Position numbers and translations under genes: made by a program | Assembly (NCBI GenBank): GCA_903832285.1 | Contig: CAILAY010000063.1 | Span: 1 to 64,000, forward strand | From: an uncultured beta proteobacterium | Lineage (GTDB): Bacteria; Pseudomonadota; Gammaproteobacteria; Burkholderiales; Burkholderiaceae_C | DNA length: 64,000 nt | Reading direction: 5' to 3' | Shown: piece after piece, positions 1-64,000 of the stretch | Numbering within the stretch: the stretch's first letter is position 1 | Layout: each line of letters starts with the position of its first letter | The notes under the pieces: generated by a model | What the model saw: only the letters and a program-made list of their open reading frames with translations | What the model was told of the DNA's origin: nothing | Databases searched by the model: none

Positions 1-22
1 CCTGGGTGCTCGAAGGAGATAC

Positions 23-982
23 ATGATGCTAAGCCGCACTGCCGATCACCTGTTCTGGATGTCGAGGTACACCGAGCGGGCGGAGAACACCGCTCGCATG
101 CTGGATGTGAATTACCAGACTTCTCTGCTGCCGCAGTCAGCGGAGATGGCACAGTCGGGATGGCGCGGTCTGCTTGGCATCAGTGAGTTGCTGCCGCATT
201 ACACGGCGCGCCATGGAGAGGTTCTTGGCGCTAAAGTGATGGAATTCATGGTGAAGGACGACAGCAATCCTTCGTCCATCGCCTCTTGCCTGAAGGCGGC
301 ACGTGAGAACGCGCGCGCTGTGCGCGGGACGTTCACGACCGAAGTCTGGGAGACGCAGAACCAGACCTGGTTGGAACTCAACCGGATGCTGCGCGCCGGG
401 GAGTTTGAACGTGATCCTTCCCAATTACTGGAGTGGGTCAAGTTCCGCTCACACCTGTCACGCGGCGTGACCCTGGGAACCATGCTGATGGACGAGGCGC
501 TTTACTTCATGCGTCTGGGCATCTTTCTGGAGCGCGCGGACAACACCGCGCGACTGGTGGATGTGAAGTTTCACGCGCGCGAGGGTGATTTTTTCGGCGC
601 TGTCAGCGACAAGAACCAGGAATACGACTTCTACCACTGGAGCGCGATCCTGCGCAGCGTGAGCGGCTTTGAAATTTACCGAAGGGTCTATCGTGATGTC
701 ATCAAACCCGAACGTGTGGCCGAGTTGCTGATACTGCGCCCGGACATGCCGCGCTCCCTGCACGCCAGCCTGAACGAAGTTGTCAGGAATCTGGCGCTGG
801 TGTCGGTCGACGGAGACAGTGAAACCCAACGGCGCGCCGGAAAACTGCGCGCGGAATTGCAATACGGCCGCATCGACGAAGTGCTGGCCACCGGGCTGCA
901 CGCCTACCTCACGCAGTTCCTGGACCGGGTGAACGAACTCGGCCTGCGCATCAGTCGTGACTACCTGATTCCCGCGGCCTGA
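23..982 (+). CDS. Alpha-E domain-containing protein (DUF403 family)
   Basis: ORF 319 aa, N-terminus MLSRTADHLFWMSRYTERAENTARMLDV typical of the family; AAGGAGATAC ribosome-binding site upstream. Confidence 0.9.
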   Translation: MMLSRTADHLFWMSRYTERAENTARMLDVNYQTSLLPQSAEMAQSGWRGLLGISELLPHYTARHGEVLGAKVMEFMVKDDSNPSSIASCLKAARENARAVRGTFTTEVWETQNQTWLELNRMLRAGEFERDPSQLLEWVKFRSHLSRGVTLGTMLMDEALYFMRLGIFLERADNTARLVDVKFHAREGDFFGAVSDKNQEYDFYHWSAILRSVSGFEIYRRVYRDVIKPERVAELLILRPDMPRSLHASLNEVVRNLALVSVDGDSETQRRAGKLRAELQYGRIDEVLATGLHAYLTQFLDRVNELGLRISRDYLIPAA

Positions 983-1015
983 ACTTGAGGGCAAAGGGTG
1001 GCACCCAGCCCGGGC

Positions 1016-1021
1016 TATAAT
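1016..1021 (+). promoter_or_regulatory. Candidate sigma70 -10 (TATAAT) upstream of rpsO leader
   Basis: Perfect TATAAT about 125 nt before rpsO; no good -35 seen. Confidence 0.4.
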
Positions 1022-1146
1022 CCTAAGGCTTTGCATAGTGCAAGGCGCACGTCAGCAGCAGTTCCAGCCACTGACGCAAGTAACCCCGTTGGGTGCCGGG
1101 CCGTGTCAAACACGACTGGGTGCCCCGACAATTTCCAGGAAGATTC

Positions 1147-1413
1147 ATGATCGCATCCAGCATCAAAGCCGAAGTCGTTAAAGACAATGCCCGCAAGATG
1201 GGTGACACCGGCAGCCCCGAAGTTCAAGTTGCCCTGTTGACGGCACGCATCAACGAGCTCACGCCCCACTTCAAGACCCATGCCAAGGACCACCACGGTC
1301 GCCGCGGCCTGCTGCGCATGGTCAACACCCGCAAGAGCCTGCTGGCCTACCTGAATCGCAAGGATCACGACCGCTACGTGGCCCTGATCGCGAAGCTGGG
1401 TCTGCGCAAGTAA
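1147..1413 (+). CDS. rpsO: 30S ribosomal protein S15
   Basis: 88 aa [35 protein letters not shown]...; start trimmed from the ORF-track start at 1093. Confidence 0.97.
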
Positions 1414-1428
1414 GCCTGATTGAATTGG

Positions 1429-1490
1429 ATGCGCCTGAGTGAGGAGCTGCAGACTTTGCCGTCTGCCCGCTGCTGACTCTGGGCGCATTT
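1429..1490 (+). terminator. Long rpsO-distal stem-loop (terminator or processing site)
   Basis: ATGCGCC/GGCGCAT outer stem, GAGT/ACTC, inner GCAGAC/GTCTGC, followed by TTTCT. Confidence 0.55.
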
Positions 1491-1526
1491 CTACTTCGGA
1501 GACGGGAAAACGAATACGCGCTGTGT

Positions 1527-1563
1527 CATTCCAGAAGAAATTGCAGCGATTTCTTCTGGAATG
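1527..1563 (+). promoter_or_regulatory. pnp leader stem-loop, likely RNase III processing site
   Basis: 15-bp perfect inverted repeat CATTCCAGAAGAAAT-TGCAGCG-ATTTCTTCTGGAATG between rpsO and pnp. Confidence 0.7.
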
Positions 1564-1634
1564 GCATCGTGTTCGAACCCACTCCGACCCTAAGCTGATA
1601 GGGATTTTTCAGTTGTGAAAACAAGGAGTTCAAC

Positions 1635-3740
1635 ATGAGCATTTTCAATAAAGTAAGCAAGACCTTTCAATGGGGTAGCAACACTGTCACCCTGGAAACC
1701 GGCGAAATCGCGCGTCAGGCCAATGGCGCCGTGCTGCTGGACATGGACGGCACCGTGGTGCTGGCCACGGTCGTTGGAAAAACCGAAGGCAAGGCCGGTC
1801 AGGACTTCTTTCCCCTGACCGTGGATTACCTGGAAAAGACCTACGCCGCAGGCAAGATTCCCGGCAGCTTTTTCAAGCGTGAAGGCCGACCCAGTGAATT
1901 CGAGACCCTCACCAGTCGCTTGATAGACCGCCCGATTCGCCCGCTGTTTCCTGAAGGTTTCTTCAATGAAGTGCACGTCGTTGTGCACACGCTGTCGCTC
2001 AACCCTGAAGTCGACGCCGACATTGCGGCCCTGATCGCCACCAGCGCCGCCTTGTCCATCAGCGGCATTCCTTTCAGCGGTCCCATCGGCGCTGCCCGCG
2101 TGGGCTACGTCAATGGTGAATATGTGCTCAATCCGGGGCAGACCCTGCGCAAGAGTTCCACGCTTGACCTGGTCGTTGCCGGCACCGAAGCGGCCGTGTT
2201 GATGGTGGAATCCGAAGCCCAGCAACTGAGCGAAGAGATCATGCTCGGCGCCGTGGTGTTCGGGCATGAGCAGGGAAACATCGCGATCAATGCCATTCAC
2301 GAACTCGTGCGAGATGCCGGAAAACCGGTGTGGGACTGGACGGCACCGGCCAAGGATGAACCGCTGATCGCCAAGGTGCACGCGCTGGCCAACGACAGAT
2401 TGGTCGCCGCCTACCAGATCCGCAACAAGCAGGCCCGCACGCGTGCCTGCCGCGAAGCCTACGCCGTCGTCATGGCCGACCTGAAGCTTGATGGCACGCC
2501 GTTTGACAGTGTCAAGGTTGAAGGCATGTTGTTCGACATTGAAGCGCGCATCGTGCGCAGCCAGATTCTGGCCGGCGAGCCGCGCATTGACGGCCGCGAC
2601 ACACGCACCGTGCGCCCGATTGAAATCCGCAACGGTGTGCTGCCCCGCACGCATGGTTCGGCCCTGTTCACGCGCGGTGAAACCCAGGCGCTGGTGGTGA
2701 CCACGCTCGGCACTGAACGCGACGCGCAGCGCATCGACGCGCTCGCCGGCGAGTACGAAGACCGCTTCATGCTGCACTACAACATGCCTCCCTTTGCCAC
2801 CGGCGAAACCGGGCGCGTCGGGACACCCAAGCGCCGTGAAATCGGCCATGGCCGTCTGGCCAAACGCGCTTTGATGGCGTGTTTGCCGAGCAAGGAAGAC
2901 TTCCCCTACACCATGCGCGTTGTGAGTGAGATCACCGAGTCCAATGGTTCGTCTTCCATGGCTTCTGTCTGTGGCGGCTGTCTGTCACTGATGGATGCAG
3001 GCGTTCCCATGAAGGCGCATGTGGCCGGGATTGCCATGGGCCTGATCAAGGACGAAAGCCGCTTTGCGGTGCTGACCGATATCCTCGGAGACGAAGATCA
3101 TCTGGGCGACATGGACTTCAAGGTTGCAGGCACCACCAACGGCGTTACGGCGCTGCAGATGGATATCAAGATCCAGGGCATCACCAAGGAGATCATGCAG
3201 GTCGCGCTGGCACAGGCCAAGGAAGCACGCATGCACATTCTGGGCAAGATGCAGGAGGCCATGGGCCAAGCCAAGACCGAAGTGTCCAGCTTCGCACCCA
3301 AGCTCTACACCATGAAGATCAACCCCGAAAAGATCCGCGACGTTATCGGCAAGGGAGGCGCGGTGATTCGCGCCCTGACCGAAGAAACAGGTTGCCAGAT
3401 CAACATCGAGGAAGACGGCACGATCACGATTGCCGCGACCGATGGTGCCAAGGCCGAGGAAGCCAAACGCCGTATCGCCCAGATCACGGCCGAAGTGGAA
3501 ATCGGCAAGGTCTATGAAGGCGCGATCACCAAGATTTTGGACTTCGGCGCACTGGTCAACCTGCTGCCGGGCAAGGATGGCCTGCTGCACATCAGCCAGA
3601 TCGCGCACGAGCGCGTGGAAAAAGTGTCCGACTATCTGAGCGAAGGACAGATCGTCAAGGTCAAGGTCATGGAAACCGATGAAAAAGGTCGGGTCAAACT
3701 GTCCATGAAGGCTTTGCTGGATCGGCCCGCACAGGGTTGA
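1635..3740 (+). CDS. pnp: Polyribonucleotide nucleotidyltransferase
   Basis: 701 aa with RNase PH repeats, KH ([20 protein letters not shown]) and S1 domains. Confidence 0.98.
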
Positions 3741-3817
3741 GGTCGCGCGGATACGAGTGTGGGACGGGCTTGGCAACAGGTCCGCGCCGCTTCAAGTCCA
3801 ATCCTACATCAGTCGTG

Positions 3818-4837
3818 ATGCAAGCCTTCGAAATCACCTCCTTTGGAACACCTGACGTATTGCGTCTGGGGCAGCGCCCTGCGCCGGTGGCGGGCGAGGG
3901 CGAGCTACTGATTCGGGTATCGGCCAGTGGGGTGAACCGGCCTGATGTGCTACAGCGCGCCGGCCACTATCCTGCGCCTCCCGGAGCCTCCGATATTCCG
4001 GGGCTCGAAGTCGCGGGTGAGATCGTGGGCGGTGACGCGCAGGCGCTTGCCGCTGCCGGATTCAGACTAGGCGACGCGGTCTGTGCGCTGGTGTCCGGGG
4101 GCGGTTACGCCGAACTCTGCGTGGCACCGGTGGGTCAATGTCTTCATGTGCCCAAGGGCTTGAGCCTGACGCAGGCAGCGGCTTTGCCTGAGACCTTTTT
4201 CACAGTCTGGAGCAATGTGTTTGATCGCGGCCATTTGCTGCCCGGGGAAACCCTGCTCGTGCAGGGGGGCGCGAGCGGCATTGGCGTCACGGCCATTCAG
4301 ATGGCCAAGGCGCTGGGGGCGAAGGTGATCGTGACGGCGGGAAGCGACGAAAAGTGTGCTGCCTGCGTGGCGCTGGGTGCGGAGCACGCCATCAATTACC
4401 GCACACAGGACTTTGTGCAGGAAGTGAAGACCCTGACGGCTGGCAGAGGCGTAGACGTCATTCTGGACATGGTGGCCGGCGACTACGTGGCGCGCGAGTT
4501 GGAATGTCTGGCAGAGGACGGGCGCCTGGTCATCATCGCAGTGCAGGGTGGGATCAAGAGCCAGATCAACGCGGGTCTGGTGCTGCGTCGGCGTCTGACT
4601 GTCACCGGCTCCACACTGAGGCCGCGCCCCGTGGCCTTCAAGGAGCAAATAGCGCGCGCGCTGAAGCAGCATGTTTGGCCTTTACTGGAAAACGGAAAGA
4701 TCAGGCCGGTGATCCACAGCACATTTGCTGTAGCGCAGCCTGATCCGGACGCAGACAGTGCGGCAGCCCACGCGCACCGTCTGATGGAATCGAATGAACA
4801 TGTGGGAAAGATCGTTTTGACCTGGGGTACACGATGA
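3818..4837 (+). CDS. NAD(P)H-quinone oxidoreductase (zinc-independent MDR family, PIG3-like)
   Basis: [21 protein letters not shown]..., [20 protein letters not shown] cofactor motif; start trimmed. Confidence 0.88.
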
Positions 4838-5583
4838 AGAAGAAACTGATTGCCGGCAACTGGAAGATGAACGGCAGCCTGGCTGCGAATGAGGCTCTGG
4901 TGCGCGCGCTGCAGGCCGGGCTCGCAACCCACACCGCAAGTTGTGATGTAGCAGTGTGCGTCCCGGCTCCCTACCTGGCGCAGGCTCAGGGTCTGCTCGC
5001 AGCCGGTGGCATTGCGCTGGGGGCACAGGATGTTTCGGCGTTTGAGGTCGGTGCCTACACTGGCGAAGCATCCGCCTCCATGCTGAAGGAATTTGGTGTG
5101 CGCTACTGCCTTGTGGGTCACTCAGAGCGCAGGCTATACCACGGCGAAACCGACGTCCTGGTTGCGACCAAAGCACAGCGCGCCCTGGCCGCGGGCATCA
5201 CGCCCATCGTGTGCATTGGAGAAACGCTGGCCGAGCGCGAAGCTGGCAGGACCGAAGAAGTGGTGAAGCGCCAACTCGCTGCCGTGATCGCTGCCAACGG
5301 GCATTGCGTGAGCGAAATCGTAGTCGCGTATGAGCCGGTCTGGGCCATCGGCACCGGCAAGACGGCGTCGCCCGAGCAGGCGCAACAGGTGCACGCCGTG
5401 CTCCGCGCGCAGTTGCACGCGGCAAGCGCACACGCCGATCGCATCCAGATTCTGTATGGCGGCAGTATGAATGCTGCCAATGCCAATCAGTTGCTCGCGC
5501 AGGCCGATATTGATGGTGGCTTGATTGGCGGCGCCGCTCTCAAGTCAGCCGATTTTTTGACCATCATCGCTGCAGCCCAGTAG
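4834..5583 (+). CDS. tpiA: Triose-phosphate isomerase
   Basis: [45 protein letters not shown] motifs. Confidence 0.98.
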
Positions 5584-5620
5584 CAACAGCGGATCCCGTT
5601 ATTCCATCAGGAGTTATGCA

Positions 5621-5992
5621 ATGAATGTTTTTCTCACTATCGTTTTGGCCCTGCAGATGCTGTCGGCTTTGGGGATGATAGGTTTGATCCTGGTTCAACA
5701 CGGCAAGGGCGCGGACATGGGCGCGGCCTTTGGCAGTGGTGGTTCCGGCAGTCTCTTTGGCGCCAGCGGCAGCGCGAACTTCCTGTCGCGCACCACTGCC
5801 GTGCTCGCGGCCATGTTCTTTGCATGCACTTTGGCGCTTGCCTACTTCGGGCACCTTCGTCCAAGCAACGGCAACAGCACCGGAAGCGTATTGGAGTCTG
5901 CCCCGGTTGCCGCACCAGCAGCATCAGTACCTGCTCCCAGCACAACACCCTCTTTGCCCGCATCAGGCGCAGCACAAATCCCCACTCGTTGA
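5621..5992 (+). CDS. secG: Preprotein translocase subunit SecG
   Basis: Two TM segments, LILVQHGKGADMGAAFGSGGSGSLFGASGSANFLSRTT. Confidence 0.95.
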   Translation: MNVFLTIVLALQMLSALGMIGLILVQHGKGADMGAAFGSGGSGSLFGASGSANFLSRTTAVLAAMFFACTLALAYFGHLRPSNGNSTGSVLESAPVAAPAASVPAPSTTPSLPASGAAQIPTR

Positions 5993-6111
5993 CATGGGTC
6001 AAATTTCACCTTGGCTTGGGTCAAGGATCAGCGTGATTCGAGGGTAAACTCAGCGCTTGTCTGGTGAGCAATGCCTGCAAAGGTTCCTCACGCCATCCAG
6101 ACAAAAAGACC

Positions 6112-6196
6112 GCCGTCGTGGTGAAATTGGTAGACACGCTATCTTGAGGGGGTAGTGGCGAAAGCTGTGCGAGTTCGAGTCTCGCCGACGGCACCA
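6112..6196 (+). tRNA. tRNA-Leu (anticodon GAG), CCA encoded
   Basis: Acceptor stem GCCGTCG/CGACGGC, anticodon stem CTATC-TTGAGGG-GGTAG, class II variable arm, GTTCGAGTC T-loop, terminal ACCA. Confidence 0.95.
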
Positions 6197-6257
6197 AAGC
6201 AATTCGGTTTGCTGGAGTGGGTGCATTGCAAACTCAAGTGGTGAAGAGATTCTTTTG

Positions 6258-6617
6258 ATGAACATCGACCAGTATCTCCCAGTCTTTCTATTTATTTTGG
6301 TAGGCATTGGCGTCGGTGTCGCGCCTCAGGTGCTGGGCTACATACTCGGTCCCAACCGACCTGACGTCGCCAAAAATTCTCCCTACGAATGTGGCTTCGA
6401 AGCGTTCGAAGACGCGCGCATGAAGTTCGATGTGCGCTACTACCTCGTGGCCATTCTCTTCATTCTTTTCGACCTGGAAATCGCGTTCCTGGTGCCCTGG
6501 GCGGCAGCGCTCAAGGACCTGGGAATTGTCGGATTCTGGGAAGTCATCGTCTTCCTTGCAATTCTCGTCCTGGGATTTGTTTACATGTGGAAAAAAGGCG
6601 CCCTGGACTGGGAGTAA
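6258..6617 (+). CDS. nuoA: NADH-quinone oxidoreductase subunit A
   Basis: [23 protein letters not shown]..., [37 protein letters not shown]. Confidence 0.97.
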
Positions 6618-6621
6618 CACA

Positions 6622-7101
6622 ATGATAGAAGGCGTTCTCAAAGAAGGTTTCATCACCACCAATTACGACACGGTGATGAACTGGGCCAGGACTGGCTCAC
6701 TGTGGCCGATGTCGTTTGGGCTGGCCTGCTGTGCCGTGGAAATGATGCATGCGGCGACAGCGCGCTACGACATCAGCCGCTTTGGCGCGGAGGTGTTTCG
6801 CGCCAGTCCCCGTCAGGCCGACCTGATCATTGTGGCCGGCACCCTGTGCAACAAGATGGCGCCCGCCTTTCGCAAGGTCTACGACCAGATGAGTGAGCCG
6901 CGCTGGGTGATTTCCATGGGGTCGTGTGCAAATGGCGGGGGTTACTACCATTACAGCTACTCAGTGGTTCGAGGTTGTGATCGCATCGTCCCGGTGGACG
7001 TGTATGTGCCGGGCTGCCCGCCCACGGCTGAAGCGCTGCTCTACGGCATCATCCAGTTGCAGCACAAGATTCGTCGCACACAAACCATTGCACGCGCCTG
7101 A
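6622..7101 (+). CDS. nuoB: NADH-quinone oxidoreductase subunit B
   Basis: [53 protein letters not shown]; start trimmed. Confidence 0.97.
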
Positions 7102-7111
7102 GGAACATGCG

Positions 7112-7720
7112 ATGACTTCTTTTGCCGTCAATCCCCAGACCCTCAAGACCCAGGTGGATGCTGCTTTGGGCAATTTGATTGTTAGCAGCGTGGTTCGATT
7201 GGATGAACTCACAATCGTCGTCGATGCGAAAGATTACCTGCGCACCGCACAGATCTTGCGTGACGATCCGCAATGCCGCTTCGAGCAGTTGATCGACCTT
7301 TGCGGCGTGGATTACTCCACCTACAAGGACCAGGCCCAATCGGGCTTGCGCTATTGCGTGGTGTCGCATCTTTTGTCGGTAAGCTTGAACCAGCGAATTC
7401 GGCTGAAGGTCTATGCGACCGATGACACATTTCCGGTGCTGCCTTCGTTGTGCGATGTCTGGAGTTCCACCAGCTGGTTTGAACGCGAGGCGTTCGACCT
7501 GTTCGGCATCGTATTTGAAGGGCATAACGATCTGCGCCGCATCCTGACTGACTATGGCTTTATCGGCCACCCGTTCCGCAAGGATTTTCCGACCACGGGT
7601 CACGTGGAAATGCGCTACGACCCCGAGCAAAAGCGAGTGGTCTATCAGCCCGTCACGATTGAGCCGCGCGAGATCACGCCGCGCATCATCCGTGAACCCA
7701 ACTACGGCGGGGCGCACTGA
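7112..7720 (+). CDS. nuoC: NADH-quinone oxidoreductase subunit C
   Basis: [46 protein letters not shown]; start trimmed. Confidence 0.96.
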
Positions 7721-7722
7721 AA

Positions 7723-8976
7723 ATGGCCGATATCAAGAACTACACCCTGAATTTCGGGCCACAGCATCCGGCAGCGCACGGCGTGTTGCGCCTCGTGCTC
7801 GAGTTGGACGGCGAAGTGATTCAGCGCGCGGATCCGCACATTGGTTTGTTGCATCGCGCGACTGAGAAGCTGGCGGAAAGCAAGACCTATATTCAGGCAT
7901 TGCCTTACATGGACCGGCTCGACTATATGTCGATGATGTGCAACGAACAGGCGTATTGTCTTGCGGTGGAAAAGCTGCTCGGACTGCAAGTGCCGTTGCG
8001 CGCGCAATACATCCGAGTCATGTTCTCTGAGATCACGCGCATGCTCAATCACCTGTTGTGGGTGGGGGCGCACGGCTTGGACTGCGGCGCAATGACGGTG
8101 ATGCTGTACGCGTTTCGCGAACGCGAAGACTTGCTCGACATGTATGAGGCGGTCAGTGGCGCGCGCATGCACGCAGCCTACTTCCGGCCGGGTGGCGTTT
8201 ATCGCGACTTGCCAGACAGCATGGCGCGGCACGAGCCAAACAAGATTCGCAGCGCCAAGTCCACTGAACGGCTCAACCGCAATCGCTCCGGCAGTCTGCT
8301 CGATTTCATCGACGATTTCACCCAACGTTTCCCAACCTATCTGGCCGAGTACCACACACTGTTGACGGACAACCGCATCTGGAAACAGCGCACTGTGGGC
8401 ATCGGCGTGGTCACGCCCGAACGCGCGCTCAATCTGGGTTTTACCGGCCCCATGCTGCGCGGCTCAGGCATCGCCTGGGATCTGCGCAAGAAGCAACCTT
8501 ACGACGCCTACGCACACATGGACTTTGACGTTCCAGTGGGCAAGACCGGTGACAGCTACGACCGCTATCTCGTGCGCATGGAAGAGATGAAGCAGTCCAA
8601 TCGCATCATCAAGCAGTGCGTCGACTGGCTGCGCGTGAATCCGGGTCCGGTCATCACCGATAACCACAAGATTGCGCCGCCGGACCGTGAATCCATGAAG
8701 TCCAACATGGAAGATTTGATTCACCACTTCAAACTCTTTTCCGAAGGATTTGCCGTTCCCGAAGGCGAGGCCTACGCCGCGATCGAACATCCCAAGGGCG
8801 AGTTCGGCATTTACCTGGTGAGCGATGGCGCGAACAAGCCCTACCGCATGAAGATTCGCCCGCCCGCGTTTGTGCATCTGGCGGCCTTGGACGAGATGGG
8901 CAAGGGCCACATGATTGCCGATGCGGTGGCCATTATTGGCACGATGGATATTGTGTTTGGGGAAGTGGACCGATGA
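7723..8976 (+). CDS. nuoD: NADH-quinone oxidoreductase subunit D
   Basis: [42 protein letters not shown]. Confidence 0.98.
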
Positions 8977-9464
8977 TTTCCGAAGAATCCAAAACGCGCT
9001 TCGCCCAGGAAGTCGCCAAATACCCAGCAGATCAAAAGCAGTCTGCAGTCATGGCCTGTCTGGCGATTGCCCAGCAGCAACTGGGATACGTCAGTACCGA
9101 AGCCGAGCGCGAGATTGCGGCGTACCTTGGTATGGCGCCCATGGCCGTGCATGAGGTGACGAGCTTCTACAACATGTACAACCAGCAAGCCGTTGGCAAG
9201 TACAAGCTCAATGTTTGTACCAACTTGTCGTGTCAGGTACGCGGGGGCGACCACGCCTTGGCCCACCTGGAGCACAAGCTCGGTGTGAGCATGGGAGGGA
9301 CCACGGCTGACGGTATGTTCACCTTGCAGCAGTGCGAGTGCGTGGGTGCCTGTGCCGACGCACCGGTGCTGCTCGTGAATGACCGCAATATGTGCAGTTT
9401 CATGAGCGACGACAAGCTCGATAAGTTGGTGGACGGCTTGCGCGCCGCGGAGGGCAAGGCATGA
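8973..9464 (+). CDS. nuoE: NADH-quinone oxidoreductase subunit E
   Basis: Thioredoxin-like 2Fe-2[11 protein letters not shown]...[13 protein letters not shown]. Confidence 0.97.
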
Positions 9465-10816
9465 ACGCGCAACAAGTGCTGGCGCAATTTCAGGCCACGG
9501 GCAATGAAACGTCATTCCACGGCCGCCACATCGAGCCGCAGATCATGGCGGGACTTAACGGTGCCAACTGGCGTCTGTCGGACTACGAGGGGCGCGGTGG
9601 CTACCAAGCCCTGCGCAAGATCCTGGGTCAGGACGGCGTTGCCGCCATCACCCCCGATGAAGTGATCGCCACGGTCAAGGCCTCGGCACTGCGGGGCCGC
9701 GGCGGTGCAGGTTTCCCCACCGGACTCAAATGGAGTTTCATGCCGCGAAAGTTTGCGGGCGACAAATATCTGGTCTGCAACTCGGACGAGGGCGAGCCCG
9801 GAACTTGCAAGGACCGCGACATTCTGCAGTTCAATCCGCACATTGTGATTGAAGGCATGATCATCGCTGCCTATGCCATGGGCACAGCGGTTGGCTACAA
9901 CTACATTCACGGCGAAATCTTCCAGACCTATGAGCGTTTTGAAGAAGCGCTGCGTGAAGCGCGCGCCGCCGGCCTGCTGGGTGACAACATCCTGGGCAGT
10001 GGATTCAACTTCCAACTGCACGCGGCGCATGGATTTGGCGCGTACATCTGCGGCGAGGAAACCGCCTTGCTGGAATCGCTTGAAGGCAAGAAGGGGCAGC
10101 CGCGCTACAAGCCACCATTCCCCGCCAGCTTTGGCCTTTACGGCAGGCCCACGACAATCAACAACACAGAGACCTTTGCGGCCGTTCCCTGGATCATTCG
10201 CAATGGCGCGCAAGCGTACCTGGAATGCGGAAAGCCCAACAACGGTGGCACCAAGATTTTCTCCGTCAGCGGTGATGTGGAGCGCCCGGGGAACTTTGAA
10301 ATTCCCATGGGGACGCCATTTTCCAAACTACTGGAACTGGCTGGTGGTGTTCGCGCCGGACGATCGCTCAAGGCCGTGATTCCCGGTGGTTCCTCCTCAC
10401 CCGTGCTGCCTGCGTCCATCATCATGGAATGCACCATGGACTACGACTCGATTGCCAAGGCCGGGTCCATGCTCGGCTCTGGTGCGGTGATCGTGCTGGA
10501 CGACAGCCGCTGCATGGTCAGGAGCTTGCAGCGGCTGAGCTACTTTTACATGCATGAATCCTGCGGTCAATGCACACCGTGCCGCGAAGGCACAGGATGG
10601 CTCTCACGCATGGTCGATCGCATCGAGACCGGCAAAGGTCGTCCCGATGACATGGACCTGCTGGACAACGTGGCCGAGAACATCATGGGCCGCACGATTT
10701 GCGCGCTCGGTGACGCGGCGGCAATGCCGGTGCGCGCCATGATCAAGCACTTCCGCCCCGAATTTGAATATCACGTAGCGCACAAGACCTGCCTGGTCCC
10801 GCCTGCATCTGAGTGA
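9461..10816 (+). CDS. nuoF: NADH-quinone oxidoreductase subunit F
   Basis: [46 protein letters not shown]. Confidence 0.98.
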
Positions 10817-10826
10817 GCCATGCACC

Positions 10827-12965
10827 ATGATTGAAATCGAACTTGACGGCAAGAAGGTGGAAGTGGCTGAAGGCAGCACGGTGATGCACGCAGCCGAGAA
10901 GGCGGGCACCTATATCCCGCACTTTTGCTACCACAAGAAATTGAGCATTGCGGCCAGTTGTCGCATGTGTCTGGTGGACATCGAAAAGGCCCCCAAGCCG
11001 ATGCCGGCTTGCGCCACCACCGTGGCTCCGGGCATGGTGGTGCACACACAAAGCGACAAGGCGATCAAGGCGCAACAGTCGGTGATGGAGTTTTTGCTCA
11101 TCAACCACCCGTTGGATTGTCCGATTTGCGACCAGGGTGGAGAGTGCCAACTGCAGGATCTGGCTGTCGGATATGGTGGGACGAAGTCGCGCTACGAGGA
11201 AGAAAAGCGCGTGGTTGTTCCGAAGGATGTCGGTCCATTGATCTCGATGCAGGAGATGAGTCGCTGCATACACTGCACGCGCTGCGTGCGCTTTGGCCAG
11301 GAGATGGCCGGGGTAATGGAACTGGGCATGTCGCATCGCGGCGAGCACGCCGAAATCGAGACCTTTGTGGGTCAAACGGTGGACTCCGAGTTGTCGGGCA
11401 ACTTGATTGATCTGTGCCCCGTAGGGGCCATCACGAGCAAGCCGTTCCGCTACAGCGCCCGCACTTGGGAACTGTCGCGCCGCAAGTCGGTGAGTCCGCA
11501 CGATTCGACCGGTGCGAACCTGATCGTGCAGGTCAAGAATAGCAAGGTGCTGCGCGTTGTGCCATTCGAAAACGAAGCTGTTAACGAGTGCTGGATCGCA
11601 GACCGCGATCGCTTCTCCTACGAGGCGCTGAATTCGGATGAACGCTTGACGGCGCCCATGCTCAAACAGGGAGGCGAATGGAAGGCCGTGGATTGGCAGA
11701 CGGCGTTGGGATACGTCGCCAACGGCCTCAAGCAAGTGAGGTCCGAACACGGTGCTGCGAGCATCGGCCTGCTGGCCAGTCCCCATAGCACACTGGAGGA
11801 ATTGCATCTCGCGACAGCCCTGGTGAAGGGTCTGGGTTCAGCCAACATCGATTCACGCTTGCGCAATGCAGAGTTCACAGCGCCTGAAGGCGTGCGTTAT
11901 CTGGGCACTTCGATCGCATCCTTGTCCGAGTTGCAGCGCGTGCTGGTGATAGGCTCGAATCTGCGCAAGGATCACCCCTTGTTTGCGCAAAGAATCCGCC
12001 AGGCTGCCCGCAAGGGCGGCGTCGTGAGCTCGTTGCAGGACCAGGATCAGGACTGGGCTTTGCCCGTGACCCACAAACTGATGGCCGATGCCACGGTTTG
12101 GGTACAGGCACTGGCCGATGTGGCGGCTGCCATCGCAGCGGAAAAGGGCGTGCAAGCTCCAGCAACTGGTTCGGTTAGCGCAATCGCCAAGGACATTGCC
12201 CAATCGATGCTCTCCGGTGAGCGCAAGGCAGTGCTGCTGGGTAACGCTGCGGCACACCATGCCAGGGCTTCCAGCCTGCTGGCTTTGGCGAACTGGATTG
12301 GCGAGCAAACGGGTGCCAGCGTGGGTTACCTGACCGAGGCTGCGAATACCGTGGGTGCGCAGCTTGCGGGCGCGACGCCGTCATCCGGCGGTCTGAACAC
12401 GGCACAAATATTGGGTGGCAGCTTGAAAGCTGTGATTCTGTTGAACAACGAACCCGAATTCGATTCCGCCGTGGGTGCCAGGGCCAGGGACGCTTTGACG
12501 CAGGCCGACATGGTCGTGAGCCTGAACCCGTTCAAAGCCAACATGGAATTCGCCGACGTTTTGTTGCCGATCGCGCCGTTCACCGAAACCTCGGGTAGTT
12601 TTGTCAATGCCGAGGGACGCCTGCAAAGTTTCCACGCGGTGGTCAAACCCCTGGGCGAGACCCGACCGGCCTGGAAAGTGCTGCGGGTATTGGCGAATCT
12701 GCTTGACATTGCAGGGTTTGAATTTGAGTCGTCGCAGGATGTCTTGCGCGCCGTTCCCGGAGTGCAGACAACGCCCCAAGGGGCGGTGGTCGCTGCGGAC
12801 CGTTTGAGCAACGCCACGCGCGCCACGATTGACCTTTCTGCGGCCCACGGCAAACCCGTGACGGCGTCGATTTATCAGCTCGATGGACTGGTGCGACGTG
12901 CCAGTTCACTGCAATTGACTGCGGACGCCAAATTGTCTGGCAAGGCGCAAGAGGTGCTCGCATGA
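10827..12965 (+). CDS. nuoG: NADH-quinone oxidoreductase subunit G
   Basis: Ferredoxin domain [49 protein letters not shown]. Confidence 0.97.
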
Positions 12966-14038
12966 TTGACGCAATTTTCAACTGGGGACAAGGGCTGCTG
13001 GGTGCCGCGTGGTGGGCTTCGTTGGCCTGGCCTGTGATCTGGGCCCTGATCAAGATTGTGGTCGTGGTCATGCCCCTCATGGGGGCAGTCGCCTACCTCA
13101 CGCTGTGGGAGCGCAAACTGATCAGCTGGATGCAGATTCGCCTGGGTCCGAACCGCGTTGGTCCGATGGGACTGCTGCAGCCGATTGCGGATGCGCTGAA
13201 GTTGCTGACCAAGGAAATTTTGGCGCCTACGCGCGCCAATAAGGCGCTGTTCTTTCTCGGTCCCATCATGACCATCATGCCGGCCCTGGCAGCATGGGCG
13301 GTGGTACCTTTCGGTCCCGATCTGGCGCTTGCCAATATCAATGCGGGTCTGCTATTCGTCATGGCCATCGCATCGATGGAGGTTTATGGCGTGATCATCG
13401 CGGGCTGGTCCTCCAACTCCAAATACCCCTTTCTGGGCGCGCTGCGGGCTTCGGCGCAGATGGTGAGTTACGAGTTGGCGATGGGTTTTTGCCTTGTGGT
13501 AGTGCTGATGGTGTCGGCCAGTCTGAACCTTACCGACATTGTCACGGGTCAGGGCAGAGGACTGTTTGCTGACCGGGGCCTGGGCTTCCTGTCCTGGAAC
13601 TGGTTGTCTCTGCTCCCCATCTTTGTGGTCTATTTTGTGTCTGGTCTGGCAGAGACCAATCGACATCCTTTTGACGTGGTGGAAGGTGAGTCCGAGATCG
13701 TGGCCGGGCACATGGTCGAGTACTCCGGCATGTCCTACGCCATGTTCTACCTGGCCGAATACGCCAACATGTGGTTGATCTCCATCCTGACTTCGGTGCT
13801 GTTCCTGGGTGGCTGGTTGTCCCCGATGACCCTGCTCGACTGGATTCCGGGTTGGATCTGGCTGGCGATCAAGACCTGCGTCATCGTCACGATGTTTATC
13901 TGGGTGCGAGCTACGTTCCCGCGCTATCGCTACGACCAGATAATGCGTCTGGGATGGAAGATCTTCATTCCGGTGACACTTGTCTGGCTGGTGGTTGTGG
14001 CGGTCTGGATGCAGACCCCCTGGAACATTTGGAAGTGA
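12962..14038 (+). CDS. nuoH: NADH-quinone oxidoreductase subunit H
   Basis: [41 protein letters not shown]. Confidence 0.98.
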
Positions 14039-14050
14039 TTCGAGTTGCCT

Positions 14051-14584
14051 ATGTCTACCCCAACAACGACCGCCGTGACCAAGACCGATGAGCCGGCATT
14101 CTCGCTCAAGGATTTCCTGTCCAGTTTCATGCTGGCCGAGTTTTTCAAGGGTCTTGTGCTCACGGGCAAGTACACCTTCCGCGGGAAGATCACGCTTGAA
14201 TACCCTGAAGAAAAGACGCCGCTGTCGCCCCGATTTCGTGGTCTGCACGCGTTGCGCCGATACGAGAACGGCGAAGAACGCTGTATCGCCTGCAAACTGT
14301 GTGAAGCCGTTTGCCCTGCCATGGCCATCACAATCGAGTCGGCGGAGCGCGGGGACGGAACGCGGCGTACCACACGCTACGACATCGACCTGAGCAAATG
14401 CATTTTTTGCGGGTTTTGCGAAGAAAGCTGCCCGGTGGATTCCATCGTCGAGACCAACATCCTGGAATACCACGGTGAGAGCCGCGGCGACCTGTATTTC
14501 ACCAAAGACATGTTATTGGCGGTCGGTGACCGCTACGAGTCGCAGATTGCGGCGAACCGCGCGGCAGACGCCAAGTACCGTTGA
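14051..14584 (+). CDS. nuoI: NADH-quinone oxidoreductase subunit I
   Basis: Two 4Fe-4S motifs [12 protein letters not shown] and [14 protein letters not shown]. Confidence 0.97.
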
Positions 14585-14634
14585 CGCGGCAAGCGCAGAT
14601 CGCAAACCAAGACCACTCAAAAAAGACACGACAC

Positions 14635-15297
14635 ATGGACGTCAAAACAGGTCTCTTCTATTTCTTCTCGATCGTGTTGCTGTTCGCGGCGTTTCGGGTG
14701 ATCACGGCGCGTAATCCCGTGTACGCGGTGCTGTATCTGGTGCTCGCGTTTTTCCAGGCTTCGGCTCTGTGGATACTGCTCAGGGCCGAGTTTCTGGCGA
14801 TCGCTCTGGTGCTGGTCTACGTCGGGGCGGTGATGGTGCTGTTCCTGTTTGTAGTGATGATGCTGGACATCAATGTCGACAGCCTGCGCGAGGGTTTCTG
14901 GAAGCATTTTCCGCTGGCGGCCGCGGTGGGTGTGCTAATCGCGCTGGAAATGGCAGCCGTACTGATGGGTGGCTTTCGCATCTCGGATGAACCCAAGTCG
15001 GTGACGCTGGTGGGTCAAGGCTTGCATCAGGTTTCAAACACCAGGGATCTGGGGATGCTGCTGTACACGCAGTATCTGTATCCGCTGGAAATTGCCGCCG
15101 TGATTCTGCTCGTGGCCATCATCGCAGCCATCGCCCTGACGCTGCGCCAGCGCAAGGACAGCAAGTATGTGGATCCGGCAATGCAGGTGCGCGTGCGCTC
15201 GCAGGACCGGATGGCAGTTGTGAAGATGGAAGCTACCCAATCATTCGCTGCGGTGGATGCGGCACAAGCCTCTGCAGCTTCGGAGAAACAGGCATGA
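14635..15297 (+). CDS. nuoJ: NADH-quinone oxidoreductase subunit J
   Basis: TM protein, [53 protein letters not shown]; start trimmed. Confidence 0.95.
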
Positions 15298-15602
15298 ACG
15301 TCACGCTGGGACACTTTCTTTCCTTGGGCGCGATGCTCTTTGCGCTGTCCATCATCGGAATATTCCTGAACCGCAAGAACCTCATCGTCTTGCTCATGGC
15401 GATTGAACTCATGCTGCTTGCGGTCAACATGAATTTCGTCGCCTTCTCCCATTACCTGGGTGACCTGAATGGACAGATCTTCGTGTTCTTCATCCTGACG
15501 GTGGCGGCGGCCGAATCGGCCATCGGCCTGGCCATTCTGGTGCTGCTGTTCCGCAACAAATCCAGCATCAATGTGGACGAATTGAATTCGCTGAAGGGTT
15601 AA
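15294..15602 (+). CDS. nuoK: NADH-quinone oxidoreductase subunit K
   Basis: [31 protein letters not shown]. Confidence 0.97.
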
Positions 15603-15607
15603 CAAAA

Positions 15608-17659
15608 ATGAGTCAAACCCTTTCCGCTGCAAGCCTGCTGGCAGTTCCGCTGGCTCCCCTGGCTGGTGCCGTTCTGGCCGGCGTGTTCGGCACGAAATTC
15701 GGTGGCAACTGGATCGGCCGCGCGGTGACGCATTCACTCACGATTGCGGGCGTGCTGCTGGCCTTCATACTTTCTGCGATGACGCTCAACAGCGTGCTCA
15801 ATGGAGCACGTTTCAACGAGACCCTGTACACCTGGATGGTGGTGGGAAATCTGCGCATGGAGGTTGGTTTCCTGATTGACGGACTCACGGCAATGATGAT
15901 GTGTGTCGTGACCTTCGTTTCGCTGATGGTGCACATCTACACCGTGGGCTATATGGAGGAGGACGACGGCTACAACCGCTTCTTCTCGTACATCTCACTG
16001 TTTACTTTCTCGATGTTGATGCTGGTGATGAGCAACAACATGCTGCAGTTGTTCTTTGGCTGGGAAGCGGTGGGTCTGGTGTCGTATCTGCTGATCGGTT
16101 TCTGGTTCAACAAACCCAGCGCCATCTTCGCCAACCTGAAAGCGTTCCTGGTGAACCGTGTCGGCGACTTCGGCTTCATCCTGGGCATCGGCCTGATCGC
16201 AGCCTACGGTGGCAGCCTGAACTACACCCAGGTGTTCGCGCACTCTGCGGATCTGGCCAAACTGACCTTCCCCGGAACGGACTGGATGCTGATCACGGTC
16301 ATTTGCATCTGCCTGTTCATCGGCGCCATGGGCAAGAGCGCGCAGTTCCCGCTGCACGTCTGGCTGCCTGACTCCATGGAAGGCCCAACACCGATCTCGG
16401 CGCTGATTCACGCTGCGACCATGGTCACGGCCGGCATCTTCATGGTGGCACGCATGTCGCCGCTGTTTGAGTTGAGCGACACCGCTTTGAACTTCGTGCT
16501 GGTGATCGGCGCCATCACGGCCTTGTTCATGGGGTTCCTGGGCATCATCCAGAACGACATCAAGCGAATCGTTGCCTATTCGACCTTGTCGCAACTTGGC
16601 TACATGACGGTGGCCCTGGGTGCGTCGGCCTACTCGGTGGCGGTGTTCCACCTGATGACGCACGCGTTCTTCAAAGCGCTGCTATTCCTCGCTGCGGGTT
16701 CGGTCATCATGGGCTTGCACCATAACCAGGATATCCGCTGGATGGGTGGCGTGCGCAAGTACATGCCCATCACCTGGATCACTTCGCTGCTGGGCTCGCT
16801 GGCGCTGATCGGTACACCGTTTTTTGCCGGGTTCTATTCCAAGGACAGCATCATCGAAGCCGTTCATGCCAGCCACTTGCCGGGTGCGGGCTTTGCCAGC
16901 TTCGCGGTTCTGGCCGGGGTGTTCGTGACTGCGTTCTACTCTTTCCGCCTTTACTTCCTGGTGTTCCACGGCAAGGAGCGCTACGACCAGAATCCGGAAA
17001 CGCACCACGACGATCATCACAGTGATCACGGAGCGCACGACGCGCATCCGCACGAGTCGCCTTGGGTCGTGACGGTGCCGCTGGTGCTGCTGGCGATTCC
17101 ATCGGTGCTGATCGGCTATATGACGATCGGCCCGATGCTGTTCGGCGAATTTTTCAAGGACTCCATCATCATTGACCTGGCACGTCATGCCGGCATGAAG
17201 GAACTGGAAGAGGCTTTCCATGGCCCGGTGCAGATGGCGGTGCATGCGTTCACGTCCCTGCCGTTCTGGCTGGCCCTGACGGGTGTGGCCTTGTCCTACT
17301 ACATGTACATGGTGAATACGGCCTTGCCCGCAACCATCAAGCGGGCCTTCATGCCGATCTACACGTTGCTTGAGAACAAATACTACATGGACTGGATCAA
17401 CGAAAACATTCTGGCGCGCGCTGCCAGAGCCTTGGGAATGGGCCTGTGGAAGGGAGGGGACCAGGCGGTGATTGATGGGGCGCTGGTCAACGGATCGTGG
17501 AAACTGGTGGCTGGAGTGGCCGGCGTGGTGCGCAGGGTTCAGACCGGCTATCTCTACCACTATGCCTTGGCCATGGCTGCGGGTGTGTTGCTGCTGATGA
17601 CGTACTTCGTTACCTGGCCAGCCATCGAACCCATCGTGCGCGCATTGCTCGGCAAATAA
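15608..17659 (+). CDS. nuoL: NADH-quinone oxidoreductase subunit L
   Basis: 683 aa antiporter-like subunit; GKSAQFPLHVWLPDSMEGPTPISALIHAATMVTAG. Confidence 0.98.
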   Translation: MSQTLSAASLLAVPLAPLAGAVLAGVFGTKFGGNWIGRAVTHSLTIAGVLLAFILSAMTLNSVLNGARFNETLYTWMVVGNLRMEVGFLIDGLTAMMMCVVTFVSLMVHIYTVGYMEEDDGYNRFFSYISLFTFSMLMLVMSNNMLQLFFGWEAVGLVSYLLIGFWFNKPSAIFANLKAFLVNRVGDFGFILGIGLIAAYGGSLNYTQVFAHSADLAKLTFPGTDWMLITVICICLFIGAMGKSAQFPLHVWLPDSMEGPTPISALIHAATMVTAGIFMVARMSPLFELSDTALNFVLVIGAITALFMGFLGIIQNDIKRIVAYSTLSQLGYMTVALGASAYSVAVFHLMTHAFFKALLFLAAGSVIMGLHHNQDIRWMGGVRKYMPITWITSLLGSLALIGTPFFAGFYSKDSIIEAVHASHLPGAGFASFAVLAGVFVTAFYSFRLYFLVFHGKERYDQNPETHHDDHHSDHGAHDAHPHESPWVVTVPLVLLAIPSVLIGYMTIGPMLFGEFFKDSIIIDLARHAGMKELEEAFHGPVQMAVHAFTSLPFWLALTGVALSYYMYMVNTALPATIKRAFMPIYTLLENKYYMDWINENILARAARALGMGLWKGGDQAVIDGALVNGSWKLVAGVAGVVRRVQTGYLYHYALAMAAGVLLLMTYFVTWPAIEPIVRALLGK

Positions 17660-17672
17660 GGAGAAGAAGAAT

Positions 17673-19148
17673 ATGGGATTGTTGAGCCTTGCCATCTGGA
17701 CGCCAATCTTTTTTGGCGTCATCCTGCTGGCCCTGGGGCGGGATGACCAGCCTCGCGCGGTGCGCTGGATTGCGCTGCTTGGAGCCGTGGTCAGTTTTGC
17801 TGTCACCTTGCCTCTGTACGGCCGTTTCCAGCTCGGTACGTCGGCCATGCAGTTCGTGGAAAACGGTGTGTGGATCGACCGCTTCAATGTCAATTACCAC
17901 CTGGGCGTGGATGGCATATCGCTCTGGTTTGTATTGCTCACCGCCTTCATCAACCTGGTCGTGATCATCGCTTCCTGGGAGTCGATCACACAGCGCGTGA
18001 ACCAATACATGGGGGCTTTTCTCATCCTCAGCGGTTTGATGATCGGTGTGTTCTGCGCCATCGACGGCATGCTTTTCTACTTCTTTTTTGAAGCGACCCT
18101 GATCCCGATGTACCTGATCATTGGTATCTGGGGTGGTCCCAACAAGCTCTATGCAGCCTTCAAGTTCTTCCTCTACACCTTGCTCGGTTCCTTGCTGATG
18201 CTGATCGCGCTGATCTACCTGTACACCAAGTCCGGCGGCAGTTTCGATCTCGCCGTGTGGCAGCAAATGCCCCTGGGTTCGACCGCGCAGAGTTTGCTGT
18301 TCTTCGCCTTCTTTGCAGCCTTTGCCGTCAAGGTGCCGATGTGGCCGGTGCATACCTGGTTGCCCGATGTGCACGTGGAAGCACCCACCGGCGGCTCGGC
18401 CGTGCTGGCCGCGATCATGCTGAAACTGGGCGCCTATGGCTTCCTGCGGTTCTCTCTGCCGATTGCACCGGATGCCGCACATGAGTGGTCCGGCTTCATG
18501 ATTGCACTGTCGCTGATCGCGGTGGTCTATGTGGGTCTGGTGGCCATGGTGCAACAGGACATGAAGAAGCTGGTGGCCTACTCATCGGTGGCTCACATGG
18601 GGTTCGTGACCTTGGGGTTCTTCATCTTCAACGATCTGGGCCTGGCCGGCGGCGTCATTCAGATGATTGCGCACGGCTTCGTATCAGCGGCCATGTTCCT
18701 GTGCATTGGCGTGTTGTACGACCGCATGCACTCGCGCGAAATTGCCAGCTATGGCGGCGTGGTCAACACCATGCCCAAGTTCACAGCCTTTGCCCTGCTG
18801 TTCGCGATGGCCAACTGTGGCCTGCCGGGCACTGCCGGCTTTGTTGGCGAGTGGATGGTGATTCTCGGTGCCATCCGAAGCAACTTCTGGCTCGGCTTTG
18901 CGGCAGCTACGGCGCTCATCTTTGGTGCCGCCTATACGCTTTGGATGTTCAAGCGGGTCTATCTGGGGCCGGTGGGTAATGCGCATGTCAAGGCGCTGGC
19001 CGACATCGATGCGCGCGAGTTTCTGGTGATGACGTTGCTTGCCGTCACGGTGCTGTTCATGGGGCTGTACCCCAAGCCGCTGACGGATGTGATGAACACC
19101 TCGGTCGTGGATTTGCTCAAGCATGTCGCGATATCGAAACTGATTTAA
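17673..19148 (+). CDS. nuoM: NADH-quinone oxidoreductase subunit M
   Basis: 491 aa; [38 protein letters not shown]. Confidence 0.98.
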
Positions 19149-19158
19149 GAGTATTCCC

Positions 19159-20646
19159 ATGATTGACAAACTCAGCTGGATCTCGGTTTACCCGGAAGTG
19201 GTGTTGGCCGTAATGGCCTGCGCGATCGCCTTGCTGGACCTTGGTGTCAGCAGTCCAAAGCGCACAGCCACCTATGTGATGACCTTGCTCACGCTGGCGT
19301 TCGTGGCGGCGATGCAATACTTTTACGCGGCAGGTGGCAACACCGTGTACGGGTTTGGCAACACGGTGGTCAGCGACCCGATGGGAAACTGGCTTAAATT
19401 TTTTGCGGCCATCGCAATGATGATGACTCTGGTCTATGGGCGCGCTTATGCCGCGGACCGTGGCATGCTGCGTGGTGGCGAGTTGTTCACGCTCAGCCTG
19501 TTCTCACTGCTGGGCATGTTTGTCATGATTTCGGGCAACAACTTTCTGGTCATTTACCTGGGCCTGGAACTCCTTACCCTGTCCAGCTACGCGCTGGTGG
19601 CACTGCGCCGCGACGATGGCACGGCCACGGAAGCGTCAATGAAATACTTCGTTCTCGGGGCCATGGCCAGCGGCTTTTTGCTGTACGGAATTTCGATGTT
19701 GTACGGCGCCACCGGTACGCTGGACATCGGTGCCGTGTTCCAGGCAGTCAATTCGGGTCAGATCAAACACCAGGTGCTGGTGTTCGGACTGGTGTTCATC
19801 GTCGCCGGTCTGGGATTCAAACTGGGCGTAGTGCCGTTTCACATGTGGATCCCGGATGTGTACCAGGGTGCCCCGACCGCAGTCACCCTGCTCATCGGTG
19901 GTGCGCCCAAACTGGCGGCGTTCGGCATGTTGATCCGCTTGCTGGTGGAAGGCCTGCTACCTCTGGCCATCGACTGGCAACAGATGCTCGCGGTGCTGTC
20001 CGTGGGCTCGCTGCTGGTGGGCAATCTGGCGGCCATCATGCAGACCAATCTGAAGCGCATGCTGGCGTTTTCCACCATCTCCCAAATGGGTTTTGTGCTG
20101 CTGGGGCTGCTCGCGGGCGTGGTCAATGGCAATACGCTTTCCACAATGAACGCCTACAGTTCATCCATGTTCTATGTTGTCACCTATGTGCTGACCACAC
20201 TGGCGAGCTTTGGTGTCATTCTGCTGCTTTCGCGCGAAGGATTTGAGAGCGAAGAGATCTCCGATTTCGCTGGACTCAGCGAGCGCAGCCCGCTGTATGC
20301 CGGTGTCATGGCGATCTGCATGTTCTCGCTGGCAGGCATTCCGCCGCTGGTCGGCTTTTCCGCGAAATTGTCTGTGCTGCAGGCGTTGATTGCGTCGGGT
20401 CAGACCGTCTACATCGCGCTGGCGCTGTTTGCCGTATTGATGTCGTTGATTGGCGCCTTCTACTATCTGCGCGTGATCAAGGTGATGTGGTTTGACAAAA
20501 GCACGTCTACCGCGCCGATTTCGGCCGCCATGGATGTGCGTACGGTGCTGTCGGTGAATGGTGCGCTGGTCCTTGTGCTGGGCATCTTCCCGGGTGGATT
20601 GATGACCTTGTGCTCCAATGCCATCGTCAAGATGCTGACGACCTGA
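19159..20646 (+). CDS. nuoN: NADH-quinone oxidoreductase subunit N
   Basis: 495 aa; [36 protein letters not shown]. Confidence 0.98.
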
Positions 20647-20670
20647 GCCCCGGTTGAACGGGAACGTCCC

Positions 20671-21114
20671 GTGAAAGTCCTGGATCTGCAATGCTCAGCG
20701 AGCCACCGTTTCGAAGGCTGGTTCGCCTCCGAAGAGGAATTTCAGTGCCAACTGCATAGTGAATTGATCGAGTGTCCGTTGTGCGGCTCGACCACCGTGA
20801 GCAAGTGTCTGAGCGCGCCGCACTTGAATCTTGCGTCCATGCGAACGGCCTCATCGTCATCAAGCGAGGCGGTCGTGGCGCCGGTAAGCGAGCCGGCGAT
20901 TCAAGCACAATGGCTCACGGCGCTGCGACAGCTGGTGGCCAATACCGAAGACGTCGGCGAAAAATTCACTGAGGAGGCGCGCAGGATCCACTATGGTGAG
21001 GTGCAGGAGCGCAGCATCCGTGGTCGTGCAAGTCCAACCCAAACTCGGGAATTACTGGAAGAGGGCATCACGGTATTGCCTCTGCCCCAAGTGTTGAAGG
21101 ACCCGCTTCACTGA
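20671..21114 (+). CDS. DUF1178 family zinc-ribbon protein
   Basis: MKVLDLQCSASHRFEGWFASEEEFQCQ...ECPLCGSTTVSKCLSAP; GTG start. Confidence 0.88.
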   Translation: MKVLDLQCSASHRFEGWFASEEEFQCQLHSELIECPLCGSTTVSKCLSAPHLNLASMRTASSSSSEAVVAPVSEPAIQAQWLTALRQLVANTEDVGEKFTEEARRIHYGEVQERSIRGRASPTQTRELLEEGITVLPLPQVLKDPLH

Positions 21115-21255
21115 CTTCACGGGCAGGGCTGCGGGCTTTGAAGCTTCGGTTCCGCGTGATGTTTGCGAAGCGCCTCTCAAATAACTGTGCACCACAAGTT
21201 GCACACAGTCATTCTCGACACAGCAGGCCGGGACCGGTCAGCCCAATCTCAATAC

Positions 21256-24075
21256 TTAGGCATCCTGACCCAATTGGCGCCGGGTCTCTACCAACACCAG
21301 CGGCCCGGCGTCCACCACCACGGCAGGTGGGCGCTCTCGTGGAATGTGAACGGGTGGGGGCGACGCTGCGATTGCTGCTTGCGCGACAGCAACCTTTTCC
21401 GCGTCGGAGTTGACCCAGACCAGCCCTGCGTGCTGGGCCACACTGGCCAGTTGCTCCAGCGGCAGCACAAAGGCTTCCACTTTTTGCAGTGCGGGTGCAA
21501 CTGGAGCCGTGGGAACTGCGAGGTGCGCATCCACGACGGGCTCGTGCGCCGCTGCCAAGGGGGCAGTAAAGCCTTCCTGCAACTCCATCCTGCTGTCGTC
21601 GACCTGCGTCGCTGCGGCTGGTTCAGCGCCTTCCGCGCCTGTCTGTTCCGTGGTTTCCTCGGGCGTGCCAAACAACTCGCGTGACCCGGCTTCACCGTTC
21701 GGCCGATCAGCACGGTCGCGCCCACCGCGATTGCGGGGCCGGCGCTCACGCCGTCCGGATGTGCCGGAACCTTCGCGCGGCGATTCATTCTGCGCACCGC
21801 TCTCGTCAACGCTCGAGTTGGCCATCATCTGGGACGACTCTGTCAGTTCTGCGGTTGCCGCAGCTGCATCTCCTTCAGCCATGTGCGGCTGCTCGCGCGA
21901 CGTTTCGTTGCCAACGGTGCGGCCGTTGGCACCACCTTCGCTGCGCGCACCGCGCTCGCCCCGATTGCGACCCCGGCCGCCGCGCTCACTACGTTCTCCA
22001 CGCTCAGCACCACGTGCCGGCCTGTCCTGTCGCTGGGGAGCACCGCGAGTATCTTCTTCACCGACGTTGACCGTCGGCGCGTTGTCGTTGCCGGGAACTG
22101 ACTGGGCACTCAGCGGTCGGGTCTCAGCGTCGCGCTCGCTGCGCTGACCTTGACCGCCACGTGGACCCCGACCCCCGCGTCCGCCGCGGCTCTGACCCTG
22201 TCCTTCACCGCGGGGCGACTCGTCGCGTCCGCCACGACTTTCGCCTCGTCCATCCCCGCGACCACCCTTGAGTGGGCGCTGGTCGCGTTGCGTGTCCCTG
22301 GGCGTGCTTTCGGCCTTGGGCGCAACCGGAGCTGCCTCAGGGCTTGCGCCAAACAGACTCTTGAGCCAGCCAAAGAAGCCGCTCTCCGCCACGGGAGCCG
22401 GTGTTGCAGGCTTGACGACCACCGGGGCTGCGGTCACGGGTTTGGCCACGGACGGAGGCACTTGCGGCGCAGGCTCATCAGGCAGCACGCCCTTGATGAT
22501 GGGTTCCTGCTTGTTGGATCGCTCCTGCGAGCGGCGCGTCACGGTGGTCGGATCTTCCATCACCTCGGCCAGTTTGTAGCTGGCCTCGATATTGTCCAGG
22601 CGCGGATCGTCGTGCTTCAGGCGTTCGAGCTTGTAGTTGGGCGTTTCCAGCGATTTATTGGGAACCATCAACACGTTGATGCGCTGCTTCATTTCGATCT
22701 TGGAAATCTCCGCCCGCTTCTCGTTCAGCAGGAACGAGGCGACCTCGACCGGCACCTGGCACAGCACGGAGGCTGTGCTGTCCTTCAGCGATTCTTCCTG
22801 TATCACGCGCAGGATCTGCAGCGCCGAGCTTTCGGTGTCACGGATATGGCCGGAACCACCGCAGCGTGGACAGGGGATGGAAGCGCCTTCGCTCAATGCG
22901 GGGCGCAAGCGCTGACGACTCATCTCCATCAGGCCGAATTTGCTGATGGTGCCGAATTGCACACGGGCGCGGTCCTGGCGCAGCGAGTCGCGCAGGCAGT
23001 TCTCCACGTCGCGGCGATTGCGGCTCTCTTCCATGTCGATAAAGTCGATCACGATCAGGCCGCCCAGGTCGCGCAAGCGCATCTGGCGTGCCACTTCTTC
23101 CGCAGCTTCCAGGTTGGTGCGGGTGGCGGTCTCCTCGATGTCGCCGCCACGAATGGCGCGGGCCGAGTTCACGTCGACCGACACCAGGGCTTCGGTGTGA
23201 TCGATCACGATCGCGCCACCGCTGGGCAACTGCACCGTGCGGGCGTAGGCAGACTCGATCTGGTGTTCGATCTGGAAGCGGCTGAAAAGTGGCGCGTCGT
23301 CGCGGTAGCGCTTCACACGGGCGGCGTGCTCTGGCATGACGTGCGCCATGAACTGCTGCGCCTGCTCGTATACGTCGTCCGTGTCGATCAGGATATCGCC
23401 GATGTCGTGATTGAAGTAGTCGCGGATGGCCCGAATCACCAGGCTGGACTCCTGATAGATCAGGAACGCACCCTTGCCGGCCTTGGCCGCGCCGTCGATG
23501 GCGTTCCACAGCTTGAGCAGGTAGTTCAGGTCCCACTGCAGTTCCGGGGCGCTGCGGCCGATGCCGGCGGTGCGCGCAATGATGCTCATGCCGTTGGGAT
23601 ATTCCAACTGGTCCATGGCCTCCTTCAGATCCGCGCGATCATCGCCTTCGATGCGGCGACTGACGCCACCACCGCGCGGATTGTTGGGCATCAATACCAC
23701 GTAGCGGCCGGCCAGCGAGACGAAGGTGGTGAGCGCTGCGCCCTTGTTGCCGCGCTCTTCCTTCTCCACCTGCACCAGCAGCGACTGACCTTCCCGTATC
23801 GCGTCCTGGATGCGGGCCTGGCTCGGCGCCACGCCTTGCGCAAAATACTGCCTGGAAATTTCCTTGAACGGCAGGAAGCCGTGGCGGTCTTCGCCGTAGT
23901 CGACAAAACAGGCTTCCAGGGAAGGCTCGACCCGTGTCACCACCGCCATGTAGATATTACCCTTGCGCTGCTCGCGGCCTTCGATCTCGATTTCGTAGTC
24001 CAGCAGCTTTTGTCCATCCACAATCGCCAGGCGGCGTTCTTCTGCCTGGGTTGCATTAATCAGCATCCGTTTCAT
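21256..24075 (-). CDS. rne: Ribonuclease E
   Basis: [31 protein letters not shown]1 domain, catalytic DFIDMEE, Zn-link [11 protein letters not shown]/Arg-rich C-terminal region. Confidence 0.97.
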
Positions 24076-24224
24076 GGTGCATTACCTTTTCAATTCAAAT
24101 CATCACCTGCCCGGTACGGGCAAACGACGCCAGAACTGACGCTTTGAAACGAAGGGAATTGCCGGTGGGTCGCGACTCAATCGATGAGTCGTGGCGCAGG
24201 CGCGTGGCGTGGGGCGAGAGCTAG

Positions 24225-24406
24225 TAGCACGTCAGGTGCTAGCAAATGAATGGCTACGTGTTCAGATTCTGTGGAATCCACGGGCCGACCCGCGCCATGA
24301 CACGGGGCGAACACGCACCGCTGGCAGATCTGGATCAGGCACATCAACACAAACATTTCTTTTCTTTCTCGCCGTTTGTCCGCATCAGAGATCAGATCTC
24401 TGATGC
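24225..24406 (-). promoter_or_regulatory. Structured rne 5' leader (several inverted repeats)
   Basis: TAGCAC-GTCAG-GTGCTA (24225-24241), GATTC-TGTG-GAATC (about 24265-24278), ACAAAC/GTTTGT (24349-24379), GCATCAGAGATC-A-GATCTCTGATGC (24382-24406). Confidence 0.55.
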
Positions 24407-24596
24407 TTGGGGTATTCCGTATCGGTGTTTCAACGCGTCGGTGTTCCGTGTGAACTCCACGCCAGCGCGAGCATTTGGCTTGCGGTTTGCGTGCCAGAGC
24501 ATCCGGTGGCATCGACCTACTGGCGCGCGCAACTTCGTAAAGGGTGGCGGGCTGGACTAAACTCCAGACTAATCAACCACTTACAGCGCAACGCTA

Positions 24597-25697
24597 GTGA
24601 AACACATTATAGAGGCAGGATCGGTCGACCGGGAGATCTTGGCTCCGATCAGCGCTTGTGGTCGCTTGCCACAGGTGACGCAGATCACGGTGGACGAAGA
24701 ATCTGCCGGGCAAAGGCTGGACAATTTTCTGCTGCGTCATCTCAAAGGCGTACCCAAAACCCATGTCTACCGGATCATCCGCAGTGCCGAGGTGCGCGTC
24801 AACAAGGGCCGCGCGACTGCCGACACGCGGGTGCAGGTGGGCGACATCGTGCGCTTGCCGCCAATACGTGTATCCCAAAGCATGGTCGAAAAGGAGCGCG
24901 CCATGGCCGACCGTGTGGCCAGCGCCGTGCCCGCTCGGCAGTTCCCGATTCTGTTTGAAGACGATGACCTGATTGCCATCGACAAACCCGCCGGGGTGGC
25001 GGTGCACGGTGGCTCGGGTGTGAGTTTCGGCGTGATTGAGCAGTTGCGTATGGCCCGACCGGGGGCCACTTTCCTGGAGTTGGTGCACCGCTTGGATCGA
25101 GACACCAGTGGCGTGCTGCTGGTGGCCAAGAAGCGCAGCGCACTCAACGGTTTGCAGGATCAGTTTCGGGGGAGGGAAACAGGAAAGAGTTATCTGGCGC
25201 TCGTCGCCGGAACCTGGCCTGCGAACAAAAAAGTACTGGACAAACCCTTGCACAAATACCTGGACGCAGCCGGCGAGAGGCGCGTCAGAGTAGTGTCTCG
25301 CGACGACCCTGAGGGCATGAAGTCGGTCACTCTGGTCAAGGTGAATCAACTTGTCACCGGGCCGTACGACGAGGCCGCATTCAGCCTGCTGGAAGTGACG
25401 ATCAAAACCGGACGCACCCATCAGATACGCGTGCATCTGGCCAGCGAGGGCTTCCCAATCGTGGGCGACGACAAGTATGGTGATTTCGAATTGAACAGGA
25501 GCCTGCAAAGAAACAGTGGCTTGAAGCGCATGTTCTTGCACGCCTGGCGATTGTCCCTGCTGCACCCCCGGACGAAGCAGGCACTGGTCTTTACGGCTAT
25601 GCTCCCGCCGGAACTGTCGGTCTGGCTAAAGTCGCAACCTGTGGCCCTGACCCCACCCCGTAAAAATCTACTACGAAACCATGAGTCATCAACCTGA
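24597..25697 (+). CDS. rluC: 23S rRNA pseudouridine synthase (RluC)
   Basis: S4 domain plus HRLDRDTSGVLLVAKK; divergent from rne, GTG start. Confidence 0.93.
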   Translation: MKHIIEAGSVDREILAPISACGRLPQVTQITVDEESAGQRLDNFLLRHLKGVPKTHVYRIIRSAEVRVNKGRATADTRVQVGDIVRLPPIRVSQSMVEKERAMADRVASAVPARQFPILFEDDDLIAIDKPAGVAVHGGSGVSFGVIEQLRMARPGATFLELVHRLDRDTSGVLLVAKKRSALNGLQDQFRGRETGKSYLALVAGTWPANKKVLDKPLHKYLDAAGERRVRVVSRDDPEGMKSVTLVKVNQLVTGPYDEAAFSLLEVTIKTGRTHQIRVHLASEGFPIVGDDKYGDFELNRSLQRNSGLKRMFLHAWRLSLLHPRTKQALVFTAMLPPELSVWLKSQPVALTPPRKNLLRNHESST

Positions 25698-26508
25698 GGC
25701 ACTGGGGCTGAACCTCACACCCTACAACTACGTCAGTTTCCGTTCCGAAGACCCCATCATGCCGTTGACTCTGGGCGCCAAACTGGGAGTTCCAGTGACG
25801 GGTAAATCCAGGATACCGGCGGTGGTGATCGCCCATGGTTCCGCTGGCCTGGACAGTAGGGGAATGTATTACGCTGCATTGTTGAATCGCGCCGGCATTG
25901 CCACGCTGGAGATCGATATGTTTGCCGAGCGCGGCTATGGTGGCGGCGCGCAGGGGCGTCCACGCTCAATACCCGAAACCTTGCCCGACGCCTACGGTGC
26001 CCTGAGATTGCTGGGATCGGATTCACGCATCGACCCGCAGCGTATTGGCATCATGGGTTTTTCTTTTGGTGGCGTGATCACCATGTTGACGGCCACCGAG
26101 GCATACACCCGAAAGTTGGCGCCTGCTGGACTGCGATTCTCGGCCCACGCGCCCCTCTATCCGGTGTGTTGGGGCTACAACGTGGTACCGAGCTACGAGT
26201 TCGCCGAACTAACGGGAGCGCCCGTGTTCATCCAGGCAGGTGAAATTGATACCTACGATGACCCCGACTCTGCGCCACGACTGATTGCGAGCCTGCCTGC
26301 TGACGCGCAATCCTTCGTGTCCTGCGTCGTCTATCCGAACGCCACACACGCGTGGGATCGGTTCGAACCGGCCATCACCGTGGTCGATCCTTTCGCCCAC
26401 AAAGGCAAAGGGGGCGTCGTGGATTTCACGCCGAATCCGGTGGTTCGTGGGCTCTCGGGGAAGGCGACGGCAGATTTTTTCCGGCGGACTTTCGGACTTC
26501 AGGCATGA
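25681..26508 (+). CDS. Dienelactone-hydrolase-like alpha/beta hydrolase
   Basis: VVIAHGSAGLDSRG..., nucleophile elbow GFSFGG, ...YPNATHAWDRF; overlaps rluC 3' end by 17 bp. Confidence 0.85.
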   Translation: MSHQPEALGLNLTPYNYVSFRSEDPIMPLTLGAKLGVPVTGKSRIPAVVIAHGSAGLDSRGMYYAALLNRAGIATLEIDMFAERGYGGGAQGRPRSIPETLPDAYGALRLLGSDSRIDPQRIGIMGFSFGGVITMLTATEAYTRKLAPAGLRFSAHAPLYPVCWGYNVVPSYEFAELTGAPVFIQAGEIDTYDDPDSAPRLIASLPADAQSFVSCVVYPNATHAWDRFEPAITVVDPFAHKGKGGVVDFTPNPVVRGLSGKATADFFRRTFGLQA

Positions 26509-27164
26509 GCGCTCGCCGTTACGACCTGGTGGTTTTCGACTGGGACGGAACGCTGTCTGACTCCACCGCCATCATCGTGCGCTGCATCCAGGCGGCCGTG
26601 TCCGATGTGGGTGGAGACAGGCCCAGCGATGCCGCGGCAAGCTACGTCATCGGTCTGGGCTTGATGCAGGCGCTGGCGCACGCGGCTCCCGACGTGCCGG
26701 TCGAAAGGTATCCGGAACTTGGCGCTCGCTATCGACATCATTACAGCGCCCATCAGCACGACATCAGCCTCTTTGCGGGCGTCCTGCCGCTGCTGGCTGA
26801 GCTCAAGATGCGGGGCTATCAAATGGCCGTGGCCACCGGCAAGTCGCGACGTGGCCTGAATGACGCGCTGCAAGCGGCCGAACTAAGAGGTGTGTTCGAT
26901 GGCTCCCGCACAGCCGATGAAACGGCAGGAAAACCCGACCCACGCATGCTGCGGGAACTGATGGCCGAGTTCAAGGTTCAACCGGAGCGAACGCTGATGA
27001 TTGGCGACACCACGCACGATTTGCAGATGGCGTTGAATGCCGGTTGCGCCAGCGTTGGCGTCAGCTATGGTGCCCACGAGTCGCTGGCGCTGCACCCGTT
27101 GGCTCCACGCTTTGTGGCGCCAACGGTGGTGCAATTGCGCGACTGGCTGTCGCGCAACGCCTGA
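26505..27164 (+). CDS. HAD-IA family hydrolase (phosphoglycolate phosphatase-like)
   Basis: YDLVVFDWDGTLSDS, MIGDTTHDLQMALNAGC; start trimmed. Confidence 0.92.
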   Translation: MSARRYDLVVFDWDGTLSDSTAIIVRCIQAAVSDVGGDRPSDAAASYVIGLGLMQALAHAAPDVPVERYPELGARYRHHYSAHQHDISLFAGVLPLLAELKMRGYQMAVATGKSRRGLNDALQAAELRGVFDGSRTADETAGKPDPRMLRELMAEFKVQPERTLMIGDTTHDLQMALNAGCASVGVSYGAHESLALHPLAPRFVAPTVVQLRDWLSRNA

Positions 27165-27184
27165 ACAGGCGCGAGACCATACGC

Positions 27185-27574
27185 TTGGACCGAACGACGT
27201 TGAACGCTGCGATCCCTCTTTGTGCGTCCTCCGACTTGCTGGAGTCCGCTCAAGCCATTCCCTTTGACGTGACGTATTGCGGGCAGATTTGCCGCGGTTT
27301 TGCGATCCGTTTTGAAGGGCAGGCACACGCCTATCTCAATCGATGCACGCATGTGCCGATGGAAATGGACTATCAAGCCAATCGCATCTTTGACGACAGC
27401 GGACAGTGGCTGATGTGCGCCACGCACGGTGCCACCTATGCGCCGGGGACGGGCGACTGCGTGGGCGGCCCCTGCCGCGGCCGCCTGGTCAAGATTGAGC
27501 TGTCGGAGATCGCAGGTGTGGTGCACTGGCATACTTCTTCCAAACTTCAACCTCTTGAGTTCACCCATGAATGA
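27185..27574 (+). CDS. Rieske 2Fe-2S family protein
   Basis: CTHVPMEMD...CATHGATYAPGTGDC; start approximate (TTG). Confidence 0.85.
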   Translation: MDRTTLNAAIPLCASSDLLESAQAIPFDVTYCGQICRGFAIRFEGQAHAYLNRCTHVPMEMDYQANRIFDDSGQWLMCATHGATYAPGTGDCVGGPCRGRLVKIELSEIAGVVHWHTSSKLQPLEFTHE

Positions 27575-28586
27575 CCCTGCTCAAACCAGCATCGAAGCCC
27601 AAACGCCTGCGGACCCTTCATTTGTATCGTCGGATGAATCGAAGCACGGTCCGATTGACCAGCCGGGTTGGGAACGCGCGACTTTGGAGCGCCTCGCCTT
27701 TGCTGCATTGAACGAACAACGGACAGCGCGGCGCTGGGCGCTGTTCTTTCGGCTGTCGTGGCTGGTGTTGTTCGTGGTGGTGGCATGGGCGCTGTTGCAT
27801 CGGGGCCCTGCTGGTGTCGACAAGAGCACACCGCACACGGCGGTGGTGGAGGTCAAGGGCGAAATCGCCTCTGGCGCGGATGCCAGTGCGGAACTGATCG
27901 TGGCTGCCATGCGCAGCGCCTTCGAGGATGAGGGTACGCAGGCGCTGGTGTTGCTGATCAATTCCCCTGGTGGGAGTCCCGTGCAGGCGGGCATCATCAA
28001 CGACGAAATCGTGCGGCTGAAGGCCAAGCACAAAAAGCCAGTGTATGCAGTGGTCGAGGAGTCCTGTGCGTCCGCGGCCTACTACATCGCGGTGGCGGCG
28101 GACAAGATCTTCGTGGACAAGGCGAGCATCGTAGGCAGCATTGGTGTGCTGATGGATGGCTTCGGATTTACCGGCCTCATGGACAAACTCGGCATCGAGC
28201 GCCGGCTCATGACCGCAGGCGTGAACAAGGGTTTTCTGGATCCCTACAGTCCGCAAACAGAAACTCAGCGTGCCTATGCCCAGGCGATGCTGGACCAGAT
28301 CCACAAGCAGTTCATCGATGCGGTTAAAAGTGGCCGAGGCAAGCGCCTGAAGCAGACCCCTGAGACTTTCAGCGGTCTGTTCTGGAGCGGAGAGCAGGCG
28401 GTTGCATTGGGTTTGGCCGACGAGTTCGGCGGTCTGGACTTTGTTGCGCGCGAAGTCGTCAAGGCCGAGGATCTGGTTGACTACACCGTGCGCGACAACG
28501 TGGCCGAGCGGTTGGCGAAGCGCTTTGGCGCGGCCATGGGTCAAGCTGCCGTGCATGCACTGCAAATGACGCCCACCATCCGCTAA
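27567..28586 (+). CDS. sppA: S49 family signal peptide peptidase (SppA-type)
   Basis: VLLINSPGGSPVQAG, ESCASAAYYIAVAADKIFVDKASIVGSIGV. Confidence 0.92.
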   Translation: MNDPAQTSIEAQTPADPSFVSSDESKHGPIDQPGWERATLERLAFAALNEQRTARRWALFFRLSWLVLFVVVAWALLHRGPAGVDKSTPHTAVVEVKGEIASGADASAELIVAAMRSAFEDEGTQALVLLINSPGGSPVQAGIINDEIVRLKAKHKKPVYAVVEESCASAAYYIAVAADKIFVDKASIVGSIGVLMDGFGFTGLMDKLGIERRLMTAGVNKGFLDPYSPQTETQRAYAQAMLDQIHKQFIDAVKSGRGKRLKQTPETFSGLFWSGEQAVALGLADEFGGLDFVAREVVKAEDLVDYTVRDNVAERLAKRFGAAMGQAAVHALQMTPTIR

Positions 28587-28654
28587 CTTTCATGCCGGTG
28601 CCTCGAAACGCCGAGTGTTGACGGTTCTCTTTTTCTTCAATGCTCGGATGATGC

Positions 28655-29443
28655 TCAAGCGCCGATGGCGAAGACGGCGGGCAGGTGTTTGTCCAGCCGG
28701 GTAGGATGCTGCCTCCAGGTGCTTACGGAGTCACTTCGGACGTGCGCATCGGGCAGCGTCAAGCCGCTGCTGATGGCCAGACGGGTGGTGGGTTTGAGTG
28801 ACTGCAGCAGAGACTCCAGCATGGCGGCATTGCGGTAGGGCGTCTCAATGAAGATTTGTGTCTGCCCCGTTTTCAACGCGAGCGTTTCGAGTTCCCGGAT
28901 GCGTTGACTGCGTTGCGCCGGGTCTTGCGGCAGGTAACCGACGAACGCAAAGTTCTGCCCGTTCAAACCGCTGGCGGCCAGTGCCAGCAGCAGCGACACC
29001 GGACCCACCAACGGCACCACCGTCAGTCCCAGCGTGTGCGCGGCATGCACGACGGACGACCCCGGATCGGCAACGGCGGGCATGCCCGCTTCACTGATGA
29101 GTCCGATGTTGTGACCTTGGAGCGCCTGATGCAACAAACTTCTGGCATCGAAGTTCCCGCTGTGGTCGCCTTTCTTGTGCACCGCGTGCGGCAGTTCAAC
29201 AATGTCCTGTTCCTGCAGTGTCACTGCCAGCGGATAGAGTTCGTGTACCCGCTTCAGAAAGGCGCGTGTGGACTTGGCGTTTTCGCAGATCCAGTGACTC
29301 AATTGGGCCGCAACCTGCAAGGTGCGAGCAGGCAATACGTCCACCAGGGGGGATGAGTCTGCGACGCCAAAATCCAGCGTTGCCGGAACAAGGTAGAGCG
29401 CCCCGCGCACGGCGCTCGTGGACGGTCGCAGCGGGCCTGCCAT
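28655..29443 (-). CDS. RsmI-like SAM-dependent methyltransferase (tetrapyrrole methylase fold)
   Basis: ALYLVPATLDFG, LISEAGMPAVADPGSSVVHAAHTLGLTVVPLVGPVSLLLALAASG. Confidence 0.87.
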   Translation of the reverse strand: MAGPLRPSTSAVRGALYLVPATLDFGVADSSPLVDVLPARTLQVAAQLSHWICENAKSTRAFLKRVHELYPLAVTLQEQDIVELPHAVHKKGDHSGNFDARSLLHQALQGHNIGLISEAGMPAVADPGSSVVHAAHTLGLTVVPLVGPVSLLLALAASGLNGQNFAFVGYLPQDPAQRSQRIRELETLALKTGQTQIFIETPYRNAAMLESLLQSLKPTTRLAISSGLTLPDAHVRSDSVSTWRQHPTRLDKHLPAVFAIGA

Positions 29444-30039
29444 CACAGAAGGCGCACGCCAGCGGCGCGCAGCATGCCACAAGTGCGAATCAGCGGCAGT
29501 CCGACCAAGGCGGAGGGGTCGTCGCTCTCAATCGAGTCCAGCATGGCAATTCCAAGACCCTCGCTTTTGGCGCTTCCGGCACAGTCATAGGGCGTTTCGC
29601 GCAGCAGATAGCTTTCGATTTCAGCGTCCGAGTAGTTGCGAAATTTCACCACCACCGGCGCCAGTTGCACGCGTTCGAAGTTCAATTCATGGCATACCAC
29701 CGCCACGGCGGTCTGAAAGATCACGGTCTGCCCGCGCATGCGTTGCAACTGGTCGACGGCCCGTGCGTGGTTGCCGGGCTTGCCCAGAGCCTCACCGTGC
29801 AGATCAGCGACCTGATCGGAGCCGATGACCACGGCGCGGGGATGCCGGTGCGCCACGGCTTGCGCCTTGGCCAGCGCCAGACGCGTGGCCAGGGTCTGGG
29901 TCGTCTCGTTCGGACGGGCGGACTCATCCACCTCGGGTGCCACGATCTCAAATGGAATGCCCAGGCGCTGCAACAACTCCCGGCGATAGCGGGACGTGGA
30001 ACCCAAAATGATGGGTCGATCAGTATCGAAAGAAATCAT
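29443..30039 (-). CDS. maf: Maf family nucleotide pyrophosphatase
   Basis: ILGSTSRYRRELLQRLGIPFE, VIGSDQVADLHGE. Confidence 0.92.
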   Translation of the reverse strand: MISFDTDRPIILGSTSRYRRELLQRLGIPFEIVAPEVDESARPNETTQTLATRLALAKAQAVAHRHPRAVVIGSDQVADLHGEALGKPGNHARAVDQLQRMRGQTVIFQTAVAVVCHELNFERVQLAPVVVKFRNYSDAEIESYLLRETPYDCAGSAKSEGLGIAMLDSIESDDPSALVGLPLIRTCGMLRAAGVRLL

Positions 30040-30064
30040 GCAGCGATTCTCTTACACTGCGTGC

Positions 30065-30610
30065 ATGAGTCATCAATTGGACCCGAAAAAACTGGATGTG
30101 AAAGCCTTCGCACGCGACGCTGGCGGACTGTCCGGCGATGAACCGTTGATCAGGTTTGAGCGTTTGGCAGCGGATGCGCTGGGGCTGGCTGGCGATTTCC
30201 GGGTGCATTGGGAGGCGCGCGGGGAGTTGAAAAGTGGTCCGGGCGGCACGCCGGAAGTTTGGCTACACATGCAGGCGCACACGATACTGCCAATGGTCTG
30301 CCAACGCTGCCTGGAGTTGGCCAGGGTCGAGTTGACGGCGAATCGATCATTCCGGTTTGCCGCCAATGAGGAGCAGGCCGCGGCGCTGGACGAGTTATGC
30401 GAGGAGGATGTGCTGGTCTACGCGCGGGACTTCAATTTGCACGATCTGGTAGAGGACGAACTGCTGTTGGCGATGCCGCTCGTGCCAGTGCATGACGCTT
30501 GTCCAAGTGTGCCGAAGATGCGGGTTGCAGATGCAGATTTTCAGGATGAGCCAGAGGTCAGGCCCAACCCCTTCGGGCTTCTTGGCGGACTCAAAGTCGG
30601 GAAAGTCTAG
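30065..30610 (+). CDS. yceD: DUF177/YceD family protein
   Basis: CQRCLELARVEL, ...LVEDELLLAMPLVPVHD; upstream of rpmF. Confidence 0.9.
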   Translation: MSHQLDPKKLDVKAFARDAGGLSGDEPLIRFERLAADALGLAGDFRVHWEARGELKSGPGGTPEVWLHMQAHTILPMVCQRCLELARVELTANRSFRFAANEEQAAALDELCEEDVLVYARDFNLHDLVEDELLLAMPLVPVHDACPSVPKMRVADADFQDEPEVRPNPFGLLGGLKVGKV

Positions 30611-30718
30611 CCCATCAGGGCAGGCACCGACCATGTCATATAATCCAAGGTTCCGCGTAGGGTCCTTCCTGTGTGAAGCCCGCCCACCCGTCAAACCCAT
30701 TTCAAGCAGGATCAGATC

Positions 30719-30901
30719 ATGGCAGTCCAACAAAACAAGAAGTCTCCTTCGAAGCGCGGCATGCACCGCTCGCACAATGCACTGAATGTGCCTGGCATTG
30801 CGGTCGAACCCACTACGGGTGAAACCCATCTGCGTCACCACATCAGCCCCACCGGTTTCTACCGCGGCCGTCAGGTGCTCAAAGGAAAGACCGAAGCCTG
30901 A
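30719..30901 (+). CDS. rpmF: 50S ribosomal protein L32
   Basis: [22 protein letters not shown]. Confidence 0.97.
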
Positions 30902-30917
30902 TCTGCGGTCAACAACC

Positions 30918-30958
30918 AAGGCCCTCGCTACGATACCGTAGCTCAGGGCCTTTGTTTT
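30918..30958 (+). terminator. Intrinsic-terminator-like hairpin after rpmF
   Basis: AAGGCCCT-CG-CTACG-ATAC-CGTAG-CTC-AGGGCCTT followed by TGTTTT. Confidence 0.7.
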
Positions 30959-31007
30959 GGTCTGCATCCATCGCTTCTAAAATTCTCCGCTGCCGCACTG
31001 ATCCAGC

Positions 31008-32030
31008 ATGATCACCATTGCTGTCGACTGCATGGGTGGCGATCACGGCCCCAGCGTCACGCTACCGGCATGTCGTCATTTCCTTGATAAACATCCTGAT
31101 GTCTCGCTGGTGCTGGTGGGCTTGCCCCAGGCCTTGGGAGAATTTCTCCATCCGCGCGTCAGGTCCGTGATCGCCAGCGAAGTGGTGACAATGGATGATC
31201 CACTGGAAGTGGCACTGCGGCGCAAGAAAGACTCGTCCATGCGGGTGGCGATACAGCAGGTCAAGGACGGCACCGCCCAAGCCGCGGTTTCAGCGGGCAA
31301 CACTGCAGCTTTGATGGCAATTGCGCGCTATGTACTCAAGACCTTGGACGGCATTGACCGTCCAGCCATCGCCGCACAGGTTCCCAACGCGAAGGGTCGA
31401 GCCACTACCATGCTGGATTTGGGTGCCAACGTCGACTGTACGGCTGAGCACTTGCTGCAGTTTGCGGTGATGGGATCGGCCCTGGTATCGGTGCTGACCG
31501 ACAACAACAATCCGACCGTAGGCCTGCTCAACATTGGTGAAGAGGCCATCAAGGGAAGCGAGACCATCAAGCGGGCGGGGGAACTCCTGCGCACGGCAGG
31601 CGCAGCTGGCGACCTGAACTTTTTCGGCAACGTCGAAGGAAATGACGTGTTCAAGGGAACTGTGGATCTGGTGGTGTGTGACGGATTTGTTGGCAATGTG
31701 ATGTTAAAGAGTAGTGAAGGCCTTGCGAGCATGATCGTGAGCATCCTCAGGGCGGAGTTTTCCCGCAATGCCTTCACGAAGCTTGCGGCTTTTGTTGCCT
31801 ATCCGGTGATGAACGCATTGAAGAAGCGCATCGACCCGCGACGCTACAGCGGCGGCGTTCTTTTGGGTCTGCGCGGGCTGGTGTTCAAGAGCCATGGTTC
31901 GGGTGACGCGCTGACGTTTGAAACCGCGTTGACGCGCGCTTACGATTCAGCGCGCAATCATCTGCTGGACCGCGTCGTGGCCCGCATTGCTCACGCCGCT
32001 CCACTACTGCATGGCCCCACTGGTGCATGA
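31008..32030 (+). CDS. plsX: Phosphate acyltransferase PlsX
   Basis: [20 protein letters not shown]. Confidence 0.97.
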
Positions 32031-32142
32031 GCATGGCGGCCGGGGGCGTCACCGTAGTGGACGTCGCTTAACAATGGGTAGATGCTGCGTGACATCCGGC
32101 CGCTTAGGCCTTTGACACAAAATTACGGATACGATAACTCGA

Positions 32143-33120
32143 ATGACGCGCTATTCCAGAATCACCGGCACCGGAAGCTACCTGCCGCCCAAGCGACTCA
32201 GCAACGCCGACCTGGTGGCAGAGTTGGCAACCCAGGGTATTGAGACCTCGGACGAATGGATTGTTGCGCGCACCGGAATTCGTGCTCGCCATTTCGCTGC
32301 GGCCGAAGTCTGCAGCAGTGACCTGGGTCTGAAGGCCGCACACCAGGCATTGCAGGCAGCCGGATTGCAGGCCAGCGACATCGACCTCATCATAGTGGCG
32401 ACGTCGACCCCGGACATGGTGTTTCCCTCGACGGCATGCATTTTGCAGAACAAACTCGGCGCCAACGGCTGCCCCGCTTTTGACGTGCAGGCCGTTTGCA
32501 GTGGATTCATTTACGCCCTGACGGTGGCCGATGCCATGATCAAGACCGGCGCCGCTAGCAAGGCCCTGGTGGTGGGTGCCGAAGTGTTTTCCCGTATCCT
32601 GGATTTCAAGGATCGCACCACCTGTGTTTTGTTTGGCGATGGTGCAGGTGCGGTGGTATTGCAGGCATCGAGCACACCCGGCATCCTGGCGACCGATCTT
32701 CACGCCGACGGAAAGCACGTGGCAATTCTTTGCGTGCCGGGACACGTCACAGGGGGACAGGTGTTGGGGGATCCGTTGCTCAAGATGGACGGGCAGGCGG
32801 TCTTCAAACTGGCCGTAGGCGTGCTTGAGTCCACGGCCCATACAGTTCTGGCCAAGGCCGGACTGACAGCAGCCGACATCGACTGGCTGATACCTCATCA
32901 GGCTAATATCCGGATCATGCATGGAACGGTGCGCAAGCTCAAAATCCCGTTGTCGAAATTGATAGTGACTGTGGATCAGCATGGCAACACTTCGGCGGCC
33001 TCGATTCCGCTGGCGCTGGATTCGGCAGTTCGCACGGGCAAGGTCAAGAAAGGCGATACGCTGATGTTGGAAGGTGTCGGCGGCGGTTTTACCTGGGGCT
33101 CGGTGCTACTGAAAATGTAG
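32143..33120 (+). CDS. fabH: Beta-ketoacyl-ACP synthase III
   Basis: [44 protein letters not shown]. Confidence 0.97.
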
Positions 33121-33171
33121 CGCTGGCATGGGTTTCGATACGATTTTTCACTTTATAGCTCAATTGAAAAT

Positions 33172-34122
33172 ATGAAGAAGTTCGCCTTCGTCTTTCCGGG
33201 CCAGGGATCCCAGTCTGTAGGGATGCTGGATGCCTGGGGCCAACACCCACTGGTGGTGCAGGCCCTGCAAGAAGCCTCCGAGGCACTGGGTGAGGATCTG
33301 GCACAACTCATTTCCCAAGGGCCCAAAGATGCCCTGGCGTTGACGACCAACACTCAACCGGTGATGCTGGTGGCCGGGGTGGCCGTGTATCGGGTGTGGA
33401 TGGCCGAGGTGGGCGTGGCGCCCGAGTTGGTGGCGGGGCATTCCCTGGGTGAGTATTCGGCCCTCGTGGCCGCGGGCGTACTGACACTGGCGCAGGCCGC
33501 TCCGTTGGTGCGGTTTCGCGCCCAGGCGATGCAACAGGCGGTGCCGGTGGGGGTTGGCGCCATGGCGGCGGTACTGGGCCTGGATTCAGCACAGGTCGTG
33601 GCGGCGTGTGCGCAGACCCAGGCCAGTTTTGGCGCAGGCAGTACCGAAGTGGTCGAGGCTGCAAATTTCAATGACCCGGCGCAGACCGTGATTGCCGGCA
33701 GCAAGGCGGCAGTGGAAAAGGCCTGCGAACTGCTCAAATCCATCGGAGCGAAAAGGACCTTGCCGTTGCCGGTGTCTGCACCTTTTCATTCCAGTTTGAT
33801 GAAACCCGCTGCGGAACAACTCAAGACCAGGCTGGAATCGGTGAACTTTACCGCGCCCACGATTCCCGTCCTCAACAACGTCGATGTCGCAATGGAATCG
33901 GACGTCAAACGGATTCGAGATGCACTGGTGCGACAGGCCTTTGGGCCGGTACGATGGGTCGAGTGCGTGCGGGCCATGCAGGCGCGCGGACTGGTTGACG
34001 TGGTTGAATGTGGTCCAGGCAAGGTTCTGGCCGGGTTGACCAGGCGCATAGACGCCAGTCTCAACGGCCTGGCGCTGTTTGATCCGGCCAGTCTGACCCT
34101 AGTGAAGGAGCAATTGGCATGA
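33172..34122 (+). CDS. fabD: Malonyl-CoA-ACP transacylase
   Basis: FAFVFPGQGSQSVGM, GHSLGEYSAL. Confidence 0.97.
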   Translation: MKKFAFVFPGQGSQSVGMLDAWGQHPLVVQALQEASEALGEDLAQLISQGPKDALALTTNTQPVMLVAGVAVYRVWMAEVGVAPELVAGHSLGEYSALVAAGVLTLAQAAPLVRFRAQAMQQAVPVGVGAMAAVLGLDSAQVVAACAQTQASFGAGSTEVVEAANFNDPAQTVIAGSKAAVEKACELLKSIGAKRTLPLPVSAPFHSSLMKPAAEQLKTRLESVNFTAPTIPVLNNVDVAMESDVKRIRDALVRQAFGPVRWVECVRAMQARGLVDVVECGPGKVLAGLTRRIDASLNGLALFDPASLTLVKEQLA

Positions 34123-34865
34123 GTGACATGAAATTTGAAGGACAGGTGGCGCTGGTGACCGGTGCCACGCGCGGTATTGGCGCGGCGATCGCGCTGGAGT
34201 TGGCGCAACTTGGATTGCGGGTCATCGGCACCGCAACCAGCGAAGATGGGGCTGCGCGAATCAGCCAAGCTCTCGCGCCCTTTCCGGGCTGCTGTGGCCG
34301 CGTCTTGAACGTGACAGATGGCGCTGCAGCCGATAGCCTGATCGACGCGCTGGTGAAGGAATACGGTGCCTTGCAGGTACTGGTGAACAACGCCGGCATC
34401 ACGCGCGACACGCTCGCGATGCGCATGAAAGACGAGGATTGGGATGCCGTGCTGGACACCAATCTCAAGGCCGTGTTCCGCATGAGTCGCTCGGTGATGC
34501 GCACCATGATGAAGCAGCGCTATGGCCGCATCATCAGCATCACCTCGGTGGTGGGTGCGTCCGGCAATCCGGGTCAGGCCAACTATGCGGCCTCGAAGGC
34601 GGGGGTTGCCGGGATGACGCGGGCGCTGGCGCGTGAACTAGGTTCGCGCAACATCACGGTCAATTGCGTGGCACCCGGGTTCATAGAAACCGACATGACG
34701 GCGAGCTTGCCGCCGGAGCAACAGAAAGCACTGATGGGGCAGATCCCCGTGGGCCACCTGGGTCAACCTGCCGACATCGCCCACGCCGTTGCCTTCCTTG
34801 CGTCGCCACGGGCCAATTATGTGACCGGTCAGGAGTTGCACGTGAACGGCGGCATGTACATGTAA
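34119..34865 (+). CDS. fabG: 3-oxoacyl-ACP reductase
   Basis: VTGATRGIGAAIAL, NNAGITRD, YAASKAGVAGMTRALA. Confidence 0.97.
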   Translation: MSDMKFEGQVALVTGATRGIGAAIALELAQLGLRVIGTATSEDGAARISQALAPFPGCCGRVLNVTDGAAADSLIDALVKEYGALQVLVNNAGITRDTLAMRMKDEDWDAVLDTNLKAVFRMSRSVMRTMMKQRYGRIISITSVVGASGNPGQANYAASKAGVAGMTRALARELGSRNITVNCVAPGFIETDMTASLPPEQQKALMGQIPVGHLGQPADIAHAVAFLASPRANYVTGQELHVNGGMYM

Positions 34866-34967
34866 TTGCAAGCCGGTGAGTCCGCCCGGTGGCAGGCGTT
34901 GGAGCGTTGGCTTTGATGTGAAAGATCTGGCGTTCACGACTCGATGCGTTTCGCAGCCGAAGCATGA

Positions 34968-35258
<291 letters not shown>

Positions 35259-35265
35259 CAAGCGC

Positions 35266-36513
35266 ATGAGCCGTCGCCGAGTTGTTGTAACCGGTCTGGG
35301 TTGCGTCAGCCCCGTGGGCAATACGGTGGCGCAGGCGTGGGCCAATGTGGTCGCCGGTCAGTCTGGCATAGCACTGATCACCAAGTTTGATACCGGCAAC
35401 TTTGCCTGCAAGATCGCGGGTGAAGTCAAAGGTTTTGACGTTGAGTCGTATATGTCGGCCAAAGAGGCCAGGTCGATGGACACGTTCATTCACTATGGCA
35501 TTGCGGCCGCGGCCCAAGCCGTCACCGACGCAGGTCTTAAGACCGGGGCGAACTTGGATGACGAGGAGTCGACGCGGATCGGTTGCGCGATCGGCTCCGG
35601 GATTGGCGGCTTGCCGCTGATTGAAGAATCCATCGCTGAACTTATCAGTCGGGGACCGCGCCGCATCTCGCCATTCTTTGTGCCGTCCACCATCATCAAC
35701 ATGATTGCCGGACATGTTTCCATACGCTATGGATTCAAGGGTCCCAACATCGCGGTGGTGACAGCCTGCACGACTGGGCTGCACTGCATCGGACAGGCGG
35801 GGCGGATGATCGAATATGGCGATGCTGATGTGATGGTGGCGGGCGGGTCCGAAGCCTGCGTGTCACCCTTGGGCATCGGCGGCTTCGCCGCCATGCGGGC
35901 GCTCTCAACGCGCAATGACGATCCGGCAACGGCATCGCGCCCGTGGGACCGGGACCGCGATGGTTTCATCCTGGGCGAAGGTGCCGGGATCATGGTGCTG
36001 GAGGAATACGAGCACGCCAAGGCCCGCGGCGCCCGTATTTACGCGGAACTGGCCGGTTTCGGAATGAGCGCGGATGCCGGTCATATGACAGCGCCCAATA
36101 TGGATGGGCCGCGACGGGCCATGGTGAGCGCGATGCACAACGCCGGAGTGAATCCCGATCAGGTTGATTACCTGAACGCGCACGGCACCTCCACGCCCCT
36201 GGGTGACATCAACGAGAGCAAGGCCATCAAGGCTGCGCTGGGTGAGCATGCGCACAAGATCGTGGTCAACTCCACCAAATCCATGACGGGCCACCTGCTG
36301 GGCGGCGCTGGCGGGCTGGAGTCGGTGTTCACGGTGCTGGCATTGCACCATCAGGTGAGTCCGCCCACCATCAACATCTTCAACCAGGATCCGGATTGCG
36401 ATCTGGATTACTGTGCCAACACCGCACGCGATCTCCCGATTGAAGTGGCTTTGAAAAATAATTTCGGCTTCGGTGGCACCAACGGATCGTTGGTGTTCAA
36501 GCGACTGAGTTAG
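35266..36513 (+). CDS. fabF: Beta-ketoacyl-ACP synthase II
   Basis: [40 protein letters not shown]. Confidence 0.97.
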
Positions 36514-36521
36514 TTTGCCCC

Positions 36522-36968
36522 ATGCATCACGCCCCAGCGGTTAGTTTCCCGTTGGGACGCACGAGATTCCAGGCCTACCTCCTGTGTTCCTTATGGTTGG
36601 CTGGGATGGGTGTCGTTGGCGTTTGGTGCGCACATCAGTTGCACTGGGGTTGGCGGCAAGCATTGGGAATGCTTGCGGTGATGACTGGTGGCTTGCTGGC
36701 GCTTCACTGGTGGCGGGCGCAACGCGAGGGCGTGCTGTGCTGGGACGGAGAGTGCTGGCAGGCGCGCTTTGTGGGCTTGACCGTGACGGGGGGAGTTTCT
36801 GTCCAACTCGATCTACAACGTCAAATGTGGCTGAGACTGCGCAGCAGCACGCCACCTGCAGATTATTGGTTATGGCTGGAGCGTGATACAGACCGGACAG
36901 CCTGGCGTGACCTGAGGCGTGCGGTATATTCCCGCGCCGGCGGGACAAACGCCGCGGACCCGATGTAG
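36522..36968 (+). CDS. YgfX/CptA-like small membrane protein
   Basis: Two N-terminal TM segments, then GVLCWDGECWQ...MWLRLRSS...WLWLERDTDRTAWRDLRRAVYSR, resembling E. coli YgfX (LRWQGQEW...MLRLRSD...LWLAADSMDEAEWRDLRRIL). Confidence 0.65.
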   Translation: MHHAPAVSFPLGRTRFQAYLLCSLWLAGMGVVGVWCAHQLHWGWRQALGMLAVMTGGLLALHWWRAQREGVLCWDGECWQARFVGLTVTGGVSVQLDLQRQMWLRLRSSTPPADYWLWLERDTDRTAWRDLRRAVYSRAGGTNAADPM

Positions 36969-36979
36969 TCTGTATTCCA

Positions 36980-37612
36980 ATGACCGAAATCGACTCCAGT
37001 CAAGTTTCACCTCCCGACATCGACACGATGCTGGTGCAGCGCGCCGTGGCCGGGGATCAGGGTGCGTTCGAGCTGCTGGTGATCAAGTACCAAAGGCGCA
37101 TCCAGCGCTTGGTCGCGCGCATGGTCCGCGACGTCGATCTGGTGGAGGACATTGCCCAGGAGACATTCATCCGGGCCTATCGGGCGTTGCATCAGTTTCG
37201 CGGCGACGCACAGTTCTACACCTGGCTCTACCGGATTGCCGTGAATACGGCCAAGAAGGCGCTGCTGGAAATGAAGCGCGACCCCACCGTGTCCGAATCG
37301 AGCCTTCGCGCGGGTCCAGACGATGACGAAACTTCGCAGCCTGGATTGGAACTAATCAGCGCAGAAACACCCGAAACCGTGTTGGCGGCGAAGGATATTG
37401 GCAGGGCCGTAAACGCTGCGCTGGATGCCCTGCCTGAGGACCTGCGTCAGGCCTTGACACTGCGGGAACTGGACGGGCTTACGTACGAGGAGATTGCCGA
37501 GGTGATGAGTTGTCCGATCGGCACCGTGCGATCGAGAATCTTCCGAGCGCGAGAGGCGATCTCGGTGATGGTCAAGCCGATGCTGGAGAGCAGCATGGGG
37601 AAGCGTTGGTAG
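36980..37612 (+). CDS. rpoE: RNA polymerase sigma factor RpoE (AlgU-type ECF)
   Basis: DLVEDIAQETFIRAYRALHQFRGDAQFYTWLYRIAVNTAKK; LRELDGLTYEEIAEVMSCPIGTVRSRIFRAREAI. Confidence 0.96.
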   Translation: MTEIDSSQVSPPDIDTMLVQRAVAGDQGAFELLVIKYQRRIQRLVARMVRDVDLVEDIAQETFIRAYRALHQFRGDAQFYTWLYRIAVNTAKKALLEMKRDPTVSESSLRAGPDDDETSQPGLELISAETPETVLAAKDIGRAVNAALDALPEDLRQALTLRELDGLTYEEIAEVMSCPIGTVRSRIFRAREAISVMVKPMLESSMGKRW

Positions 37613-37682
37613 CACATGTCGGAACGAAACGAGATTGGCGACAAATTTTTGGGCAAACGATTCTGTTGGAAGGTGATTTGAA

Positions 37683-38330
37683 ATGAACGATTCCTTGCGT
37701 GTCGCCGAATTGGTGTCTGATCTGATGGACGCTCGATTGAGCGAGCAGGCGTTTGCAGAAGCGGTGGGAGAGGTCGCGCTTACCGGGCACGCCCGCGAGA
37801 AATGGAACACCTACCACCTGATGGGCGATCTGCTGCGCTCAGGTAAGCCGATGACTCTATCGGACGATGCTGGGTTTCTGAGTCGTTTCCAGCAGCGCCT
37901 GCAGGCCGAGACCGCGGTGCCATTGGCCCCCGCAAACGGTTTCCGATCCCTACTGACCGGCGCTGAAGGGGCGATCGTTGCGCCGACAGTTGCCCAGGGT
38001 TCCAGGGCAGCGAATGATGCCCATTTTCTTTGGAAGTGGGTCGGCGGACTGGCCTCGCTGGCCGTGGTTGGCATAGTCGGCTGGAATGTGGCGGGCGATA
38101 TTCTGGCCCCCAGTTCGGAGCGCCAATTGGCCCAGGTCCAACCGGCTGCACCGACCACGGTGCTGGTTGAGACATCGGACGACGGTCAGGTGATGATCCG
38201 CGATCCGCGACTGGATCGCCTGCTGATGGCGCACAGGCAGTCGGGCGGTCAATCGGCATTGCAAGTCCCTTCAGGCTTTCTGCGCAGTGCCACCTTTGAA
38301 GTATCCAATCGCCAGGATTTGCCAAACTGA
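37683..38330 (+). CDS. rseA: Anti-sigma E factor RseA/MucA
   Basis: Cytoplasmic SLRVAELVSDLMDARL domain plus single TM; follows rpoE. Confidence 0.88.
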   Translation: MNDSLRVAELVSDLMDARLSEQAFAEAVGEVALTGHAREKWNTYHLMGDLLRSGKPMTLSDDAGFLSRFQQRLQAETAVPLAPANGFRSLLTGAEGAIVAPTVAQGSRAANDAHFLWKWVGGLASLAVVGIVGWNVAGDILAPSSERQLAQVQPAAPTTVLVETSDDGQVMIRDPRLDRLLMAHRQSGGQSALQVPSGFLRSATFEVSNRQDLPN

Positions 38331-38371
38331 TTTGAATTGACTGGCGACCTGTCAACGCTGAAAGTGTATCC

Positions 38372-39406
38372 ATGTACCTGAATTTGGGCCGCGTCTTGAT
38401 ATGGCTGTGCGCACTCGCGCTGCAGTCGATCACGGTCGCGCAACCGTCACTCGGAGGGAGCGTAGTCCGCGAAGGTGGGCGACCTGTGGAGCGCAGCACG
38501 GGCGAGTGGCTGCTTCGCATGCACGAGGCGACGCGGCATGGGGCCTACGTGGGAACTTTTGTGGTCTCCTCGGCCACCGGTGGCATGTCCAGTTCGCGCA
38601 TCTGGCATGTGTGCGATGGCGCGCAACAGGTGGAGAGGGTTGATGCGCTCACCGGAGCCCCGAGGTCAACGTACCGGCACAACGACCAGGTGACGACCTT
38701 CCTGCCGCGCAGCGGGTTGGTATTGCAGGAGCGACGCGACTCTCTGCGCTTGTTTTCCGATCTTTTGCAGAACCAGGACGCTGCAATTTCGGGGTTCTAT
38801 TCCGCGCGGCTGGTCGGTGCTGATCGGGTGGCGGGTGTGGATGCAGACGTGTTGCTGCTAGAGCCCCGTGATCGGATGCGTTTTGGTTACCGGGTCTGGA
38901 GCGAAAGGGAAAGTGGCTTGGTGGTGAAACTGCAGACACTGGATAGGGACGGCCGCGTTTTGGAGCAGGCGGCATTTTCCGATTTGCGATTGGATGTCCG
39001 AATCAACATGGGGCAGTTGATCGAAATGATGGGCAGAACCCAGGGCTATCGCGTTGAGCGGGTGGAACCGGTGGCGACCACCGCAGCCGCAGAGGGCTGG
39101 GTGATCAAGTCCGGTGTGGCTGGATTCAAGCTGACTAGTTGCATACGGCGACCCTTCGCGGGACCGACGCCGCCGGGCGACCGGCAAGGGCGCACCATTC
39201 AGTGGATTTTTTCGGATGGTTTGGCGTCGGTGTCGCTGTTTGTGGAACCGTTGGACAGCCACGCCATGGCACATGACGCCTCGCTTGCGGTGGGCGCCAC
39301 GCGCCTGCTGTCAAGGCAAATCCAGGGTGGCTGGTTGACCGTAGTGGGGGAGGTTCCGCAGCAGACCCTCCAGGCCTTTTCCGAAAGTCTGGAGCGGGCG
39401 CGATGA
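38372..39406 (+). CDS. rseB: MucB/RseB-family regulatory periplasmic protein
   Basis: Signal peptide, MHEATRHGAYVGTFVV, position between rseA and degP. Confidence 0.9.
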   Translation: MYLNLGRVLIWLCALALQSITVAQPSLGGSVVREGGRPVERSTGEWLLRMHEATRHGAYVGTFVVSSATGGMSSSRIWHVCDGAQQVERVDALTGAPRSTYRHNDQVTTFLPRSGLVLQERRDSLRLFSDLLQNQDAAISGFYSARLVGADRVAGVDADVLLLEPRDRMRFGYRVWSERESGLVVKLQTLDRDGRVLEQAAFSDLRLDVRINMGQLIEMMGRTQGYRVERVEPVATTAAAEGWVIKSGVAGFKLTSCIRRPFAGPTPPGDRQGRTIQWIFSDGLASVSLFVEPLDSHAMAHDASLAVGATRLLSRQIQGGWLTVVGEVPQQTLQAFSESLERAR

Positions 39407-39565
39407 CCCCTCGTTGTCGGTTGTTTCCCCTGACGGCGGGTTATCGATGCGGCATTGAATTTTTTCACTGAGAACGGATCTAGAGGGAGCGGGATCCAAG
39501 GTGGCAAGCGCGCCGAGTCAGGATGTTCCCGGCGAACGAATCCAACTATTATTTATGAAAGGTCG

Positions 39566-41035
39566 ATGATGTTGCAATTCAAGTGGAAAAGTGCGTGGTC
39601 CTTGATGCTGTTTATGGTGATGGCGACTGCGGGTGGCGTTGCCCTTGTGCCGTCCAGTCTGGCGGTGGCGCAAGTTCGCGGTTTGCCTGATTTCACGGAG
39701 TTGGTGGAGCAGGTGGGCCCGTCAGTAGTGAACATCCGCACTTCGGAAAAGGTGACCGCCAGAGCAGGGTCCGACAACGGCATGGACGAGCAAATGCAGG
39801 AGTTCTTCCGACGCTTTGGCATCCCCATGCCCGATGTGCCGCGTCAGGCTCCTCATGGGCAACGGTCGCAGCCGCGACCAGAGGATCAGCCGCGCGGCGT
39901 GGGGTCCGGCTTTGTGCTCACCAGCGATGGCTTCATCATGACGAACGCGCATGTGGTCGACGGCGCTGATGAAGTGATCGTGACGCTGACTGACAAGCGC
40001 GAATTCAAGGCCAGGATCGTGGGTGCGGACAAGCGCAGCGACGTGGCCGTGGTGAAGATCGAGGCCAGCGGCTTGCCGGCGGTGAAACTGGGTGACGTGA
40101 ATCGCCTCAAGGTGGGCGAATGGGTCATGGCCATCGGTTCACCGTTCGGGCTGGAGAACAGCGTTACTGCGGGCATCGTCAGCGCCAAGCAGCGCGATAC
40201 GGGGGAACTGCTTCCATTGATCCAGACTGATGTCGCCATCAATCCCGGTAATTCCGGGGGGCCGCTCATCAACATGCGTGGCGAGGTGGTGGGCATCAAC
40301 AGCCAGATCTATTCACGATCCGGCGGCTTCATGGGAATCTCGTTTGCGATACCGATTGACGAGGCGGCGCGGGTGAGCGACCAGTTGCGTGCCTCGGGCC
40401 GGGTTACGCGCGGACGTCTGGGGGTTCAGATAGGTCCCGTGAGCAAGGACCTGGCGGAGTCCATTGGTCTTGGCAAGGCACGCGGAGCGCTGGTGGCCAG
40501 CGTTGAAGCGGGCGCACCGGCTGAAAAGGCCGGGATTGAGGCCGGAGACATCATCGTCAAGTTTGACGGCAAGGCGATCGAGAAGCACAGCGATCTGCCT
40601 CTGACTGTGGGCAACACGAAACCCGGTACACGCAGCACCGTCACAGTGTTCCGCCGCGGCAGCATGAGAGACTTGAGCGTCCACGTGGCCGAATTCGATC
40701 CGGTTAAGGCGGGCAAGAAGGCGGGTCTCAAGGAAGAAAAATCCAAAGTCGGCTCGGGTGCCCAAGCCTTGGGGTTGTCGGTGAGCGAACTGACGGACGC
40801 GCAGAAGGAAGAGATGAAGATCAAGGGCGGCGTGAGGGTGGACTCAGCCACGGAGGGCGCGGCGCGGGCTGGTTTGAGCGAGGGCGATGTGATTGTGGGC
40901 CTAGGCAACACCGAGGTCGCCAATGTCAAGGAATTTGAAGCGGCTGCTGCCAAGGCCGATAGAAACAAGACCATCAGCGTGTTGGTGCGGCGCGGCGAAA
41001 TGGCGCAGTACCTGCTGATCCGACCGGGCCATTGA
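39566..41035 (+). CDS. degP: DegP/MucD-type periplasmic serine protease
   Basis: GSGFVLTSDGFIMTNAHVV, LIQTDVAINPGNSGGPLIN, two PDZ domains; start trimmed. Confidence 0.95.
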   Translation: MMLQFKWKSAWSLMLFMVMATAGGVALVPSSLAVAQVRGLPDFTELVEQVGPSVVNIRTSEKVTARAGSDNGMDEQMQEFFRRFGIPMPDVPRQAPHGQRSQPRPEDQPRGVGSGFVLTSDGFIMTNAHVVDGADEVIVTLTDKREFKARIVGADKRSDVAVVKIEASGLPAVKLGDVNRLKVGEWVMAIGSPFGLENSVTAGIVSAKQRDTGELLPLIQTDVAINPGNSGGPLINMRGEVVGINSQIYSRSGGFMGISFAIPIDEAARVSDQLRASGRVTRGRLGVQIGPVSKDLAESIGLGKARGALVASVEAGAPAEKAGIEAGDIIVKFDGKAIEKHSDLPLTVGNTKPGTRSTVTVFRRGSMRDLSVHVAEFDPVKAGKKAGLKEEKSKVGSGAQALGLSVSELTDAQKEEMKIKGGVRVDSATEGAARAGLSEGDVIVGLGNTEVANVKEFEAAAAKADRNKTISVLVRRGEMAQYLLIRPGH

Positions 41036-41051
41036 CGCTGTGCGTCTTGGG

Positions 41052-41079
41052 AAAGGCCCGAATCGCAGTCGGGCCTTTC
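41052..41079 (+). terminator. Intrinsic terminator after degP
   Basis: AAAGGCCCGA-ATCGCAG-TCGGGCCTTTCT, 10-bp stem. Confidence 0.8.
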
Positions 41080-41326
41080 TGGCGTTGGGGCGCAGCGAAA
41101 AAAACACGACAACGAAAAATAATTCTTCATGGATCGGACCCTGATGAATGTTTGCAATCACTAACATTCAATGGAATCAATCACGAAACTGTATAGAATT
41201 GGACGGTTCTACAGCCAATTTCTGGCATAACGATTGTGTCTAATCCACGATGTGGGATGTCCACTGGTGATGGCTGCATGATCCACAGATCACCCACATG
41301 TTGTTCAGTTCAATGCAGTGAATTAA

Positions 41327-41335
41327 TGTGGATAA
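41327..41335 (-). promoter_or_regulatory. Perfect DnaA box (TTATCCACA on minus strand)
   Basis: TGTGGATAA on + strand; near-match TGATCCACA at 41279-41287; AT-rich flank GTTGTTTATAAGTTTTATG. Confidence 0.5.
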
Positions 41336-41462
41336 GTTGTTTATAAGTTTTATGTTGCTGGACTACAACGACTCAAATTAGCCAATTCCGACACTATGCG
41401 CACCGATGTTTTTGCCTACAATGAAGTTCCAACTATCGCAGTTGCCAATGATTGTTGGTTCT

Positions 41463-41492
41463 GGGCGCGTCGTTTTCGACGCGCCCTTTTTT
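41463..41492 (+). terminator. Strong intrinsic terminator 44 nt upstream of lepA
   Basis: GGGCGCGTCG-TTTT-CGACGCGCCC then TTTTTT: 10-bp perfect stem, 4-nt loop, U-tract. Confidence 0.9.
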
Positions 41493-41536
41493 CTTGCCCG
41501 TGCCGTTTCAATTCAATTACTTAAAGCTCTTCGTTG

Positions 41537-43348
41537 ATGAATCACATCAGAAATTTTTCAATCATCGCGCACATTGATCATGGCAAATCGACGCTGGCCG
41601 ACCGTCTGATTCAGCGCTGTGGTGGACTGGCCGACCGCGAGATGGAGGCGCAGGTTCTGGATTCGATGGACATTGAGAAAGAGCGTGGGATAACCATCAA
41701 GGCGCAGACCGCCGCGCTGCACTACAAGGCGCTTGACGGGGAAGTCTACAACCTCAATCTGATCGATACACCGGGTCACGTGGACTTCTCGTACGAGGTG
41801 TCACGCTCACTGTCCGCGTGTGAGGGTGCTTTGCTGGTGGTCGACGCCAGTCAGGGTGTGGAAGCGCAGACCGTTGCCAATTGCTACACCGCATTGGAAC
41901 TCGGCGTCGAGGTCGTGCCGGTGCTGAACAAGATGGACTTGCCCAACGCCGACCCGGAAAACGCAAAGTCCGAAATCGAAGACGTGATTGGCATCGACGC
42001 GGCCAATGCCATTCCGTGTTCAGCCAAGACCGGTATGGGAATCGACGAAATTCTGGAGGCCGTGGTCGCGCGCATTCCAGCGCCAAAGGGTAACCCTATC
42101 GGACCGTTGCGCGCCATGATTGTCGACAGCTGGTTTGACAGCTACGTGGGCGTGGTGATGCTGGTGCGTGTGGTCGATGGGCGTTTGGCTAAGGGGGAGC
42201 GCATCAAGATGATGGCCTCGGGCGCGATGTACAACGCCGACAGCCTTGGCGTATTCACGCCTGCGAACGAATCACGCGAATCGCTCGAGGCGGGGGAAGT
42301 GGGTTACGTCATCGCCGGCATTCGCGAACTCCAGGCGGCGAAAGTGGGCGACACTATCACCATCATCAAACCCGGCACCGGCGGGGCCGCGTTTACCGCC
42401 ACCGAGGCGCTGCCAGGCTTCAAGGAAATCCAGCCGCAGGTGTTTGCGGGCCTGTATCCGACCGAGGCCAATCAGTACGAGGGTTTGCGCGACAGTTTGG
42501 AAAAACTCAAGCTCAACGATTCGTCACTGCACTATGAACCTGAAGTGTCGCAGGCACTGGGCTTCGGCTTTCGCTGCGGCTTTTTGGGTCTGTTGCACAT
42601 GGAGATCGTGCAGGAGCGTCTGGAGCGGGAGTTTGACCAGGACCTCATCACCACTGCGCCCAGCGTCGTGTATCAGGTGGTCAAGGCCGACGGCGAAGTT
42701 GTGATGGTGGAGAACCCGTCCAAGATGCCGGATCAGGGCCGTACAGAAGAGGTGCGCGAACCCATCGTCACCGTGCATCTGTACATGCCGCAGGAATACG
42801 TGGGCGCGGTCATGACGCTGGCGAACCAGAAGCGCGGCGTGCAGATGAACATGGCATATCACGGACGCCAGGTGATGCTCACCTATGAGATGCCTCTGGG
42901 CGAGATCGTGCTCGACTTTTTCGACAAACTCAAGTCCGTGAGCCGGGGCTACGCCTCCATGGACTACGAGTTCAAGGAGTACCGGGCCGCCGACGTGGTC
43001 AAGGTCGACATTCTGCTCAATGGCGAGAAGGTCGATGCCCTGTCCATCATCGTGCATCGAAGCCAGTCAACCTATCGCGGACGGGCTGTGGTATCCAAGA
43101 TGCGCGAGATCATTTCGCGCCAGATGTACGACGTGGCGATCCAGGCGGCGATCGGCGCCAACATCATTGCGCGTGAGACAATCAAGGCGCTGCGCAAGAA
43201 CGTACTCGCCAAGTGTTATGGGGGCGATATATCCCGCAAGCGCAAACTCCTTGAAAAACAAAAAGCAGGCAAGAAACGCATGAAACAAATCGGCTCGGTG
43301 GAAGTTCCACAAGAGGCATTCCTGGCCATTTTGCAGGTGGAAGATTGA
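41537..43348 (+). CDS. lepA: Elongation factor 4
   Basis: [27 protein letters not shown]-terminal [29 protein letters not shown]. Confidence 0.98.
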
Positions 43349-44316
43349 TGCAGGTCCTCACCGCCTTTATCCTGGCCGCATTCGTGGGCTACGGTGTCAG
43401 TTGGTACTTCGGTGCGATTGAGGGGAACTTCGCGCTACTGCTGTTTCTGGCGACTGTCGTGACAGGTCTCTACTGGCTGGCTGAGCGCTACTACTTCCTT
43501 CCCCAACGGGTTGCTGCTGCGTCCCGACTGGAACAGGAGTCGGGCCAGCGGCGCGCGGAACTCGAGGGGCGTGGCATCATCCAGATTGATGGGGATCTGG
43601 CACAGGCGCGAGAGCGGATTCTGATGCAACCGTGGTGGCTGGACTGGACAGCAGGCATGTTCCCGGTGATCGTGGCAGTGTTTTTACTGCGCTCATTTCT
43701 GTTCGAACCCTTCAAGATCCCCTCCGGCTCCATGATTCCGACGCTGCTGGTGGGTGACCTGATACTGGTGAATAAGTTCGAGTATGGCCTGCGCCTGCCT
43801 GTCATCCATACGAAGATCACACAGGGACATGCGCCCCAGCGCGGCGACGTGATGGTGTTTCGCTATCCGCCTCACCCAAGCGTCGACTACATCAAGCGCG
43901 TGGTGGGTGTGGCAGGTGACAAAGTGGCCTACCTGAACAAGCGTTTGACGATCAACGGCAAAGCCATCGAGACGACAGCGTTGCCTGAGTTCCTGGACGA
44001 ACCGGTGTTGCGGTACTTCAAGCAGTTTGAGGAAACCCTGGGCGACAGGAAGCATCGGCTGATAATTTACGATGAGCGTCCAGCGAGTGTGAGTCCGGAA
44101 GACTCAGGATTTGAAAAGCCAAGGGACTGCACCTACTCGATTGAGGGAGTGACTTGCACGGTACCGGTTGGGCACTACTTCATGATGGGGGACAATCGTG
44201 ACAACTCTCAGGACTCGCGCTATTGGGGTTTCGTGCCTGAAGAAAATATCGTTGGCAAAGCGATTCTCATCTGGATGAACTTTGGTGACATCAGACGTGT
44301 CGGCTGGTTCAAGTAG
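43348..44316 (+). CDS. lepB: Signal peptidase I
   Basis: IPSGSMIPTLLVGDLILVNKFEYGLRLP, YIKRVVGVAGD, GDNRDNSQDSRYWGFVPEENIVGKA. Confidence 0.97.
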   Translation: MQVLTAFILAAFVGYGVSWYFGAIEGNFALLLFLATVVTGLYWLAERYYFLPQRVAAASRLEQESGQRRAELEGRGIIQIDGDLAQARERILMQPWWLDWTAGMFPVIVAVFLLRSFLFEPFKIPSGSMIPTLLVGDLILVNKFEYGLRLPVIHTKITQGHAPQRGDVMVFRYPPHPSVDYIKRVVGVAGDKVAYLNKRLTINGKAIETTALPEFLDEPVLRYFKQFEETLGDRKHRLIIYDERPASVSPEDSGFEKPRDCTYSIEGVTCTVPVGHYFMMGDNRDNSQDSRYWGFVPEENIVGKAILIWMNFGDIRRVGWFK

Positions 44317-44351
44317 CCAGTGATGGAATTTGTGGAACAAGGGGAAAGTCG

Positions 44352-44705
44352 ATGAAGCTTCAAATCCGGGCGAGACAACGCGGGATGTCTCTGTTCAGCA
44401 TGCTGTTCGTGGGTGCCGTGCTGGCGGGTGCTGGCGTAGTCGGCGCACAGGTCTTTCCAACCTATCTGGAGTACCTGGCCGTGGGGAAGGCCGTGAACAA
44501 GGCCAAGGAAGGAACAACTGTGTCGGAGATTCGCGGCATCTTCGACAAGGCTGCCTCGGTGGATTACATCACTTCGATTACCAGCAAGGAACTCGAGATT
44601 AGCAAGGATTCGGATCAGGTCGTCGTCAAATTCGATTATTCGAAGGATATCCATCTGGTGGGACCCGCGTGGCTGGTTCTCAGATACTCCGGACGCTCCA
44701 GGTAG
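44352..44705 (+). CDS. DUF4845 domain-containing protein
   Basis: 117 aa, RQRGMSLFSMLFVGAVLAGAGVVGAQVFPTYLEY; lepB-rnc intergenic position. Confidence 0.88.
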   Translation: MKLQIRARQRGMSLFSMLFVGAVLAGAGVVGAQVFPTYLEYLAVGKAVNKAKEGTTVSEIRGIFDKAASVDYITSITSKELEISKDSDQVVVKFDYSKDIHLVGPAWLVLRYSGRSR

Positions 44706-44706
44706 C

Positions 44707-45393
44707 GTGGACGAAGGGCTGATCGCGCTGCAGCGCCGACTGCGGCATGAGTTCAAAGCAGATCAGCTCTTGCTGCGATCCGTCACGCATAGAAGTTTCT
44801 CTGCAGATCACAACGAACGACTGGAGTTTCTCGGCGATTCCGTTCTCAATCTGGCGGTGGCCGCACTGCTCTACGAACGTTTGGGTGAAGCACCGGAAGG
44901 TGACCTGTCGCGCGTTCGTGCCAATCTTGTCAAACAAGATACGCTGCATGCCCTGGCGGTGTCACTGGGGCTGTCGGATGTGCTGCGTTTGGGCGAGGGG
45001 GAATCCCGTTCTGGTGGGCAAAGGCGCCCTTCCATTCTGGCGGACGCGTTGGAGGCCGTCATCGGAGCCGTTTATCTGGACGCCGGGTACGAGGCCGCGC
45101 AAGCCCTGGTACATCATTTGTACGAGGCGGTGGAAATCAATCCCCAGATGCAGGCCATTGGTAAAGACCCCAAGACCGAATTGCAGGAGTGGCTGCAGGG
45201 GCGCAAGATGAAGCTGCCTCAATACCGTGTGGTAGGCACCTTTGGGGTGGCGCACAAGCAGAGTTTCGACGTGGAATGTGAAATTGAAGAACTTGGTTTG
45301 ATTGAGCGCGGCATCGGGGGCTCGCGCCGCTCCGGTGAGCAGGCGGCCGCGGCCGCGATGCTGCTCAGACTCCCTTTGAAAGCGTCCGCATGA
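44707..45393 (+). CDS. rnc: Ribonuclease III
   Basis: [22 protein letters not shown], dsRBD at C-terminus; GTG start. Confidence 0.97.
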
Positions 45394-46322
45394 ATGCCAT
45401 GAATATCGAAGCACCAGACGCGCAACGCTGCGGCACCATCGCCATCGTGGGCAAACCCAATGTGGGCAAGTCCACGCTGCTCAATGCCCTTGTGGGGCAG
45501 AAGATCAGCATCACCTCACGCAAGGCGCAAACCACCCGGCATCGCATCACCGGTATGCGCACACTGGGAGTGACGCAGTTTGTGTTTGTGGATACGCCAG
45601 GCTTTCAAACGATCCACAACAATGCACTCAACCGCGCGCTGAACAAAACCGTACAAGGTGCCGTCGGCGACGTGGACCTGGTGCTGTTTGTGGTCGAGGC
45701 GGGCAGTTTCACGCCGGCAGATGCCCGTGTGCTGGCGCTCATTCAAAAGGGCACTCCCACGCTGCTGGTGGCGAACAAACTGGACAACATTCATCGGCGT
45801 GGTGACATTGCGCCCTGGTTGCAGACCATGCAGGAGCGCCACGCCTTTGCCGAGTTCATTCCGATGTCCGCGAAGAACGCCAAGGACGTGGAGCGGCTGT
45901 TTGGCATTTGCGAGCGCTACCTGCCCGAGCAACCGTGGATGTACGCCGAGGACGAACTCACGGATCGCAGCGAAAAGTTTTTGGCCGCTGAAATCGTGCG
46001 CGAGAAACTGTTCCGACTCACAGGCGACGAGTTGCCCTACACCTCGACCGTCATCATCGACAAGTTCGAGGAAGAACCGCCTGCGCGCAAGGGTCAGAAG
46101 CGGCTGCTCAAGATCGCCGCGACGATCGTGGTCGAGCGCGACGGGCACAAGGCCATGATCATCGGCGACAAAGGCGAGCGCATCAAGCGCATGGGCACCG
46201 AGGCCCGCGTCGAACTGGAAAAGCTCATGGATGCCAAAGTCTTCATCGAGCTGTGGGTCAAGGTCCGCTCAGGTTGGGCCGACGACGAGGCCCGCGTGCG
46301 CAGTTTCGGCTACGAGTCATGA
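45390..46322 (+). CDS. era: GTPase Era
   Basis: [38 protein letters not shown] domain [14 protein letters not shown]. Confidence 0.98.
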
Positions 46323-46356
46323 TGTCCCCAGGTTCGCCACTGCGTGTGTTTCACTA

Positions 46357-46398
46357 CCCCCCGTGGGGGCGCAAGCCTGCTTGAGGCGGCCCGGCGCT
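46357..46398. repeat. Candidate REP-like GC-rich intergenic palindromic element
   Basis: CCCCCCGTGGGGGCGCAAGCCTGCTTGAGGCGGCCCGGCGCT: consecutive short inverted repeats in the era-recO gap; single copy seen here. Confidence 0.4.
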
Positions 46399-46405
46399 GG
46401 CCTAA

Positions 46406-47158
46406 ATGGTGACCACCAAGCGCATTTCCGATGAGCCTGCCTTCGTGCTGCACCGCTACGACTGGAGCGAGTCCAGCCTGATCCTGGACGTGTTCACGCG
46501 CCATCATGGTCGCGTGGCATTGGTGGCCAAGGGCGCGAAGCGGCCCAGTTCCAGTTTTCGCCCGATTCTTTTGCCGTTGCAACCGCTGCAGCTGAGCTTC
46601 GGTGGCGACACCGAAATCCGCACGCTCAAGGGTGCCGAATGGATGGGCGGCCATGTCATGCCCACGGGTGATGCGCTGCTCTCGGGCTACTACCTGAACG
46701 AACTTCTGCTGCGCCTGCTGGCGCGCGACGATCCGCATCCGCGCCTGTTCGACGTCTATGCCGCTGTGGTGCAGGTGCTGGCGTCCGAGCACGGCGAGGC
46801 GCTCCAATCGGCGCTGCGCACGTTTGAGCTGCTGCTGCTGCGCGAGATCGGCCTGCTTCCCGCACTCGATGCGCAGACCATGAGTCTGGCGACACTGGAC
46901 CACACCGGACGCTACATCCTGGTGCCCGAGGGGGGTCTGCGCCAAGCGCACGAAGACGACCGCGCCAGCCTGAGCGGTGCGCAGTGGCTGATGCTGCAGG
47001 GCGCCGTGGAAGGTGCCACGCCCTTCACCGCCGCGCTACGCGCATGCGCCGAAGTCATGTCTGAACTCAAGCCGCAATTGCGCACGCTGCTGCACTACCA
47101 TTGCGGGGTTTCCAACCTGCGTACGCGCCAGATGATGATGGACCTGCAAAGCCTATGA
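46406..47158 (+). CDS. recO: DNA repair protein RecO
   Basis: [45 protein letters not shown]. Confidence 0.96.
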
Positions 47159-47904
47159 CTCAACGTACATCGCTCTCCGTGAACCTGAACAAGGTGGCCT
47201 TGGTGCGCAACACCCGGCACCTTGGGATTCCCGCCGTTACGCGCGCTGCGACACTTTGCCTGCAAGCTGGAGTCCAGGGCATCACCGTGCACCCGCGTCC
47301 GGACGAGCGCCACATCCGCGCAGCCGATGTGTATGAGTTGTCGGCGTTGCTCAAGGGTTGGCCGGGGCGCGAGTTCAACATTGAAGGAAATCCGCTGCAC
47401 AACCTCATGCACTTCGTGCGCGAGTTGCGCCCCGATCAGGCGACCTTCGTCCCCGATGGTGAAGGCCAGTTCACCAGTGACCACGGTTGGCGCTTTCCGC
47501 AGGATGCCGAAGTTTTGGTGCCCTTGATCGCCGAGGCCAAAGGGCTGGGCGTGCGCGTCAGTCTGTTCATGGACGCTATCCCCGAAGCGATGGCCGCGGC
47601 GCGCGCCGTCGGTGCTGATCGGGTCGAGCTCTATACAGAACCCTACGCGCAAAGTTGGGGTACAAATCAACAAGCGGTGCAGTTGAAACGTTTCGCCGCC
47701 GCCGCGCGCGCTGCACACGCTGTGGGTTTGGGGGTGAACGCGGGCCACGATCTGAGCCGCGACAACCTGACGACCTTCCTGCGACAAGTCTCTGGAGTGA
47801 GCGAGGTCTCCATCGGCCACGCGCTGATCGCGGACGCGCTGGAACTGGGCTACAGCGCCACCGTGCAAGACTATCAACGCTGCATCGACGAGGCCTTTGT
47901 TTGA
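47155..47904 (+). CDS. pdxJ: Pyridoxine 5'-phosphate synthase
   Basis: [49 protein letters not shown]. Confidence 0.97.
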
Positions 47905-48323
47905 TCTACGGCATCGGCACCGACATCTGCGACATCCGCCGCATTCGCGCTTCGTTGGAGCGCCACGGCGAACGCTTCGCAACAAGGATCCTGAGCGATG
48001 CCGAGTTCGCACTTTGGCGCTCGCGCAGTCAGCGCTGGCCCGAGCGCGGCGTGCGCTATCTGGCCACGCGCTTCAGCGCCAAGGAAGCCTTCAGCAAAGC
48101 CATCGGTCTGGGCCTGCGCATGCCCATGACCTGGCAGGCGTGCGAGATCAGTAACATTGCGAGCGGCAAACCGCAGATCGTGTTGCACGGCGATTTGAAA
48201 GTCTGGTTTGACGAGCGGTGTTTGAGCGCCCACGTTTCCATCACTGACGAAACCGATTACGCCGGCAGCTTTGTGGTGGTGGAGCAATCGCTGTTCTCAG
48301 CCATCGACAAGGAACAACCATGA
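47901..48323 (+). CDS. acpS: Holo-ACP synthase
   Basis: [50 protein letters not shown] start overlapping pdxJ stop. Confidence 0.95.
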
Positions 48324-49402
48324 ATCCCCAAGCCCCCGTCATCATCGACATCGCCGACACCGCCCTGACTGAGGTCGATCGCCGGCGGCTCAAGCATCCG
48401 CTCACCGGCGGCATCATCCTGTTTGCGCGAAACTGGCAAGACCGCGCGCAACTCAGTGCGCTTTGCCGCGACATCAAGAAGCAGCGCGCCGATCTGCTCA
48501 TCTGCGTGGACCATGAAGGCGGACGGGTGCAGCGTTTTACTACCGACGGCTTCACGCATTTGCCTCCCATGAGGGCCCTGGGCGAGTTCTGGTTCAACGA
48601 CGGCAAGGGCGCCCAGGGGTCTGGTGCGATGCGGGCCAGCAACGCAGCCAGCGCCTGCGGCTACATCCTGGGCGCTGAACTGCGCGCCTGCGGCGTGGAT
48701 CTGAGCTTCACCCCGGTGCTCGATCTGGACTATGGCGCCTCCGGCGTCATCGGCAACCGCTCCTTCGGGCGCGACCCGCGCGTGGTTAGCGTGCTGGCCA
48801 AGAGCCTGATGCACGGGCTGCTGCAGAGCGGCATGGCCAACTGCGGCAAACACTTTCCCGGACACGGCTTCGTCAAGGCCGATTCGCACACCGACATCCC
48901 CGTGGACCCGCGCAGCCTCAAGTCCATCCTGGCCGACGATGCCGCGCCGTACCCATGGCTCAGTACCACGCTCGCCAGCGTCATGCCTGCGCACGTGATC
49001 TACCCCAGGGTCGACGCGCGTCCGGCGGGTTTTTCGAGCAAGTGGTTGAACGACATTTTGCGAGGGCAACTCGGCTTTGGCGGCGCCATCTTCAGCGACG
49101 ACCTGAGCATGGCCGGCGCGCGCGTGCTCGACGGCAAGCCGGTGACTTACACCGAAGGCGCCTTTGCCGCGCTCGGCGCCGGTTGCGACTTGGTGCTGCT
49201 GTGCAACCAAAGCCTAAACGGCGGCCTCGCCGTGGACGAATTGCTCGCCGGTTTGACCGAGGCACAACTTAAGGGTCAATGGCAACCGAACGAAGCCAGC
49301 GAAGAGCGCCGCCTCGCGCTGCTACCGCGTACACCCGCAATCGAGTGGAACGCGCTGATGGTGCAGGACGCGTATATGCGGGCGCTGGAGTTGATGCCTT
49401 GA
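48320..49402 (+). CDS. nagZ: Beta-N-acetylhexosaminidase
   Basis: [45 protein letters not shown]. Confidence 0.96.
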
Positions 49403-49504
49403 TCGGTCACTTCACCGAACTGTGGCCCCTGTAAATCGACAGTTTCGATCGTCAATGACGCGCCGGACTTCCAGGCAACGGCGGCTTTCGGTTTCATACT
49501 GCCA

Positions 49505-50887
49505 TCAGTAAGTCAGTTCCAGTACGACCACATGGTTGTCGGCTGCACTCCATGTTCTGCCCGTCAGTTGCTCGCCATTGAATTCTGCTTTGACCTCGCG
49601 GTCAACGGCCTGGGCCAGTTTGATTGTTGAACTGGCAAGACCCGCGCCGGCAGGCGGTATCCCAGGCGGGGGTGCCTTGCCATCGAAGCTCATTTTGTCT
49701 CGCTCGGCGTCGAAGTAGCCGCGAGGACGGTTGAAGATCAGGATCGCCTTGACATCACGGTCGGCATCCGATATCCGTTCGGGGCGCAGGTTCACGACCT
49801 CGCTGGAGCGCGCGAAGGCGCTGCGGTAGATGTGGGTGACGGCATATCCCGGCGCCGTGACCACGAACTCATAAGCGGCGCCGGCCTTCGCTGTGAACGG
49901 GCCCCAGCCGCCATCGATTCCCACCGTCTTGGCATAGGCCGCAGTGCCCACCCGCACGCCACTGCCGGCACCGGTTTCGTAGACAGTCAGTTCGGCACCT
50001 ACCAGTGGCAGATTGTTGACGATATTGCCCGATTTGGAATCCAGGGGATTGACCCCCATGCCAGTGATGTTGCCGCTCAAGGCGATGCTCGCCTCGGGCG
50101 AGACGCCCATCGTCGCGGGAGGTTTGCCCGTGATGAATTCGTAGGCGGCTGCGAAGGCGGCTGGCGAGAACGAAGTCTCACGATGGTCAATCGCCGGGAG
50201 CACGACATTCTTCGCACCCTTGAGTTCGGGACCCGCGAAAGTGACGTTGGTGGCCGTTCCCTTGGCGCCGATCCATAGCCCGTCGGCTTGGGCATACTTG
50301 TCGTTTCGGTCGCTGCGGATCGTCATCCATTTCACCGGCCCTGTCACTTCATCGCCATTCGAATTCTTGGGTGCGTTCAAAGCGGTGAGGAACGGTCCGG
50401 TGCCGGAAAATTCATTGCCCTCTCTGAAGCCCTTGATGGACCATATGCCGTGGTTCGGTGCACCGCCCAGGATGGCGTGCGAGACCGTGGTGTCGCCACC
50501 GCCATTCTGGATGTAGTTGCGGATAACAAAGCCACCGCGCGAATTGGAATACAGCACGACCTTGTCGGCGCCGGTTTCACGCCGCACTTTCTCCACTTCA
50601 GCCTTGAGATAAGCCATCGCCTGTGCGGTCGAGGTTCTTCCGGCTTGCTCCTTGCTGTCGTCGTCGCGGGCCAGCGGATAGGGCAGTTCAATCGCATGCA
50701 GTCGCTTGCTTGGCCAGCCATTGGATTCAAAGCGCCAGATCGTGGTCTGCCAGAGGGCGGCGGTGTCGCCATTGCCGTGCACAAACACGATCGGTGGCGC
50801 CTGCTCCATCGAGGGCGAAGTGGCGCAGCCCGCTATCAGCGCCACACTGACGCCGACGCTGAGGAAGAAATATCGACGTGAGTGCAT
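49505..50887 (-). CDS. Secreted/lipoprotein alpha/beta hydrolase (esterase-like)
   Basis: MHSRRYFFLSVGVSVALIAGC signal with lipobox; IVFVHGNGDTAALW, LYSNSRGGFVIRNYI, DHRETSFSP. Confidence 0.75.
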   Translation of the reverse strand: MHSRRYFFLSVGVSVALIAGCATSPSMEQAPPIVFVHGNGDTAALWQTTIWRFESNGWPSKRLHAIELPYPLARDDDSKEQAGRTSTAQAMAYLKAEVEKVRRETGADKVVLYSNSRGGFVIRNYIQNGGGDTTVSHAILGGAPNHGIWSIKGFREGNEFSGTGPFLTALNAPKNSNGDEVTGPVKWMTIRSDRNDKYAQADGLWIGAKGTATNVTFAGPELKGAKNVVLPAIDHRETSFSPAAFAAAYEFITGKPPATMGVSPEASIALSGNITGMGVNPLDSKSGNIVNNLPLVGAELTVYETGAGSGVRVGTAAYAKTVGIDGGWGPFTAKAGAAYEFVVTAPGYAVTHIYRSAFARSSEVVNLRPERISDADRDVKAILIFNRPRGYFDAERDKMSFDGKAPPPGIPPAGAGLASSTIKLAQAVDREVKAEFNGEQLTGRTWSAADNHVVVLELTY

Positions 50888-50914
50888 GAAAGTCTCCGGT
50901 TGATTGGGTGCTCG

Positions 50915-50982
50915 CAACTGCAGTTCAGGCAGGATCGCCCACCGCGTGCGGGATGCTACCCGATCCCGCAGATCTGCAGTTG
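50915..50982 (-). repeat. Nested inverted repeat upstream of esterase-like gene
   Basis: Outer CAACTGCAG/CTGCAGTTG (9 bp) enclosing TGCGGGAT-GCTACCCG-ATCCCGCA (8 bp). Confidence 0.55.
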
Positions 50983-50986
50983 TACC

Positions 50987-52351
50987 TCACGCGGGCCAGG
51001 TGGATCCGTGCTCTGGCACCTGAGCGCGCCAGCCGAGTTCGTGCTGAATGCGTTTGCGTAATTCGTCTGACGGCCCCGGATCGCCGTGCACCACGTACAC
51101 CTGATCGGGCGCCTTTGGCATGGAGCGCAACCATTGCAGAAGTTGCCTCGCATCCGCGTGGGCCGAAGCCGATTCCAGTTGCACCACATCGGCGTTGACC
51201 GCCACGTCCTTGCCGTGAATGCGCGCGCTCTTGCTGCCGCTTGCGAGCGTGGCACCGCGCGTGCCGGGAGGCTGGTAGCCGGTCAGGACCACCATGTTGC
51301 GGTGGTCGGGAAGGTACTGCTTCAAGTGGTGCAGCACGCGCCCGCCGGTGGCCATGCCGCTAGCCGCCAGAATCACCATCGGTCCGTGGCGGCTGGCCAA
51401 CGCACGCGATTCGTCGGGCGTGCGCAGCATGGTGGCGTGCTGTGTCATGGCGTGCACGTCGTGCGAGTTCAGGCGATGCTCGCCCATGTGGTGGGCAAAC
51501 ATTTCGGTGGTGTGGATGGCCATCGGGCTGTCCAGAAAAACGGGCAAGCCACGCGGCACCACGCCATTGGCTTTGAGCAAGCCGATGGCGTGCAGGATGG
51601 CCTGGGCGCGCCCCACTGCAAACACGGGTAGCACCGCCACGCCACCGCGCGCGGCGACGCGCTGCAACGCCGGTCCAAGTTCGGCCAGCACATCCTCGCG
51701 CGGGTGTTCACGGTCACCGTAGGTCGATTCGATCAGCACCGTGTCGGCGCTGGGTGCGTTCGCGGGCGGGTTCATGATGAGGTCGTCAGGGCGACCCACG
51801 TCGCCCGAGAAAAGAATGCGCCTTGCGGCGAGTTCCAGCAAAACACTGCTGGCGCCCAGGACGTGCCCCGCCGACGTGAGAGTGACGCGCCAACCGGGCA
51901 GTGGCTCGAAGGCTTTGTTCCAGGCCTGAACCTTGAAGTGCGGCAGGCAGTCCAGCGCGTCCTGGCGCGTGTAAAGGGGCAGGGCGGGTTCATGTTTGGA
52001 GAGCTTATGGCGGTTCAAAAACGCCGCGTCTTCTTCCTGGATGTGGCCGCTATCGGGCAACAGGATCCCGCACAGATCGCGCGTGCCGCTGGAACTGTAG
52101 ACCTTGCCAGTGAAACCCTCGCGCACCAGCAGCGGCAGGTAGCCGCTGTGGTCCAGATGAGCGTGGGTCAGGACCACGGCGCCGATCTTTTCCGGAACCA
52201 CGGGCAGCGGCAGTCGGTTGCGCAGACGCAATTGCTTGTAGCCCTGGAACAGACCGCAATCCAGCAGCAGACTGTGACCCTCGTGCTGCACCAGGTATTT
52301 GGAACCGGTGACGGTGCCGCTGCCGCCGAGGAAGGTGATGTTGACACTCAT
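50987..52351 (-). CDS. MBL-fold/beta-CASP RNA metallo-hydrolase
   Basis: ITFLGGSGTVTGSKYLV, LTHAHLDHSGYLP, GMATGGRVLHHLKQYLPDHRNMVVLTGYQPPGTRG. Confidence 0.93.
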   Translation of the reverse strand: MSVNITFLGGSGTVTGSKYLVQHEGHSLLLDCGLFQGYKQLRLRNRLPLPVVPEKIGAVVLTHAHLDHSGYLPLLVREGFTGKVYSSSGTRDLCGILLPDSGHIQEEDAAFLNRHKLSKHEPALPLYTRQDALDCLPHFKVQAWNKAFEPLPGWRVTLTSAGHVLGASSVLLELAARRILFSGDVGRPDDLIMNPPANAPSADTVLIESTYGDREHPREDVLAELGPALQRVAARGGVAVLPVFAVGRAQAILHAIGLLKANGVVPRGLPVFLDSPMAIHTTEMFAHHMGEHRLNSHDVHAMTQHATMLRTPDESRALASRHGPMVILAASGMATGGRVLHHLKQYLPDHRNMVVLTGYQPPGTRGATLASGSKSARIHGKDVAVNADVVQLESASAHADARQLLQWLRSMPKAPDQVYVVHGDPGPSDELRKRIQHELGWRAQVPEHGSTWPA

Positions 52352-52404
52352 GGAGAAACCTCCTTGCGCCTGCATCCTATTCCCAAAGCGTCGCGCCGTC
52401 GCGC

Positions 52405-52442
52405 AGAAGAAAGCCGTGAAGTCCTCGCGGACGACACGGCTT
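52405..52442 (-). terminator. Terminator after dnaJ
   Basis: Minus strand AAGCCGTG-TC-GTCC-GCGA-GGAC-TT-CACGGCTT then TCTTCT. Confidence 0.65.
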
Positions 52443-52462
52443 GCAGATTTGACGGAACTGGG

Positions 52463-53596
52463 TCAGCTAAAGAACTTCTTCAAGCGGTCGGTCCAGTTAT
52501 CGCCGCTGGGCGAGTGCTTGCCGCCGCCCTTTTTGAAGGACTCGTCCAACTCACGCAGCAGCTTGCGCTGGTGCTCGGTGAGCTTCACGGGCGTCTCCAC
52601 CGTGATGTGACAGTACAGGTCGCCAGGATAGCTGGCGCGCACGCCTTTGATGCCCTTGCCCCGCAGGCGGAACTGCTTGCCGGTTTGCGTGCCTTCCGGG
52701 ATGTCGATCGATACCTTGCCGGCGAGCGTGGGCACGTCGATTTCGCCGCCCAGCGCCGCCGTGATAAAGCTGACCGGCACCGAGCAATGGATGTCATCGC
52801 CATCACGTTCGAAAATGTCATGCTTTTGCATGCGGATTTCGATGTACAGGTCGCCGGCCGGTCCGCCGTTGGTGCCGGGCTCGCCGTTGCCGGTGCTGCG
52901 AATGCGCATGCCGTCGTCGATGCCGGCGGGGATTTTGACTTCCAGTGTCTTCTGCTTCTTGAGCTTTCCCTGTCCCTGGCACGCGGTGCAAGGTTCGGGA
53001 ATGATCTTGCCGCTGCCGCGACACTGCGGACAGGTCTGCTGTACGCTGAAGAAGCCCTGACGCATCTGCACCGTGCCGGCGCCGCCACAGGAGGAACAGG
53101 TCTTGGGTTGTGTGCCGACTTTGGCACCGCTGCCGTGACAGGTGCCGCAGGCCTCCCAAGTCGGGATGCGGATCTGCGCATCCTTGCCCCGGGCCGCCTC
53201 TTCCAGCGTGACTTCCATCGCGTAGCTCAGGTCGCTGCCGCGATACACCTGGCGCCCGCCACCGGCTCGCCCTCGCTGCTGGCCGAACATGTCGCCGAAG
53301 ATGTCGCCAAAGGCTTCGGCGAAGCCGCCAAAGCCTTCCGCGCCCGGGCCACCGCGCATATTCGGATCCACGCCGGCGAAGCCATGCTGGTCGTAGGCAG
53401 CGCGTTTTTGGGCGTCCGAGAGCATCTCGTAGGCTTCCTTGGCCTCCTTGAATTTGGCCTCGGCGTTGCTGGTCGTGTCGCCCTGATTGCGGTCAGGATG
53501 ATGCTTCATCGCCAGCTTGCGATAGGCTTTTTTAATCTCTTCATCGGACGCATTTTTCGGCACGCCCAAGGTTTCGTAGTAATCTTTTTTGGCCAT
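52463..53596 (-). CDS. dnaJ: Chaperone DnaJ
   Basis: [35 protein letters not shown]; four CxxCxGxG-type zinc repeats. Confidence 0.97.
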
Positions 53597-53633
53597 CGTC
53601 AGCGATCGTCTTTTGTCAGGATATCTACACAAA

Positions 53634-53672
53634 CGCCGCGTGGCCGATCCTGCGGATCATGCCAACGCGGCG
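53634..53672 (-). promoter_or_regulatory. Strong hairpin in dnaK-dnaJ intergenic region
   Basis: CGCCGCG/CGCGGCG, TGGC/GCCA, GATCC-TGC-GGATC on one continuous hairpin. Confidence 0.6.
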
Positions 53673-53696
53673 CATCAGGGCGCATGCACGCGCCGC

Positions 53697-55664
53697 TCAA
53701 CCCTTCTTGACTTCCTTCACCTCGGCATCCACCACGTTGTCGTCGTCGGGTTTGGTGGACGCGGATTGCGCTCCCTGCGCACCCTGCGGGCCCTGGGACG
53801 CGGTTGCGCCCTGAGCCGCTTGCTCGGCCGCCTGCTTGGCCTGCTGATCGGCGTACATTTTTTCGCCCAGCTTCTGACTGGCTTCCATCAGCACCGTGGT
53901 CTTGGCTTCGATGTCGGCTTTGTCGTCGCCCTTGAGCGCTTCTTCCATGCTCTTGATGGCGACCTCGATCTTTTCCTTTTCTCCCGCGTCCAACTTGTCG
54001 CCGTACTCGGTCAGGCTCTTCTTTACGCTATGCACCGTGGCTTCGCCCTGGTTGCGCGCCTGCACCAATTCCAGCTTCTTCTTGTCGTCAGCAGCATTGA
54101 GTTCGGCGTCCTTCACCATCTGCTGGATCTCGTCTTCGGTCAGGCCGGAGTTGGCCTTGATGGTGATCTTGTTTTCCTTGCCTGTGCCCTTGTCCTTGGC
54201 GCCCACGTGCAGGATGCCGTTGGCATCGATGTCGAACGACACTTCGATCTGCGGTGTGCCGCGCGAGGACGGCGGGATGCCTTCGAGGTTGAACTCACCG
54301 AGCAGCTTGTTGCCGGCCGCAATGTCGCGTTCGCCCTGAAACACCTTGATTGTCACAGCTGGCTGGTTGTCTTCGGCAGTCGAGAAGGTCTGTGCAAACT
54401 TGGTCGGAATGGTGGTGTTTTTCTTGATCATCTTGGTCATGACCCCACCCATGGTTTCGATGCCCAGCGACAGCGGCGTTACGTCCAGCAGCAGCACGTC
54501 CTTGCGGTCGCCCGACAGCACCTGGCCCTGGATCGCAGCGCCCACAGCGACGGCCTCGTCCGGATTCACGTCCTTGCGCGGCTCGCGCCCGAACAGCTCC
54601 TTGACCTTCTCCTGCACCTTGGGCATGCGCGACATGCCGCCTACCAGAATCACGTCGTTGATGTCGGCGACGTTCACGCCGGCGTCCTTGATCGCCGTGC
54701 GGCAAGGCGCAATCGTGCGCTCGATCAGTTCGTCCACCAGCGACTCCAGCTTGGCGCGCGTGAGCTTGATGTTCAGGTGCTTGGGGCCCGAGGCGTCGGC
54801 CGTCACGTAGGGCAGGTTGATGTCGGTCTGCGCGCTGTTGGAGAGTTCAATCTTGGCCTTCTCGGCGGCTTCCTTGAGGCGCTGCAATGCCAACACATCC
54901 TTGCCCAGGTCGACGCCCTGATCCTTCTTGAACTCGGCGATGATGTAGTCGATGATGCGCTGGTCAAAGTCCTCGCCGCCGAGGAAGGTGTCGCCGTTGG
55001 TGGAGAGCACTTCGAATTGTTTTTCGCCGTCGACGTCGGCGATCTCGATGATGGAGATGTCAAAGGTGCCGCCGCCCAAGTCGTACACGGCGATCTTGCG
55101 GTCGCCCTTTTCGTTCTTGTCCAGACCGAATGCCAGAGCCGCCGCCGTGGGTTCGTTGATGATGCGCTTCACGTCCAGACCGGCGATGCGCCCGGCGTCC
55201 TTGGTGGCTTGGCGCTGCGCGTCGTTGAAGTAGGCCGGTACGGTGATCACGGCGTCGGTCACGGTCTCGCCCAGATAGTCTTCAGCCGTCTTCTTCATCT
55301 TGCGCAGCACGTCGGCGCTTACCTGCTGCGGTGCCATGCGCGTGCCGCGCACCTCGACCCACGCGTCGCCGTTGTCTGCAGCAGCGATCTTGTAGGGCAT
55401 CAGGTCGATGTCCTTTTGCACTTCCTTTTCGCTGAACTTGCGACCGATCAGGCGCTTCACGGCGTACAGCGTGTTCTTGGGGTTGGTCACGGCCTGCCGC
55501 TTGGCCGATGCGCCCACCAGTACTTCGCCATCTTCCTGATAGGCGATGATGGAAGGCGTGGTGCGAGCACCCTCGGAATTCTCGATCACGCGGGCGGTGT
55601 TGCCCTCCATGATGGCCACGCAGCTGTTGGTGGTACCGAGGTCGATGCCGATGATTCTTCCCAT
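53697..55664 (-). CDS. dnaK: Molecular chaperone DnaK
   Basis: [38 protein letters not shown], ...[17 protein letters not shown]-terminus. Confidence 0.98.
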
Positions 55665-55702
55665 GATTTTCTCCTGCAAACTAAGTAATTGAGATGCTGA
55701 CT

Positions 55703-55730
55703 ACGTGTGGACCCGCTCAGCCGTTTCAAG
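55703..55730 (-). promoter_or_regulatory. Possible weak sigma32-type promoter upstream of dnaK
   Basis: Minus strand CTTGAAA-N13-CCACACGT. Confidence 0.35.
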
Positions 55731-55749
55731 GGCCGGGCAAACCCTGGCG

Positions 55750-56310
55750 CTATTTGGGCGCCGTGACCGTGACCAGGGCGGGACGCAGCACCCGCTCTGC
55801 GATGGAATAGCCCTTTTGCAGGACCGACACCACCGTGTTGGCTTCCTGCTCGGCCGGGACCACGCTGATGGCCTGGTGCTGGTGCGGATCAAATTTGGTG
55901 CCGGCGGGCGGATTGATGGCGATCACCTTGTTGCGCTCCAAGGCGGCAACGAGCTGGCGCAGCGTGGCCACAGCGCCCTCGCGAATCTGCTCGGCAGTGG
56001 CGTCGGCAATGGCCAGTCCGGCCTCAAGGCTGTCCGCCACTGGCAGCAAACTCTCGGCGAAATTTTCCACACCAAACTTGCGCGCCCTGGATACCTCCTC
56101 TTCAGCGCGGCGACGTGCATTTTCGGCGTCGGCCTTGGCGCGCAGATACTGGTCTGCAAGCTCGGCACTCTTGGCCTTCAAAGTGGCCAGTTCGGCCTGT
56201 GCCTGGGCTAGCGCATCGGAGTCGTTGGCCGCCATCGCAGCCTCCTGCTCTTCGGGGCTGACGTAGTCGCCAAGTGGCGCGCTTTCGGGGGGATTCTTGG
56301 TGTCAGTCAT
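55750..56310 (-). CDS. grpE: Nucleotide exchange factor GrpE
   Basis: [48 protein letters not shown]; start trimmed. Confidence 0.96.
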
Positions 56311-56347
56311 ACGGGTGTGTGCAAGGTAAAGCCAATCGATGCGCCCC

Positions 56348-56375
56348 ATCTGGGGCCCGGCAAGCGCATTTCAAG
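56348..56375 (-). promoter_or_regulatory. Sigma32 (RpoH) heat-shock promoter of grpE-dnaK
   Basis: Minus strand CTTGAAA-N13-CCCCAGAT, near-consensus CTTGAAA-N13-CCCCATnT. Confidence 0.75.
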
Positions 56376-56384
56376 GGCTGAACT

Positions 56385-56738
56385 TCAGCCCTTGACACCC
56401 AGCAGTTCAACGTCGAACTTGAGCGTGGCGTTGGGCGGAATCACGCCACCGGCGCCGCGTGCACCATAGCCCAGCGCGGGGGGAATGATGAGCGTGCGCG
56501 CGCCGCCGATCTGCATGCCGGCCACGCCCTCGTCCCAGCCCCGGATCACCATGCCTGCACCGAGCGAGAATTCGAATGCATCATTGCGGTCCTTGCTGGA
56601 ATCGAACTTGGCGCCCTGCACGCCGTCCTGATAAAGCCAGCCCGTGTAGTGCACGCTCACGTACTGGCCCTGTTGTGCGGTCGCGCCCTCGCCCATGATC
56701 GTGTCTTCGTATTGCAGTCCGGATGCGGTAGTAATCAT
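56385..56738 (-). CDS. FKBP-type peptidyl-prolyl cis-trans isomerase
   Basis: VSVHYTGWLYQDGVQGAKFDSSKDR, VIRGWDEGVAGMQIGGARTLIIPPALGYGARGAG. Confidence 0.95.
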   Translation of the reverse strand: MITTASGLQYEDTIMGEGATAQQGQYVSVHYTGWLYQDGVQGAKFDSSKDRNDAFEFSLGAGMVIRGWDEGVAGMQIGGARTLIIPPALGYGARGAGGVIPPNATLKFDVELLGVKG

Positions 56739-56877
56739 GTGGATTCTTTGCTATGAAAAAAGTAGCTTGTGATGCGCGACCGCAGGCTGCGATGCGCGTG
56801 GATAGCCCGAAATTATGCCAGCAGCGGCGGTGTCGGAGCGCTTTGGCACAATGCGGCGACACCCACAGGGAATCCAT

Positions 56878-57435
56878 ATGACTGTCCGCGCCATCCTGAA
56901 AATGGGCGACCCGCGCTTGCTGCGGGTGGCCAAAACCGTGACCGAGTTCGACACCGACGAACTGCACCTTTTGATCACCGATATGCTCGATACCATGCGG
57001 GCAGCCAGCGGCGTGGGTTTGGCCGCTCCGCAGATCGGTGTGGACTTGCAGGTCGTGATTTTCGGCACGGGTGAGCCCAGCGCGCGCTATCCGGACGCGC
57101 CGCCCGTGCCCAGGACGGTGCTGGTCAATCCGAACATTACGCCACTGCCGCGTTCCGGTACGGACCCAATGCTGGCCGAAGAGGAAGATTGGGAGGGTTG
57201 TCTATCGGTGCCAGGCCTGCGCGGGCTGGTGCCGCGCTTTGCACGGATCCGTTATGCCGGGCGCGATCAGTACGGGGATACCCTTGATCGCACCGTGGAT
57301 GGTTTTCACGCCCGGGTGGTGCAGCATGAATGCGACCACCTGATCGGCAGGCTTTACCCCACGCGTATGCGCGACCTCACGCGCTTTGGCTTCACCGATG
57401 TGATGTTCCCGGGGGTGGAGGTAGAGGAAGACTGA
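56878..57435 (+). CDS. def: Peptide deformylase
   Basis: [34 protein letters not shown]. Confidence 0.97.
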
Positions 57436-57567
57436 TTAAGGCAGTTCGCACCCCGATTTCTGCATTCCGTCATCCGGTCCTTGGCGACGGCAGGCGCACT
57501 GCGTATTCTTGCGAGCAACAAGGCGTTGACGGTCTTGCCTTTTTTGTCCCATTCCACAGGTCCAACC

Positions 57568-59574
57568 ATGTTCAAACCACTAAGTCTGCTGATCTTCAAA
57601 ACCCCCTGGTGGGCCATGCTGTTGGGGGGGGTCGTCATTTTGCTGACGCTGGTGATGTTCGCCCTGCCGTTTCAGGTGCTGCGTTTGACCGGACACGCGG
57701 ACACGCCTCAGGAGAAGAGGGCGATTCAGTTCGAGATCAATCAGGCTTTCAAGGACGGCGGTTTGAGTGTGGCCGAGCACATCGTCGGCGCCATGAAGGA
57801 CCGCTCCCAGGATCCGGACCGAAAGCGCGAATTGGAGCGCGCCCTGGCCGAAATCGAACGCGCCCGCAATGAAGTGAGCAGCGCCGGTGATGAAGCTGCT
57901 CAAGGGGTGCGGGAGGCTGCCGATGAGGCGCTGGGCACTGCCGAGGACGCGGCGCAGGAAGCACTGGATGTGGCACAGCAAGCGCGCCAAACGATCGAGG
58001 AATCCAGGGAGGATGCACTGCAGCGTTTGCGTGGCAAGGGTTTGGACGTGGCCGCAACAGAGCGTTCACTGGATGACTTGTTGCACGGCGCCAGGGAGAA
58101 GGAGGCCGCGGCCCAGAAGGCGTTGGACGACGTGCGGTTATCGAGAGAACGCCTTCAACAGGAGGCTCCCAAACGGCAGGAGACGACGATTCGACTTCAA
58201 ATCCCGGCGAGCGGGGCAACGGACCTCCAGGTGGGAGTTCCGTTACCACCGAATGCGGCCGAGCCAGCATTGCAGCCGCAGGTGCGCAACAGCATTCACA
58301 GCGCCGTGGCCGGCGACATGTGGCGCGTTGGCGTGGGATCGGTGCTGATCCTGATCTTCATTCCACTTTTCGTGATGGTCTTGATTGCGAAGTTTTTCAT
58401 CGACCGCTCGCACCGCGCGTTGGCCTTTGCCGAGGAGAAGGAGGAAGAGGCACAACTCAGCGACATGCGCCGACAAATGACCGAGGCGCGGTTGCAGGCG
58501 CTGCAGGCGCAAGTGGAGCCGCATTTCCTGTACAACACGCTGGCAAACGTGCAGGCGCTGACCGAGGTCGATCCGCCTGCAGCAAATCAGTTGGTGGGGC
58601 ATTTGATCGCCTACCTGCGCGCGGCACTGCCCAAGATGCGCGAGAGCACCTCCACGGTGGGACAGGAGATCGAGCGTGTGCGTGCCTACCTGAACATATT
58701 GAAGATGCGCATGGGCGAGCGGCTGGCGTTTGACATCCAGGTGTCAGACGATCTCCTGGCGCTGCCGTTTCCTCCCATGATGCTGCCCAGCCTGGTCGAG
58801 AACGCCATCAAGCACGGCCTGGAGCCACGGCGCGAAGGCGGCCGCATCGACCTGCTGGTGACGCGCGAACTGCGCGACGGCCAGGACCGCTTGCTGCTGC
58901 AGGTCAAGGACACCGGAGCAGGTCTGTCGGAGCAGAGTGTCCAGGCTGGCGGCGGCGTGGGTTTAAGCAATCTGCGCGAACGCCTGCTTGCGCTTTACGG
59001 TGCCGAAGGGCGTTTTTCCCTGGCAGCCAACACACCTTGCGGTGCCGTCGCCACACTGGATATTCCGGCGCAACCCCGCACCGCAGCAACCGTCGCCCCC
59101 GGGGTCGATGGCGCCCACACGAAGGGTGTTGAGCCGAATCGCAGCGGCTGGCGCCGGGTTGTGAATGTCACCCGCAAGACGCATGGCATGTGGGCGACGG
59201 TGGTGTCGCGCACCTTCATCATTCTGATGTTGCTGCTGGTGGTGGGATTCTTTCTCGGGCTGGTGGGGCTGTTCACGGGCTGGCTGCCGGTGGAGGTCAA
59301 CCAGTTCCGGCTGGATGGACTTGAAGGCATGGCCGTGGGTTCGCTGGGACTGTTGATCGCGTTTGGCGTACTGGCGCTGGTCATCGGTCTGCTGGTGCTG
59401 CTGCTGTATGGCATGGGTTTCCTGTTCGCGGGCTTGCTGCTTTTCATTCCGACGGTGATACTCATTTCGATTTTCCCCGTTCTGTCACCGCTGATTCTGG
59501 TTGGATTGGTGATCTACTGGTTCTCGTGGAGGCGGCGGAAGAATTCCATGAACCGCAACAGCAAGGGGTTTTGA
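57568..59574 (+). CDS. LytS-type histidine kinase with extracytoplasmic coiled segment and C-terminal multi-TM domain
   Basis: His_kinase motif LQAQVEPHFLYNTLANVQAL, N-box LPSLVENAIKHGL, DTGAGL, GVGLSNLRERL; TM segments before, between and after the catalytic core. Confidence 0.9.
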   Translation: MFKPLSLLIFKTPWWAMLLGGVVILLTLVMFALPFQVLRLTGHADTPQEKRAIQFEINQAFKDGGLSVAEHIVGAMKDRSQDPDRKRELERALAEIERARNEVSSAGDEAAQGVREAADEALGTAEDAAQEALDVAQQARQTIEESREDALQRLRGKGLDVAATERSLDDLLHGAREKEAAAQKALDDVRLSRERLQQEAPKRQETTIRLQIPASGATDLQVGVPLPPNAAEPALQPQVRNSIHSAVAGDMWRVGVGSVLILIFIPLFVMVLIAKFFIDRSHRALAFAEEKEEEAQLSDMRRQMTEARLQALQAQVEPHFLYNTLANVQALTEVDPPAANQLVGHLIAYLRAALPKMRESTSTVGQEIERVRAYLNILKMRMGERLAFDIQVSDDLLALPFPPMMLPSLVENAIKHGLEPRREGGRIDLLVTRELRDGQDRLLLQVKDTGAGLSEQSVQAGGGVGLSNLRERLLALYGAEGRFSLAANTPCGAVATLDIPAQPRTAATVAPGVDGAHTKGVEPNRSGWRRVVNVTRKTHGMWATVVSRTFIILMLLLVVGFFLGLVGLFTGWLPVEVNQFRLDGLEGMAVGSLGLLIAFGVLALVIGLLVLLLYGMGFLFAGLLLFIPTVILISIFPVLSPLILVGLVIYWFSWRRRKNSMNRNSKGF

Positions 59575-59577
59575 CAC

Positions 59578-60348
59578 ATGACATTGCGCGCCATCATTGC
59601 CGAGGACGAACCGATACTTCGAGCCCAACTCAAGTCCAAATTGGCCAGGCTTTGGCCTGAACTGCAGATCGTCGCCGACGTGGGCGACGGCGAAGCCGCC
59701 CTGGAAGCGATCGACGCGCATCGGCCGGAGCTGGCATTTCTGGACATCCGCATGCCCGAGATGACGGGCGTGGAAGTGGCGCGCAGCATCGCTGCCAACC
59801 CTGATCTGAAGTGCCATGTGGTGTTCGTCACTGCCTTCGATCAGTACGCTGTCGAGGCCTTTCAAACCGGCGCTGCGGACTATCTGCTCAAGCCCTATAG
59901 CGACGATCGGCTTGGACTCACGGTGCAGCGACTCAAGGATCGGCTTGCGCAACAACCTGCGGCCCCGCAGGACCTGCAGGCGCTGGTGGCACAAATCAGC
60001 GCGCAACTCAAACCCGAGGCTGAGCCGCTGCGCTGGATCAAGGCCAGCGTGGGCAACCATCTGCGACTGATACCGATTGACGAAGTGCTGTTCTTTCAGT
60101 CAGACGAAAAGTACACACTGGTTGCGACCCGGGAGTTGGACGCCTTGATCCGCACTCCCATCAAGGAATTACTCGAAGGCGTGGACACGGCAAGGTTCTG
60201 GCAGATCCACAGGTCCACCATTGTGAATGCCAGTGCGATCGAAGTCGTCACGCGCGACCTGCGCGGCCAGGCCTCGGTGCGGGTGAAGGGACGCAAGGAA
60301 AACTTGAGCGTGAGTCGGCCTTTTTCGCATCTGTTCAAGCAGATGTGA
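59578..60348 (+). CDS. LytTR-family response regulator
   Basis: Receiver domain AEDEPILR...LAFLDIRMPEMTG...DYLLKPYSDDRL, LytTR domain ...QIHRSTIVNASAIEVVTRD. Confidence 0.93.
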   Translation: MTLRAIIAEDEPILRAQLKSKLARLWPELQIVADVGDGEAALEAIDAHRPELAFLDIRMPEMTGVEVARSIAANPDLKCHVVFVTAFDQYAVEAFQTGAADYLLKPYSDDRLGLTVQRLKDRLAQQPAAPQDLQALVAQISAQLKPEAEPLRWIKASVGNHLRLIPIDEVLFFQSDEKYTLVATRELDALIRTPIKELLEGVDTARFWQIHRSTIVNASAIEVVTRDLRGQASVRVKGRKENLSVSRPFSHLFKQM

Positions 60349-60387
60349 GACGGCACGCTGGCGCACAAGGACGCAGGTTCCGTTCGT

Positions 60388-61896
60388 TCAAGCCGATCCC
60401 TTCACCTCATAGAACCGAATCGCATTTCGTCCGGCATGTTTGGCCTGGTACATGGCCGCGTCGGCCCATTTGACGATGTCATCCTGATTGGCTTCGTGGT
60501 CCATCGCCAGCGCTACACCGATGCTCACGGTGCAATGATGTTGCGCCATTGCATCGGCTTTGCCGCGTTGCGTGATCGTCAACAGATAGGGTTCAGCCAG
60601 GCTGGCGCGGATCTTTTCTGCAACCGCGCTGACTTGGGAAGTGGCCACCCCGATTGCCGCATCGAGTTCACCCAATATCACGGCAAACTCGTCGCCCCCG
60701 AATCGGGCGACGGTGTCGATGTCGCGCACACTGCGTTTCAATCGATTTGACGCCTCAATGAGCAGCAGGTCACCGGCCATGTGCCCATGCTTGTCATTGA
60801 GTGGTTTGAAGTTGTCCAGGTCAAGAACCATTACCGCGAAATAGGTGCCACTGCGCCGACTGGATGCCATCGTCTGGCTTAGGCGATCCTCCATCAGGCG
60901 ACGGTTGGCCAATTGGGTCAGCGGATCGTAATACGCCAGTTCTGCTGAACGTTGACTGCTCAGCAACCACCAAGTCAGGGCGCATGCCAACAGCGTGGCG
61001 ATGGTCGCCGCCAGCATCACCCGCTGCTGCAATCCCTCGATCGATTCGAATGCTTCACTAGTTGGCACTGAAACCACTGTGCGCCATCCCGAAACGGGAA
61101 TGGTGACACCCGAATTCATCACTTCCACACCCCTGGCGTTGACAAAGATATCCGTGCCTTCGTAACCACCGAGCATGCGGTCCATGGCCGGAATGACCCC
61201 GCTCGCGGGGAGTGTCTCCATGACCCGCCGCTTGTCAGATGCCGTAATGACAAGCCGGTACTGCGGCGCAATCAGGAGGTAACCACCGGTCTTGCCGTAT
61301 CGTCCCACCGCAAGTTTGTCCAGGAAGTTCGGAAGACCCAGATTTACTGTCCCGGCAATGGACCCGATGACCGCACCCTTCGCATTGTGAATGGGCACCA
61401 CGATGCTGAAAATGGGCGCTTTCAAGGTTTTTCCCATGTTGGGCCGACCAATCACGGATTTCCCCTCTTTGAGCGGAATACTGATGGACTCTCGGTCCAT
61501 ATAGTTCGTGCCCACCCGACCAGGGACAACTGGGAAATCGGCGAGTGCCGTGCCGTCGGCCCCGGTGATGAAAACCCCGCCGTTGAATACCTGGGGAAGA
61601 AAAGTGCGTTCTTGCAAGAAGGTCTGCAAGCCCGCAGCACTCGGCAAGATCTCCGCTCTCAACCGCCCAGAGACGGTAGTCAGCACGTTCAGCCGGTCCT
61701 GCAATTCGCCGTTGACCTGAGTGGCAATGATTGAGGCTGTCGAAAACTGCTGATCGCCCAACGTGCGCCGCAAGTCTTCGCGCATTGCCTGACTGGTGTA
61801 GAGGGTGACAAACCAGATGCATGCCAGGGCGACCCCCAACAGAGACACAGTCAGTTTGAATTGGGGCTGTCGGCCCTGATAAGCGTCGTGAGTCAT
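60388..61896 (-). CDS. Membrane diguanylate cyclase (Cache-like sensor plus GGDEF)
   Basis: RDIDTVARFGGDEFAVILGELD (intact GGDEF and RxxD I-site), two TMs flanking a periplasmic sensor. Confidence 0.92.
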   Translation of the reverse strand: MTHDAYQGRQPQFKLTVSLLGVALACIWFVTLYTSQAMREDLRRTLGDQQFSTASIIATQVNGELQDRLNVLTTVSGRLRAEILPSAAGLQTFLQERTFLPQVFNGGVFITGADGTALADFPVVPGRVGTNYMDRESISIPLKEGKSVIGRPNMGKTLKAPIFSIVVPIHNAKGAVIGSIAGTVNLGLPNFLDKLAVGRYGKTGGYLLIAPQYRLVITASDKRRVMETLPASGVIPAMDRMLGGYEGTDIFVNARGVEVMNSGVTIPVSGWRTVVSVPTSEAFESIEGLQQRVMLAATIATLLACALTWWLLSSQRSAELAYYDPLTQLANRRLMEDRLSQTMASSRRSGTYFAVMVLDLDNFKPLNDKHGHMAGDLLLIEASNRLKRSVRDIDTVARFGGDEFAVILGELDAAIGVATSQVSAVAEKIRASLAEPYLLTITQRGKADAMAQHHCTVSIGVALAMDHEANQDDIVKWADAAMYQAKHAGRNAIRFYEVKGSA

Positions 61897-62100
61897 TGGC
61901 TTCCTCCCGCGCGGCTGATGAGAAACTGATCCGGCAATTTCAATGATTCGCGTGTGAATTCTATGTGGGATCGCCTTGCGTGTAAGTTAAATCCGAAAGT
62001 AGCGGCGTTGCAATGGGGTTGTGACGGCGAGGCAATAGCTGCGCTCGCCGGTCTTTCCGCGTCTCCCCGGAGTGCTTCGTGGTTGTCACAAGCGACTTCG

Positions 62101-64000
62101 CTACTGCGGGCGGGCGCGATAAAAGTGCAGCGGCTGGCTCGGATCATGTCCGATGTTGCCTTTGATTACTGACGCCTTCGCCTTGCCCACCACGTGCATC
62201 TCGCATGGTTTGCAGTCGAAGCGCAGCGTGAGCTTTTCGCGTCCGTTGATGAGTGTCAGCGGCTCAGCCTTGACCGTGCCTTGCACCCCGGTCACGCCTT
62301 TCGCCTGCTTGGGGCACAGGCTGAGAGAAAAGCGCACACAGTGCTTGGTGATCATCAGACTGACCTCGCCCAATTCCTCGTGGCTCTCATATGCCGCGGC
62401 GATCAACTTCACGCCGTGCCTGGCGTAGAAGTCGTGCGCCTTGTGGTTGTAGACGTTGGCCAGATAACTCAGTGTGTCTTCGGGATAGACGGCGGGCGGT
62501 TCCACCGGCGTGGCGCGGGCCGGACAAGCATAGGCGAGGGCGCGCGCCTGCTGCAGGCGTTGCACGGCATCCCGGCGCAGCGTGTTCAAGGTGGAGACCT
62601 GAACAAACCAGGGTTGCGACAGGTTCAGGCTGACGTGCGTTTGCGCATCGGGTAGTGCGAACTCGGTGTTGCCGAATCGTGACAACTGGCTGCGCAAATG
62701 TGACGTCACTTGCTTCGCGTCCTTGGCCAATTCCTTCGGCGTGTCGATTTGCGCGCTGGCGCTGCATCCGTCTTCGTCGGTCAGTGTCAGCGACAGTCCG
62801 CTGGGCGTGTCGCTCAAATTCGCCCAGAGGTGAATCAGGCGCTCACTGGATTTCTTCTCGATCATTCGCACCCAGTTCATGTCGCGATTGCGATTGACTT
62901 CGGTGCCGGCGCGCAGGTCCTTGAAGCCCGACATGGGGTCCTTCGGAAAGACGCGCCAGACTATTTTCTTGCGTGTGCGCTCGGCGGTGTTGATGGCCAG
63001 TCCGATCAACTCCTTCTGCAAGTCGTAATAGCAAAGCCCGTCACCGTTGTGCAGTTCTGTCTCGGCGGAAGTGGTTTCCAACTCGACCCAATCGGCTCCA
63101 ACACGCGTGACAAAACCAATCGCCTGGCCCGGATTTTTCGGCGTGTCGAAAGCGCCGATGTCCTGCTGACGGCCCTGCACAAAGTAGTCGGTGAACTCGC
63201 GGTTGAAGTTCTGGTTCGGGTCGGGGGTGAAGCTGAAGCGGGTGTGTCCGCTGGAGGCGTGCGCCAGGTCAGGGCGCTGCTCCAGCAACTGGTTCAGCAG
63301 CGTGCGGTAATGTGCCGTGATGTTCTTCACATAGGCCAGATCCTTGTAGCGGCCTTCGATCTTGAAGCTGCGGATGCCGACGTCCACGAGCGCTGCGATG
63401 TTGGCGCTCTGGTTGTTGTCCTTCATCGAGAGCACGTGCTTGTCGTGCGCCACAAAACGCCCCTTTGCGTCGGTTACCTGATACGGCAAACGGCAGGCTT
63501 GCGAGCAGTCGCCGCGGTTCGCGCTGCGCCCCGTGTGGGCGTGGCTGATGTAGCACTGGCCGCTGTAGGCCACGCACAGCGCGCCATGCACAAAGAATTC
63601 CAGCGTGCAGCGTTCAGCGTCGGTGGCGGCGCGTACGGTGCGGATCTGGCCCAGTGTCAACTCGCGTGCCAGCACGATTTGCGACAGGCCAACGTCCTGC
63701 AGAAAGCGCGCCTTCTCGGGCGTGCGGATGTCGGTCTGTGTGCTGGCGTGCAACTGGATGGGTGGCAGGTCCAGTTCCAGCAGGCCCATGTCCTGGATGA
63801 TGAGCGCGTCCACGCCTGCGTCGTAGAGTTGCCAGGCGAGCTTGCGTGCCGGCTCCAGTTCGTCGTCGCGCAGGATGGTGTTGAGAGTGACGAAAATGCG
63901 GCTGTGGAAGCGGTGCGCGTGCTGCACCAGGCGCGCGATATCGGACACCGAGTTGTCGGCACTGGAGCGCGCGCCAAAGGACGGACCACCGATGTAGACG
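62101..64000 (-). CDS. rlhA: U32 family peptidase, RlhA/YdcP-like (5' end beyond window)
   Basis: ELHASTQTD-type motif, FVHGALCVAYSGQCYISHAHTGRSANRGDCSQACRLPY, SFKIEGRYKDLAYVKNITAHYR; frame stays open upstream of 63948 (VYIGGPSFGARSSADNSVSDIARLV) to window end. Confidence 0.85.
   Translation of the reverse strand, partial: VYIGGPSFGARSSADNSVSDIARLVQHAHRFHSRIFVTLNTILRDDELEPARKLAWQLYDAGVDALIIQDMGLLELDLPPIQLHASTQTDIRTPEKARFLQDVGLSQIVLARELTLGQIRTVRAATDAERCTLEFFVHGALCVAYSGQCYISHAHTGRSANRGDCSQACRLPYQVTDAKGRFVAHDKHVLSMKDNNQSANIAALVDVGIRSFKIEGRYKDLAYVKNITAHYRTLLNQLLEQRPDLAHASSGHTRFSFTPDPNQNFNREFTDYFVQGRQQDIGAFDTPKNPGQAIGFVTRVGADWVELETTSAETELHNGDGLCYYDLQKELIGLAINTAERTRKKIVWRVFPKDPMSGFKDLRAGTEVNRNRDMNWVRMIEKKSSERLIHLWANLSDTPSGLSLTLTDEDGCSASAQIDTPKELAKDAKQVTSHLRSQLSRFGNTEFALPDAQTHVSLNLSQPWFVQVSTLNTLRRDAVQRLQQARALAYACPARATPVEPPAVYPEDTLSYLANVYNHKAHDFYARHGVKLIAAAYESHEELGEVSLMITKHCVRFSLSLCPKQAKGVTGVQGTVKAEPLTLINGREKLTLRFDCKPCEMHVVGKAKASVIKGNIGHDPSQPLHFYRARPQ

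Follow-up and report, generated by a model that had tools for sequence, protein, structure and literature searches.

The 64,000-nucleotide stretch of DNA that we analyzed (hereafter, the window) carries a gene that is best read, from its sequence, as a natural fusion of a LytS-type histidine kinase with its operon's membrane partner, a protein with four transmembrane segments (four TMs). Sequence comparisons establish the fused architecture, its conservation in one clade, the homology between the kinase tail and a separate operon protein, the purifying selection that acts on this tail, and conservation of an adjacent LytTR regulator. We consider it likely that the fused module acts as an accessory protein, regulating the kinase within the membrane as the separate protein would, at a 1:1 ratio. 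LytS-type sensor kinases are common, and the signals to which they respond are mostly unknown; the fusion points to an undescribed partner family for such sensors.

The kinase is encoded by an uninterrupted ORF, and the choice of start codon is backed by orthologs that likewise open with MF at this position. From N- to C-terminus, the protein comprises TM1, an Ala/Glu-rich helical segment, TM2, PF06580 followed by the HATPase domain, and, beyond a variable linker, a hydrophobic tail. The features of the two-gene locus, with the evidence for each, are as follows.

57568..59574, forward strand: LytS-type histidine kinase with a C-terminal four-TM module fused on, 668 aa (ORF translation, Pfam, orthologs)
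57616..57672, forward strand: TM1, residues 17-35 (hydropathy)
57706..58161, forward strand: Ala/Glu-rich helical extracytoplasmic segment, residues 47-198 (AlphaFold helices, composition, pN/pS)
58333..58389, forward strand: TM2, residues 256-274 (hydropathy)
58486..58725, forward strand: DHp/His_kinase domain PF06580, residues 307-386, with invariant His319 (Pfam, homolog alignment)
58783..59073, forward strand: HATPase_c, residues 406-502, with the invariant N-box ENAIKHG (Pfam, homolog alignment)
59077..59157, forward strand: variable linker, residues 504-530 (pN/pS 0.88, length variation)
59158..59538, forward strand: fused four-TM module, residues 531-657, homologous to the relatives' separate operon gene (hhalign, pN/pS, AlphaFold)
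59215..59271, forward strand: module TM-a, residues 550-568 (hydropathy)
59278..59325, forward strand: acidic extracytoplasmic loop with a short beta hairpin, residues 571-586 (two short model strands, net charge)
59326..59532, forward strand: module TM-b, TM-c and TM-d, residues 587-655, then RRRK (hydropathy, positive-inside charge pattern)
59578..60348, forward strand: cognate response regulator, REC plus LytTR (PF00072, 2.1e-22; PF04397, 1e-18)

Pfam detected His_kinase (1.8e-21) and HATPase_c (PF02518, 2.3e-8) in the window protein, and the phosphoacceptor His, which sits in EPHFLYN, is invariant across 15 homologs. These two domains, together with the adjacent LytTR response regulator, identify the gene as a LytS-type kinase, as the preliminary description of this DNA had proposed. 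Ending the polypeptide after the HATPase domain is usual for LytS kinases, though not strictly defining; the window kinase extends ∼165 residues beyond this point, with four predicted TMs. The earlier account of the N-terminal sensor part also stands, with hydropathy, composition and AlphaFold helices (residues 47-79, 83-157 and 162-198) agreeing on a helical segment between TM1 and TM2. Ala makes up 21% and Glu 15% of residues 84-200, which have a net charge of -10, and pN/pS over residues 1-249 was 0.36 among five genus members. The similarity of this segment to the corresponding segment of the operon-type kinases described below did not rise above that of a reversed control.

The preliminary description had also held that the C-terminal membrane module was real and foreign to ordinary LytS kinases. 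Full-length orthologs are carried by four further genus members (71-78% identity), by a single additional genus within the family (58%) and by a second family within the order, and a separate collection yielded 14 tail-bearing loci, mostly from betaproteobacterial MAGs and overlapping partly with the same genus genomes. In a tree of the core domains, 25 tail-bearing kinase sequences formed one clade (support 97/93), which was recovered in every bootstrap tree. Among the five genus members, pN/pS was 0.25 for the tail, 0.23 for the catalytic core and 0.88 for the linker, and by this measure the tail is under purifying selection within the genus, of a strength like that on the kinase core. The single clade and a tail pN/pS near that of the core rule out an artefactual or decaying extension, and a fusion of two genes by sequencing error is ruled out because orthologs from independent assemblies share the tail. 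The architecture is thus real, rare and conserved.

Its rarity was evident in several searches. When 399 genomes sampled from the order were searched with a tail profile, 15 had a match: 13 in kinase-sized ORFs and 2 in small stand-alone ORFs. The tail is accordingly not a general possession of Burkholderiales LytS kinases. In a sample of the phylum, this profile matched only the window's own genome, and plasmids gave neither a full-length nor a four-TM match. A broader module profile, run on a sample of the class, matched outside Burkholderiales only two genomes of one other family (L114, L115), as stand-alone genes of which neither lies beside a kinase. A known domain in the tail was ruled out by Pfam, NCBIfam, PDB-sequence and PDB-fold searches, none of which gave a match; the N-terminal coil likewise had no Pfam match. 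In the open-access literature, we found no publication on a kinase with a C-terminal four-TM architecture.

In many relatives, LytS-LytTR operons contain a separate gene for a four-TM protein of ∼135 aa, in the order kinase, four-TM, regulator. In the window the order is kinase-plus-four-TM, then regulator, and the fusion occupies the same place in the operon as the separate gene. The preliminary description was right in those structural details that could be tested and missed the origin of the tail, which is a homolog of the gene between kinase and regulator. The arrangement of a four-TM ORF immediately after a LytS kinase came to light through a weak profile match in locus L009, and was then found by inspection in L008, L013, L014 and L015. 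A family-wide search seeded with these five operon four-TM proteins found the protein in 47 of 251 genomes, representing 27 of 141 genera. The gene abuts the kinase stop codon in all of the 30 best loci, with a 4-nt overlap in 23, a 2-nt gap in 4, and an offset in the automatic start call in 3. A LytTR gene follows immediately in 28 of the 30, counting L106, where it is at the edge of the locus sequence; it lies 1.1 kb downstream in L090 and is absent from the locus sequence in L100. The family-wide search detected no separate four-TM copy in the fusion-bearing genomes G000, G002 and G003. In L010 and L012, LytS kinases belonging to the operon clade lack a four-TM gene, which indicates that the partner is dispensable.

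Comparison of profiles built from 24 tails and 30 operon proteins with hhalign gave a probability of 97.4 and an E-value of 1.2e-11 over 110 columns. Reversal leaves composition and hydrophobic periodicity intact, and reversed profiles gave E-values of 0.05-0.13; unrelated VanZ and SSF proteins from the same loci gave 0.15-0.23. The two small stand-alone ORFs mentioned above led to a third family, of ∼127-aa membrane proteins in another genus, which was matched by both the tail profile (3e-15) and the operon profile (2e-16), with reversed controls at 0.003. Members have in common a short strand-turn-strand loop on the extracytoplasmic side, a basic C-terminus and a Pro that precedes the last TM; most also have a Trp or other aromatic residue near the end of that TM. 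On this sequence evidence, the tail is homologous to the operon four-TM protein. The stand-alone homologs (L072-L077, from genus g182 and its neighbours) are not near a LytS kinase, so partnership with a kinase is not a general rule for the module family. Several of them lie near queC-like and metallophosphoesterase-like genes, which were named by eye.

The number of TMs in the module was deduced from hydropathy and charge. A simple 19-residue scan marked tail segments at residues 550-568, 595-613 and 631-649, while family-averaged hydropathy placed a single TM at about 550-568, dipped at 575-587 and then showed ∼60 continuous hydrophobic residues at 590-649, leaving room for three further TMs. 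The hydropathy curve, the net acidic loop and the net basic C-terminus are common to tails, operon proteins and stand-alone proteins, and the acidic loop and basic C-terminus, combined with a cytoplasmic N-terminal side, require an even number of TMs, hence four. In the AlphaFold model of the module (pLDDT 91), TM-b and TM-c run together as a single helix of 51 residues, which makes the b/c turn a provisional assignment. Invariant positions in the module include G, P, Y and W, and no charged residue is found among the invariant TM positions. In the linker, the distance between two fixed residues, P500 and W542, ranges from 38 to 57 aa across the family.

In the core tree, fused and operon-type kinases fell into distinct groups, which places the origin of the fusion outside the sampled operon clade. 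It is possible that an ancestral pair was common to both groups and was followed by losses, or that the module was recruited twice. The same membrane protein is linked with LytS kinases both as a neighbouring gene and as a fusion, which is the usual argument for joint action, and the fusion, as a natural statement of joint working, assigns a partner to a small membrane protein family that has no Pfam match. We regard it as an evenly balanced proposition that these genes make up an undescribed three-component LytS/four-TM/LytTR system of the Burkholderiales, in which the four-TM protein would serve the kinase as its sensor or brake in the membrane; by gene fusion, the window lineage would have reduced this system to two components. 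The main value of the finding is that it indicates, for many related operons, a third component that can be put to the test.

Upstream of the kinase gene, two candidate control elements could be read.

57443..57471, forward strand: candidate LytTR-type direct repeat, AGTTCGCAC at 57443-57451 and CATTCCGTC at 57463-57471, period 20 (by inference)
57481..57509, forward strand: candidate sigma-70 promoter, -35 TTGGCG (57481-57486), 17-bp spacer, -10 TATTCT (57504-57509) (read from sequence)

The candidate promoter is conserved in the G002-G004 orthologs. The direct repeat is imperfect, is kept only in part upstream of the genus orthologs, and lies 9 bp upstream of the candidate -35. Its placement resembles that in LytTR regulatory systems, whose repeats lie ∼10 bp ahead of -35, and this suggests, by analogy, that the regulator may drive its own operon through these putative repeats. 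The sequence TGCAWTCCGTC is found again ahead of the kinase in L002, L003, L006 and L029; a match to the single motif somewhere in the window would be expected in 13 of 100 shuffles. A regulon could not be derived from the candidate operator: there are few exact TGCATTCCGTC sites per genome, and only the kinase's own is kept at the same gene across several species. The other shared TGCATTCCGTC site falls within a block of sequence that is conserved from end to end and is coding-like in appearance.

Three groups of known systems bear on how the fused protein might work. LytS/AlgZ-type kinases (PF06580) such as BtsS (PMC10653868) share with the window kinase the His_kinase and HATPase core and a neighbouring LytTR regulator. 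Compared with these, the window kinase lacks a multi-TM N-terminal receptor, having instead two TMs around the helical segment, and continues past the HATPase domain into the additional four-TM module. Accessory membrane proteins of kinases, which are often repressors, have been reviewed, among them the transporter of BceS and the SafA protein of PhoQ (PMC8534201). By analogy, here too a separate membrane protein would set kinase activity; the partner differs in belonging to an unnamed four-TM family and in being fused to the kinase C-terminus in the window's genus. In HdrRM and BrsRM, a LytTR regulator is held off by a membrane protein, and the two genes form an operon with the regulator first, no kinase, and repeats ∼10 bp upstream of -35 (PMC6193735). 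The likeness lies in a small multi-TM protein encoded with a LytTR regulator; the imperfect candidate repeat just upstream of the candidate -35 may be a further one. Unlike HdrRM/BrsRM, the window system has a kinase, placed first, and a regulator with a REC domain, and its membrane module is upstream or fused, without DUF3021 or DUF2154.

In the reading that we prefer, the module would regulate the kinase from inside the membrane, as the separate protein would, with the 1:1 ratio set by the fusion. Most likely, it would hold the kinase low until the bilayer, or the helical segment together with the acidic loop, reports an envelope change. The released kinase would then phosphorylate the LytTR regulator, which probably would also drive its own operon through the direct repeats ahead of the promoter. 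A kinase dimer would have twelve TMs, consisting of the sensor pair around the helical segment plus the four-TM module on its loose linker. The module may work as a partner on a tether, making contact with the sensor TMs or with the catalytic domain, a contact that the separate protein has to make untethered; we favor this over a rigid mechanical link between catalytic domain and module, because the linker is loose and fast-evolving. We also favor a repressive sign and a brake that would be released by envelope change, by analogy with the frequent repression of kinases by accessory membrane proteins (PMC8534201). The earlier suggestion of a kinase core tethered at both ends, and gated by the state of the membrane or envelope, is possible, and the length range and pN/pS of the linker suit a loose tether better than a rigid transducer.

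An unlikely alternative is that the main target of the module is the LytTR regulator and not the kinase, with the regulator being sequestered at the membrane in the manner of HdrM/BrsM-type inhibitors. The position of the separate gene, between kinase and regulator and adjoining both, would fit this, as would the precedent of membrane inhibitors of LytTR regulators (PMC6193735) and the LytTR-like repeats ahead of the promoter. However, the fusion is to the kinase and not to the regulator, the known systems have no kinase and place the regulator first, and neither DUF3021 nor DUF2154 was matched by any of 15 tails or 26 operon proteins.

We think it quite improbable that the tail is a passive anchor that serves only to hold the catalytic domain to the membrane, without a part in signalling. 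Although a loose linker and TMs whose invariant positions include no charged residue would be compatible with such a role, two TMs already fix the kinase in the membrane, conservation of the module is as strong as that of the core and includes invariant G, P, Y and W, and the separate-gene form cannot covalently anchor a kinase.

Finally, it is very improbable that the tail is an unrelated, lineage-specific extension resembling the operon protein only in hydrophobic-helix composition: all of the sequences are Leu/Val/Gly-rich, and a direct comparison with five operon sequences reached only 5e-6 over 48 columns, but the larger profiles far outscored their reversed and unrelated controls, and both matched the stand-alone family.

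In one operon, the slot between kinase and regulator is filled by a DUF2807 (head GIN) envelope protein (L011:2298-3017, E 1e-45) in place of the four-TM gene, and this slot seems to be taken by different envelope proteins. Most relatives retain the adjacent REC-LytTR regulator. Beyond it, conserved neighbours were considered and set aside as local synteny with no evident functional link; they are an SSF transporter, an ABC1 kinase, VanZ and a hexapeptide protein in one lineage, and DnaK/GrpE in the genus. At two loci (L031:9181-11176 and L033:3560-5606), a second LytS/LytTR pair, without the tail, adjoins the fused kinase.
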